Below are positions 1 to 43,347 of a DNA stretch of 43,347 bases, piece after piece (the first letter of the stretch is position 1; every line of letters begins with the position of its first letter). The stretch lies in contig JACCVM010000056.1 of the NCBI GenBank assembly GCA_013698135.1, forward strand, positions 1 to 43,347. Direction: 5' to 3'. Origin of the DNA: Euzebyaceae bacterium (lineage in GTDB: Bacteria; Actinomycetota; Nitriliruptoria; Euzebyales; Egibacteraceae). The translations under genes and the position numbers were made by a program. The notes beneath the pieces were generated by a model. The model searched no databases. It was not told the DNA's origin and worked only from the letters and a program-made list of their open reading frames with translations.

Positions 1-147
1 TACCTGGCTGACGGGCGCTGGCAGGTCGCCGATCTCGGCTCCACCAACGGCACGTTCTGCAACCAGATGAAGGTCGGCTCGCCGACGGCCTTGGCGCCTG
101 GTGATCAACTGGGGATCGGCAAGACCGTCGTGCAGGTGCGCCGCTGA
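1..147 (+). CDS. FHA-domain protein, C-terminal fragment (FhaB/FipA-like)
   Basis: The window opens inside this reading frame, and only the last 48 residues are present. They contain the FHA core motif 'LGSTNGTF', followed by a 'LAPGDQLGIGKT' stretch, which is the typical end of a forkhead-associated domain. FHA domains bind phosphothreonine peptides. The stop codon TGA overlaps the ATG of the downstream PP2C phosphatase (TGATG). By gene order this is the counterpart of mycobacterial FhaB/FipA, an adaptor for the PknA/PknB kinases at the divisome. The FHA assignment is read from sequence; the FhaB identity is inferred from context because the N-terminus is missing. Confidence 0.85.
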   Translation, partial: YLADGRWQVADLGSTNGTFCNQMKVGSPTALAPGDQLGIGKTVVQVRR

Positions 148-1511
148 TGGCCGAGGACCAGGGACGAGGGATGCGGCTACGGGCCTACGCCGGCTCCGAT
201 GTCGGACAGGCGCGCAAGGGCAAGGTCAACGAGGACAACCTGTTCTTCGGCACCACGGTCTTCGCCGTCGCCGATGGCATGGGAGGCCACCAGGCCGGCG
301 AGGTCGCCTCCGAGGAGGCCCTCAAGCCCGTCGAGAACCTGGACGGGCGAACCTACCCTGACGAGGCGGACGCCACCGAGGCGCTGCGTTCGGCGATCGA
401 AGCCGCCAACCGCAGCGTGGTCGAGCAGGCGCAGTCGGACCCGGCCCTGTCCGGCATGGGCACCACCCTGACCGCGACCATGGTCCGCGACGGCAGTCTG
501 CACCTGGCCCACGTCGGTGACAGCCGCGCGTACCTGCTGCGGGGCCGCGACGAGATCACCCAGCTGACGACCGACCACACCCTCGTCGAGCAGCTGGTGC
601 AGGAGGGTCGGCTGTCGCGCGACGAGATCTCGACCCACCCGCAGCGCAGCGTGGTCACCCGCGCCATCGGCGTGGACCGCGACGTCGAGGTCGACACGCT
701 GCCGCCGCTCGCCCTGCAGCCCGGCGACCAGGTGCTGCTGTGCTCCGACGGGCTGAGCGGGCCGGTCGCAGACAGCGAGATCGCCGAGATTCTGGTCGGC
801 ACCGACGACGGCGACGAGGCGGTGCGCCGGTTGCTGGCAGCGGCCAACGCCCGCGGCGGCCCGGACAACATCACCGTCGTGCTGCTGCGCGCCGAGTCGG
901 ACACCGACCCCGACGACCAGCCCACCGAAGCCATCGCCGCGGCCGTTTCCGGCTCCTCAGGGACGAGCGGGGCCCGCACCGCTGGCGGTGGCGGCGGCGG
1001 GCCGTCCAGCATCGCCATCCGGACCCGGCCCGACAGCGACGGCCACGACTTCGCCAGCGACTTTGGCCGCTACGGCGCCCGAGGCAATGCCGCGGTACCG
1101 GCTCCGGAGCGGGGGGCTGGCGTCAAGCGTGCCCTGGCGATCCTGCTGTCGGCGATCGTGCTGCTGGCCGTCCTGGGCGGTGGAGGCTGGCTGGTGTTGA
1201 GTCGCGCCTGGTTCCTCGGCGACATGGGTGGGGACGTGGCGATCTTCCGTGGCCTGCCGCAACAGGTCGTCGGCGTCGACTTGTTTCGCCTCGCCGAGGT
1301 GACCGGGCCGGCGGTCAGCGACCTCGACCCGCGCATCCGCGCCCGCCTCGCCGAGGGCATCACCGTGGCGTCGCAGAGCGAAGCCCAGGCCACCATCGAC
1401 GAGTGGCAGGCCCAGGTCGACGAAGCGCTCGAGCCAGCCGACAGCAGCCAGCCAACCCGAGCCAGCCGGCCAACCGAGACCCGCCGGTCCAACGCGTCAG
1501 AGACGCCGTGA
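147..1511 (+). CDS. pstP: PP2C-family Ser/Thr protein phosphatase (PstP-like)
   Basis: This is a membrane-anchored metal-dependent phosphatase expected to reverse Ser/Thr kinase signalling by PknB. The PP2C metal motifs are visible: 'NEDN' near residue 29, 'ADGMGGH' near 42, 'GDSRAYL' near 124, 'CSDGL' near 198 and 'GGPDNITVV' near 236. A Gly/Pro-rich juxtamembrane linker follows, then one membrane helix at about residues 328-350 and an external tail of about 100 residues. The ATG at 147 overlaps the FHA stop. An internal ATG at 171 ('MRLRAYAGSDVG') matches the usual family N-terminus and could be the true start. The gene overlaps the next start by GTGA. The family call is firm; the gene symbol rests on synteny. 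Confidence 0.93.
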   Translation: MAEDQGRGMRLRAYAGSDVGQARKGKVNEDNLFFGTTVFAVADGMGGHQAGEVASEEALKPVENLDGRTYPDEADATEALRSAIEAANRSVVEQAQSDPALSGMGTTLTATMVRDGSLHLAHVGDSRAYLLRGRDEITQLTTDHTLVEQLVQEGRLSRDEISTHPQRSVVTRAIGVDRDVEVDTLPPLALQPGDQVLLCSDGLSGPVADSEIAEILVGTDDGDEAVRRLLAAANARGGPDNITVVLLRAESDTDPDDQPTEAIAAAVSGSSGTSGARTAGGGGGGPSSIAIRTRPDSDGHDFASDFGRYGARGNAAVPAPERGAGVKRALAILLSAIVLLAVLGGGGWLVLSRAWFLGDMGGDVAIFRGLPQQVVGVDLFRLAEVTGPAVSDLDPRIRARLAEGITVASQSEAQATIDEWQAQVDEALEPADSSQPTRASRPTETRRSNASETP

Positions 1512-2839
1512 GCGCCATTGCGGCACCCCTTCCGGCGCCGGCGGACGCGCGCCGCAGGGCCAACTCCGAGTTGGGTCTGCTCATCCTTGCGCTGCTGGTC
1601 ACCCTCGGGGCCCACACCCTGGTCGGCCTCGCCCAGACCGGGGCGGTCCCGGCCGGGCTGGCGGCCTACGGCGGGGCGATGGCGGCGCTGGGGGCGGCGG
1701 CGCATCTGGCCAGCCGCCGCCTGGCGTCCAGTGCTGACCCGGTCCTGCTGCCGCTGGCCTTCCTGCTCAACGGCCTCGGCCTGGCCATGGTGCGCCGGCT
1801 GGACTTCGCCGAGCAGACGTCGCAGGCCCCGGCGCAGACCATCTGGACGGTCGTCGCGATCGTGGTGTTCATCGTGACCCTGGCCGTGGTGCGTGACCAC
1901 CGCATGCTGGACGACTATCGCTACCTCGTCGGCATCGGCGCGCTGGTGTTTCTGCTGCTGCCGTTGGTGCCCGGCATCGGCAAGGAGGTCAACGGCGCCC
2001 GGATCTGGCTGGGCCTCGGCGGGCTGTCGTTCCAGCCCGGGGAGGTCGCCAAGCTGGGCCTGGTCGTCTTCTTCGCCAGCTACCTGGCCGAGAAGCGAGC
2101 GCTGCTGACCGTGGCCACCAACCGCCTCGGGCCGCTGATGGTCCCACCGGCGCGCGCCTTCGGGCCCATCCTGGCCGTCTGGGGCGTCAGCCTGTCCGTG
2201 CTGGTGTTCCAAAAGGACCTCGGGCTCAGCTTGCTGATCTTTGGCATCTTCGTGGCGATGCTGTACGTGGCCACGGCTCGGCTGACCTATGTGCTGCTCG
2301 GCTTGGCGCTGTTCTCCGCGGGCGCCTACGCCGCGTGGACCATCTTCAGCCACGTGCAGTCACGCATCTCGACGTGGCTGGATCCGTGGAGCGTCTACGA
2401 CAGCGCCGGCTACCAGGTGGCCCAGAGCCTGTTCGCCATGGCCACCGGCGGCATCTTCGGCGTCGGCCTTGGCCAAGGGCGGCCCGACATCATTCCCGAG
2501 GTCAACACCGACTTCATCTTCGCGGCGTTCGGTGAGGAGATCGGACTGCTGGGCACCACGGCACTGCTGCTGTGCTTCTTTCTGTTCGTGGGCCGGGGCT
2601 TCGCGGTGGCGACGCGCAGCCGGGACGACTTCGGCCAGCTGCTCGCGGCGGGAATGACCTTCCTGTTCGGCCTCCAGGTGTTCGTCATCCTTGGTGGCGT
2701 GACACAGCTGCTGCCGCTGACGGGTGTGACCCTGCCGTTCATGTCCTACGGTGGCTCGTCATTGCTGGCCAACTATGCGCTGGTGGCGCTGCTGCTGCGG
2801 GTGTCCGCCTCGTCGTCCGCTGGCCAGAGCAGCGCATGA
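1508..2839 (+). CDS. rodA: RodA/FtsW/SpoVE-family peptidoglycan glycosyltransferase
   Basis: A polytopic SEDS protein of 443 aa that polymerises lipid II glycan strands together with a class B PBP. The ORF track extends it upstream to 740, but that part is a shadow of the phosphatase. The start chosen is the GTG overlapping the phosphatase stop (GTGA), giving 'VSAIAAPLPAPADARRRANSELG' before the first helix. SEDS signatures are present: a 'GANGARIWL'-like 'EVNGARIWLGLGG', 'FQPGEVAKLGLVVF', 'FQKDLGLSLLIFG', and the C-terminal 'LPLTGVTLPFMSYGGSSL'. Its stop overlaps the ATG of pbpA (ATGA), so the polymerase and transpeptidase are translationally coupled. The RodA rather than FtsW label comes from its place in the pstP-rodA-pbpA-pknB cluster. 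Confidence 0.93.
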   Translation: MSAIAAPLPAPADARRRANSELGLLILALLVTLGAHTLVGLAQTGAVPAGLAAYGGAMAALGAAAHLASRRLASSADPVLLPLAFLLNGLGLAMVRRLDFAEQTSQAPAQTIWTVVAIVVFIVTLAVVRDHRMLDDYRYLVGIGALVFLLLPLVPGIGKEVNGARIWLGLGGLSFQPGEVAKLGLVVFFASYLAEKRALLTVATNRLGPLMVPPARAFGPILAVWGVSLSVLVFQKDLGLSLLIFGIFVAMLYVATARLTYVLLGLALFSAGAYAAWTIFSHVQSRISTWLDPWSVYDSAGYQVAQSLFAMATGGIFGVGLGQGRPDIIPEVNTDFIFAAFGEEIGLLGTTALLLCFFLFVGRGFAVATRSRDDFGQLLAAGMTFLFGLQVFVILGGVTQLLPLTGVTLPFMSYGGSSLLANYALVALLLRVSASSSAGQSSA

Positions 2840-4308
2840 CCCGCCAGGTCCGGCGTGTCGCCGCCGTGCTGTTCCTGCTGTTCGGGGCGTTGTTCGTCAA
2901 CCTCAACTACTTGCAGGTGCTGCGGGCCGACAACCTGAGCAACGACAACCGCAACAGCCGCACGATCATCGCCGAGTACTCGATCCGCCGCGGTTCGATC
3001 GTGGCGGAACAGGGCCGCGACACCGTCGTGCTCGCGGAGTCCGTCGCCACCGACGGTGATCGCTTCAAGTACCGGAGGCGCTACCCCGAGCCGGAGCTGT
3101 ACGCCCACGTGACCGGCTTCTACTCGCTGGTGTACGGGCGGACGGGACTCGAGGACACCGCGAACGGCTTCCTGGTGGGTGATGCTCCCGAGCAGTTCGC
3201 CCGCAACGTCGGTGATCTGCTCACCGGCCGGGAACCGGAGGGCGACGACGTCGTGGTCACCTTGCGACCCGAGGTGCAACGGGCGGCTCGGGAGGCGCTG
3301 GGCGACCGCGTCGGCGCCGTCGTCGCGCTGGAGCCGCAGACAGGGGCGGTGCTCGCCTTGTGGGCCAATCCCAGCTACGACCCCAACCGGCTGGCCACCT
3401 TCGACCGCGATCGGGCGGTGCGCTACTGGGAGCGCAGCGAGAACGAACGGCGCAGCCGCGCCCTGCGCGAGACCTACCCGCCTGGCTCGACGTTCAAGGT
3501 GGTCACCGCGGCGGCCGCCCTGGAAGACGGCATCGACCCCGACGACACCTTCGACGACCCTTCCAGCTACACCCCGCCGCAGACCACCGCCGCCATCCCC
3601 AACTTCGGTGGCGGGCTGTGCAACGGCGGCAGCCCGATCACCCTCGCCCGGGCATTCGAGGTCAGCTGCAACACCACGTTCGCCCAGCTCGGGGTCGACG
3701 TCGGCGCGGACCTCCTGGTGGAGCAGGCCGAGGCGTTCGGCTTCAACGAGACGTTCGATCTCGACCTGCCCATGGCCGCCAGCGCCATCCCAGCCGACCT
3801 GGACCCGCCGTCAACCGCACAGAGCGCGATCGGCCAGCGCGACGTGCGCGCCACGCCGCTGCAGATGGCCATGGTGTCGGCGGCGGTCGCCAACGACGGA
3901 GTGCTGATGCGACCGCATGTCATCACCCGCGTCGAGGACTTCGCCGGGCGGGTCGTCCGCGAGACGACCCCCTCCATGCTGGTGCTCGACGGCCAGGACG
4001 ACGCGCGCGCCGTCAGCCGTGAGACCGCCGCGGCCCTGCAGGACATGATGCGCGGTGTGGTCACCAACGGCAGCGGTGGCGCCGCGGCCGTCCCCGGCGT
4101 CGAGGTGGCCGGCAAGACGGGAACGGCGCAGACCGCCGAGGGTGCCAACCCAACCGTGTGGTTCACCGGGTTCGCGCCGTTCGAGGACCCGCAGGTCGCG
4201 GTGGCGGTGGTCGTGCCCGACGGCGGCGACGTCGGCAGTGAGGCCACCGGCGGCGCGGTGGCCGCGCCGATCGCCAGTGCGGTCATCGACGCCGCGGTCG
4301 GCGAGTAG
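2836..4308 (+). CDS. pbpA: Class B penicillin-binding protein (PbpA-type transpeptidase)
   Basis: A 490-aa bitopic D,D-transpeptidase that cross-links peptidoglycan outside the cell, partnered with the SEDS protein encoded just upstream. One N-terminal membrane helix lies at residues 9-27. Then come a short dimerisation region and the transpeptidase domain with all three catalytic motifs: 'STFK' (nucleophile S218, K221), 'SCN' (277-279) and 'KTGT' (427-430). The true start is the ATG overlapping the RodA stop; the 578-aa track version carries upstream shadow. At about 490 residues it matches mycobacterial PbpA rather than the larger PBP3/FtsI. The stop is 8 nt before the PknB start. I see no PASTA domains in this protein. 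Confidence 0.94.
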   Translation: MTRQVRRVAAVLFLLFGALFVNLNYLQVLRADNLSNDNRNSRTIIAEYSIRRGSIVAEQGRDTVVLAESVATDGDRFKYRRRYPEPELYAHVTGFYSLVYGRTGLEDTANGFLVGDAPEQFARNVGDLLTGREPEGDDVVVTLRPEVQRAAREALGDRVGAVVALEPQTGAVLALWANPSYDPNRLATFDRDRAVRYWERSENERRSRALRETYPPGSTFKVVTAAAALEDGIDPDDTFDDPSSYTPPQTTAAIPNFGGGLCNGGSPITLARAFEVSCNTTFAQLGVDVGADLLVEQAEAFGFNETFDLDLPMAASAIPADLDPPSTAQSAIGQRDVRATPLQMAMVSAAVANDGVLMRPHVITRVEDFAGRVVRETTPSMLVLDGQDDARAVSRETAAALQDMMRGVVTNGSGGAAAVPGVEVAGKTGTAQTAEGANPTVWFTGFAPFEDPQVAVAVVVPDGGDVGSEATGGAVAAPIASAVIDAAVGE

Positions 4309-4316
4309 GCGGTGCG

Positions 4317-6176
4317 GTGAACGACGACGAGACCACTGCGGTGTCCGATGGCCCCAGCCGTCGGGTGCTGGCCGGCCGCTACGTGCTGCGCGGCCTGCTC
4401 GGCCAGGGCGGCATGGCCGACGTCGAGCTGGCCTACGACGAGGTGCTCGACCGCCAGGTCGCCGTCAAGCTGCTGCATCAGCGCTACACCGACGACCCCG
4501 CCTTCCTGGAGCGCTTCAAGCGTGAGGCGCGAGCCGCCGCCAGCCTCAACCACGCGAACATGGTCGCCGTCTACGACACCGGCGAGCAGGACGCGCGGCC
4601 CTACATCGTCATGGAGTACGTCGCCGGCCGTAGCCTGCGCGACCTGTTGCGCCGCGAAGGCGTATTGCCGCAGCGTGCGGCCGAGATCGCCAGCGACGCC
4701 GCCCTCGGCCTTGACTACGCCCACGAGCGCGGCCTGGTGCACCGCGACATCAAGCCGGCCAACATCATGCTGTCCGAAGAGGGGCAGGTGAAGGTCACCG
4801 ACTTCGGCATTGCCCGCGCCGCGGGCGCTGACACGGTGACCCAGACCGCCGCGGTGTTCGGCACCGCCGCCTACATCTCGCCCGAGCAGGCCCAGGGCGA
4901 GGACGTCGACCGGCGCACTGATGTCTACAGCCTCGGTGTCGTGCTGTACGAGATGTTGACCGGCCGGCAACCGTTCACCGCCGACAGTGCGGTCGCCCTG
5001 GCCTACAAGCACGTCTCCGAGCCGCCGGTCCCCCCGACCCAGATCAACGACGAGATCTCGCCGGCTTTGGAGTCGGTCGTCTTGCGGGCGATGGCCAAGA
5101 ATCCTGACAACCGTTACCAGACGGCGCGCGAGTTCCACGACGACCTGCAGCGGGAGATGCAGGGACAGGCGGTGTCGGCACCGCCGGTCATGGCCTATGC
5201 CACCACTCAGGCGATCCGCAGCGGCGCCGCTGAACCCACCATGGTCGCCACCGGCGCTCGCCAGTACGTCGATGAGGAGGAGTACACCCCAGAGGGCCAC
5301 CCCGGCCGGCGCCGCTTCGGCTACGTGATGCTGGCCCTGCTGCTGCTGGCGGTGGTCGCGGCGGCGGTGTTCGCCCTTACGCGGCTGTTCGCTACCGAAG
5401 ACGTGCGGCAGGTGATCGTGCCCGACGTCGAAGGCATGCAGGTCGAGCGCGCCCAACGAGAGCTGCGCGAGGCGGGATTGGACAGCGCGATCGTCGATCG
5501 CGTGCAAGATCCCCAGGTAGGGGAAGGCAGGGTCATCAGCAGCGACCCGCCCGCTGAGGTCACCGTCGCTGAGGACTCCATCGTCGAGCTGGTGATCTCA
5601 ACGGGCACGCCCACCGTGCAGGTGCCGCGGCTGCGAGGCCTGACCGAGGACGATGCCAGGGCGGCGTTGCGGCAGGCGGGCCTGTCCGTCGGCGAGACGC
5701 AGGAGGCGCGCAGCGACGACATCGAAGCCGGCTTGGTCATCCGCAGTGACCCGCCGGCGGGCAGCGAGGTCACCGTAGGCAGCAACGTCTCCTACCTCGT
5801 GTCAGCTGGACCGGAGTCGGTGCAGCTGCCCGACGTCAGCGGGGACGCGGAGGGCGAGGCCGCCGAGCGCCTGCGCAACGCCTGTGCCACGCCGCCTTGT
5901 GTCGAGGTCGCGGTGGTGCGCACCTTCGACGACAGCGTGGATCAGGGCATCGCCATCCGCACCGAGCCGGACGCCGGCTCCCGGGTGCCGTTCGGCTCCA
6001 CGGTGACCTTAGTCGTGTCCCAAGGCAGCGAGCCCGAACCCGAGCCCGAACCCACCGTGCCGGAACCCACCGAACCCGAACCCACCGAACCCGAACCCAC
6101 CGAGCCGGAACCCACCGAGCCGGAACCCACCGACGCGGCGCTCCCGCCTCCGACGGAGCCGCCTGAGGTGCCCTGA
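4317..6176 (+). CDS. pknB: PASTA-domain Ser/Thr protein kinase (PknB-like)
   Basis: A 619-aa transmembrane kinase that senses muropeptide or lipid II fragments and phosphorylates division and wall-synthesis proteins. It starts with GTG 8 nt after pbpA. The kinase domain spans about residues 20-280: glycine loop 'GQGGMADV', catalytic Lys51, 'HRDIKPAN' (D144), 'DFG' (162-164), and an activation loop with Thr residues before 'GTAAYISPEQ'. One membrane helix lies at 335-357. Three extracellular PASTA repeats follow, beginning near 'VIVPDVEGM', 'VQVPRLRGL' and 'VQLPDVSGD'. Mycobacterial PknB has four, so this one is shorter. The C-terminus is a Pro/Glu/Thr repeat tail (see the repeat entry). No separate PknA gene is seen in the cluster. 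Confidence 0.95.
   Translation: MNDDETTAVSDGPSRRVLAGRYVLRGLLGQGGMADVELAYDEVLDRQVAVKLLHQRYTDDPAFLERFKREARAAASLNHANMVAVYDTGEQDARPYIVMEYVAGRSLRDLLRREGVLPQRAAEIASDAALGLDYAHERGLVHRDIKPANIMLSEEGQVKVTDFGIARAAGADTVTQTAAVFGTAAYISPEQAQGEDVDRRTDVYSLGVVLYEMLTGRQPFTADSAVALAYKHVSEPPVPPTQINDEISPALESVVLRAMAKNPDNRYQTAREFHDDLQREMQGQAVSAPPVMAYATTQAIRSGAAEPTMVATGARQYVDEEEYTPEGHPGRRRFGYVMLALLLLAVVAAAVFALTRLFATEDVRQVIVPDVEGMQVERAQRELREAGLDSAIVDRVQDPQVGEGRVISSDPPAEVTVAEDSIVELVISTGTPTVQVPRLRGLTEDDARAALRQAGLSVGETQEARSDDIEAGLVIRSDPPAGSEVTVGSNVSYLVSAGPESVQLPDVSGDAEGEAAERLRNACATPPCVEVAVVRTFDDSVDQGIAIRTEPDAGSRVPFGSTVTLVVSQGSEPEPEPEPTVPEPTEPEPTEPEPTEPEPTEPEPTDAALPPPTEPPEVP
6060..6134 (+). repeat. Tandem 15-nt repeat coding for PEPTE units in PknB tail
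   Basis: Five near-identical 15-nt units of the form 'ccggaacccaccgaa' encode (Pro-Glu-Pro-Thr-Glu)x5 at the extracellular C-terminus of the kinase. Units differ only at third codon positions. Such arrays can change copy number by slippage, and the product would be a rigid acidic stalk reaching into the wall. The repeat is seen directly; its role is inferred. Confidence 0.9.
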
Positions 6177-6281
6177 GGGAAACCTGGCTCGGGTCAGCCG
6201 CCGACGAGGGACAGGACGCGTTTGACGGCGGCGCCAGAGCCGAGCGCCGGTCGAGCGCCGCCAGCAGGTCCTCGCGCGGGC

Positions 6282-6440
6282 GAAGCCCTGGCTCCACACC
6301 CGGATCGGGCAGCCCTCGTCGCTCCAGGCTTGCACCAGTTCCGCGAAGGCACCGGCTCGGACCGTGAAGAACTGAGCGCCATGGTCCAGCGTCGCAACGC
6401 CGAGCCGGCGGGTGGCGAGCCGGCCACCGGGCCGGTCACC
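6282..6440 (-). pseudogene. Relic of a renalase-like NAD(P)/FAD-dependent amine oxidoreductase
   Basis: The minus strand encodes an uninterrupted 53-codon stretch, 'GGRLATRRL' ... 'TLDHGAQFFTVR' ... 'VWSQGF', which closely matches residues roughly 30-90 of the renalase/amine-oxidase-like flavoprotein family. No Rossmann 'GxGxxG' N-terminus is found upstream (an in-frame TAG lies just before). Downstream the frame breaks: the continuation is out of frame and ends near 6194. The full-length family is about 320 residues, so this is a small decayed fragment between pknB and the stress-like gene. The rest of 6177-6486 shows no other recognisable gene. The homology is recognised by eye from memory of the family. 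Confidence 0.6.
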
Positions 6441-6486
6441 TGCTCTGCGCCAAGGCCGCGCCTCGGGCTAACCTGGCAAACCGTCC

Positions 6487-7251
6487 GTGGCCCCGGCCGC
6501 CCTGGAGGCAAGCCGCTTGGATGCTCCCGGTTCCACCCTGGTGCTGTACCGGACGACCCGCAACGCGTCCGTGCTCACCAACCTCGCCGCGGCCGGTGTC
6601 GGTGGAGGCGCGTTGCACGCGCACGGGCCGGCGCTGCACGGCCATGACGGGGCCGAGGCCGCCGAGACCGTAACCATGCTCGCCCAGCAACGCGGCGTCA
6701 CCGCGATGATCTGGGACGGTGACGCCCCCACGGATCTTGCCGGGGTTCACCGGCTGGCCAAAGAGGCCGAGGCCAGCCTCGTGGTGGTCGAGTGGCAGCC
6801 CGCCGTGCGCGGCGGGGACGCGTTGGCTCGAGACGTGCTGGCCGACCCGCCTTGCGACGTGCTGCTGGTGCGCCCCGGCCAGATCGCAGACATCCGTGAG
6901 ATCGTGGTCGCGGTCGGTCCCGGGCCCAACGCCCCGCTGCTGGCGCGCCTGGCGCGCTCCTGGGCCGCCGCCTTCGGGGTTCCTGCTAAGACGCTGCACC
7001 GGGTCGCCGGCGACGACGATGTCGCCGCGGGCCGCGCGCTGTGCAAGCGTCTCGCCCCCGAGCTTGAGGCCGTCGTCGAGGTGGGCCGCGACCTGACCAA
7101 CCTGTTGGCCGAATGCGCGGCACGGACCGGCTTCATCGCGCTGGGAGCCACCGAGCACGTGGCGCTGGACCGGGTGGCCGCCCGCACGGCACCGGGGCAG
7201 CTGGCCACCCGTGCGGGCGCAACGGTCGTCGTCGGCCGTACCGCCACGTAG
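6487..7251 (+). CDS. Universal-stress-protein-like protein
   Basis: A 254-aa soluble protein of Ala/Val/Leu-rich alpha/beta composition. The first half has 'ASLVVVEWQPAVRGGDALARDVLADPPCDVLLVRPG', the usual look of a USP-type nucleotide-binding fold. The second half starts again with a strand ('EIVVAVGPGPNAPLLARLA') and ends in 'GATVVVGRTA'. The ATP-binding 'GxxGx(9)GS' signature is not evident, so nucleotide binding is doubtful. The start is a GTG with no clear ribosome site; a TAnnnT box (TAACCT, 6469-6474) lies 12 nt upstream, so the leader may be very short. The gene stands alone, convergent with trpG. Function is unknown; the family call is moderate. Confidence 0.6.
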   Translation: MAPAALEASRLDAPGSTLVLYRTTRNASVLTNLAAAGVGGGALHAHGPALHGHDGAEAAETVTMLAQQRGVTAMIWDGDAPTDLAGVHRLAKEAEASLVVVEWQPAVRGGDALARDVLADPPCDVLLVRPGQIADIREIVVAVGPGPNAPLLARLARSWAAAFGVPAKTLHRVAGDDDVAAGRALCKRLAPELEAVVEVGRDLTNLLAECAARTGFIALGATEHVALDRVAARTAPGQLATRAGATVVVGRTAT

Positions 7252-7299
7252 TCCATCGGGCCGCAGCGCACAGGGGAGCTCAGGCCGCACCTGTCAGGG

Positions 7300-7899
7300 T
7301 CATCCCCTGACCGGCCGCGCGGCAGCGAGGCTGGCCAAGAAGTTGGCGAGCAGGTCCATACCGGCGGTGGTGAGGATGGACTCGGGGTGGAACTGCACCC
7401 CTTCGACCGTCCACTCGCGGTGGCGCAGGCCCATGATGAGGCCGTTGGCGGTGCGCGCGGTGACTTCGAGGCTGTCGGGAACGCTGTCGGCGGCCACCAC
7501 GAGGGAGTGGTAGCGGGTGGCGTCGAACGGCTGGGGCAGCCCGGTGAAGACGCCGCGGTCGTCGTGGTGGATCAGCGAGGTTTTGCCATGGACCAGTTCC
7601 GGGGCCCGTACGACCTGGCCGCCGTAGACCTCGCCGATGCACTGGTGGCCCAGGCACACCCCCAGCAGGGGAATCTGCCCGCCGAAGCGGCGAATCACCG
7701 CGTTGGACAGCCCAGCCTCGGCCGGGGGGCCGGGTCCCGGCGAGATGACGATGCCGTCGGGGCGTAGGGCCGCCAGCTCATCGAGGGTGAAGGCGTCGTT
7801 ACGCGCGACCTCGACGTCGGCACCCAGCTCGCCGAGCTCTTGGGCGATGTTGTAGGTGAAGCTGTCGTAGTTGTCGACGAGGAACACGCGCGCGGCCAT
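7300..7899 (-). CDS. trpG: Glutamine amidotransferase, anthranilate/aminodeoxychorismate synthase component II
   Basis: A 199-aa class I glutamine amidotransferase that supplies ammonia to chorismate-using synthases (TrpE or PabB). The N-terminus '[13 protein letters not shown]' and the oxyanion motif 'SPGPGPP' are typical. The catalytic triad is complete: Cys82 in 'GVCLGHQ', and His171 and Glu173 in 'FHPES'. No synthase partner is in the window, so it may serve folate (PabA), tryptophan (TrpG) or both. It is the last gene of the DUF881-sortase-YihY run on the minus strand, 37 nt after YihY. In Mycobacterium trpG sits in the same place between the DUF881 gene and pknB. Confidence 0.92.
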
Positions 7900-7936
7900 T
7901 CAGGCGCAGCCTAGTCGGCGGAGCGGTCAGCACTCG

Positions 7937-8899
7937 CTATTGCACCTCTCGGCACAGCTCGGCGTTGAGCTCGCCGCCGACGAGGATGGCGAATCCTGTC
8001 AAGTACGTCCAGACGATGGTGGCGACGAGCGTGCCGATGACCCGGCCGACGAGCGCCACCGCCACGTCCTGGGTGTCGGCCAGCACGCTGTCGCCGCCAC
8101 CGGCCGCCAGGTACACCCGGAAGCCGACGGAGGCCAGGATCCACAGCGCCACGCCGAGCACGGCGCCCGGCAGGCAGGCACGCCACCCGAAGTTGACGTT
8201 GGGACACAAGCGGTACACGCAGGCCAGGAACGCAACCACAATGAGGACCAACAGTGGCCAGCGTCCAATGCCCCACAGCGCCTGGAAGAGCCCCCCCAAC
8301 CCGAAGCGGTCGGCCAGCGTCTGACCGGTCCCTAGCAACGGGCCGACGACCATCAGCAGCAGGGTGAGGACGACCACCACGATGAAGCCGGCCGCCAGGC
8401 CGATCGACAGCAGACGCTGGGTCACCAGGCCCCGCCGTTCGGTGACGCCGTAGGCGGTGTCAAGCGATCGAATGGTGGCACTGAACACGCGGCTGGCCAG
8501 GTACAGCGTGACCAGCGCGCCGCCCAGCGCCAAGCCGCCTCGCTCCTGTCCAAGCAGCGCCCGCAGGAAGGGTGCCATCACCTGGTCGGTGAGCCTGTGG
8601 CTGAAGATCACCGACAGCCCACGGATCACCGCGTCCGCGCCGCGCAAGACGGTGTCCGCGCCAAGCAGATCCTCCAGGTAGCCCATCGTCGCCCCAAAGG
8701 TGACCAGCAGCGGAACCAGCGACAGCAGCGCCCAGAACGCCATTTCAGCGGCCAGCCCGGACACCCGGTTCTCGACGGTCTGCTCCACCAACCGCACGCC
8801 GAGGACGAACGGGTTGACCGAGCCGACCCGCCAGCTGCGTGCCTGTGCCCAGGTCAGGACACGATCCCGCTTGCGCGGTTCAGGCACTGGCGCCCGCAC
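7937..8899 (-). CDS. YihY/virulence-factor-BrkB family membrane protein
   Basis: A 320-aa inner-membrane protein with about six hydrophobic segments. The family's hallmark N-terminal region is recognisable: 'RVSGLAAEMAFWALLSLVPLLVTF'. So are 'LASRVFSATIRSLDTAYGV' and the C-terminal 'WTYLTGFAILVGGELNAEL'. YihY/BrkB proteins were once called RNase BN, a name now considered wrong; their biochemical role is not known. The GTG start lies inside the end of the upstream 48-aa peptide gene (20-nt overlap), so it is probably translationally coupled. It is inserted between the sortase and trpG, an arrangement I do not recall from mycobacteria. Confidence 0.87.
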   Translation of the reverse strand: MRAPVPEPRKRDRVLTWAQARSWRVGSVNPFVLGVRLVEQTVENRVSGLAAEMAFWALLSLVPLLVTFGATMGYLEDLLGADTVLRGADAVIRGLSVIFSHRLTDQVMAPFLRALLGQERGGLALGGALVTLYLASRVFSATIRSLDTAYGVTERRGLVTQRLLSIGLAAGFIVVVVLTLLLMVVGPLLGTGQTLADRFGLGGLFQALWGIGRWPLLVLIVVAFLACVYRLCPNVNFGWRACLPGAVLGVALWILASVGFRVYLAAGGGDSVLADTQDVAVALVGRVIGTLVATIVWTYLTGFAILVGGELNAELCREVQ

Positions 8900-9026
8900 G
8901 CATCGAGCCGAGGGTCGGGTCGCTGATGAACGTTCGGTCGAACCACGGGAAGACGAATCCGAACAGGACCACGATGACCGCAGCCGCCACGAGGATCAGC
9001 ACCACAGTGCGGACCGCGCGGTTCAC
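8880..9026 (-). CDS. Small single-pass membrane peptide, 48 aa (not on ORF track)
   Basis: The minus strand between sortase and yihY encodes a 48-residue peptide: a basic N-terminus 'VNRAVRTVV', a hydrophobic helix 'LILVAAAVIVVLFGFVFPW' and a short tail ending 'GSMRAGASA'. The GTG start overlaps the sortase stop (GTGA), and its 3' end overlaps the YihY start by 20 nt. Each neighbour in this strand is linked by similar overlaps, which strongly suggests the reading frame is translated. I do not recognise a family. It could be a small partner of the sortase or of YihY, or simply a coupling ORF. Being below the track's size limit, it would be missed by standard calls. Confidence 0.65.
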   Translation of the reverse strand: MNRAVRTVVLILVAAAVIVVLFGFVFPWFDRTFISDPTLGSMRAGASA

Positions 9027-9745
9027 GTAATCATCTCGGCGAACACGACGAGTCGCTGCGCATCAGAGAAGCGCGGCTCGCAGGTGGTCAGCGTCAACGT
9101 CGACACCCCACTGCCCAGCGGGTCGGGCCCCAGCACCCAGCTGTCACCGGGGCCGACGACGCGCTGCTCCCGGATCTCATAGGTGTGGCGCCGCCCTCTT
9201 CGATCCGTGACGTGCACCTCATCGCCGGCGCGCAGGTCGTCCAGGTTGAAGAACGGCGCGCCAAAAGTCGTGCGGTGACCGGCGACGGCGAAGTTGCCGT
9301 CCCCGCCCGGCGGCGCGGTGCTCGGGTAGTGGCCAGGGCCCCGCTGCAGCTCGGCAAACCCGACGCCCTCGACGATGAACAGCGGTCCCTCGTGCACGGG
9401 TGGGCGCTGCGAGCCGGGCCTGACAAACTGCAGCGCCGCGACGGCGGCACCGAGGTCGACTGGTTCGGCCTGGCGCCGCGAGTCCTCTGTCCGCTCGTCG
9501 GCGCCCCGGCTCCCCTCCGTTTCGACCGACCGGTCCCGCTCGCCGACCGACCGGTCCGACTCGCCGACCGACCGGTCCGATTCGCCGACCGACTGGCTCC
9601 ACTCGTCGGCCAAAGCGTCCTGCGCGCGGCTGGTCGCCACATTGGTGAACAACAACTCGTAGACGAGGTACAGTCCGACCAGCACGCCGGCGGCGATGAG
9701 CAGCCAGCCGACGCCTCGTACGGCGCGGGCGGCAGCACCGCTCAC
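9023..9745 (-). CDS. Class E sortase
   Basis: A 240-aa membrane-anchored transpeptidase expected to attach or process LPXTG/LAXTG-like surface proteins. An N-terminal membrane helix (residues 11-34) precedes a polar linker with a repeated 'SVGESDR' segment, then the sortase fold. Catalytic residues are present: His157 in 'VAGHRTTFGAPF', Cys222 in 'TLTTC' and Arg231 in 'SDAQRLVVFA'. The 'AGHR' and 'TLTTCEP' contexts fit actinobacterial class E enzymes. No LPXTG-type substrate is seen in the window. The start ATG overlaps the DUF881 stop (ATGA) and the stop overlaps the 48-aa peptide. Class assignment is by motif context. Confidence 0.92.
   Translation of the reverse strand: MSGAAARAVRGVGWLLIAAGVLVGLYLVYELLFTNVATSRAQDALADEWSQSVGESDRSVGESDRSVGERDRSVETEGSRGADERTEDSRRQAEPVDLGAAVAALQFVRPGSQRPPVHEGPLFIVEGVGFAELQRGPGHYPSTAPPGGDGNFAVAGHRTTFGAPFFNLDDLRAGDEVHVTDRRGRRHTYEIREQRVVGPGDSWVLGPDPLGSGVSTLTLTTCEPRFSDAQRLVVFAEMIT
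9523..9594 (-). repeat. 21-nt tandem repeat in the sortase linker
   Basis: Three 21-nt copies plus a partial fourth of 'cgaccgaccggtccgactcgc' (plus strand) encode the repeated 'SVGESDR' heptads of the sortase stalk. Copies differ at one to three bases. Because the unit is a multiple of three, slippage would change stalk length without breaking the frame. Confidence 0.88.
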
Positions 9746-10494
9746 GAGCGTTGCCCGGAGGCCGGCTCAGCCACGTCGACGGTGGGCGGACCGACGTACG
9801 CCGGCAAGCTCAGGGAACGGTCGCTGACCTCGGAGAACCCGAGTTGGTACTGACGCGCGGCCACGCGGAAGCTGGCCACCACGGGGTCGCGGTCGAGGGC
9901 GGCCTGCAACGCCACGTCGTCGCCAATCGCCCGGATGACGTACGGCGGCGAGTACACCGAGCCGTGCAGCAGCAGCGTGTTGCCCGCGCAGCGGATGGCC
10001 GTTGTCGCCAGAATCCGCTGCCCGTTGACGTCCATCGCCTCCGCACCACCCGCCCACAGGGCGTTGATGACGGCCTGCAGATCCTGTTCGTGGATGACGA
10101 GGTTGTTCAAATCGCCCTCGGGCGCCTCGTCCAAGGCGGAGTCGTCCAGCGTGACCGCAAGGCCGGGGCCCGTCAGACCCGTCATCCCGGCGGGGACCAT
10201 GATGCGGTCGATGCGACGTTGCAGCCTGGCCGCTGCCTTGGTGCCCGTGACGCCGGCCTCCTGGTAGCCGTCGACGTGCGATGACAGCTCGGCGACGCGC
10301 TGCTCGAGGTCGGCGGTCCGCCGTTCCTCCGCGCGGATGAGCTCCACCAGCTCCAGGCGGCGTCCCGTCCGCCCGACGGTCGGTACATCCTCCGACCGCG
10401 CCGCCACGGTCAGGATGGTGGCGACCAGTCCCAGCGCGACGACGGAGGCGGCGCGGGCGGGCAGTCGTGGCGGGGCGGAATCGTCAGCGCTCAT
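9742..10494 (-). CDS. DUF881 family protein
   Basis: A 250-aa protein with an N-terminal membrane helix (about residues 16-33, 'VVALGLVATILTVAA'). A coiled-coil-like stretch at 45-75 follows ('RAEERRTADLEQRVAEL'), and then the conserved DUF881 domain: 'GLTGPGLAVTLDDS', 'NNLVIHEQDLQAVINALWAGGAEAMDVNGQRI' and 'TTAIRCAGNTLLLHG'. DUF881 genes sit beside crgA and sortase genes at actinobacterial origins and at division loci. No biochemical role is established to my knowledge. It is divergent from crgA (126 bp between starts) and its stop overlaps the sortase start. The family is confidently recognised; function is unknown. Confidence 0.88.
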   Translation of the reverse strand: MSADDSAPPRLPARAASVVALGLVATILTVAARSEDVPTVGRTGRRLELVELIRAEERRTADLEQRVAELSSHVDGYQEAGVTGTKAAARLQRRIDRIMVPAGMTGLTGPGLAVTLDDSALDEAPEGDLNNLVIHEQDLQAVINALWAGGAEAMDVNGQRILATTAIRCAGNTLLLHGSVYSPPYVIRAIGDDVALQAALDRDPVVASFRVAARQYQLGFSEVSDRSLSLPAYVGPPTVDVAEPASGQRS

Positions 10495-10620
10495 GCGGTG
10501 TCCCAGTCCGGCGGCTCCTGCACGACGTGCGTTCGCAGGCCCTCACGCCTTGGAGGCAACGGTACCATCCGGCCCCTGCGCCATCGTGCCGTGGACCGGT
10601 GGCCTGCTCGAGGAGATGCC

Positions 10621-10851
10621 GTGCCCAAGTCGAAGTCGAAGCGCTCCAGCTACATCCCGCCCAAGCCACCCAAGCCCAAGCCGAGTCCCCGCTGGGTGCC
10701 CTGGCTGGGCCTGGCCCTGATCCTCTTGGGACTCGCGCTGGTGCTGCTGAACTACATCTTTCCGGGAGTCCTTCCGGGCGGGAACTACGTGCTGATCGTG
10801 GGATTCCTGGTGATGGCTGCCGGCTTAGTGGTGCTCAGCCAGTGGCGCTGA
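10621..10851 (+). CDS. crgA: CrgA cell-division protein
   Basis: A 76-aa small integral membrane protein that, in Streptomyces and Mycobacterium, helps place FtsZ and recruits divisome and PBP partners. It has a basic/proline N-terminus 'PKSKSKRSSYIPPKPPKPKPSP', a first helix 'WVPWLGLALILLGLALVLLNYI', a short 'FPGVLPGGNY' loop and a second helix ending 'LSQWR'. The start is the GTG at 10621, 5-6 nt after a good AGGAG; the track's 117-aa version adds upstream non-coding sequence. Its place next to DUF881 and near pknB-trpG matches the mycobacterial order. It ends before a hairpin shared with a convergent gene. Confidence 0.95.
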   Translation: MPKSKSKRSSYIPPKPPKPKPSPRWVPWLGLALILLGLALVLLNYIFPGVLPGGNYVLIVGFLVMAAGLVVLSQWR

Positions 10852-10907
10852 GCCGAAGGTGCACAGCAGACGCGGTGAAATTCCAGTGATGTCATCCCGT
10901 CCACAGC

Positions 10908-10929
10908 GTTGTCCCCAGATGGGGACAAC
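10908..10929. terminator. Hairpin between convergent crgA and zinc-ribbon gene
   Basis: A perfect inverted repeat, GTTGTCCCC - AGAT - GGGGACAAC (9-bp stem, 4-nt loop), lies between crgA (plus) and the zinc-ribbon gene (minus). It is symmetric and so could end transcription from both sides. There is no strong U tract, as is common in high-GC actinobacteria. Confidence 0.65.
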
Positions 10930-10935
10930 CGCCGT

Positions 10936-11271
10936 TCAGGCCAGCGGCTCTCGGGCGACCTCATGGCGCTCCGTCATGCGCTCGCCGCAGTGGCGCGGCG
11001 GTACCGCCGCTCCTCGGACCAGCAGGAGCACCTCGGCGCCGCAGCCACTGCACCAGTAGGTGATCCGCTCGTCGCGCGGGTCGACGGGCCGGGGCGGACC
11101 GTCGGGGACGTAGGCGGCACCGCGGCGGAGCGAACCCAGTGAGGCGGTCCCAACCCGCCAGATAAACAACCCCAGCAGCGGCGCGAAGACGTACCGCGCC
11201 TCCACGACATCGAAGGCCGCCAGCGCCAGCCCAACCCCGACCAGGGGCCAGAACCACCGTCGCGTCGGCAC
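10936..11271 (-). CDS. Small membrane protein with C-terminal zinc-ribbon-like motif
   Basis: A 111-aa protein with two hydrophobic segments at the N-terminus ('FWPLVGVGLALAAF' and 'YVFAPLLGLFIWRVG'). A cytosolic-looking tail with 'CSGCG' and, 20 residues later, 'PRHCGERM' follows, giving a CxxC...C pattern able to bind a metal. I do not know its function. The GTG start is preceded by a strong AGGAGG 9 nt upstream, and a TAGGCT -10-like box lies 22 nt further up. It converges with crgA. A zinc-ribbon membrane protein of this kind appears in several actinobacterial origin regions in my recollection, but I cannot name a family. Confidence 0.75.
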   Translation of the reverse strand: MPTRRWFWPLVGVGLALAAFDVVEARYVFAPLLGLFIWRVGTASLGSLRRGAAYVPDGPPRPVDPRDERITYWCSGCGAEVLLLVRGAAVPPRHCGERMTERHEVAREPLA

Positions 11272-11842
11272 GGTCGGCCACCTCCTGTTGATAGCTGCCA
11301 GCCTAGGTCGAACACCGGGGCAGGGCGGTCTCGTCGCCGCCGCCCGACTTGACCCATCGGCCGACCGGGCCGCTCCGAACTGCCAGCGGAAGCTCAGTCG
11401 TCGGGGTGGCCCCCCTCCGCTGCCCCAACGAGCGGCCCTGGCACGCCGTGCCAGGGCTGTTTCCTGTTCGGGGCGGGTGCGGTGCCTGCGTGGTCAGTCG
11501 GTGGTCACCTTGAGACCGCCGATGGATGCCTGGTTGCCGGTAGCCTCGCCCAGTTGCTCGGTGCTGGGCTCATCACAAGCGGCCGGCGGCCACTGACGGA
11601 TGCCATGCCAGACCCGGCACATCGAATGGTGCATCAAGTCGACCAGCGGGCTAGCGGGCATATCGCCATCAGTGGGGTGCATCAAGGCTACTGGCTGGCT
11701 GACTTTCTATCGATCGCAAGTATCTTGAAGCGGGCGCCGGTGCGTTCTACTTCTTCCCCGTCTCCGACCTTGCAGAGCGACTGCGTGAACTGTCGGTGCG
11801 GACGGGATAGACCACCGCTCAACGCCCCTCATGGGGGTCGGG
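11272..11842. other. Gene-poor gap of ~570 bp next to tRNA-Ala
   Basis: No reading frame here has convincing homology or a ribosome site. A short out-of-frame stretch near 11700-11810 reads like protein on the plus strand ('YLEAGAGAFYFFPVSDLAERLREL' then stop), but an in-frame stop lies just upstream, so it would be at most a relic. A strong hairpin is listed separately. The gap lies against the 3' end of tRNA-Ala, a common integration site, but I see no duplicated tRNA end or integrase. Confidence 0.5.
11436..11456 (+). terminator. Strong hairpin, possible terminator
   Basis: Perfect 9-bp inverted repeat CCCTGGCAC - GCC - GTGCCAGGG, followed on the plus strand by a T-rich run (ctgtttcctgtt), so the plus strand gives the better terminator geometry. 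No plus-strand gene lies immediately upstream, so it may be a remnant or may end leftward transcription from the tRNA cluster. Confidence 0.5.
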
Positions 11843-11915
11843 TGGACCCTAGGGGAATCGAACCCCTGACCTCCGCCTTGCAAAGGCGGCGCTCTACCAA
11901 TTGAGCTAAGGGCCC
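11843..11915 (-). tRNA. tRNA-Ala (anticodon TGC)
   Basis: A 73-nt cloverleaf reads on the minus strand from GGGCCCT to AGGGTCC plus discriminator A. The acceptor stem pairs fully with one G-U. The D arm is 'AGCTCAATTGGTAGAGC', the anticodon stem-loop is CCGCC-TTTGCAA-GGCGG with anticodon TGC, and the T arm contains 'GGTTCGATTCC'. The CCA end is not encoded. It forms a cluster with tRNA-Ile and a tiny ORF between them, downstream of gyrA, as in many actinobacteria. Confidence 0.97.
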
Positions 11916-11953
11916 TCGGGGAGACCAGCGCCCACCGGCCGGGGCGGCGGGAC

Positions 11954-12070
11954 CTACAGGTCGCGGGGCTCTTCCCAGATGGCTTCGTCCAGGTCGCGGT
12001 CGCGCTGCTTCTTGAGCACAGCGGCAGCGACGGCGGCGAGGGCGGCCAGCAGAAGGGTGCGGCTGCGCAT
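11954..12070 (-). CDS. DLW-39-like small protein, 38 aa (not on ORF track)
   Basis: Between the two tRNA genes the minus strand encodes a 38-residue peptide starting 'MRSRTLLLAALAAVAAAVLKKQ' (one hydrophobic helix) and ending in an acidic tail 'DLDEAIWEEPRDL'. A strong AAGGAG sits 7 nt before the ATG. Size, helix plus acidic Trp-containing tail, and the location between gyrA-linked tRNA genes match the small actinobacterial family known as DLW-39, whose function is not known. The tail carries 'DLDEAIWEE' rather than the usual 'DLW' core, so the family match is by position and pattern. The gene would be co-transcribed with the tRNAs. Confidence 0.8.
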   Translation of the reverse strand: MRSRTLLLAALAAVAAAVLKKQRDRDLDEAIWEEPRDL

Positions 12071-12096
12071 GACAACGCTCCTTGCCGTGGGACGGG

Positions 12097-12170
<74 letters not shown>

Positions 12171-12185
12171 CACGCGGCCTGGAGT

Positions 12186-12668
12186 CTAGCGACCCCGCTC
12201 ATCGTCGGCCAATGTCACCCGCAGCCCGCCGACCAGGTCGGAGATGAGGTTGTACAGGAAGCTCATGAACACGTTGATGCCGCTCCACAGCACCACGTTG
12301 ACCAGCCCGACGAGGAAGATCACCCGGGCGATGTTGACGCCATTGATGCGCACCAGCTCCAGGCCGACCTTACCGAGCAGCTCCTGCAGCGCTTCGATCA
12401 GCCCCAGGCGGATGACCACGGCCCAGAACACGGTCAGCCCCAGCATGACCACCAGCAGGACGCAGAAGTAAAAAATCAGACTCAGCTTCAACACCGACCA
12501 GGGGTCGATCTTGCGGATAGTGGTGCGGTGGCGTACCGCGCGTGAAGCCGGAATCCGCTGCATGCGCGCGCGGGAGGGCTCAAGCCGGGTCCGGTCGGTG
12601 GTTCCGCGTTGGCTCGTGCTCATGGACGCGGAGTCTACGGCCTCGTCGGATTCGCCAATGCCAGCCAT
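12186..12668 (-). CDS. DUF3566 membrane protein
   Basis: A 160-aa protein with a disordered basic N-terminus and the DUF3566 core. This comprises 'IRKIDPWSVLKLSLIFYFCVLLVVMLG' (first helix, about 58-86), an amphipathic loop, and 'IARVIFLVGLVNVVLWSGINVFMSFLYN' (second helix, about 113-140). A C-terminal 'DLVGGLRVTLAD' ends it. DUF3566 proteins are encoded right after gyrA in most actinobacteria; their role is unknown. The ORF track extends to 13058, but the ATG at 12668 lies 8 nt after the upstream stop with an AGGACAGG ribosome-site-like sequence. An alternative ATG 15 codons in ('MSTSQRG') has no ribosome site. Confidence 0.9.
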   Translation of the reverse strand: MAGIGESDEAVDSASMSTSQRGTTDRTRLEPSRARMQRIPASRAVRHRTTIRKIDPWSVLKLSLIFYFCVLLVVMLGLTVFWAVVIRLGLIEALQELLGKVGLELVRINGVNIARVIFLVGLVNVVLWSGINVFMSFLYNLISDLVGGLRVTLADDERGR

Positions 12669-12675
12669 GCCTGTC

Positions 12676-13374
12676 CTACAGCCGCAGGTCGTTGCGGACG
12701 ACGTCCTGGGCCACGTCATGCAGCTTGCGGCTGTTGCTGCGGGCGTAGCGGCGCAACCGCTGGAAGGCCTCGGCGACGTCGACCCGGTCCCGCTCGGCGA
12801 GTATGCCCTTGGCCTGCTCGATGACCACTCTGCTCTCCAGCGCGTGCTGCAACTGCTCGGAGCGCTCCGCGGAGCGCTCGACCTGTCGAGCGTTGAGAAT
12901 GTAGATGGTGGCGATGTCAGCCAGCACCTGCCCGGCCTCGATCTCGTCGGTCTCCAGCACGCCAGGGGTGCCGCGGTACAGATTGAGCGCGCCCACGCGG
13001 TCGTCACCGACCCGCATGGCGAAGCTGTACACCGCGTGCAGGCCGGATTCCCGGGCACGCGGGGCGAAGCTGGCGAAGCGCTCGGTGTCCTCGAGATCAG
13101 GTACCACCACCTGTTCGCCGCTGTGATACGCGTGCAGGCAGGGTCCCTCGCCGAGCTCGATCTGCAGGCTCTCGATGTCGCGGATGGTCTCGTCGGAAGC
13201 CGCCACGAACCGCAGGACGTCCTTGGCGTCGGCCAGCATCACCCCTGCGCCATCGACGGGCAGCACGTCGCAGACGTGGTCGCACAGCTCTTCGAGCATG
13301 TCGGCGACCTCGTAGGTGCCCACCAGCGTGCGCGCGAACTGGATGAGCACCACGCCGAACTTGGCCTCGTCCAC
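12676..13374 (-). CDS. GAF and ANTAR domain protein (putative RNA-binding antiterminator)
   Basis: A 232-aa cytosolic regulator. Residues about 20-165 form a GAF sensor domain ('CDHVCDVLPVDGAGVMLAD', 'PCLHAYHSGEQVVVPDLEDTERF', 'VGALNLY'). Residues about 170-232 form an ANTAR domain ('LESRVVIEQAKGILAER' ... 'AFQRLRRYARSNSRKLHDVAQDVV'). ANTAR domains bind dual-hexaloop RNA hairpins and prevent transcription termination. The GTG start is one base beyond the gyrA stop, and 8 nt separate its end from DUF3566, so it is embedded in the gyrase transcript. I did not find its RNA target in the window. The domain call is secure; target and signal are unknown. Confidence 0.9.
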   Translation of the reverse strand: MDEAKFGVVLIQFARTLVGTYEVADMLEELCDHVCDVLPVDGAGVMLADAKDVLRFVAASDETIRDIESLQIELGEGPCLHAYHSGEQVVVPDLEDTERFASFAPRARESGLHAVYSFAMRVGDDRVGALNLYRGTPGVLETDEIEAGQVLADIATIYILNARQVERSAERSEQLQHALESRVVIEQAKGILAERDRVDVAEAFQRLRRYARSNSRKLHDVAQDVVRNDLRL

Positions 13375-13375
13375 A

Positions 13376-15859
<2,484 letters not shown>

Positions 15860-15868
15860 CACTAATCC

Positions 15869-16825
15869 TCAGCGTGGCCGCACGTCGAGCACGATGCGCG
15901 GCGGCTCGGACAGGGTGTGCAACCAAAAGTCGGTTGCGGTCTTGGCGTTGACGACGAGGTCGACGCGCTGCTGGCCAGCGGTGACCTCGATGTCGCCCAG
16001 GATCTGCGCGGCAGGCGCCAGGTCGGCCGCGGTGATGTCGTCGGTGACCAGGCCGTGCACCTGCAGCACCACATCGCGGCCGCGCGAGCGCGCCACGCTG
16101 CGAGGCACGACGCCCGCTTCCAACTCGTCGGACCCCTCAAGCTCCAACGTGATCCGTAGGTAGCCGGCGCGGCTGCTGGCGCTGATGCCACTGGCCCGCA
16201 CACCGACGGCGGTACGGGTGCCGATGCGTTGCCTGCCCGTGGTGAATCCGGCGCCGCCCAGCACACCCTCGCCGCCCGGCTTCGTGCCGATGACGCTGTC
16301 GTCGCGGACCAGCGTGGGCGGCAGATCCCAGGCGCCCCAGAACCGTCCGCCGGACCTGCCGTCGACGGTCAACTGCACCTTTTGAATCGTGGGAAACTCG
16401 GTCAGGGTGTTGGTGATCGCGGCCAGCGCCAACTGTTCGTTGACGGGGCCGTCGTCCACCGTGGCGGCATCGTCGACCGCCTCGGAGGACAGATCGACGC
16501 GTGCGGTGTCGCCGGTCAACGTGAAGCTCTGGATCGCGCTGCTGGTGGGCAAGGGCGCCATCAGCCCCTCCTCGTCGGAAGCGCGGGGCCCTTGCAGCAG
16601 CAACCTTAGCGCCCTGCGAGGCAGGTCATCGCTGACCGGTGCCTCGCGCACCACCGGCACCAGATGAGCCTGCCGGCCGCTGCCACTGCGGAAGTACAGC
16701 GTCAAGTCGACCCGATCGGCACGCTGCACGGCCGCCTCGGAGTCCACGTCGGCCGTCGGCAGCGTGGGCGCGCACCCCGCCGCATGCAGGGCGAGGGCGA
16801 CGAGGAGCAGGCAGCTACGGCGCAC
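15869..16825 (-). CDS. Lipoprotein with GerMN domain and AMIN-like C-terminus, inserted between gyrB and gyrA
   Basis: A 318-aa exported lipoprotein. The signal peptide ends in the lipobox 'LHAAGC' (Cys18). Residues about 38-165 match the GerMN (sporulation/spore germination) domain: 'VDLTLYFRSG', 'ALRLLLQGP', 'TARVDLSSEAV', 'ALAAITNTLTEFPTIQKVQLTVDG'. The C-terminus, about 210-318, with 'VVLQVHGLV' and 'PPRIVLDVRP', looks like an AMIN-type wall-binding beta domain. GerMN lipoproteins such as LpqB are linked with sensor kinases or wall processes. The GTG start is 8 nt after the gyrB stop, and its stop is 9 nt before gyrA, so it is firmly inside the gyrase operon. The C-terminal domain call is tentative. 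Confidence 0.82.
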   Translation of the reverse strand: MRRSCLLLVALALHAAGCAPTLPTADVDSEAAVQRADRVDLTLYFRSGSGRQAHLVPVVREAPVSDDLPRRALRLLLQGPRASDEEGLMAPLPTSSAIQSFTLTGDTARVDLSSEAVDDAATVDDGPVNEQLALAAITNTLTEFPTIQKVQLTVDGRSGGRFWGAWDLPPTLVRDDSVIGTKPGGEGVLGGAGFTTGRQRIGTRTAVGVRASGISASSRAGYLRITLELEGSDELEAGVVPRSVARSRGRDVVLQVHGLVTDDITAADLAPAAQILGDIEVTAGQQRVDLVVNAKTATDFWLHTLSEPPRIVLDVRPR

Positions 16826-16833
16826 GGGCGCGA

Positions 16834-18822
<1,989 letters not shown>

Positions 18823-18893
18823 CTACTTTCTGCTGGGCTGCGGGCGGGCGCGAGCAGGCTCTGCGATCAACGCGTGCGTCGCCGGAAAATGCT

Positions 18894-18944
18894 TCAGCGC
18901 GGCCGTGCCATGAGGCGGCCTGTTCTCCTTGTTAGAGTACCATA
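18894..18944 (-). promoter_or_regulatory. Candidate gyrB promoter and short leader ORF
   Basis: On the minus strand upstream of gyrB are overlapping -10-like boxes TATGGT and TACTCT (18934-18944). They are followed by AAGGAG (18925-18930) and, 13 nt later, a five-codon ORF, ATG GCA CGG CCG CGC TGA. No convincing -35 is seen. The boxes fit a promoter with a leader of about 110 nt; the tiny ORF could be chance. Confidence 0.3.
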
Positions 18945-19000
18945 GCCGCAGCCTGCGTCCCAGACAGGCGCAGGCGGCGTTTGCGCTGGTCAACGCGTTA

Positions 19001-19351
19001 TCACTTCGAGGTCAATCGGCCGGTGGTCACCGTGACCTTCGTCACCTCCCCAGCGCCGAGCACCGCGTTGGCCCGCGCCAGCAGCTCAGGTGCCAGAAAG
19101 CCGACCTGCGTGGCCCAGGCCGACGACACCGCACGGAGCACCAGGACCCCGCCGGCGAGGCGCACCGGCTCGACGTGGCGGGCCAGCTGGTCACCGGCGA
19201 TCTCGTCCCAATGTTGATGGACTCGAGCCCCTCGCAGCCGGGCTTGCCAGCCCCGGCGACCGCTGATCAACCCCAGCAGGGCACCCACGCCCTCGGGCTC
19301 TGGGCCCTGGATCCGGCGGTCGGGGTCGCTGGGATCGCTCAGCCGGCTCAT
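19001..19351 (-). CDS. DUF721 (DciA-like) protein
   Basis: A 116-aa protein of the DUF721 family. The core features are 'ALLGLISGRRGWQARLRGARVHQHWDEIAGDQLARHVEPVRLAGGVLVLRAVSSAWATQVGFLAPELLARAN'. Related DciA proteins load or interact with the DnaB helicase; in Mycobacterium the equivalent gene (Rv0004) also lies between recF and gyrB. The ATG overlaps the recF stop (ATGA). The 'WATQ' segment is the usual DUF721/DciA signature. Helicase-loading activity is inferred from the family, not shown here. Confidence 0.88.
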   Translation of the reverse strand: MSRLSDPSDPDRRIQGPEPEGVGALLGLISGRRGWQARLRGARVHQHWDEIAGDQLARHVEPVRLAGGVLVLRAVSSAWATQVGFLAPELLARANAVLGAGEVTKVTVTTGRLTSK

Positions 19352-20532
19352 GGTGTCGTCACCGGTTCTACCGTGCCTTCGTGCACTAGATGCCGAGGGC
19401 CTGCCAACGGCACGTCGGCGTCCACCGCGGCGGTCACGATCACTTGCTCGAAGGCCTCGCAGCGCTCTGCCAGACGGCGCCGGCGCGGCTCGTCGAGCTC
19501 GGCGAACACGTCGTCGAGCAGCACCACCGGTTCTTCCCCGACGTCGTGGAGCACCCTGATGCTGGCCAGCCGCAGGGCAAGGGCCAGCGACCAGGTCTCC
19601 CCGTGGCTGGCGTAGCCCTTCGCCGGCATGCCATTGAGCGCCAGCGCCAGCTCGTCACGATGGGGACCGGCCAGCGTCACTCCCCGCTCGCGCTCGGCTT
19701 CGGCCACCAGGGCCAACCCTTCCCGTAGCTCGCTGGCCAGCGCCGCCGGGTCCGGCACACCGCAACCCGGTGTGGCCTCCACCCGCCGTCCGGTCGACAG
19801 CTCGTAGGCGAGCTGCAGATGACCCCGGGCCTCGCGTAGCGGAGAGGCGGCAACCAGATCGCGGTAGGCGGTGTCGGCCGGACCGGCCAGCGCGTGCACC
19901 ACCGCGATCCTTGCGGCCAGCAGGGTCGCCCCCGCCGACACCAGCGATTCGGTCCAGGTCGGCAGGGTCTGCTCGAGACGACCCCGCCCCCCCGTCCGGT
20001 GCTGGCGCAGGAGTGTGTTGCGCTGGCGCAGCACCCGCTCGTACTCGGAGCGAGCCGCCAGATACGCCGGTCGTCGCTGCGCCAGCAGCTCGTCGAGGAA
20101 GCGCCGACGGTCTGCCGGGTCCCCGCGGACCAGGCCGAGGTCCTCGGGCGCGAACAGGATGCTACGGATCTGGCCGATCGCGTCGCGCACCCGCGGTTGG
20201 GGTTGCCCGTTGAGCCGCGCGCGGTTGCGCCCGCCCAGGCGCAGCTCCAGCTCCACGGTCAGGGCACGTCCCTTGGCTGCGGGTTCGGCGGATCCGCCAG
20301 TGTCGGTGCGAGCGACGGCCCGCACCACCGCCGCCTCGGCGCCCACTCGGACCAGCGGCGCGTCCGCGGCGACACGGTGACTGCTACCGATCGCCAGATA
20401 GTGCACCGCTTCCAGCAGGTTGGTCTTGCCCTGCGCATTGGGACCGACCAGCACGCTCATCCCGGGACCAAGGCTCAACGTGGCGGCGGTGTAGGAGCGG
20501 AAGTCGACGAGCTCCAGGCGCTCGAGAAACAC
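19348..20532 (-). CDS. recF: DNA replication/repair protein RecF
   Basis: A 394-aa SMC-like ATPase that helps load RecA at gaps. The N-terminal 'LVDFRSYTAATLSLGPGMSVLVGPNAQGKTNLLEAVHYL' includes the Walker A 'GPNAQGKTN'. The C-terminal ABC signature region ('YASHGETWSLALALRLA') and Walker B ('PVVLLDDVFAELDEPRR') are intact. The GTG start is 6 nt after the dnaN stop. The position dnaN-recF-DUF721-gyrB is standard for actinobacteria. Confidence 0.97.
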   Translation of the reverse strand: MFLERLELVDFRSYTAATLSLGPGMSVLVGPNAQGKTNLLEAVHYLAIGSSHRVAADAPLVRVGAEAAVVRAVARTDTGGSAEPAAKGRALTVELELRLGGRNRARLNGQPQPRVRDAIGQIRSILFAPEDLGLVRGDPADRRRFLDELLAQRRPAYLAARSEYERVLRQRNTLLRQHRTGGRGRLEQTLPTWTESLVSAGATLLAARIAVVHALAGPADTAYRDLVAASPLREARGHLQLAYELSTGRRVEATPGCGVPDPAALASELREGLALVAEAERERGVTLAGPHRDELALALNGMPAKGYASHGETWSLALALRLASIRVLHDVGEEPVVLLDDVFAELDEPRRRRLAERCEAFEQVIVTAAVDADVPLAGPRHLVHEGTVEPVTTP

Positions 20533-20538
20533 TCCGCG

Positions 20539-21666
20539 CTAGACGCGCACCGGCATCAGCAGGTAGAGGAAGTCCGGCGCCGGAGGCTCATCCTCGCCCT
20601 GTGCGGCGGGCGCCGGCCGCAGCACCGCCGGTTTGAGCTCGTCGCGGAACTCCAGCACGACCCGCTCGCTGCCGGCCGCGTCCAACCCGTCGGTTAGGTA
20701 GCGCGGATTGAACGCGATCTGCAATGGCTCGCCCTCCAGCTGGCCCGGCATCGACTCCTCGGCCTGTCCCACCTCACCGCTGCCGGCCGTCACCCGCACC
20801 GAGTCCGCTGTCAGGTGCAGCGTCACGGGCGTGGCGGTGGTGTTGGCGTCACCGACCACCGCCACACGCTTGGCCACCTCCATCAGCTCGGCGCGGTCGA
20901 CCAGCAGCCGGCGCTCTGACCCAGCGGGGATCAGCTGGCGGACATCCGGAAACTTGCCCTCAATGAGACGGCTAGTGAGGCGCCGGTCGCCGAATGCGAA
21001 GGTCACCTGACCGGCTTCCAGCAGCAGACGCACCTCGCTGCCGAGCAGCTCGGCGGAGCGGCGAGCTTCTTCCAGGGCGCGCCGCGGCACCAGCACCGTG
21101 CGCTCGGTCCCCTGATCCCAGGGCACGGTGCGCACCGCGAGGCGATACGAATCGGTCGCCGAGGCGGTCAACCCCTGCGTCGTCGCCTCCAGCTGCACGC
21201 CGGTCAGCACGGGGCGGGCATCATCGGCGCTGGCGGCGCGCGCCACCTGGGCCACGGTGCGGGCGAACTCCTCGGCTTTCATCACGGCGGTAACCGCGTC
21301 GGGCCCCGGCTCGGGCAGGGACGGGAAGTCCTCGGCGGGCATCAGCCGCAGGTCGAACTGCGCGCGGCCACAAGCGAGGTGCAGTCGTTCCCTAGCGGCC
21401 TCGGCGGACACCGCGGCGTTGGGAAGGCTGCGGACCACATCGCCCAGCAGCCGGCCGGGGACGAGCGCAACACCGTCGGACTCGGCCTGCACCGGGATGG
21501 ACAGCTCGCTGGCCATCTCCAGATCGGTCGACGACAGCACCAGGCGGTCACCGCTGACCTCCAGGCGCACGCCGGACAACGCCGGCAGCGTGGCTCGGGC
21601 ACCGACCGTGCGTAGCGCCCACGCGGCAGCGTCGGCGAACTCGCCGCGTTCTGCCCGAAACTTCAT
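20539..21666 (-). CDS. dnaN: DNA polymerase III subunit beta (sliding clamp)
   Basis: A 375-aa ring clamp that tethers the replicase. All three clamp-fold domains appear intact; the end reads 'YLLMPVRV', the normal C-terminus with the 'MPVR' motif. The track starts at 21705, but the ATG at 21666 ('MKFRAERGEF') matches the family start and has GGAGGAG just upstream, so I use it. It is separated from dnaA by about 360 bp containing DnaA-box-like sequences (see oriC entry). recF follows after 6 nt. Confidence 0.97.
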   Translation of the reverse strand: MKFRAERGEFADAAAWALRTVGARATLPALSGVRLEVSGDRLVLSSTDLEMASELSIPVQAESDGVALVPGRLLGDVVRSLPNAAVSAEAARERLHLACGRAQFDLRLMPAEDFPSLPEPGPDAVTAVMKAEEFARTVAQVARAASADDARPVLTGVQLEATTQGLTASATDSYRLAVRTVPWDQGTERTVLVPRRALEEARRSAELLGSEVRLLLEAGQVTFAFGDRRLTSRLIEGKFPDVRQLIPAGSERRLLVDRAELMEVAKRVAVVGDANTTATPVTLHLTADSVRVTAGSGEVGQAEESMPGQLEGEPLQIAFNPRYLTDGLDAAGSERVVLEFRDELKPAVLRPAPAAQGEDEPPAPDFLYLLMPVRV

Positions 21667-21801
21667 GTGCTCCTCCGCATCCGGTGGCCGACCGCTTCGC
21701 TCCATGAGGACATGGCCCAGTGTCCTGCCGCTTCGCTGGCTGCGGACAGGCTCGGGTTTCCCACCGAGCAGGACGCGCCCGGCTTTGAAAGGCTGTTGTC
21801 T

Positions 21802-22026
21802 TTATCCAAACCATCGACGTCGTCGGGGAGGCGCCAGGCTGTTGACAACACCTGTTGTGCCTGGTCATCGCGTTGTTGGCACTGTGGGAGCACTGTGGGC
21901 GGCGTGGGGGTGAGGGTGTGGGCCACCGCCACGTTGTCCACCTCCACGCGAACTACAGCGTTGCAACTGCGAGCAAACGCTGGTTGTGCCCATCCTGTCC
22001 ACGGGCTTGTCCCGTCGCTGTCCACA
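21802..22026. other. Putative oriC: cluster of DnaA-box-like sites between dnaN and dnaA
   Basis: The 361-bp dnaN-dnaA gap is non-coding and carries several near-matches to TTATCCACA/TTGTCCACA: TTATCCAAA (21802-21810), TTGTCAACA on the minus strand (21840-21848), TTGTCCACC (21934-21942), CTGTCCACG (21995-22003) and CTGTCCACA (22018-22026). Four are one mismatch from a consensus. Actinobacterial origins normally sit here. I see no clear AT-rich unwinding element; the mildest GC stretch is near 21780-21850. Confidence 0.7.
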
Positions 22027-22027
22027 G

Positions 22028-23437
22028 TCAACGAGCCTGCCGCGCACTGGTCTTGACCCGGCTTGTCAGCTCTTGCACTTGCTCGTAGATCGCGGGGCGC
22101 TCCTTCATGAGGCCACTGATCTTGGAGTTGGCATGCATCACGGTGGTGTGGTCGCGGCCGCCGAAGGCTTGCCCGATCTTGGGCAGGGACAGGTCGGTGA
22201 GCTCGCGCGTCAGGTACATGGCGATCTGGCGGGCGGTCACCAGCTGGCGGGTGCGGTTTGGCGAGCACAGGTCGTCAAGGGTCAACCCGAAGTAGGTGGC
22301 GGTCTCGGTCATGATCAGGCTCACCGAGATCTCGGAGTTGCCGCCGTCGGGGAAGAGATCTTTGAGCACGACCTGTGCCATGTGCAGCGTCACCTCCGTC
22401 TGCTGCAGGCTGCCCGCGGCGGTGACGCGGATCAACGCGCCCTCCAGCTCCCTGATGTTGGACTGGATCCGGCTGGCGATGAGCTCCAGGACGTCGTCGG
22501 GGACCGGGAGGCGGTCCTGCCCCGACTTCTTGCGCAGGATGGCCAGCCGGGTCTCCAGGTCTGGTGGCTGGATGTCGGTGATCAGCCCCCACTCGAAGCG
22601 AGTGCGCAGGCGGTCCTCGAGCTGGCCAATCTGCTTGGGCGGTCGGTCCGAGGAGATGACGATCTGCTTCTGCGCGTTGTGCAGCGTGTTGAAGGTGTGG
22701 AAGAACTCCTCCTGGGTGCGTTCGCGCGTGGCCAGGAACTGGATGTCGTCGATGAGCAACACGTCGACGTCGCGGTAACGACGCTGGAAGGCCACCTGCC
22801 GCCGGTTGCTGATGGCGTCGATGAACTCGTTGGTGAACTGCTCAGTGGTGACGTAGCGGACTTTGAGGCGCGGATACAGGTGGGTCGCGTAGTGGCCGAC
22901 CGCTTGCAGCAGGTGCGTCTTGCCCAGTCCGGCGCTGCCGTAGATGAACAGCGGGTTGTAGGCCTTGGCCGGCGCTTCTGCGACAGCGAAGGCGGCGGCG
23001 TGCGCAAAGCGGTTGCTGGCGCCGATGACGAAGCGGTCGAAGGTGTACTTCTCGTTCAGGGCGCTGTCGCGCTCCGGTGCCGACCGGGGGAAGGCCTCCG
23101 GCGCCCAGGCCTTGCGCTCGACCTGGAGATCCGGGAGTTCGGCCACATCCACGGGCGTCGGTTGCGGATCCGGGCGAACCGTAACCACGACGTGCAGCGC
23201 CCGCCCGGCCGCCTTGGTGACAGCGCTGCGCAGCGCCGGGCCGTAGCGGGTGTCCAGCTGTTCGCGGGCGAAGCTGTGCGGTGCGGCCAGCACGACCGTG
23301 TCCTGGTCGAAGCCCACAGGTCGGGTTTCGTCCAGCCACGCCCGTAGCGCGGCCCCCGTGAGGGTGTCCTGCAGATCGGCGAGGGACCGGGTCCAGAGGT
23401 CGTCCAAGTCGATGACCATGACCATGCTGTCTGGCAC
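22028..23437 (-). CDS. dnaA: Chromosomal replication initiator DnaA
   Basis: A 469-aa AAA+ initiator that binds oriC and melts the DNA. Domain I covers about residues 1-90 ('[23 protein letters not shown]'), with a short linker. The AAA+ domain has Walker A 'GSAGLGKTH', Walker B '[12 protein letters not shown]' and '[12 protein letters not shown]'. The DNA-binding domain IV carries the signature '[11 protein letters not shown]'. The track's 681-aa frame runs far upstream without homology. I chose the GTG at 23437, which has AAGGAG 6 nt before it; ATG codons 5 and 7 codons later are alternatives. DnaA-box-like sites lie just upstream, suggesting autoregulation. Confidence 0.97.
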
Positions 23438-23462
23438 CGGGATCTCCTTGACGATCGAAGGG

Positions 23463-23494
23463 TTTTCCACAACACCCTCCACAGTTGTGGAAGG
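23463..23494. promoter_or_regulatory. Palindromic TCCACA cluster upstream of dnaA
   Basis: Twenty-six bases before the dnaA GTG lies TTTTCCACA (23463-23471), then CCCTCCACA (23475-23483), then an inverted CCTTCCACA (23486-23494). The outer two form a perfect 9-bp inverted repeat, TTCCACAAC...GTTGTGGAA, with a 10-nt spacer that contains the third. This fits DnaA binding to its own promoter or leader. Binding is inferred. Confidence 0.55.
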
Positions 23495-23879
23495 GCGTTG
23501 CTTCCTAGGGGTGACCGGGACATCGGGTGGGATGGCCCTCGCGGGCGCACGTAGTCCACACAACACCAGGGAAGCGGTGATCCTCTCGGCGGCGTCTGTA
23601 CCACTGCTGGACATCGCTCGATGCCCGCCCAGGCCCGATGATCCTCGCGCACGCTGTATAGCGATCCCGGCAGCACCGGTGCTCAACGCCCGCAGCGACC
23701 CCTGCCGCCGAGCTCCCGCCCAACGCTGGTACCTGAGCCCCGACCCATCGCACAAGTCTTCGAAAGCGGCTGGGAACGCCATCCGGCTCGGGACGTTGGG
23801 AGTATAGGCACCGTCGAAATCGAGTGGCAAGGTCATGTCCACAGGTGTCGCAACGGGGTTCCCCCCGGCTTGTCGCCGG

Positions 23880-23910
23880 CTGACGGCGCCGGCGGCGGTC
23901 GCGGTACAGT
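23880..23910 (+). promoter_or_regulatory. Candidate rpmH-rnpA-yidDC promoter
   Basis: A good -10 TACAGT (23905-23910) is preceded, 19 nt upstream, by CTGACG (23880-23885; compare TTGACA). It is the best promoter-like element before rpmH and would give a leader of about 175 nt. Confidence 0.4.
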
Positions 23911-24090
23911 GTTCGGTTGGGAGACGGGCGTGTGTCGCCGGAAGCCTTGCGCGACATCGGTCGACGGCCGCGCCGACTGGCGCCAGGGCCGTGACCAGCC
24001 AAGGGACCGCGCACCGTCGCCCGCAAATTGGTGCGTTCGGGTGGCCCACCCGGCGCCACCGGGCAGCCACCAACAGTGGGGATCGAGATC

Positions 24091-24225
24091 ATGAAGCGCA
24101 CCTTCCAACCGAACATCCGCCGGCGCAAGCGCAAGCATGGCTTCACGCACCGCATGCGCACGCGGGCCGGTCAAACCATCATCAAGCGGCGGCGGGCAAA
24201 GGGCCGCAAGCGGTTGACGGCCTGA
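24091..24225 (+). CDS. rpmH: 50S ribosomal protein L34
   Basis: A 44-aa, very basic ribosomal protein: '[31 protein letters not shown]' and '[12 protein letters not shown]'. This is an almost textbook L34 sequence at normal length. The track starts earlier; the ATG at 24091 is the family start. It heads the rpmH-rnpA-yidD-yidC-jag run on the plus strand, divergent from dnaA. Confidence 0.99.
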
Positions 24226-24392
24226 ACAACCCCGAGGGCGGCGCCGAGCTGGGCAGCGCGCGGCCGGTTGCGCGCGGTCCCGTTGTCGGGCGGGCGGACG
24301 CAGTCGGCGCGCACCTTGCGGACCGGGGGCTGCGCCAGGGCGGCGGGCCTCCTATCGTGGGCGGACCGGCACGGCGCGTGCCGCCACCGCCC

Positions 24393-24773
24393 ATGCTCCC
24401 TTCTCGACTCCACCGCAGCAACGACATCCGGGCCGTGCTCACGGGCCGGAACGTGGTGCACGGTGCGGATGTGGTCGTCCACGCCACCGGGCGGACGGGA
24501 TCTGGAGATGCTCGCGGCGGTGGACCCAGGCGCGGTACCGGCCTCGACGTGACACGGGTGGCGGTGGTGGCCGGGCGCAAGGTGGGTGGGGCCGTGCAAC
24601 GCAACCGGGCCAAGCGGCGCCTACGGGCGGCCCTGGCGGGCGGAACGCTTCCTGCGGGGCTCGACGTGGTGGTTGTCGCCCGCGGCGGCGTGCTGACCGC
24701 TGATTTCACGTCACTGCAGGCCGAGCTGGCAGGACTTGTCAAGCGCGCCGCATCCCGGATTCCGACCCCATGA
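24393..24773 (+). CDS. rnpA: Ribonuclease P protein component
   Basis: A 126-aa basic protein that binds RNase P RNA and helps mature tRNA 5' ends. It starts '[16 protein letters not shown]' and contains the RNR core '[21 protein letters not shown]', followed by '[11 protein letters not shown]'. The track frame runs from 23835; I use the ATG at 24393. No clear ribosome site precedes it, and a GTG five codons earlier is possible. An insertion of about 15 Gly/Arg-rich residues ('[17 protein letters not shown]') precedes the conserved '[11 protein letters not shown]'. The stop overlaps the yidD start. Confidence 0.94.
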
Positions 24774-25051
24774 CTCGCTGGCGAAGTCGTCGTCGAGCAC
24801 CGTGGCCTTCTCCCCTGGCTTGGCTGCTCACGCTGCTCGTCCAGGCCTACCGAGCTATCCCCAAACCTGGCTCCGACGTCTGCCGCTTCCTGCCAAGCTG
24901 CTCGCAATACGCCCTGGACGCCCTGGCGGCGCACGGGGGGCTACGCGGCGGCTGGCTGATCCTGCGCCGGCTCGCCCGTTGCCATCCCTTCCACCCCGGC
25001 GGGGTGGACCCGGTGCCGTCGCCGACCGGCGGCGGACCAACGCTGATCTAA
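24770..25051 (+). CDS. yidD: Membrane protein insertion efficiency factor YidD
   Basis: A 93-aa YidD-family protein with the conserved '[30 protein letters not shown]' (two to three invariant Cys) and '[24 protein letters not shown]'. It is thought to help insert proteins alongside YidC. An Arg-rich N-terminus precedes a short amphipathic or membrane-associated helix. The ATG overlaps the rnpA stop (ATGA). yidC follows 16 nt later. Confidence 0.96.
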
Positions 25052-25067
25052 GAGGAGACAACCGCGC

Positions 25068-25793
25068 GTGGATGCGCTCTGGAACGGCCTGCTCGACATC
25101 ATCGAACTCGTGCTGCGGTTCTTTCACACCGCGACGTCACCGCTCTTCGGGGACGCCGCGGCGTGGGGGTGGGCCATCGTCCTGCTCACCGTCGCGGTCC
25201 GGGTGGTCCTGCTGCCGCTGGCGGTGAAGCAGACCAGGTCGCAGCGGGCGATGCAGAAGCTGTCGCCGGAGATGAAGAAGGTGCAGGCCAAGTACAAGAC
25301 CGACCGCAGCCTGATGCGGTCCAATCCGGAGAAGTACAAGGAGCAGCGCCAAAAGCAGCAGGAAGCCATGATGGCGCTGTACAAGGAGCACGGCGTCAAT
25401 CCGGCCGCGGGGTGCCTGCCACTGGTGGCGCAGATGCCAGTGTTCTTCGCCCTGTTCTCCGTGCTCCGCGACGTCGAGCGGCTACCGGAGCTGCGGACCG
25501 CCTCCTTCTATTTCGTCAACAACCTGGCTGCCACGCCCTCACAGGTCGGGCTCGGTGCCTGGGTCCTGATCGTGTTGATGGCGTTGACGACGTTCTACTC
25601 TTCCAAGCAGATGATGGCCGCCAACGTGGTCACATCGGGTCCGCAGGCGCAACAGCAGAAGGTGATGCTGTACGCGATGCCCGTGATGCTCACGGTCTTC
25701 GCCGTCAATCTGTACATCGGCGTGCTGCTGTACTGGATCACGACCAACGGCTGGACCATCGCCCAGCAGTACGTGATGTTCCGGGGCACATGA
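25068..25793 (+). CDS. yidC: Membrane protein insertase YidC (Oxa1 family)
   Basis: A 241-aa polytopic insertase. The family features are 'WGWAIVLLTVAVRVVLLPLAVKQTRSQRAMQKLSPEMKKVQAKYK', with the hydrophilic-groove Arg; 'HGVNPAAGCLPLVAQMPVFFALFSVL'; and the late helices 'VMLYAMPVMLTVFAVNLYIGVLLYWITTNGWTIAQQYVM'. It is a short Gram-positive form without the periplasmic P1 domain and lacks the long basic C-tail of some actinobacterial YidCs. The GTG start has an AAGAGGAGA-type ribosome site 10-12 nt upstream. Jag follows after 24 nt. Confidence 0.97.
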   Translation: MDALWNGLLDIIELVLRFFHTATSPLFGDAAAWGWAIVLLTVAVRVVLLPLAVKQTRSQRAMQKLSPEMKKVQAKYKTDRSLMRSNPEKYKEQRQKQQEAMMALYKEHGVNPAAGCLPLVAQMPVFFALFSVLRDVERLPELRTASFYFVNNLAATPSQVGLGAWVLIVLMALTTFYSSKQMMAANVVTSGPQAQQQKVMLYAMPVMLTVFAVNLYIGVLLYWITTNGWTIAQQYVMFRGT

Positions 25794-25817
25794 CCCCGAC
25801 AAGGGTGGGAGCAACTC

Positions 25818-26615
25818 ATGCCCAACGGGCCGGCAGGAACGGCAGGCGAAGCGCGACAGGTGCAGGTCACCGGGGCCACCATCTCCGAGGCGGTGGCCGC
25901 GGCGCTGGCCCAGCTTGGTGTGAGCCAGGACGCGGTCGACATCGAGGTGGTGGCCGAACCGCGGCGGGGCTTCTTCGGAAGTCCGAAGCCGGCAGTGGTG
26001 CGAGTTACCCGCAAGGCTCCGCTCCCACCGCCGGTTGCACCCCAGACGTCTTCGAGAACCGAAACGCAGGAGGACCACGTCATGACCGAGACCGACAGCG
26101 GTCCACAAGTCAGTTTGGCGAACAGCGAGGCGCCGTCCGCCGAAGAGCGCATGAACCAGTTGGACGAGGAGGCCGAACTGGCCGCCGACTTCGTCGAGGG
26201 GTTGCTTGACCTGCTCGATCTGCCCGGTGACTTGGAGATCGAGATTCAAGAAGACCAGGCGCTGGTCAATCTGGAGGACGTCGGCAGTGGGCTGCTCATC
26301 GGGCGCCGAGGCGCCACCTTGGACGCGCTGCAGGAACTCGTCCGCTGCGCAGTCCAGCGCCAAACCGAGCGACGATCGCAGGTGCGCGTCGACGTCGAAG
26401 GCTATCGCGGGCGCCACGTGGAAAAGTTGCGCGATCACTGCCGCGAGGCGATCGCCGAGGTGCGAGAGAGCGGCAACCCCGTGCGGTTGGACCCGATGGA
26501 CGCCTACGAGCGCAAGCTGATGCACGACTTGGTGGCCAAGACCGGTGGCGTGACATCCTCCAGTGAGGGCACCGAGCCCAAGCGGCGGGTGGTCATCCAA
26601 CCCGACGAAGGCTGA
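25818..26615 (+). CDS. Jag/KhpB-like RNA-binding protein (Jag_N, KH, R3H)
   Basis: A 265-aa cytosolic RNA-binding protein. Residues 14-63 form a Jag_N domain ('VQVTGATISEAVAAALAQLGV' ... 'PRRGFFGSPKPAVVRV'). An acidic linker of about 80 residues follows. The KH domain lies at about 135-195 ('LEIEIQEDQALVNLEDVGSGLLIGRRGATLDALQELV'), and the R3H domain at about 196-260 ('RVDVEGYRGRHVEKLRDHCREAIAEVRESGNPVRLDPMDAYERKLMHDLV'). In Firmicutes KhpB/Jag pairs with KhpA and influences wall growth and division. It sits downstream of yidC, as is usual. The KH 'GRRG' loop and R3H Arg/His residues are intact. Confidence 0.93.
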   Translation: MPNGPAGTAGEARQVQVTGATISEAVAAALAQLGVSQDAVDIEVVAEPRRGFFGSPKPAVVRVTRKAPLPPPVAPQTSSRTETQEDHVMTETDSGPQVSLANSEAPSAEERMNQLDEEAELAADFVEGLLDLLDLPGDLEIEIQEDQALVNLEDVGSGLLIGRRGATLDALQELVRCAVQRQTERRSQVRVDVEGYRGRHVEKLRDHCREAIAEVRESGNPVRLDPMDAYERKLMHDLVAKTGGVTSSSEGTEPKRRVVIQPDEG

Positions 26616-26707
26616 CGCGCGGGGGCTAAAATGGCAAGCGCGTGGTTTACGTTATGTATTCCCTATTTGGCTTCATGAGCGCCGAGTAGACTCGACCATT
26701 GACCCGT

Positions 26708-26723
26708 TGTTGCACGTGAAACT
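26708..26723. promoter_or_regulatory. parS-like site, jag-rsmG gap
   Basis: TGTTGCACGTGAAACT matches the parS consensus TGTTTCACGTGAAACA at 14 of 16 positions, including the full CACGTGAAAC core. It lies in a relatively AT-rich 160-bp gap before rsmG. ParB binding is expected from the consensus. Confidence 0.7.
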
Positions 26724-26777
26724 TCCTCGGCGTTGTCCAGCCTGAGCTAGATTCGGAGCGAGTATCTGGGGCAGGGC

Positions 26778-27488
26778 TTGATCATAGGTCAGGGCCCGAA
26801 CGGACCGCAGCGGACCGCTGAGCGCGTTTCGCCTGGTGACCGGGCTCTTCTCCACCAGTTCGCAGACCTATTGCGCAGCAGCCCGCATAACCTCGTGGCC
26901 GCCGGTGACCACGACGCCCTTTATGATCGCCACATACTGGAAAGCTGGGCGGTGGCGGACGCACTGTCCTGCACTGGGCGCTGGCTGGACCTGGGCACCG
27001 GGGGTGGACTGCCAGGGCTGGTGGCCGCCGTTCGTCACCGCGACGTGGAGTGGGTGCTGGTGGACGCCACCCGCAAGAAGCTCGTCGCGGTCGATTCGTT
27101 CGTAGCTGAGCTCGGGCTCGACAACGTCCGAACCGTCCACGGGCGGGCCGAGGAGTTGGCACACGGTCCCCTTCGAGGGGCGTGCTCGGGCGTGCTGGCT
27201 CGTGCTGTCGCCCCGCTGAGCACCCTGATCGAACTCGCTCGCGGGTTTCTGGCGCCGGCGGGTTGGCTGGCCGCCGTCAAGGGTCCGGCATGGCGGACGG
27301 AGCTGTCGGAGGCCACCCAAGGTTTGCGGCAACTGGGGTACCAGTCCGTATCCACAGCCGCGGTGCCTGACACGGTCCGGCCCACCTGGCTTGTTACCAT
27401 GCGGGCAGTTGGGTTCCCGCCTGCCGGGTACCCGCGCCGGACGGGGCTCCCTCGCGGTGCCCCCCTCGGAAGGCCCCCGTTGCTCTGA
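26778..27488 (+). CDS. rsmG: 16S rRNA (guanine(527)-N(7))-methyltransferase RsmG (GidB)
   Basis: A 236-aa SAM-dependent methyltransferase that modifies G527 of 16S rRNA; loss gives low-level streptomycin resistance in other bacteria. Key parts are 'LYDRHILESWAVADAL', the SAM loop 'LDLGTGGGLPGLVAAV', 'LVDATRKKLVAVD' and the C-terminal 'GYPRRTGLPRGAPLGRPPL', typical of the family end. The start is a TTG at 26778 (track choice) with a weak GGGG ribosome site; no better start is visible. The stop overlaps the parA ATG (TGATG). The jag-rsmG-parA-parB order is the common one. Confidence 0.94.
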   Translation: MIIGQGPNGPQRTAERVSPGDRALLHQFADLLRSSPHNLVAAGDHDALYDRHILESWAVADALSCTGRWLDLGTGGGLPGLVAAVRHRDVEWVLVDATRKKLVAVDSFVAELGLDNVRTVHGRAEELAHGPLRGACSGVLARAVAPLSTLIELARGFLAPAGWLAAVKGPAWRTELSEATQGLRQLGYQSVSTAAVPDTVRPTWLVTMRAVGFPPAGYPRRTGLPRGAPLGRPPLL

Positions 27489-28366
27489 TGACCCGCTGGT
27501 ATCGCTACTGGGCTCGTGCCCGGCCCGCGTCTCTCCTCCCGCCTGTTCCACGTGAAACGCGCGAGCCGCGGGCGCAGATTCTCACCATCGCCAATCAGAA
27601 GGGCGGCGTGGGAAAGACCACCACGGCGGTCAATCTGGCGGGAACGCTGGCCACCTTGGGGTTGCGCATTCTGCTGGTCGATCTCGATCCGCAGGCCAAC
27701 GCCACCTCCGGTGTCGGCGCCCGCGTCCAGCCGGGACAGGCCAGCGTCTACGACGTGTTGGTCTGCGACGCGTCTGCCAAGGAAGTCATCGAGCCCACGA
27801 GTGTGCCGGACCTGTTTGTGCTGCCGGCCACACTTGACCTGGCCGGCGCGGAGATTGAACTGGTCAGCGCCTTCAGCCGCGAGCAGAAGTTGCGACGTGC
27901 ACTGCAGCCGCTGTCCGCCGACTTCGACCTGATCCTCATCGACTGCCCGCCGAGCCTCGGGCTGCTCACGGTCAACGCGTTGTCCGCTGGCGACGGCGTC
28001 ATCGTGCCGGTCCAGTGCGAATACTACGCTCTGGAGGGCTTGCACACGCTGCAACACAACACCGACCTGATCCGCGACCACCTCAACCCGGGACTGCAGA
28101 TCACGGGCTACGTGATGACCATGATGGACGGTCGAACCCGGCTGAGCCAGCAGGTGGTGGACGAGGTGATCGGCCACTTCGGCGAGCAGGTGTTCCGGAC
28201 CCGCATCCCGCGGTCGGTCCGGCTGGCGGAGGCGCCGAGCTACGGGCTGCCGATCAGCGCATTCGATCCCGCCTGCCGGGGCGCGATGGCCTACCGCCGG
28301 CTCGCGGGCGAACTGCTGGCCCGCGTCGGGCTGACCGAGAGATCCCCGCAAGGAGTACCGGCATGA
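27488..28366 (+). CDS. parA: Chromosome partitioning ATPase ParA (Soj)
   Basis: A 292-aa deviant-Walker ATPase that moves ParB-parS complexes over the nucleoid. The Walker A 'KGGVGKTTTAVNL' starts about residue 38, after an N-terminal extension 'MTRWYRYWARARPASLLPPVPRETRE'. Other motifs are 'LLVDLDPQANATSG' and 'LILIDCPPSLGLLTVNAL'. The ATG overlaps the rsmG stop, and no other in-frame start precedes the Walker motif. The extension contains an embedded parS-like sequence (see next entry). parB overlaps by ATGA. Confidence 0.97.
   Translation: MTRWYRYWARARPASLLPPVPRETREPRAQILTIANQKGGVGKTTTAVNLAGTLATLGLRILLVDLDPQANATSGVGARVQPGQASVYDVLVCDASAKEVIEPTSVPDLFVLPATLDLAGAEIELVSAFSREQKLRRALQPLSADFDLILIDCPPSLGLLTVNALSAGDGVIVPVQCEYYALEGLHTLQHNTDLIRDHLNPGLQITGYVMTMMDGRTRLSQQVVDEVIGHFGEQVFRTRIPRSVRLAEAPSYGLPISAFDPACRGAMAYRRLAGELLARVGLTERSPQGVPA
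27544..27559. promoter_or_regulatory. parS-like site inside parA 5' coding region
   Basis: TGTTCCACGTGAAACG matches parS consensus at 14 of 16 positions with an intact CCACGTGAAAC core. It encodes the 'VPRET' part of the ParA N-terminal extension. The two parS-like sites are 836 bp apart and flank rsmG. ParB bound here could also repress parAB. Confidence 0.75.
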
Positions 28367-29250
28367 ACCGAGCGAGCGGACTCGGTAGGGGCCTCGGGGC
28401 GCTGATCCCCACGGCTGGCCCGGGGCGCAGCGGCCTGGTGACCTTGCGGCTGTCCACGATCCACCCCAATCCCAGGCAGCCTCGTGCCGCCTTCGACGAG
28501 AAGGCGCTGGAGGAGCTGGCGCAGTCCCTGCGGGAGGTCGGGCTACTGCAGCCGATCCTGGTGCGGCCGACCGGGGACCGGCAGTACGAGATCATCGCCG
28601 GCGAGCGGCGCTTTCGGGCGGCTCGCCTGGCTGGGCTGGAGGAGATCCCGGCAATCCTGCGGCATACCGATGACGCCGCGTTGCTGACCGAGGCACTGAT
28701 CGAAAACCTCCACCGAGCCGACCTGGGTCCCCTCGAGGAGGCGGCCGCCCTGCAACAGCTCCTGGATGACTTCGCGCTCACCCATGAGGAGCTGGCGCGA
28801 CGGCTGGGCAAGTCGCGGTCGGCGGTGTCCAACGCGCTCCGGCTGCTGGCGCTGCCGGCCGAGCTGCAGCGGGCGGTGGCGGCCGGCTCCCTCAGCGCTG
28901 GGCATGCCAGGACGCTGCTCGGCGCTGGCGACCCGGGGCTACAGCAGCGGCTGGCCCAGCGAGTGATCGCCGGGGAGCTGTCCGTTCGGGCCACCGAGGA
29001 GCTGGTCCGAGTGGCCTGCGCCGACGCCACGGCGACGATGGGGCAGCTGGCACAGTCCGCGCAACGCCGGCGGCATACCCCGTATGACGATCTGCAGCGG
29101 CGGCTGACCGATGCGCTGGCGACGAGGGTGCAGATCCGTGGCACCGCCAGGCGCGGTCGCATCGTCATCGACTATGCGGGCACTGAGGATCTCCAACGGC
29201 TGTTGCACGTGTTCGGCCGTGGCACCGGCCAGGCGCTGGCCGGCGAATAG
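28363..29250 (+). CDS. parB: Chromosome partitioning CTPase ParB (Spo0J)
   Basis: A 295-aa parS-binding, CTP-hydrolysing clamp. The N-terminus 'GLGRGLGALIP' is the usual ParA-contacting start. The CTPase domain has 'IHPNPRQPRAAFDEKALEELAQSLREVGLLQPILVRP' and 'IIAGERRFRAARLAGLEEIPA'. The helix-turn-helix is 'LTHEELARRLGKSRSAVSNALRLLALP', followed by 'LSAGHARTLLG', and the C-terminus is a dimerisation domain. The ATG overlaps the parA stop and has AAGGAG 7 nt upstream; the track's earlier start is shadow. Confidence 0.97.
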   Translation: MNRASGLGRGLGALIPTAGPGRSGLVTLRLSTIHPNPRQPRAAFDEKALEELAQSLREVGLLQPILVRPTGDRQYEIIAGERRFRAARLAGLEEIPAILRHTDDAALLTEALIENLHRADLGPLEEAAALQQLLDDFALTHEELARRLGKSRSAVSNALRLLALPAELQRAVAAGSLSAGHARTLLGAGDPGLQQRLAQRVIAGELSVRATEELVRVACADATATMGQLAQSAQRRRHTPYDDLQRRLTDALATRVQIRGTARRGRIVIDYAGTEDLQRLLHVFGRGTGQALAGE

Positions 29251-29279
29251 ACCGCAAGGCCGCTGAGCGGCGGGGCAGC

Positions 29280-30245
29280 TCAGGGCGTCACGGCGGCGTC
29301 AACCCGCAGGCCGGCCGAGGCCAGCGCCTCCGCAAGGACGCGCTCGCACAGATCAGGAAATAACCAGCCGTGGGCGGCTGCGGCCATCGGCAGCAGCGAG
29401 GTCTCGGTCATGCCTGGGCAGGTGTCAAGCTCCAGCAGCCACGGGCGGCCGCCGCCGTCGACGATCATGTCGGCGCGGGTGACATGCCGACACCCGGCGA
29501 GCCTCCAGGCGGCTTCGCCCATGGCCACGCAGGCGGCGAGTGTGTCGTGCGGCAGGCGTGCGGGAGCATGGAACTGGGTTGCGCCGTGCGTGTAGCGGGC
29601 GCTGAAGTCGTAGGGGCCGGTTCGCGGCGCGATCTCCACCGGCGGCAGAACGTCGTCGCCGACGATGGACACCGCCACTTCAACCCCCTCGACGAAGCGC
29701 TCGATGAGCACGACGTCGTCATAGCTATAGGCGGCCACCAGCGCAGCCGGCAGGGCGCTGGCTTCCGGCACCAGCCGCACACCCAGTGCCGCCCCGCCGT
29801 GGGATGGTTTGACCACGACAGGGGTGCCGAGGCGCTCGATGACACGGTCGAGGGCCTGGACCGCGCCCATGTCGCGGATGGCGTCGATCGACAGGGCCAC
29901 CCACTCGGGCGTGTCCACGCCGCCGCGCCGGTACACCCCCTTGGCCACCACCTTGTCCCAGGCCAGAGCGGACGCCACCGCGTCCGGCCCGGTGTAGGGC
30001 ATCCCGAGCAGATCGAGCAACCCCTGAATGGTGCCGTCCTCACCGGCCTTGCCGTGCAAGGCCAGGTAGACGGCCTCGTCGTCGCCGTTCACCAGCGCGG
30101 GCACCAGACGGTCGTCCAGGTCGAGGCGCGTGACGCTGTGCCCGCGGTCAGCCAGCGCCTCGGCGACGCGACCGCCCGATCGCAAGCTGACGTCGCGCTC
30201 GAGTGACAGCCCGCCGCTTAGGACGGCCACCTTGACCGGCCTCAT
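29280..30245 (-). CDS. D-alanine-D-alanine ligase-like ATP-grasp enzyme
   Basis: A 321-aa ATP-grasp ligase of the Ddl family, expected to join two D-amino acids for peptidoglycan. It has the N-terminal 'GGLSLERDVSLRSG' (the Ddl Glu), 'ALHGKAGEDGTIQGLLDLLGMPYTG' and 'TRADMIVDGGGRPWLLELDTCPGMTETSLLPMAA'. Two key places differ from typical Ddl. The ATP-loop motif 'KPxxxGSSVG' is 'KPSHGGAALG', with Ala where Ser150 lies in E. coli DdlB. The metal Asn of 'E-x-N-T' is Asp274 in 'ELDT'. The gene is the second of a coupled pair with an aminotransferase (ATGA overlap). It may be a true Ddl or a relative with another substrate. Confidence 0.82.
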   Translation of the reverse strand: MRPVKVAVLSGGLSLERDVSLRSGGRVAEALADRGHSVTRLDLDDRLVPALVNGDDEAVYLALHGKAGEDGTIQGLLDLLGMPYTGPDAVASALAWDKVVAKGVYRRGGVDTPEWVALSIDAIRDMGAVQALDRVIERLGTPVVVKPSHGGAALGVRLVPEASALPAALVAAYSYDDVVLIERFVEGVEVAVSIVGDDVLPPVEIAPRTGPYDFSARYTHGATQFHAPARLPHDTLAACVAMGEAAWRLAGCRHVTRADMIVDGGGRPWLLELDTCPGMTETSLLPMAAAAHGWLFPDLCERVLAEALASAGLRVDAAVTP

Positions 30246-31489
30246 CGCCGATCGCCGAAGATCGCGTCCATGAGCTCGACCTCTTCGTGCAGCACCTCGG
30301 CCAGCCGCCGGACACCTTCACGGATGCGATCGGCCGGAGGAAAGCAGAACGACAGCCGCAGCTCGGCAGCACCGCTGCCGTCGGCGTAGAACCCGGCGCC
30401 GGGGACGTACGCCACGCGCGCACTCAGGGCTTTGGGCAGCAGCTGGCGGGCATCGACGCCGTCGGGAAGCCGGACCCAAACGAACAGACCGCCGGTGGGA
30501 GCGGTCCAGGAACAGCCTGGCGGAAAGCTGGCCGCAAGCTCGTCGAGCAGGGCGGTGCAGCGACGGCGGTAGACGTCGCGGAAGACCTCGATCTGGCGCA
30601 GCCACGGCTGTGTGGCGAACCAGCGTTCCGCCACGTGCTGGGTCAGATTGGACTGGCACAGGTCGGCGGCTTCCTTGAGCAGCACCAGCTTGTCGCGAAC
30701 GGGCTCGGCGGCCGCCACCCAACCGATGCGCAGCCCAGGGGACAGGATCTTGGACAGCGTCCCGACATACAGGACACGATCGGGGGCCAGCGAACGCAGG
30801 GCGGGACGCAACTCGCCCTTGAAGTCCAGCAGCCCGTACGGGTTGTCCTCCACGACCAGCAGGTCGTGGGACTCGGCGAGGGCGACGACCTGCTCGCGAC
30901 GCTGCACCGACATCGACGAGCCGGCAGGGTTCTGGTGGTTCGGGATGGTGTAGAGGAACTTGGCACTGCGGCCGGCCGCTGCGAGGCGCTGCAACGCGGC
31001 CTCCAAGGCGACAGGGTCCATGCCCTCGTCATCCATGGCGACATGCACCACCTCGGCCTGGTAGGAGGCGAACGCGCCCAGCGCACCGACGTAGGAGGGT
31101 CCCTCCGCCAGCACCACGTCGCCGGGATCGCAGAACAGCTTGGCGACCAAGTCCAGCGCCTGCTGCCCACCGGTGGTCACCACCAGATCGTCGGCTTGCG
31201 CCCGAACACCCTCGGCCGCCATCACCTCGGTGAGTTGCTGGCGTAGCGCCGGCAGACCCTGGCCCTCTCCGTACTGCATCGCCGCCGGCCCAGCGTCGCG
31301 GATCACCGCCTGGGTTACCTCCGCGAGCGCGTGGTAGTCCAAGGCTGCGGTGTAGGGCATGCCGCCGGCGAGCGACACCACCTCGGGGCGGTTGGCGACG
31401 GCGAACAACGCACGGATCTCCGAGGCGTTCATCCCGTGCGCTCGGCTGGCGTACCGGGCTCGGAAGCGGTCGAGGTAGATCTCGGTCAC
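30242..31489 (-). CDS. PLP-dependent aminotransferase, fold type I (LysN/MocR-like)
   Basis: A 415-aa class I/II aminotransferase. 'VVSLAGGMP', 'MQYGEGQGLPALRQQL', 'TTGGQQALDLVAKLFCDPGDVVLAEGPSYVGA', 'YTIPNHQNPAG' and 'VVEDNPYGLLDFKG' follow the 2-aminoadipate/LysN subgroup. The PLP lysine lies in 'YVGTLSKILSPGLRIGW' and the phosphate Arg follows. The track begins at 31573; I chose the GTG at 31489, which starts 'VTEIYLDRF' after a GAGAG ribosome site, with a TACGCT -10-like box 32 nt up. The substrate cannot be told from sequence. Coupling to a Ddl-like ligase hints at a D-amino-acid or branched amino-acid role, but that is speculative. Confidence 0.9.
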   Translation of the reverse strand: MTEIYLDRFRARYASRAHGMNASEIRALFAVANRPEVVSLAGGMPYTAALDYHALAEVTQAVIRDAGPAAMQYGEGQGLPALRQQLTEVMAAEGVRAQADDLVVTTGGQQALDLVAKLFCDPGDVVLAEGPSYVGALGAFASYQAEVVHVAMDDEGMDPVALEAALQRLAAAGRSAKFLYTIPNHQNPAGSSMSVQRREQVVALAESHDLLVVEDNPYGLLDFKGELRPALRSLAPDRVLYVGTLSKILSPGLRIGWVAAAEPVRDKLVLLKEAADLCQSNLTQHVAERWFATQPWLRQIEVFRDVYRRRCTALLDELAASFPPGCSWTAPTGGLFVWVRLPDGVDARQLLPKALSARVAYVPGAGFYADGSGAAELRLSFCFPPADRIREGVRRLAEVLHEEVELMDAIFGDRR

Positions 31490-31664
31490 ACGGGCTCTCT
31501 CGCGTCGGCGCCGGCGTGCCGAGCGTACAACGGCCTTGTCCGACAGGGCCGGCGCTGCGGGATGCCGGTACACTGACGTGCCCGGACGGCCCGAAGAGAA
31601 CCTCGGTCAGCGAAGCCGCAAGCTGAGCGCGGGTTCGAGGTCCGGCGAAGAGAAAGGGAGCGAG

Positions 31665-31895
31665 GTGGGAGACGATCGCGCCCCAGTGATTGCGCTCAAC
31701 CCGTTGGGCGGTGCACCGCCGGACCACCCGATGGGACTCGGCGAGGACAGCGGGCCCAACCCGATGGTGCGTGCCGCCGTTGGCCTACTGGTGGGCCTGG
31801 CTGCCGGCGCGGTAGCCGCCGCGCTCACGCCACGACCCGATCGAGCGCGACGCAGCCCCGCGACATCGGGTGCACTCGCCTCGGCGGACAGCTGA
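31665..31895 (+). CDS. Small membrane protein, 76 aa
   Basis: A 76-residue product with a polar N-terminal half ('ALNPLGGAPPDHPMGLGEDSGPNP') and a single hydrophobic helix 'AAVGLLVGLAAGAVAAAL', ending in a charged tail. I take the GTG at 31665, which follows GGGAG by 4-5 nt; the track's 31536 start includes what looks like leader sequence. A TACACT -10-like box lies at 31569-31574, giving a leader of about 85 nt. I recognise no family. It is just before the GNAT gene (11 nt), so they may be co-transcribed. Confidence 0.55.
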   Translation: MGDDRAPVIALNPLGGAPPDHPMGLGEDSGPNPMVRAAVGLLVGLAAGAVAAALTPRPDRARRSPATSGALASADS

Positions 31896-31906
31896 GCGCG
31901 CCGGTC

Positions 31907-32563
31907 GTGGCACGCCGCATCCATGATCTGTCGCTGTCGGGTCTTGGCGACCTGCCTCCGACCTGTCGGTCGTGTGTGTTCTGGGAGCTCGCGGGCGCGC
32001 AGCGCGGCCCGGTGCGCGGCCAGGAGACGCTGGCGGCCAACGGCAAGGAGGCTTGGTGGCAGGCCACCCAGCTTGAGTGGGGAACGCCCGGCAAGGCGCT
32101 GTACGTCGACGACCGTCCTGTGGGCTACGCCACCTTCGCGCCAGCCGAACACTTCCCCCGAGTGCGGCGGATGGGGCAGGCCGTGTCCGAGGATGCCCTG
32201 TTGCTGGCGGTGTTGTGGGTGCATCCCGACCACCGCGGAACCGGTGCAGCCAAGATGCTGCTGCAGAGTGTGCTGCGGGAAACCCACCGGCGGGGCTGCC
32301 GGGCCCTGGAGGCTTATGGTGCCCGCCATCTCACCACGGGCGGCCGCTTGTCGACGTGTCTGATCCCCGAGGACTTTTTGCTAGCCAACGGCTTTGAACT
32401 GCTCCATAACCACGGGGACTACCCGCTGCTGCGCCTCGACCTCCGCAAGACCGTGCGCTGGCAGGAATCGGTGAGCCACGCCCTGGAAGGGGTGGTCTCG
32501 GCGTTGAGCCGGCGTGAGCGCGCGAGGGTCCCGGCGCGCCCGGCGATGGAGGCGCGTCGCTAG
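31907..32563 (+). CDS. GNAT-family N-acetyltransferase
   Basis: A 218-aa protein with a central GNAT fold: 'LYVDDRPVGYATFAPA', 'LLLAVLWVHPDHRGTGAAKMLLQSVLRET' (the acetyl-CoA 'RGxGxA' loop as 'HRGTGAA') and 'FLLANGFELLHNHGDYPLLRLDL'. An N-terminal Cys motif 'PPTCRSCVFWEL' is a known companion of a subgroup of actinobacterial GNATs near parB/cwlM, where Mycobacterium has Rv3916c. The acceptor is unknown. The GTG start has no strong ribosome site. The gene converges with cwlM (43 bp between stops). Confidence 0.88.
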   Translation: MARRIHDLSLSGLGDLPPTCRSCVFWELAGAQRGPVRGQETLAANGKEAWWQATQLEWGTPGKALYVDDRPVGYATFAPAEHFPRVRRMGQAVSEDALLLAVLWVHPDHRGTGAAKMLLQSVLRETHRRGCRALEAYGARHLTTGGRLSTCLIPEDFLLANGFELLHNHGDYPLLRLDLRKTVRWQESVSHALEGVVSALSRRERARVPARPAMEARR

Positions 32564-32606
32564 GGCGCGCTAACCGCCGCGCTTTATGAGCGCCGGGAGC
32601 ATGGGG

Positions 32607-33731
32607 CTACGAAGCGGCCCGCCCGACCGCGCCGGTGGCGACGGGGACGACGTCAGCCACCTCATCACCCTGAAAGAAGCGTTCCAAGGCCTCCACGAGC
32701 GCCTCGGCCAGGCGGTCCTGACGGGCTGGGTGCAGCAGGCGCTGCTCGTCGGTCGGAGAGGTGATGAAACCGGGTTCGGTGACGATCGCGGGCATGCGGG
32801 TCTGGCGAAGGATGGACCAGCTCATGGGATGGACCCGGCAGTCAGGGACGCCGCCCGCCTGCAGGACCGCGTCCTGCACCAGATGAGCCAGGCGCAAGCC
32901 TCCCTCGGACAGAAAGCGCGGCACCCCGTAGTAGTAGGTCGCCGAACCCGACGCGACAGGCGCGTTCAGGGCGTTCAGGCCGATGGAGACCACGACCTCG
33001 ACCCCCTGCTCGTTCGCCAAGCGCGCTCGCTCGGTGCCGGCCGGGTTCGTTGCCGGACCCCGAGAGAGCACGGGTTGGGCCCCGCGTGCTGACAGCCGGG
33101 CGGCCAGCCGTGCGGCAAGCTGCCAGGCGATCTCGGCTTCGCTGACGCCTGAAGGTCCGATGGCACCGCAGTCACCTGGCCCATGGCTTGGATCGACCAG
33201 GATGCGTGTGCCCACCAATCCGCGCCTGTACATGGTGCGCAAGCGTTCGCGCTGGCGGGCCCGGACCCCAACGCCACCGGACTGATGCTCGCGGCGCACG
33301 CGACGCAGTGCCGCAACGGTGCGGGTTCCCGCTACCCCGTCGACGTCGACGCCGGCGTTGCGCTGGAACTCCTCGACCGCCGCCCGCGCCAGCGGACCGA
33401 ACACGCCATCCTCGGAACCGGCGTCGAAGCCGAGTTGATTCAGCCGATGCTGCAAGTCACGGACGTCATCGCCGCGCATCATGCGGCGTGAATGCCACAG
33501 CAAGCGGTCGCCGAGCGTCCATCCTGCCTCTACCAGCGACCGCCAGGTCTCGGGTCCGACGATGCCGTCGGCAGGCAGCCCCCGCTCCCGCTGGAAGCGG
33601 CGGACGGCCGCGAGGGTCTGGGGCCCGAAGTGCCCATCGGTCCCCACTCGTTCACCAAGTGCACGAGCGAGGCGCTGCTGCACGTCGAGCACGGCAGGCC
33701 CGGCATCACCGGTGCGGATGAGTCTGATCAC
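32607..33731 (-). CDS. cwlM: CwlM-like protein: two peptidoglycan-binding domains plus degenerate amidase_3
   Basis: A 374-aa cytosolic-looking protein (no signal peptide). There are two PG_binding_1 domains at residues 5-68 ('VLDVQQRLARAL' ... 'GHFGPQTLAAVRRFQRERGL') and 84-142. An amidase_3 fold at 175-355 follows. Two zinc-ligand positions are kept (His183 in 'VDPSHG', Glu198 in 'SEAEIAW') and the catalytic Glu319 is in 'VTEPGF'. The third ligand, normally His in 'SIHxNA', is Gly251 in 'SIGLNA'. In Mycobacterium CwlM is not a hydrolase but a PknB-phosphorylated activator of MurA. Adjacency to trxA/trxB/sigM matches that locus. A TAGACT box lies 9 nt before the GTG start. Confidence 0.9.
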   Translation of the reverse strand: MIRLIRTGDAGPAVLDVQQRLARALGERVGTDGHFGPQTLAAVRRFQRERGLPADGIVGPETWRSLVEAGWTLGDRLLWHSRRMMRGDDVRDLQHRLNQLGFDAGSEDGVFGPLARAAVEEFQRNAGVDVDGVAGTRTVAALRRVRREHQSGGVGVRARQRERLRTMYRRGLVGTRILVDPSHGPGDCGAIGPSGVSEAEIAWQLAARLAARLSARGAQPVLSRGPATNPAGTERARLANEQGVEVVVSIGLNALNAPVASGSATYYYGVPRFLSEGGLRLAHLVQDAVLQAGGVPDCRVHPMSWSILRQTRMPAIVTEPGFITSPTDEQRLLHPARQDRLAEALVEALERFFQGDEVADVVPVATGAVGRAAS

Positions 33732-33740
33732 GTGCGCCGG

Positions 33741-33746
33741 AGTCTA
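33741..33746 (-). promoter_or_regulatory. -10 box of likely near-leaderless cwlM promoter
   Basis: TAGACT on the minus strand ends 9 nt before the cwlM GTG, and no ribosome-binding site is present between them. This fits a transcript starting at or within about 3 nt of the start codon. Confidence 0.45.
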
Positions 33747-33846
33747 GGAGGTGCGGCGCCCACGACCCTGCCAAGTCCCAGAAAACGGACGTCTCCCGGC
33801 GTTGGTCGTGGGAACTATGCTGCGCTGCCGCCGGGCGCGAGCGACG

Positions 33847-34173
33847 TCAGGCGATGAACTCGTCGACCTCGGCCAGCAGCTGGCTCTTGCCGCGTGCACC
33901 GACGATCCGCTTCTTCTCGACGCCGTCGGCGAACACCAGCAGGGTCGGAATGGACATCACGCCGTACTTGCGGGTGGTGTCGGGGTTGTCGTCGACATTC
34001 AGCTTGAGCACCTTCAGGGCGCCCGCCTTCTCACCGGCGATCTCTTCCACGACGGGTCCGACCATGCGGCATGGGCCGCACCACTCCGCCCAGAAGTCCA
34101 CCAGGACGGGGGTGTCGGATTGCAGCACCTCGCTGTCCCACTGCTGGTCGCTGACGGTCTGGGCCTGGCTCAC
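33847..34173 (-). CDS. trxA: Thioredoxin
   Basis: A 108-aa thioredoxin with the active site 'WAEWCGPCRMVGPV' (WCGPC) and the cis-Pro motif 'VMSIPTLLVF'. It reduces protein disulfides using electrons from TrxB. The GTG start is preceded by AAGGAGG at 5-nt spacing. It lies downstream of trxB on the same strand, separated by 262 bp with two strong hairpins, so it is probably not simply coupled to trxB. It corresponds in place to mycobacterial trxC. Confidence 0.97.
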   Translation of the reverse strand: MSQAQTVSDQQWDSEVLQSDTPVLVDFWAEWCGPCRMVGPVVEEIAGEKAGALKVLKLNVDDNPDTTRKYGVMSIPTLLVFADGVEKKRIVGARGKSQLLAEVDEFIA

Positions 34174-34283
34174 GGACGCCTCCTTGGTGCTCGGAACGGG
34201 CTCGGTACAACGCTGCGACTCGGCTTCCGTATTCCCCGCGGCGAGCCTGTTCAGTCGGGTGCAAATGGAGGCGCCAAAAGGCG

Positions 34284-34307
34284 CGAGGGGCGCCGAAGCG
34301 CCCCTCG
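34284..34307. terminator. Hairpin 1 between trxB and trxA
   Basis: A perfect 10-bp stem, CGAGGGGCGC - CGAA - GCGCCCCTCG, has a four-base loop. It lies downstream of trxB and upstream of trxA on the minus strand and could terminate or attenuate readthrough. No U-tract follows. Confidence 0.6.
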
Positions 34308-34309
34308 CT

Positions 34310-34344
34310 CGCGGTTCGGATGACGGGGGGACAGCCGAACCGCG
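34310..34344. promoter_or_regulatory. Inverted repeat between trxB and trxA
   Basis: A perfect 10-bp inverted repeat, CGCGGTTCGG and CCGAACCGCG, flanks a 15-nt loop rich in G. It lies 2 nt from hairpin 1, so the two may form alternative structures in the trxB-trxA transcript or a bound operator. Confidence 0.5.
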
Positions 34345-34435
34345 GATCGTAACAGGGCAGGCCTACGCACGCTGACCCGCCGTTACGCTCAGCCTACAAC
34401 GTCAACACCCGCCGAGGTCAATATTGTGGCGCATG

Positions 34436-35377
34436 TCACCAGTTGTGGGCGTCGACCCCCAGCCACCGCTCGGCGTCGATGGCGGCTTTGCAGCCCATTC
34501 CGGCAGCGGTGACGGCCTGGCGATAGACGTGGTCGACGACATCGCCGGCGGCGAACACCCCCGCAACGCTGGTCGTCGTGGTCGGCTCACTCACCAGGAT
34601 GTACCCGGCATCGTCGAGGTCCAGCTGCCCGCGGAACAACTCGGTCGTCGGGTCGTGCCCGATGGCCACGAACAGGCCGTCGGTCCGCAGCAGACGTGTT
34701 GCGCCAGTACCCGTGTCGCGAAGCACGACGCTTTCAACCGTCGCATCGCCGTTGACGTCGACGACCGAGGCGTTCCAGGCGAACTCGATCTTGGGGTTGG
34801 CGAAAGCTCGGTCCTGCATGATCTTGGTCGCCCGCAGCTGGTCGCGCCGGTGCACGACGGTCACCTTGGTAGCGAACTTGGTCAGAAAGGTCGCCTCCTC
34901 GATGGCCGAGTCGCCACCGCCCACCACCACCAGCTCCCGATCGCGGAAGAAGAAGCCGTCACAGGTGGCACAGGATGAGACCCCACGACCGATCAGACGC
35001 TGCTCGTTGGGCAGTCCCAGCCAGCGCGCGGTCGCGCCCGTCGAGATAATGACGGTGCGGGCCCGGAAGTCCTCACCACCGACGGTGACGGTGAACGGCG
35101 ACCCCGAACGCAAGTCGACGGCATCGACGTCGGCCGTCACGATCTCGGTTCCGAAGCGCTCGGCTTGCTTGCGCATGTCGCTCATGAGCTCCGGACCCAT
35201 GCGCCCGTCGGGAAACCCCGGGTAGTTCTCGACCTCGGTGGTCAGCATCAGCTGTCCGCCAGCTGCCCTGCCCTCGAACATTAGCGGGTGCAGGTCGGCG
35301 CGAGCGGTGTACAGCGCCGCCGTGAGCCCGGCGGGGCCCGAGCCGATGATGCAAACGTCGCGGACGGTATCTGGCAT
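34436..35377 (-). CDS. trxB: Thioredoxin-disulfide reductase
   Basis: A 313-aa FAD/NADPH flavoprotein. The FAD motif '[20 protein letters not shown]' opens the protein, the redox site is 'CATCDG', and the NADPH motif is '[12 protein letters not shown]'. It ends with '[34 protein letters not shown]'. It reduces the neighbouring thioredoxin. A strong AGGAGG is 5 nt before the ATG. It is divergent from the zinc-finger membrane protein. In Mycobacterium trxB2-trxC sits next to sigM and cwlM, as here. Confidence 0.98.
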
Positions 35378-35492
35378 GTCGCCTCCTGCGGGGGTCTACC
35401 AAGGCGAACGGCACCCTACGACGGGATATTCCAAGAGGCCGCTTGAGCAGGGGTGATGGCCGAGGGCGGGCCGCGCGCACCGCCGGCGACCG

Positions 35493-35498
35493 TAGACT
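35493..35498 (+). promoter_or_regulatory. -10 box of likely leaderless promoter
   Basis: TAGACT ends six nt before the GTG at 35505 and no ribosome site is present, the classic spacing for a leaderless actinobacterial mRNA beginning at the start codon. Confidence 0.6.
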
Positions 35499-35504
35499 AG
35501 CCGG

Positions 35505-35987
35505 GTGGAGCAGACGATCCCACGTTGCGTGAACCATCCCGACGCAGAGACGCGCCTGTCGTGCTCGAACTGCGGTGATCCGATCTGTGTGCGGTGCATG
35601 CGCCAGTCGGCGGTCGGTCAGAAGTGTCCGCGGTGCGCCCGCCAACCTCCAGGTGCGCGCGCCCTCGGCAAGCCGGTCCACTACGTCAAGGCCGTCGGCG
35701 GCGGGCTGGCGGTCGCCCTGGCAGGCGGAGTGGCACTGTGGTTCGCCCTGGCCGCGCTGCCCTTCGGCGGCATCATCCTGCCCGGCTTGCTGGGCTACGG
35801 TGTCGGCCGGACCGTCGCCTGGGGATCGGCGGGGCAGCGCCAGGCTCCGTTCCCCGCGATCGCGGTGACGCTGGCGGTGGTCGGGGCGCTGGTCGGCATC
35901 GGTGGTCCCTTGGCCCTGCGCGGCCCCTTCTCGCTGCTGGGGATCGCCGCCGCCGGGTATTTCGCCCACCGAGGGCTGCACAGCTGA
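35505..35987 (+). CDS. B-box-type zinc-finger membrane protein
   Basis: A 160-aa protein. The N-terminal 45 residues form a B-box-like zinc finger: 'CVNHPDAETRLSCSNCGDPICVRCMRQSAVGQKCPRC'. This is an arrangement seen in actinobacterial small integral membrane proteins and often in rhomboid-linked proteins. Three or four hydrophobic helices follow from about residue 62 ('VGGGLAVALAGGVALWFALAAL', 'GIILPGLLGYGVGRTVAW', 'FPAIAVTLAVVGALVGI'). It has no protease motif. Function is unknown. It appears leaderless and converges with the anti-sigma gene (20 bp). Confidence 0.85.
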   Translation: MEQTIPRCVNHPDAETRLSCSNCGDPICVRCMRQSAVGQKCPRCARQPPGARALGKPVHYVKAVGGGLAVALAGGVALWFALAALPFGGIILPGLLGYGVGRTVAWGSAGQRQAPFPAIAVTLAVVGALVGIGGPLALRGPFSLLGIAAAGYFAHRGLHS

Positions 35988-36007
35988 CTCTTTGGCGCGC
36001 TTGGGGC

Positions 36008-36958
36008 CTACAGGCGCAAACTCAACGCGGTCGAGCAGTCCCCGGCCCGCACAATCTCCACCTGGATGCGATCCAGCTCCCGCGCGCCGTCGCTGGCAGT
36101 GACGAGCACGTACGCCAGGGCCGGCTCACCCCGGTACACGACGGTCTCCACCCGGGCTGGAACCACCGGCGTCGCGCTGTCGCGCCGCAGCGCCGCCAGG
36201 CATTCGGCCGGCGCTAGCGCATCGCTCAGCGGCGACGATCGGCGCAGGAAGGCCGCGGCGCTGTCGGCCGCCGCGCGCGCTTGCGGCAGTGGTGCTGCCA
36301 GCAGGCGTTCGGCCTCGACCAACGCGCGATAGCGGGCCCGGACCGCCGCCTCGTCGGCCAGGACGACCTCGCGGTCCAACACCACCGGCCGGCCGGTCCG
36401 GCTGGGCGCGCCCTGCGCGGCGGGCTGGTCGCCAGCCTCGGTGGACTCACCTGTTACGGCGTCCTCAGCGGATCCCCCGCCCTGCCCGGCGACTCGGCCG
36501 GCCGCTTCCTCGCCGGCGCCTCCGGCGCTGGAACCGCCACCACCCACCATGAAGCCCAGCTCCTGCACGGCCAATCCCGAGACCAAGGCCACGGCAGCCA
36601 CGGCTGCCGCCACGGTGCCACCCAGCACCCAGCGACGCTGCCTTGCCGCTCGCCGCCCCCGGATCTGATCCAGGTCAGTGACAGGGGCGGCGGCCAGCGG
36701 CGCGCCGCCGTCACCACGTACCGGATCATCGCCGCGTTCGGCGAGCAGGCGCTGGGTCAGCCGCGCGTCGAAGCCCGACGGTGGGGTCGCGCGGTCGAGG
36801 TTCCCTAGCGCGACCAGCATCGCGGCCATCTGGTCCAGGCGTCCGGCGAGTTCGGGGTCGCCGGGAAGCCGGGCCTCCAATGCCGCCGCCTCGTCGTCGG
36901 GTAGGTCGTCGGCGAGGTAGGCGGACAGGACGTCGTCGGGCACGGCTCGCGAATTCAT
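36008..36958 (-). CDS. Membrane anti-sigma factor (SigM-type regulator)
   Basis: A 316-aa bitopic protein. The N-terminal 90 residues ('VPDDVLSAYLADDLPDDEAAALEARLPGDPELAGRLDQMAAML') resemble an anti-sigma domain without an obvious zinc motif. One membrane helix lies at about 111-131 ('WVLGGTVAAAVAAVALVSGLAV'). The external part has a Gly/Ser/Ala-rich linker and a charged domain that includes one Cys pair. It starts at an ATG overlapping the sigma gene's stop (ATGA), typical of a sigma/anti-sigma pair. It is positioned like Rv3912 next to sigM. The trigger is unknown. Confidence 0.82.
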   Translation of the reverse strand: MNSRAVPDDVLSAYLADDLPDDEAAALEARLPGDPELAGRLDQMAAMLVALGNLDRATPPSGFDARLTQRLLAERGDDPVRGDGGAPLAAAPVTDLDQIRGRRAARQRRWVLGGTVAAAVAAVALVSGLAVQELGFMVGGGGSSAGGAGEEAAGRVAGQGGGSAEDAVTGESTEAGDQPAAQGAPSRTGRPVVLDREVVLADEAAVRARYRALVEAERLLAAPLPQARAAADSAAAFLRRSSPLSDALAPAECLAALRRDSATPVVPARVETVVYRGEPALAYVLVTASDGARELDRIQVEIVRAGDCSTALSLRL

Positions 36959-37557
36959 GGCTGCACCGTTGGAGGTGCGATGGCGTCGGTTGGTTCCGCC
37001 GCGGGATCACCCTCGAGGTCTCGCAAATGGGTCAAGGCACCCGCGAGGCGGGCGTGACCGCGGTGGATGCGCGACTTGACCGTCCCCACCGCAACGCCAA
37101 GACGGTCGGCGATGTCGGCATAGGGCAGGCCTGTAACGTCGTGCAGGATCACGGCGTCGCGCTGTTCTGGCTCGAGGGACTGCAGGGCGGTCCGCAGCTC
37201 GAGGCGCAGCTCGCGGTTGGCCAAGACGTCGTCGGGATCGGCCAGGTCGGCCAGCTGCGCCACGTCGGTGCCGGCATTGCGGGGGCGCCGTGCTCGCTTG
37301 CGGGCAATGTCGTTGCAGGCGTTGGTGGCCACCCGGTACAGCCAGGTCGAGAACGCCGAGGCCCCGTTGAAGGTGGAAGCTCGGCGCAGCACCGCGACGA
37401 AGGTTTCCTGTGCGGCGTCCTCGGCGTCGGCGGCATTGCCGAAGTAGCGCAGGCAGATGCCGTAGACCCGCCTGGAGTGGCGACGCACCAGCTCGTCGAA
37501 GGCGCCGCCGTCACCATTGACAAAGGCCGCGACGAGCGCCTCGTCGCTGGCCGCCAC
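36955..37557 (-). CDS. sigM: ECF RNA polymerase sigma factor (SigM-like)
   Basis: A 200-aa ECF sigma factor. Region 2 covers about residues 8-75: 'FDELVRRHSRRVYGICLRYFGNAADAEDAAQETFVAVLRRASTFNG' then 'AFSTWLYRVATNACNDIARKR'. Region 4 covers about 115-175: 'ALQSLEPEQRDAVILHDVTGLPYADIADRLGVAVGTVKSRIHRGHARL'. It directs envelope or stress promoters. The GTG start is 2 nt after the kinase stop, so the kinase gene and sigma/anti-sigma pair are one operon. I did not find an autoregulatory promoter. The name is by synteny. Confidence 0.93.
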   Translation of the reverse strand: MAASDEALVAAFVNGDGGAFDELVRRHSRRVYGICLRYFGNAADAEDAAQETFVAVLRRASTFNGASAFSTWLYRVATNACNDIARKRARRPRNAGTDVAQLADLADPDDVLANRELRLELRTALQSLEPEQRDAVILHDVTGLPYADIADRLGVAVGTVKSRIHRGHARLAGALTHLRDLEGDPAAEPTDAIAPPTVQP

Positions 37558-37559
37558 CG

Positions 37560-39281
37560 CTACCCCGGTGAACCCAAAACGGCAACGTCCGAAAGCGCGG
37601 CCCGGTACCCTCCGGTCTGCTGCGGCAGCGGCGCGCTGATCAGCACCAGGACGTAGCGGCCCTCGACGGGCTCGTCGCCCGTCACCCTGCTGCGGGCACC
37701 CGCGCCGGACACCGAGCTCAGTTTGGCGCCGTGGAAAGGCAGGGAGATCGGCTCGGCGGCGACGCGGACCTCATAGTTCAAGCCTGCGCTCTCGGCGACC
37801 ATTCGGACGCCGGTCACCGCCTGTGGCTGTCCAAGGTCGAGCACGAAACCGACGCCCTGCTTGGTCAGACCACCGAAGTCGGCGCTGTTATAGGTCTCGG
37901 TCTGCCAGGTCGTCGCCCGGTCGTCGTCGAGTAACGCCGGCAACTGCTCGTCGTTCTCGGTGCCGTCGCCCTGCGGATCGAACGCGGTGACGGCGGTGAT
38001 CGCATACGGCCGTCCGGCGGGTTGGTCGGCGGGGATCCCGCCCGCGCCGGCGCCGGGATCACTACCGTCGGAGGCGGGCGTCACACCGTTGCCGTTGAGG
38101 AGCGCGAAGCCGATCAGCGTGCCGGCCACCAGCACCAGCAGCGCCGCGGGCAACAGCCAGCGAACGGTCTGCGGCGGCGGGCTGCTGCCGGCCGGCGAGG
38201 GGGTGGATGCGGGTGCGGGCGCACGGCTGCGCTGTGGTCGAGCGGTGGGCAACGGCGACACGGGAGCATCGCTGAGCGCACCGGAAAGGACGGAGTCCGG
38301 GGCCGGTCGCCGCAGTGACACGGTCCGGTCACGGTGCCCGTTGCCAGCGGCGCTGGCGGCCAGGGCCGCGGTCGAGGCGGTGTCGGCATTGGCGAATGCG
38401 GCCAGCGCGTCGGCCAGATCGCCCGTCGTCGGATAACGGTCGCCGGGCGCGAGCGACATCGCGCGCATGACAATGGCGTCCAGGCCGCGCGGCAGGTCGG
38501 GGCAGGCGCGGCGCAGCGGCAGGGGCTGGGTGTCCAGGCGCTGCGCCGCCGTCGCGACGGCCGATTCGGCCTTGAACGGCTGGCGTCCGGTCAGTGCCTC
38601 GTACAACATGCAGCCGAGCCCGTACTGGTCGGCACGGCCGTCGATCGGCGCATCGCCGGTGATCTGCTCGGGCGCGACGTAGGCGGCTGTGCCCAGTACC
38701 GTGCCGGTCTTGGTCAGATCACCTTCGTTCTCGTCGGCCTTGGCGATGCCGAAGTCGGCGACCTTCACTGACCCGTCGTCACCGATCAGGATGTTGGCTG
38801 GCTTGACGTCGCGGTGCACGAGGCCGCGCCGGTGGGCGTAGTCAAGGGCTCTGGCCACCTTCTCGCCGATGGACGCCGCCCGGGCGGAATCCAGCCGGCC
38901 GTGCTCGGCGATCACGTCTCTGAGGGTGGAGCCGTCGACGAACTCCATGACCAGGTAGACCTGGTCACCGTCGCTGCCTGTGTCATACAGGCCGACGACA
39001 TGCGGGTGGGTCAGCTTGGCGGCGGAGATCGCCTCGCGGCGGAAGCGCTCGCGGAAGCCGTCGTCGGCGGCCAAGTGGTCGTGCAGCACCTTGACGGCCA
39101 CCGTGCGATCCAGGATCTGGTCGTGCGCCTTCCAGACAACGGCCATGCCCCCGCCGGCGATGCGCTCGGCGAGCAGGTAGCGACCGCCAAGGGCAACATC
39201 CAGGGCGTGCCGAACCGTCGCCCCCGCCACACGGCGGCTGCCGCCCCCCAGGGTCCCGGTCTGGTCGGCGGGCTCGGTCAT
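37560..39281 (-). CDS. Transmembrane Ser/Thr protein kinase with extracellular discoidin-like domain
   Basis: A 573-aa kinase. The kinase domain spans about 34-300 and looks active: glycine loop 'AGGGMAVVW', Lys64, 'HRDVKPAN' (D158), 'DFG' (176-178) and 'GTAAYVAPEQ'. A membrane helix lies at 375-396. Residues about 408-573 resemble the F5/8C (discoidin) fold: 'RATTWQTETYNSADFGGLTKQGVGFVLDLGQPQAVTGVRM' and 'GRYVLVLISAPL'. In Mycobacterium this place holds MviN (Rv3910), a MurJ fused to a pseudokinase and a similar ectodomain. Here the MurJ part is absent. The ATG at 39281 follows AAGGGCGGG; a TACACT box is 48 nt up. Confidence 0.9.
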   Translation of the reverse strand: MTEPADQTGTLGGGSRRVAGATVRHALDVALGGRYLLAERIAGGGMAVVWKAHDQILDRTVAVKVLHDHLAADDGFRERFRREAISAAKLTHPHVVGLYDTGSDGDQVYLVMEFVDGSTLRDVIAEHGRLDSARAASIGEKVARALDYAHRRGLVHRDVKPANILIGDDGSVKVADFGIAKADENEGDLTKTGTVLGTAAYVAPEQITGDAPIDGRADQYGLGCMLYEALTGRQPFKAESAVATAAQRLDTQPLPLRRACPDLPRGLDAIVMRAMSLAPGDRYPTTGDLADALAAFANADTASTAALAASAAGNGHRDRTVSLRRPAPDSVLSGALSDAPVSPLPTARPQRSRAPAPASTPSPAGSSPPPQTVRWLLPAALLVLVAGTLIGFALLNGNGVTPASDGSDPGAGAGGIPADQPAGRPYAITAVTAFDPQGDGTENDEQLPALLDDDRATTWQTETYNSADFGGLTKQGVGFVLDLGQPQAVTGVRMVAESAGLNYEVRVAAEPISLPFHGAKLSSVSGAGARSRVTGDEPVEGRYVLVLISAPLPQQTGGYRAALSDVAVLGSPG

Positions 39282-39405
39282 CGCAACCCGCCCTTCTGGT
39301 CGCCGATCTGTTCGCACAGGCCTACGGCGAGTGTAGTGCAGCGCGGTGTCGTCGTTGTCGTGCTGGTCCGGCGCTTGCGGGGCCAGGGGGGAGAGGGCCA
39401 TGGCG

Positions 39406-39786
39406 CTACCGCTGCAACGGCAGGTGGTGGGTGGCGACCGAGGTGACCAGGTGCCGCAGCGGTCCGACCTCGTCGAGCAGCCGCACGGAGGCTTGCCGGT
39501 GCAGGGTCACGCCGAGCCCGCTGTCGTCCACGACGACCTCTTCGACCACGGCGCCTGCCAGCGTCTGAGCCTGCAAGGTGATGCTCCTTTTCATGGCGGC
39601 CCGTGACCGCGTCTGCTGCCAGACGGCACGGCCCTGGGAGGCGGCGTCCGCGGCGGTTTCGTCGAGTTGGATGGCATTGACCACCAGCGCACCGGTGTCG
39701 AGCAGCGCGACGCCGATCACCGCCAGGACGGTGGCGGTCGCCAGCCATCTGGCCAGCGCACCGACGGCCCTGCTGTCGTGCCGCAC
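39406..39786 (-). CDS. Small single-pass secreted or membrane protein, 126 aa
   Basis: A 126-aa protein with an N-terminal hydrophobic helix ('ATVLAVIGVALLDTGALVVNAIQLDETAADAASQGR'). The helix plus 'DETAADAASQGRA' resembles TadE-like or pseudopilin-like small proteins, with an amphipathic extension and a beta-rich C-terminus ('VEEVVVDDSGLGVTLHRQASVRLLD'). A PilT gene lies 700 bp away on the other strand, but a functional link is speculative. The GTG start has no obvious ribosome site. Family unassigned. Confidence 0.55.
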   Translation of the reverse strand: MRHDSRAVGALARWLATATVLAVIGVALLDTGALVVNAIQLDETAADAASQGRAVWQQTRSRAAMKRSITLQAQTLAGAVVEEVVVDDSGLGVTLHRQASVRLLDEVGPLRHLVTSVATHHLPLQR

Positions 39787-39848
39787 GCCGTCCTCCTGTC
39801 GATGGTGCTCGCGCAGGGTCGGCGGATCGGCGAACGAGGCGGCGAGCC

Positions 39849-40346
39849 CTACGTAGCCGCGGGCGGTCGCGTCTGCGATGAGCGGCCGGCGGGGTCTACA
39901 CCTACTGCATCGGCAGCGGGTTCGGCGGCCTTGACCAGTCGGCGTTCATTGGCGTGGGTCAGGCGCAGGCAGGCCTCGTCCAGCGGCAGCCACGCCACCT
40001 CTTCGGCCTCGTCGTCATGCAGGTGAGTGTCCCCGCCCTTGAACGCCAACAGGAAGTAGTGCACGTACTTGTGGTAGCGGACCGCGTCGGGTTTCCACAC
40101 GAACCAGTAGTCGACGACGCCCAGCTTGGCGACGATTGCCGAGTCCAGCCCGGTCTCCTCGCGGACCTCCCGCACGGCCGCGGCCTCAAGATCCTCGCCG
40201 GCTTCCAACCCGCCCTTTGGCAGCGTCCACTGCAGCTGACCCGCGGTATTCCGCCGTGAGATCAGCACGACCCAGCGACCGTCGTGGCGATCTTGGAACA
40301 CCAAGCCGCCGGACGAGACGGCCTGCCGGGTTGGGTAGCGGGCCAT
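39849..40346 (-). CDS. Nudix hydrolase (MutT-like)
   Basis: A 165-aa Nudix enzyme with an intact Nudix box 'GGLEAGEDLEAAAVREVREETGL' (GX5EX7REUXEEXGU). The N-terminal 'AVSSGGLVF' and 'LQWTLPKGGLEAGEDL' suggest the MutT4/ADP-ribose-type group. Mycobacterium has mutT4 (Rv3908) in this same pcnA-sigM interval. A TAGGAT -10 lies 6 nt before the ATG with no ribosome site, so it is probably leaderless. Substrate unknown. Confidence 0.9.
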   Translation of the reverse strand: MARYPTRQAVSSGGLVFQDRHDGRWVVLISRRNTAGQLQWTLPKGGLEAGEDLEAAAVREVREETGLDSAIVAKLGVVDYWFVWKPDAVRYHKYVHYFLLAFKGGDTHLHDDEAEEVAWLPLDEACLRLTHANERRLVKAAEPAADAVGVDPAGRSSQTRPPAAT

Positions 40347-40352
40347 GGCCGC

Positions 40353-40358
40353 ATCCTA
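40353..40358 (-). promoter_or_regulatory. -10 box of likely leaderless nudix promoter
   Basis: TAGGAT on the minus strand ends 6 nt before the nudix ATG (40346) with no Shine-Dalgarno sequence in the gap, so the mRNA probably starts with the AUG. Confidence 0.55.
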
Positions 40359-40484
40359 GGTGGAGTTCTCAACCGCGCTCGCTGGCCGGTGCCGCCGGCT
40401 TCCTTGGCACCCGAGCGCGACGCACGATCAAGGCGGGGCGCGCGGAAGCCGACAACGACAGCGGACACCGACCAGAGGAAACCC

Positions 40485-41558
40485 GTGCGATTCGACGACT
40501 ACCTGCGCCTGCTGGCCGACAAGGGCGGCTCCGACCTGCACCTGAAGGCGCCTGGCCCCGCCTACCTGCGCATCGACGGGGAGCTGTCGGAGGTCGGAGA
40601 CCTGCCGTTGCTGCGTCCGGAGGACACCGAGGGCTTCGCGGCCACCATCATGTCCGCGGAGACGTTCCAGCGCTTCTCCGACGGCGTTGAGGCCGACCTG
40701 GCCTACTCGCTGCCCGGGGTGGGGCGGTTCCGGGTGGCGGCGTTTCGGCAGCGGGGCACGGTCGGATTGGTGCTACGCCGTGTCCTGCCCAGCACGCAGA
40801 GCTTCAACGACCTGAACATGCCACCGGCTGTTCGCAAGCTGGCCGAGGAGCACCGTGGGCTGGTACTGGTCACCGGCCCCACCGGGTCGGGAAAGACGAC
40901 CACGTCGGCCGCGATGATCGGCCACATCAATGCCACGCGGCGCTGCCACATCGTCACCGTCGAGGATCCGATCGAGATCCTGCACGCCGACCAGCTGGCG
41001 ATCATCGACCAGCGCGAGGTCGGTGTGGACACCGCCGACTTCACCACGGCGCTGCGGTCGGTGGCCCGCCAGGACCCCGACGTGATCTTCATCGGCGAGA
41101 TGCGCGACACCGAGACCGTCGGCGCGGCGCTGCAGGCGGCGGAGACGGGCCACCTGGTGCTGTCGACCCTGCATACCACCAACGCCACCGAGACGATCAA
41201 CCGCATCATCGACCTGTTCCCGCCTCACCAGCAGCACCAGGCCCGCCTGTCGATGGCCAATTCACTGAAGGGCATCGTCTGCCAGCGGCTGCTGCCGCGG
41301 CCCGACGGCGGCCGTGTCGCCGCCATCGAGTGCCTGGTGATGACGACGCGCATCCACGAGCTGATCGTCGATCCGTCGCGCACCAGCGAGATCGAAGACG
41401 CGATCGTCGACGGCGCCTACTACGGGATGCAGACCTTCGACCAGCACCTGCTGGCGCTGTACCAGGAGGGCCGCGTCACCCTGCGCGACGCCATGTCGGC
41501 CGCAACCAGTCCTCACGACTTCCGCATCGCCGTCCGCGCAGCCGGCCTGGAGGGCTGA
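40485..41558 (+). CDS. pilT: PilT-family type IV pilus retraction ATPase
   Basis: A 357-aa hexameric ATPase of the PilT/secretion superfamily. It has Walker A 'GPTGSGKTTT', the Asp box region 'HIVTVEDPIEILH', Walker B-type 'DPDVIFIGEMRDTET', the His box 'GHLVLSTLHTTNATETINRIIDLFP', and the PilT N-terminal 'GGSDLHLKAPGPAYLRIDGEL'. The track begins at 40284; I use the GTG at 40485 after AGAGGA. No pilin, PilB or PilM-Q genes are in the window, so it is an orphan here. It could retract a pilus encoded elsewhere. It is divergent from the nudix gene and 49 bp before the nucleotidyltransferase. Confidence 0.92.
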   Translation: MRFDDYLRLLADKGGSDLHLKAPGPAYLRIDGELSEVGDLPLLRPEDTEGFAATIMSAETFQRFSDGVEADLAYSLPGVGRFRVAAFRQRGTVGLVLRRVLPSTQSFNDLNMPPAVRKLAEEHRGLVLVTGPTGSGKTTTSAAMIGHINATRRCHIVTVEDPIEILHADQLAIIDQREVGVDTADFTTALRSVARQDPDVIFIGEMRDTETVGAALQAAETGHLVLSTLHTTNATETINRIIDLFPPHQQHQARLSMANSLKGIVCQRLLPRPDGGRVAAIECLVMTTRIHELIVDPSRTSEIEDAIVDGAYYGMQTFDQHLLALYQEGRVTLRDAMSAATSPHDFRIAVRAAGLEG

Positions 41559-41592
41559 CCCGCCAGGCGGGAGGTGGCATCACCCGGCCTCG

Positions 41593-41598
41593 TAGCAT
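41593..41598 (+). promoter_or_regulatory. -10 box of likely near-leaderless pcnA promoter
   Basis: TAGCAT ends 9 nt before the ATG at 41608 and no ribosome site follows, similar in geometry to the cwlM promoter. Confidence 0.4.
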
Positions 41599-41607
41599 GA
41601 GGCCGCC

Positions 41608-43026
41608 ATGTCCGACCTCACCCCAGCCCAGCAGCGCCAGCTCGGCCGTCTCGTCGCCCGCTATCCGGTGGCCGACGAGCTGGGTCGCCGCTTCACCGCG
41701 GCTGGCCACGAGCTGTACCTGGTCGGTGGCACCGTCCGCGACGCGTTCCTCGAGCGCGCCCAGGACGATTTGGACTTCGCCACCTCGGCGCCGCCGTCGG
41801 AGACCAAGCGGCTGGTGGCGGGGTGGGCAGACGCCGTGTGGCTGGCGGGCGAGCGTTTCGGCACCATCAGCGCCGCGCGAAACGGCTGGAAGCTGGAGAT
41901 CACCACCTTCCGGGCTGACCGGTACTCGCCCGGCTCGCGCCATCCCGACGTGCGCTTCGCGGGCGACATCACGGCTGACCTGTCGCGGCGTGACTTCACC
42001 TGCAACGCGATGGCGGTGCGCCTTTCCGACCATCGCTTCGTCGACCCGTTCGGAGGGCTGGCCGACCTGCGGTCGCGTGTGCTGCGCACGCCCGCCGCCC
42101 CCGAGGACAGCTTCGCCGACGATCCGTTGCGGCTGGTGCGCATGGCCCGTTTCGCCGCGGTCCTCGATGCCGAGCCCGATGAGGCCGCCCGCAAGGCGGC
42201 GACCGCGATGGCCGCCCACCTCGACGAGATCAGCCGGGAACGCATCCGCGCTGAGCTGGACAAGCTGATCTGCGCACCGCACCAGGCGCGCGGCATGGAC
42301 CTGCTGTGCGACACCGGGCTGGCTGACCGTTTCCTGCCGGAGGTCCCCGCCCTGCGCATGCAGCACGACCCCCTCCACCACCACAAGGACGTCTACACCC
42401 ACACCCTGGCGGTGGTCGACGGCTGCCCGGCCGACGACTTGGTCCTGCGGCTGGCGGCGCTGCTGCACGACATCGGCAAGCCCGCGACCCGCGAGTTCCA
42501 CTCGGACCGGAAGGTCACCTTCCACCATCACGAGGTGGTGGGCCAGCGCATGGCCGACAAGCGGTTGCGTGCGCTGCGCTACCCCAACGACGTCATCGCC
42601 GACGTCGGCGAGCTGATCTATCTGCACCTGCGCTTCCACGGGTACGCCGACGACGCCTGGACCGACGCCGCGGTGCGCCGCTACGTGCGCGACGCGGGCC
42701 GCTCCGAGCAGCTGCGCCGGCTCAACCGCCTAACCCGTGCCGATGTCACGACGCGCAACCGCGCCAAGGCCCGGCGCCTGCAGCGTGGGATGGACGACCT
42801 GGAGGCCCGCATCGCCCGGCTTGAGGCCGAGGAGGAGATCGCCAGGATCCGCCCGCAGCTGGACGGCCGACAGATCATGCGCCACCTCGGCCTGCCACCG
42901 GGTCCAGACATCGGCAAGGCCCGCCAGATGCTGCTGGAGGCGCGGCTGGACCAAGGACCCATGACCGACGAGCAGGCCTACGCGCTGCTCGACGCATGGG
43001 CGCAGGAGCAGAACTCAAACGGATGA
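41608..43026 (+). CDS. pcnA: CCA tRNA nucleotidyltransferase / PcnA-type with HD domain
   Basis: A 472-aa class II nucleotidyltransferase. The catalytic head has 'LVGGTVRDAFLERAQDDLDFATSA' (Gly-rich loop plus D-x-D), then 'SRRDFTCNAMAV' and 'FADDPLRLVRMARFAA' for nucleotide recognition, and an HD phosphohydrolase domain 'LAALLHDIGKPATREF'. It repairs the 3' CCA of tRNAs. In actinobacteria this gene is often annotated pcnA, but poly(A) versus CCA addition is not settled from sequence. Helical RNA-binding segments finish the protein. It corresponds to Rv3907. Confidence 0.93.
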   Translation: MSDLTPAQQRQLGRLVARYPVADELGRRFTAAGHELYLVGGTVRDAFLERAQDDLDFATSAPPSETKRLVAGWADAVWLAGERFGTISAARNGWKLEITTFRADRYSPGSRHPDVRFAGDITADLSRRDFTCNAMAVRLSDHRFVDPFGGLADLRSRVLRTPAAPEDSFADDPLRLVRMARFAAVLDAEPDEAARKAATAMAAHLDEISRERIRAELDKLICAPHQARGMDLLCDTGLADRFLPEVPALRMQHDPLHHHKDVYTHTLAVVDGCPADDLVLRLAALLHDIGKPATREFHSDRKVTFHHHEVVGQRMADKRLRALRYPNDVIADVGELIYLHLRFHGYADDAWTDAAVRRYVRDAGRSEQLRRLNRLTRADVTTRNRAKARRLQRGMDDLEARIARLEAEEEIARIRPQLDGRQIMRHLGLPPGPDIGKARQMLLEARLDQGPMTDEQAYALLDAWAQEQNSNG

Positions 43027-43055
43027 CTGGCGCCCCGCCGCCCAAGTGCATACGA

Positions 43056-43074
43056 TAAAGGCAACCTTACTTAA
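43056..43074. promoter_or_regulatory. Candidate iron box (IdeR/DtxR-like) upstream of bfd
   Basis: TAAAGGCAACCTTACTTAA lies 21 bp before the ferredoxin start. Its reverse complement matches the IdeR/DtxR consensus TWAGGTWAGSCTWACCTWA at 14 of 19 positions. It directly follows a TACGAT -10-like box (43051-43056), so a bound repressor would cover the transcription start. Iron-dependent control is inferred. Confidence 0.5.
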
Positions 43075-43095
43075 CGGAGCTCCGCGGGGTCCGAC

Positions 43096-43311
43096 TTGCT
43101 GGTCTGCCACTGCCAAGCCGTGCACGAGTCGGCCGTGCGCGAGGTCATCGACGCGGGCGCTCGCGACGAGTTCGACGTGGCGCAGGCTTGCGGTGCGGGC
43201 AGCGTGTGCGGTGGTTGCGTCCCCACGATCAGTCGCCTGCTGGGTGAGTGCCGCGGCTGTCCGTTGCAGCAGGGGTTAGTGGAGGGACACGCCCTGTCGA
43301 CCGTACGCTGA
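43096..43311 (+). CDS. bfd: Bacterioferritin-associated [2Fe-2S] ferredoxin
   Basis: A 71-aa protein with the BFD-like [2Fe-2S] pattern: 'VCHCQAV' (CxC) near the start and 'CGAGSVCGGCVPTI' with paired Cys later. Four-Cys Bfd-type ferredoxins help reduce and release iron from bacterioferritin. The start is a TTG at 43096 (track), with 'MLVCHCQAVHESAVREVIDAG' fitting the family. A bacterioferritin gene appears to begin 27 nt after its stop (next entry), and a candidate iron box lies upstream. Confidence 0.9.
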   Translation: MLVCHCQAVHESAVREVIDAGARDEFDVAQACGAGSVCGGCVPTISRLLGECRGCPLQQGLVEGHALSTVR

Positions 43312-43338
43312 CCGCTCACCGTCGAAAAGGACCCAGTC

Positions 43339-43347
43339 ATGCAGGGC
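43339..43347 (+). CDS. Start of a probable bacterioferritin gene (cut by window end)
   Basis: Only ATG CAG GGC ('MQG') is present, 27 nt after bfd and following an AAAAGGACC ribosome site at good spacing. 'MQGD' is the common start of bacterioferritins, and the bfd context supports it, but three residues prove little. Confidence 0.45.

Follow-up and report, generated by a model that had tools for sequence, protein, structure and literature searches.

In the window analysed here, the whole 43,347-nucleotide stretch of contig JACCVM010000056.1 of a Euzebyaceae bacterium, the gene for a D-Ala-D-Ala ligase (Ddl)-like protein, here called DDL2, is joined to the gene for a PLP-dependent aminotransferase (AT), and the same pair is found in more than half of 297 Actinomycetota genomes surveyed. 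We hypothesize, with slightly better than even confidence, that DDL2 is catalytically active as a ligase and specialized for some product that is not bulk D-Ala-D-Ala, and that AT supplies or interconverts one of its substrates. The fold and family of DDL2 are already known; of the AT-linked pair we found no description in the open-access literature searched. Family models name DDL2 a D-Ala-D-Ala ligase, and the pathway, if real, is hidden by that annotation; were the product indeed different, a widespread metabolite or cell wall modification would have been missed and ddl annotations in the carriers would be wrong. Because the two genes make a small, well-delimited unit that culturable non-pathogens also carry, the question is directly testable.

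Coordinates of the ligase and aminotransferase features in the window, and locations of related features in other genomes
Feature	Position	Strand	Basis
DDL2, Ddl-like (DdlB-like) ATP-grasp ligase, 321 aa	29280..30245	-	ORF, Pfam, NCBIfam, AlphaFold2 model
DDL2 ATP-loop G-G-A-A-L-G, residues 150-155 (E. coli DdlB 148-153)	29781..29798	-	DdlB alignment
DDL2 Arg217 replacing DdlB Lys215, omega-loop	29595..29597	-	Alignment
DDL2 Asp274 replacing metal ligand Asn272	29424..29426	-	Alignment
AT, PLP class I/II aminotransferase, 415 aa from GTG 31489	30242..31489	-	Pfam PF00155 E 2e-35
PhzF-family gene between AT and DDL2, deep-branching Actinomycetota	L151-L156, e.g. L155:1531-2433, L154:4719-5651		
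DDL2 with Glu270 replaced by Gly	L052, L053, L056, L057, L059, L060, L062, L067, L068, L077		

The MAG from which the window comes (as contig C159) is 74% complete, and among named organisms it is closest to Nitriliruptorales and Euzebyaceae. The ligase of the window has the fold and family-model matches of a DdlB-type D-Ala-D-Ala ligase (EC 6.3.2.4), with hits to PF07478 (E 3e-41) and PF01820 and a score of 314.8 bits against NCBIfam NF002378 (cut-off 243), and is about 40% identical to E. coli DdlB. The folds nearest to its AlphaFold2 model (pLDDT 93.5) are of the DdlB type, with 1.7 Å and a TM score of 0.91 on superposition with DdlB 1iow; the ATP-loop is a lower-confidence stretch in an otherwise confident model. 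In the numbering of E. coli DdlB (gene b0092), used for all ligase residues below, the ATP/metal and donor-site set E15, K97, K144, R255, D257, E270 and S281 is complete, and H63, E180, E187, Y210 and Y216 are likewise unchanged. The substitutions include S150A, S151A, K215R, N272D and E148G, leaving the Lys215, Ser150 and Asn272 of DdlB-type ligases absent. Both motifs singled out by the sequence-only reading, GAALG and ELDT, are present in the open reading frame, whose translation contains HGGAALG and ELDTCPGMTETSLLP, and its description of the altered positions as near invariant in D-Ala-D-Ala ligases holds among 26 long-type housekeeping Ddls (S150, S151 and N272 each in 26/26).

The ATGA overlap that the same reading had claimed is borne out by the AT stop (TCA, plus strand 30242-30244) and the DDL2 start (CAT, 30243-30245). 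From the earliest possible start, at 31573, AT would be 443 aa long. The protein has the Aminotran_1_2 domain, PLP lysine and carboxylate arginine of LysN/KAT-II-like class I/II aminotransferases; the nearest solved structures are 1x0m and 3aov (PH0207), both at E 2e-93, 1wst and LysN 2egy, and S234-K235 and R366 (A4 numbering) are invariant in AT, which thus appears to be catalytic. Interpretation of AT as a MocR-type regulator was rejected, as Pfam finds aminotransferase domains only and no GntR/HTH domain. AT differs from the LysN/KAT-II/PH0207 group, with which it shares its domain, invariant PLP lysine and arginines, in being the fixed partner of a Ddl-like ligase. That group works on L-amino acids and, given the resemblance, a D-product would require an epimerase. 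Around the pair lie convergent parA and parB, a GNAT gene, a peptidoglycan-binding amidase gene and trxA-like and trxB-like genes, a setting that recurs phylum-wide. The par/trx region of the window also contains a 316-aa open reading frame (36008-36958, minus strand) with no Pfam match.

Comparison of gene neighbourhoods, one of the checks proposed in the sequence-only reading, shows that the link to AT is deeply conserved. Of 80 named loci, 79 have AT as the immediate upstream neighbour of DDL2; no AT was detected in the other (L070), the sequence of which begins 1.1 kb upstream of DDL2. In the survey, AT is present in all 130 genomes with a strong match to the DDL2 profile (E ≤1e-110) and in 1/71 genomes whose top match falls at about 1e-46 to 1e-69, while genomes with intermediate scores are mixed (43/60 and 1/13). 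Among the 124 genomes with coordinates listed for both genes, the distance is ≤400 bp in 116 (median gap 72 bp); seven of the rest have the two genes within 1.3 kb and one has them on two contigs. The pairing also persists away from the par locus (L031, L054, L071, L140-L144), where the neighbours of the pair (in Coriobacteriia, Thermoleophilia, f15, f24 and f16) gave no common functional hint except PhzF. The coupling is not due to chance. Named relatives carrying the pair include Micromonospora, Actinoplanes, Amycolatopsis and Nonomuraea, and survey genomes putatively named as Streptomyces-like and Mycobacterium-like appear to be without either gene. A strong AT match without DDL2 was seen at L137 (G048:C1:760000-775000), among other genes and away from parAB, and in Nonomuraea a gene judged by eye to be a probable threonine aldolase lies between DDL2 and parB (L035:9728-10774, L066:10235-11281).

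Seven genomes from five families (f10, f36, f53, f60 and f64) have AT and DDL2 on the same contig and not adjacent. Six of them were examined, and each has a single intervening gene, which encodes an isomerase of the PhzF family (PF02567; E between 7e-56 and 1e-76 for the five that were scanned); G248 shows the same spacing as these six. The lineages carrying the additional gene fall in one clade of the ligase tree. PhzF and diaminopimelate epimerase have a common fold, which makes an isomerization step between transamination and ligation conceivable. On inspection, the f36 copies (L151 and L156) look degenerate, having lost residues kept elsewhere at what we take to be the active site. No PF02567 gene was found in the incomplete MAG to which the window belongs.

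A second, housekeeping-type ddl is present in the window MAG, on contig C5 in the order gpsA-ddl-thiL (Pfam search, E 5e-66), and its product is only 31% identical to DDL2. The search for another ddl suggested by the sequence-only reading, which named the lack of one as part of what would refute its proposal, thus succeeded, and DDL2 need not be the housekeeping enzyme. Another Ddl is found in at least 23 of 25 named DDL2-carrying genomes, and two or more Ddl-domain matches in 171/175 AT-positive against 20/122 AT-negative survey genomes, by a hand count at E ≤1e-12, a cut that may let in some other ATP-grasp genes. DDL2 is the only Ddl match in G125 (97% complete) and in one MAG, G326. G163 was rejected as a further such case, its divergent second Ddl-like gene being located at C3; the encoded protein (L161:6111-7238, 375 aa, NEVNSIPGAMALYLW) is on a very long branch and its placement in the tree is unsure. 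In the complete genome of Naasia aerilata (G329, L097), the other ddl match (C1:2019297-2019910) is split over two frames by a frameshift or sequencing error.

Residues were counted in the first 97 DDL2 sequences, 26 long-type housekeeping Ddls and two other Ddls. E15, H63, K97, K144, E180, R255, D257, Y216 and S281 are invariant in DDL2, and E270 is retained in 85 of the 97. At position 215, 93 sequences have Arg, three have Met and one has Ala, compared with Lys in 25/26 long-type housekeeping Ddls and both other Ddls, and wider sampling found Met215 in most deep lineages. Asp272 occurs in 25/97 sequences, all within a Nitriliruptoria-like clade of ligases (support 98), and Ala150 in 17/97, all among those 25. 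Since most orthologues retain Ser150 and Asn272, S150A and N272D do not define the family, and the GAALG and ELDT changes fail as its mark; loss of catalysis read from these two motifs as the main signal was likewise rejected, both being limited to one clade with an intact operon. Judged from the alignment, the broader family signal is the Lys215 to Arg/Met change in the omega-loop, together with canonical residues altered in separate sublineages. The f15 sublineage keeps Lys215 and has E270D, with N272K in two of its three sequences, and Tyr216 is replaced (Met/Leu/Val) in L143, L144 and L148. In ten Actinoplanes/Paractinoplanes DDL2 sequences (VLGxNVSPG), Gly takes the place of the metal ligand Glu270, which suggests that catalysis is changed or lost there.

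Our current working hypothesis is that DDL2, as a DdlB-like paralogue, and the adjacent AT would form a dedicated two-enzyme module apart from the housekeeping Ddl. AT would move amino groups to or from the amino acid or keto acid that serves as one substrate, and DDL2 would activate a small amino acid, with a donor pocket as for D-Ala, as the acyl phosphate and join this to an acceptor held by the altered omega-loop. The hypothesis draws on the near-universal second Ddl-domain gene, the co-occurrence and adjacency of AT, the single clade outside the DdlB types, Arg or Met at position 215 in almost all AT-linked ligases, the invariance of E15, R255 and S281, and the PhzF gene. Against it count Ser150 (80/97) and Tyr216 (97/97), which are mostly kept, the two genomes with DDL2 as sole Ddl match, the NCBIfam Ddl subfamily score above cut-off and the Lys215 of f15. 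The main rival is that DDL2 is a redundant or conditional second D-Ala-D-Ala ligase, with AT either co-inherited or tuning the alanine, pyruvate and glutamate pools. Retention of the donor-site residues and Tyr216 in the main sample, the subfamily match, the DdlB-type nearest folds and the situation in G125 all fit such an isozyme, yet AT coupling is near-perfect even off the par locus, nearly all carriers hold a second Ddl-domain gene, and the deep Lys215 to Met change, the replacement of Tyr216 in some members and alteration of Glu270 or Asn272 in others are not what it would lead one to expect; we consider it unlikely, although deserving of weight.

It is very unlikely that DDL2 is no longer a ligase and acts as a sensor or regulator by binding nucleotide or D-Ala: the Glu270 to Gly loci and the f15 substitutions at Glu270 and Asn272 would suit this, but K97, K144, E180, D257 and E270 are present in most members, including that of the window, and AT looks catalytic. 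Most improbable, in our estimation, is a variant whose specificity has shifted so that peptidoglycan would end in D-Ala-D-Ser or D-Ala-D-Lac, as is known from glycopeptide resistance. Ser150 and Tyr216 are conserved in Ddls producing only D-Ala-D-Ala, and E. coli DdlB with these residues changed to Ala and Phe has weak D-Lac activity (PMC7691350); the Ser150 to Ala change in the window recalls that of the Leuconostoc D-Lac ligase quoted in the same paper, but the window DDL2 combines Ala150 with Tyr216, Tyr216 is kept in the main sample and Ala150 is limited to one clade. The NCBIfam Van models score far under cut-off (the best, VanG, 171 bits against 495), and no vanH, vanX or vanRS type gene is among the scanned neighbours, which are of the parA, parB, AT, GNAT, amidase and trxB types; a Van-type ligase was rejected as a poor fit to these scores and neighbours. 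As for the proposal in the sequence-only reading that the pair makes or joins an unusual D-amino acid or another dipeptide, the second ddl and the AT link speak for it, the substitutions it named are not family-wide, and the product is plausible.

Cooperation between a ligase and an aminotransferase in dipeptide synthesis has a precedent in BacD and BacF of bacilysin biosynthesis, although BacD is of a different ligase family from DDL2 and both belong to a larger gene cluster. The mycosporine ligase MysD is a Ddl homologue for which other amino acid substrates are possible via the omega-loop (PMC11983340); we liken it to DDL2 by description, and no mysA-C genes were recognized beside DDL2. The Ddl-like genes of the Micromonosporales pdx operon are also an uncharacterized second actinobacterial Ddl with a PLP enzyme, yet are accompanied by serine/threonine dehydratase, VanX-like dipeptidase and VanRS, with no aminotransferase (PMC8698665). 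DdlB-type enzymes have in common with DDL2 the fold, the Pfam and NCBIfam models and the ATP-grasp and donor-site residues; DDL2 is distinguished by its AT linkage, the second Ddl-domain gene alongside, the K215R, S150A, S151A and N272D changes in the window, and its separate clade.

The ligases linked to AT come out as a single clade (SH-aLRT 97 in the first tree, 100/99 in the careful tree), which excludes E. coli DdlB and the unlinked DdlB-type ligases L125, L126, L139 and L163, and DDL2 does not group with the DdlB-type housekeeping enzymes. We put it at a little short of even that AT and DDL2 represent an ancient, widespread actinobacterial pathway to a dipeptide or ligated amino acid, to which PhzF would add a third step in part of the lineages. 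A DdlB-type ligase gene without AT adjoins parB in certain deep lineages (L163:4053-4979, L139:6443-7378), hinting that DDL2 may derive from a par-linked ddl.
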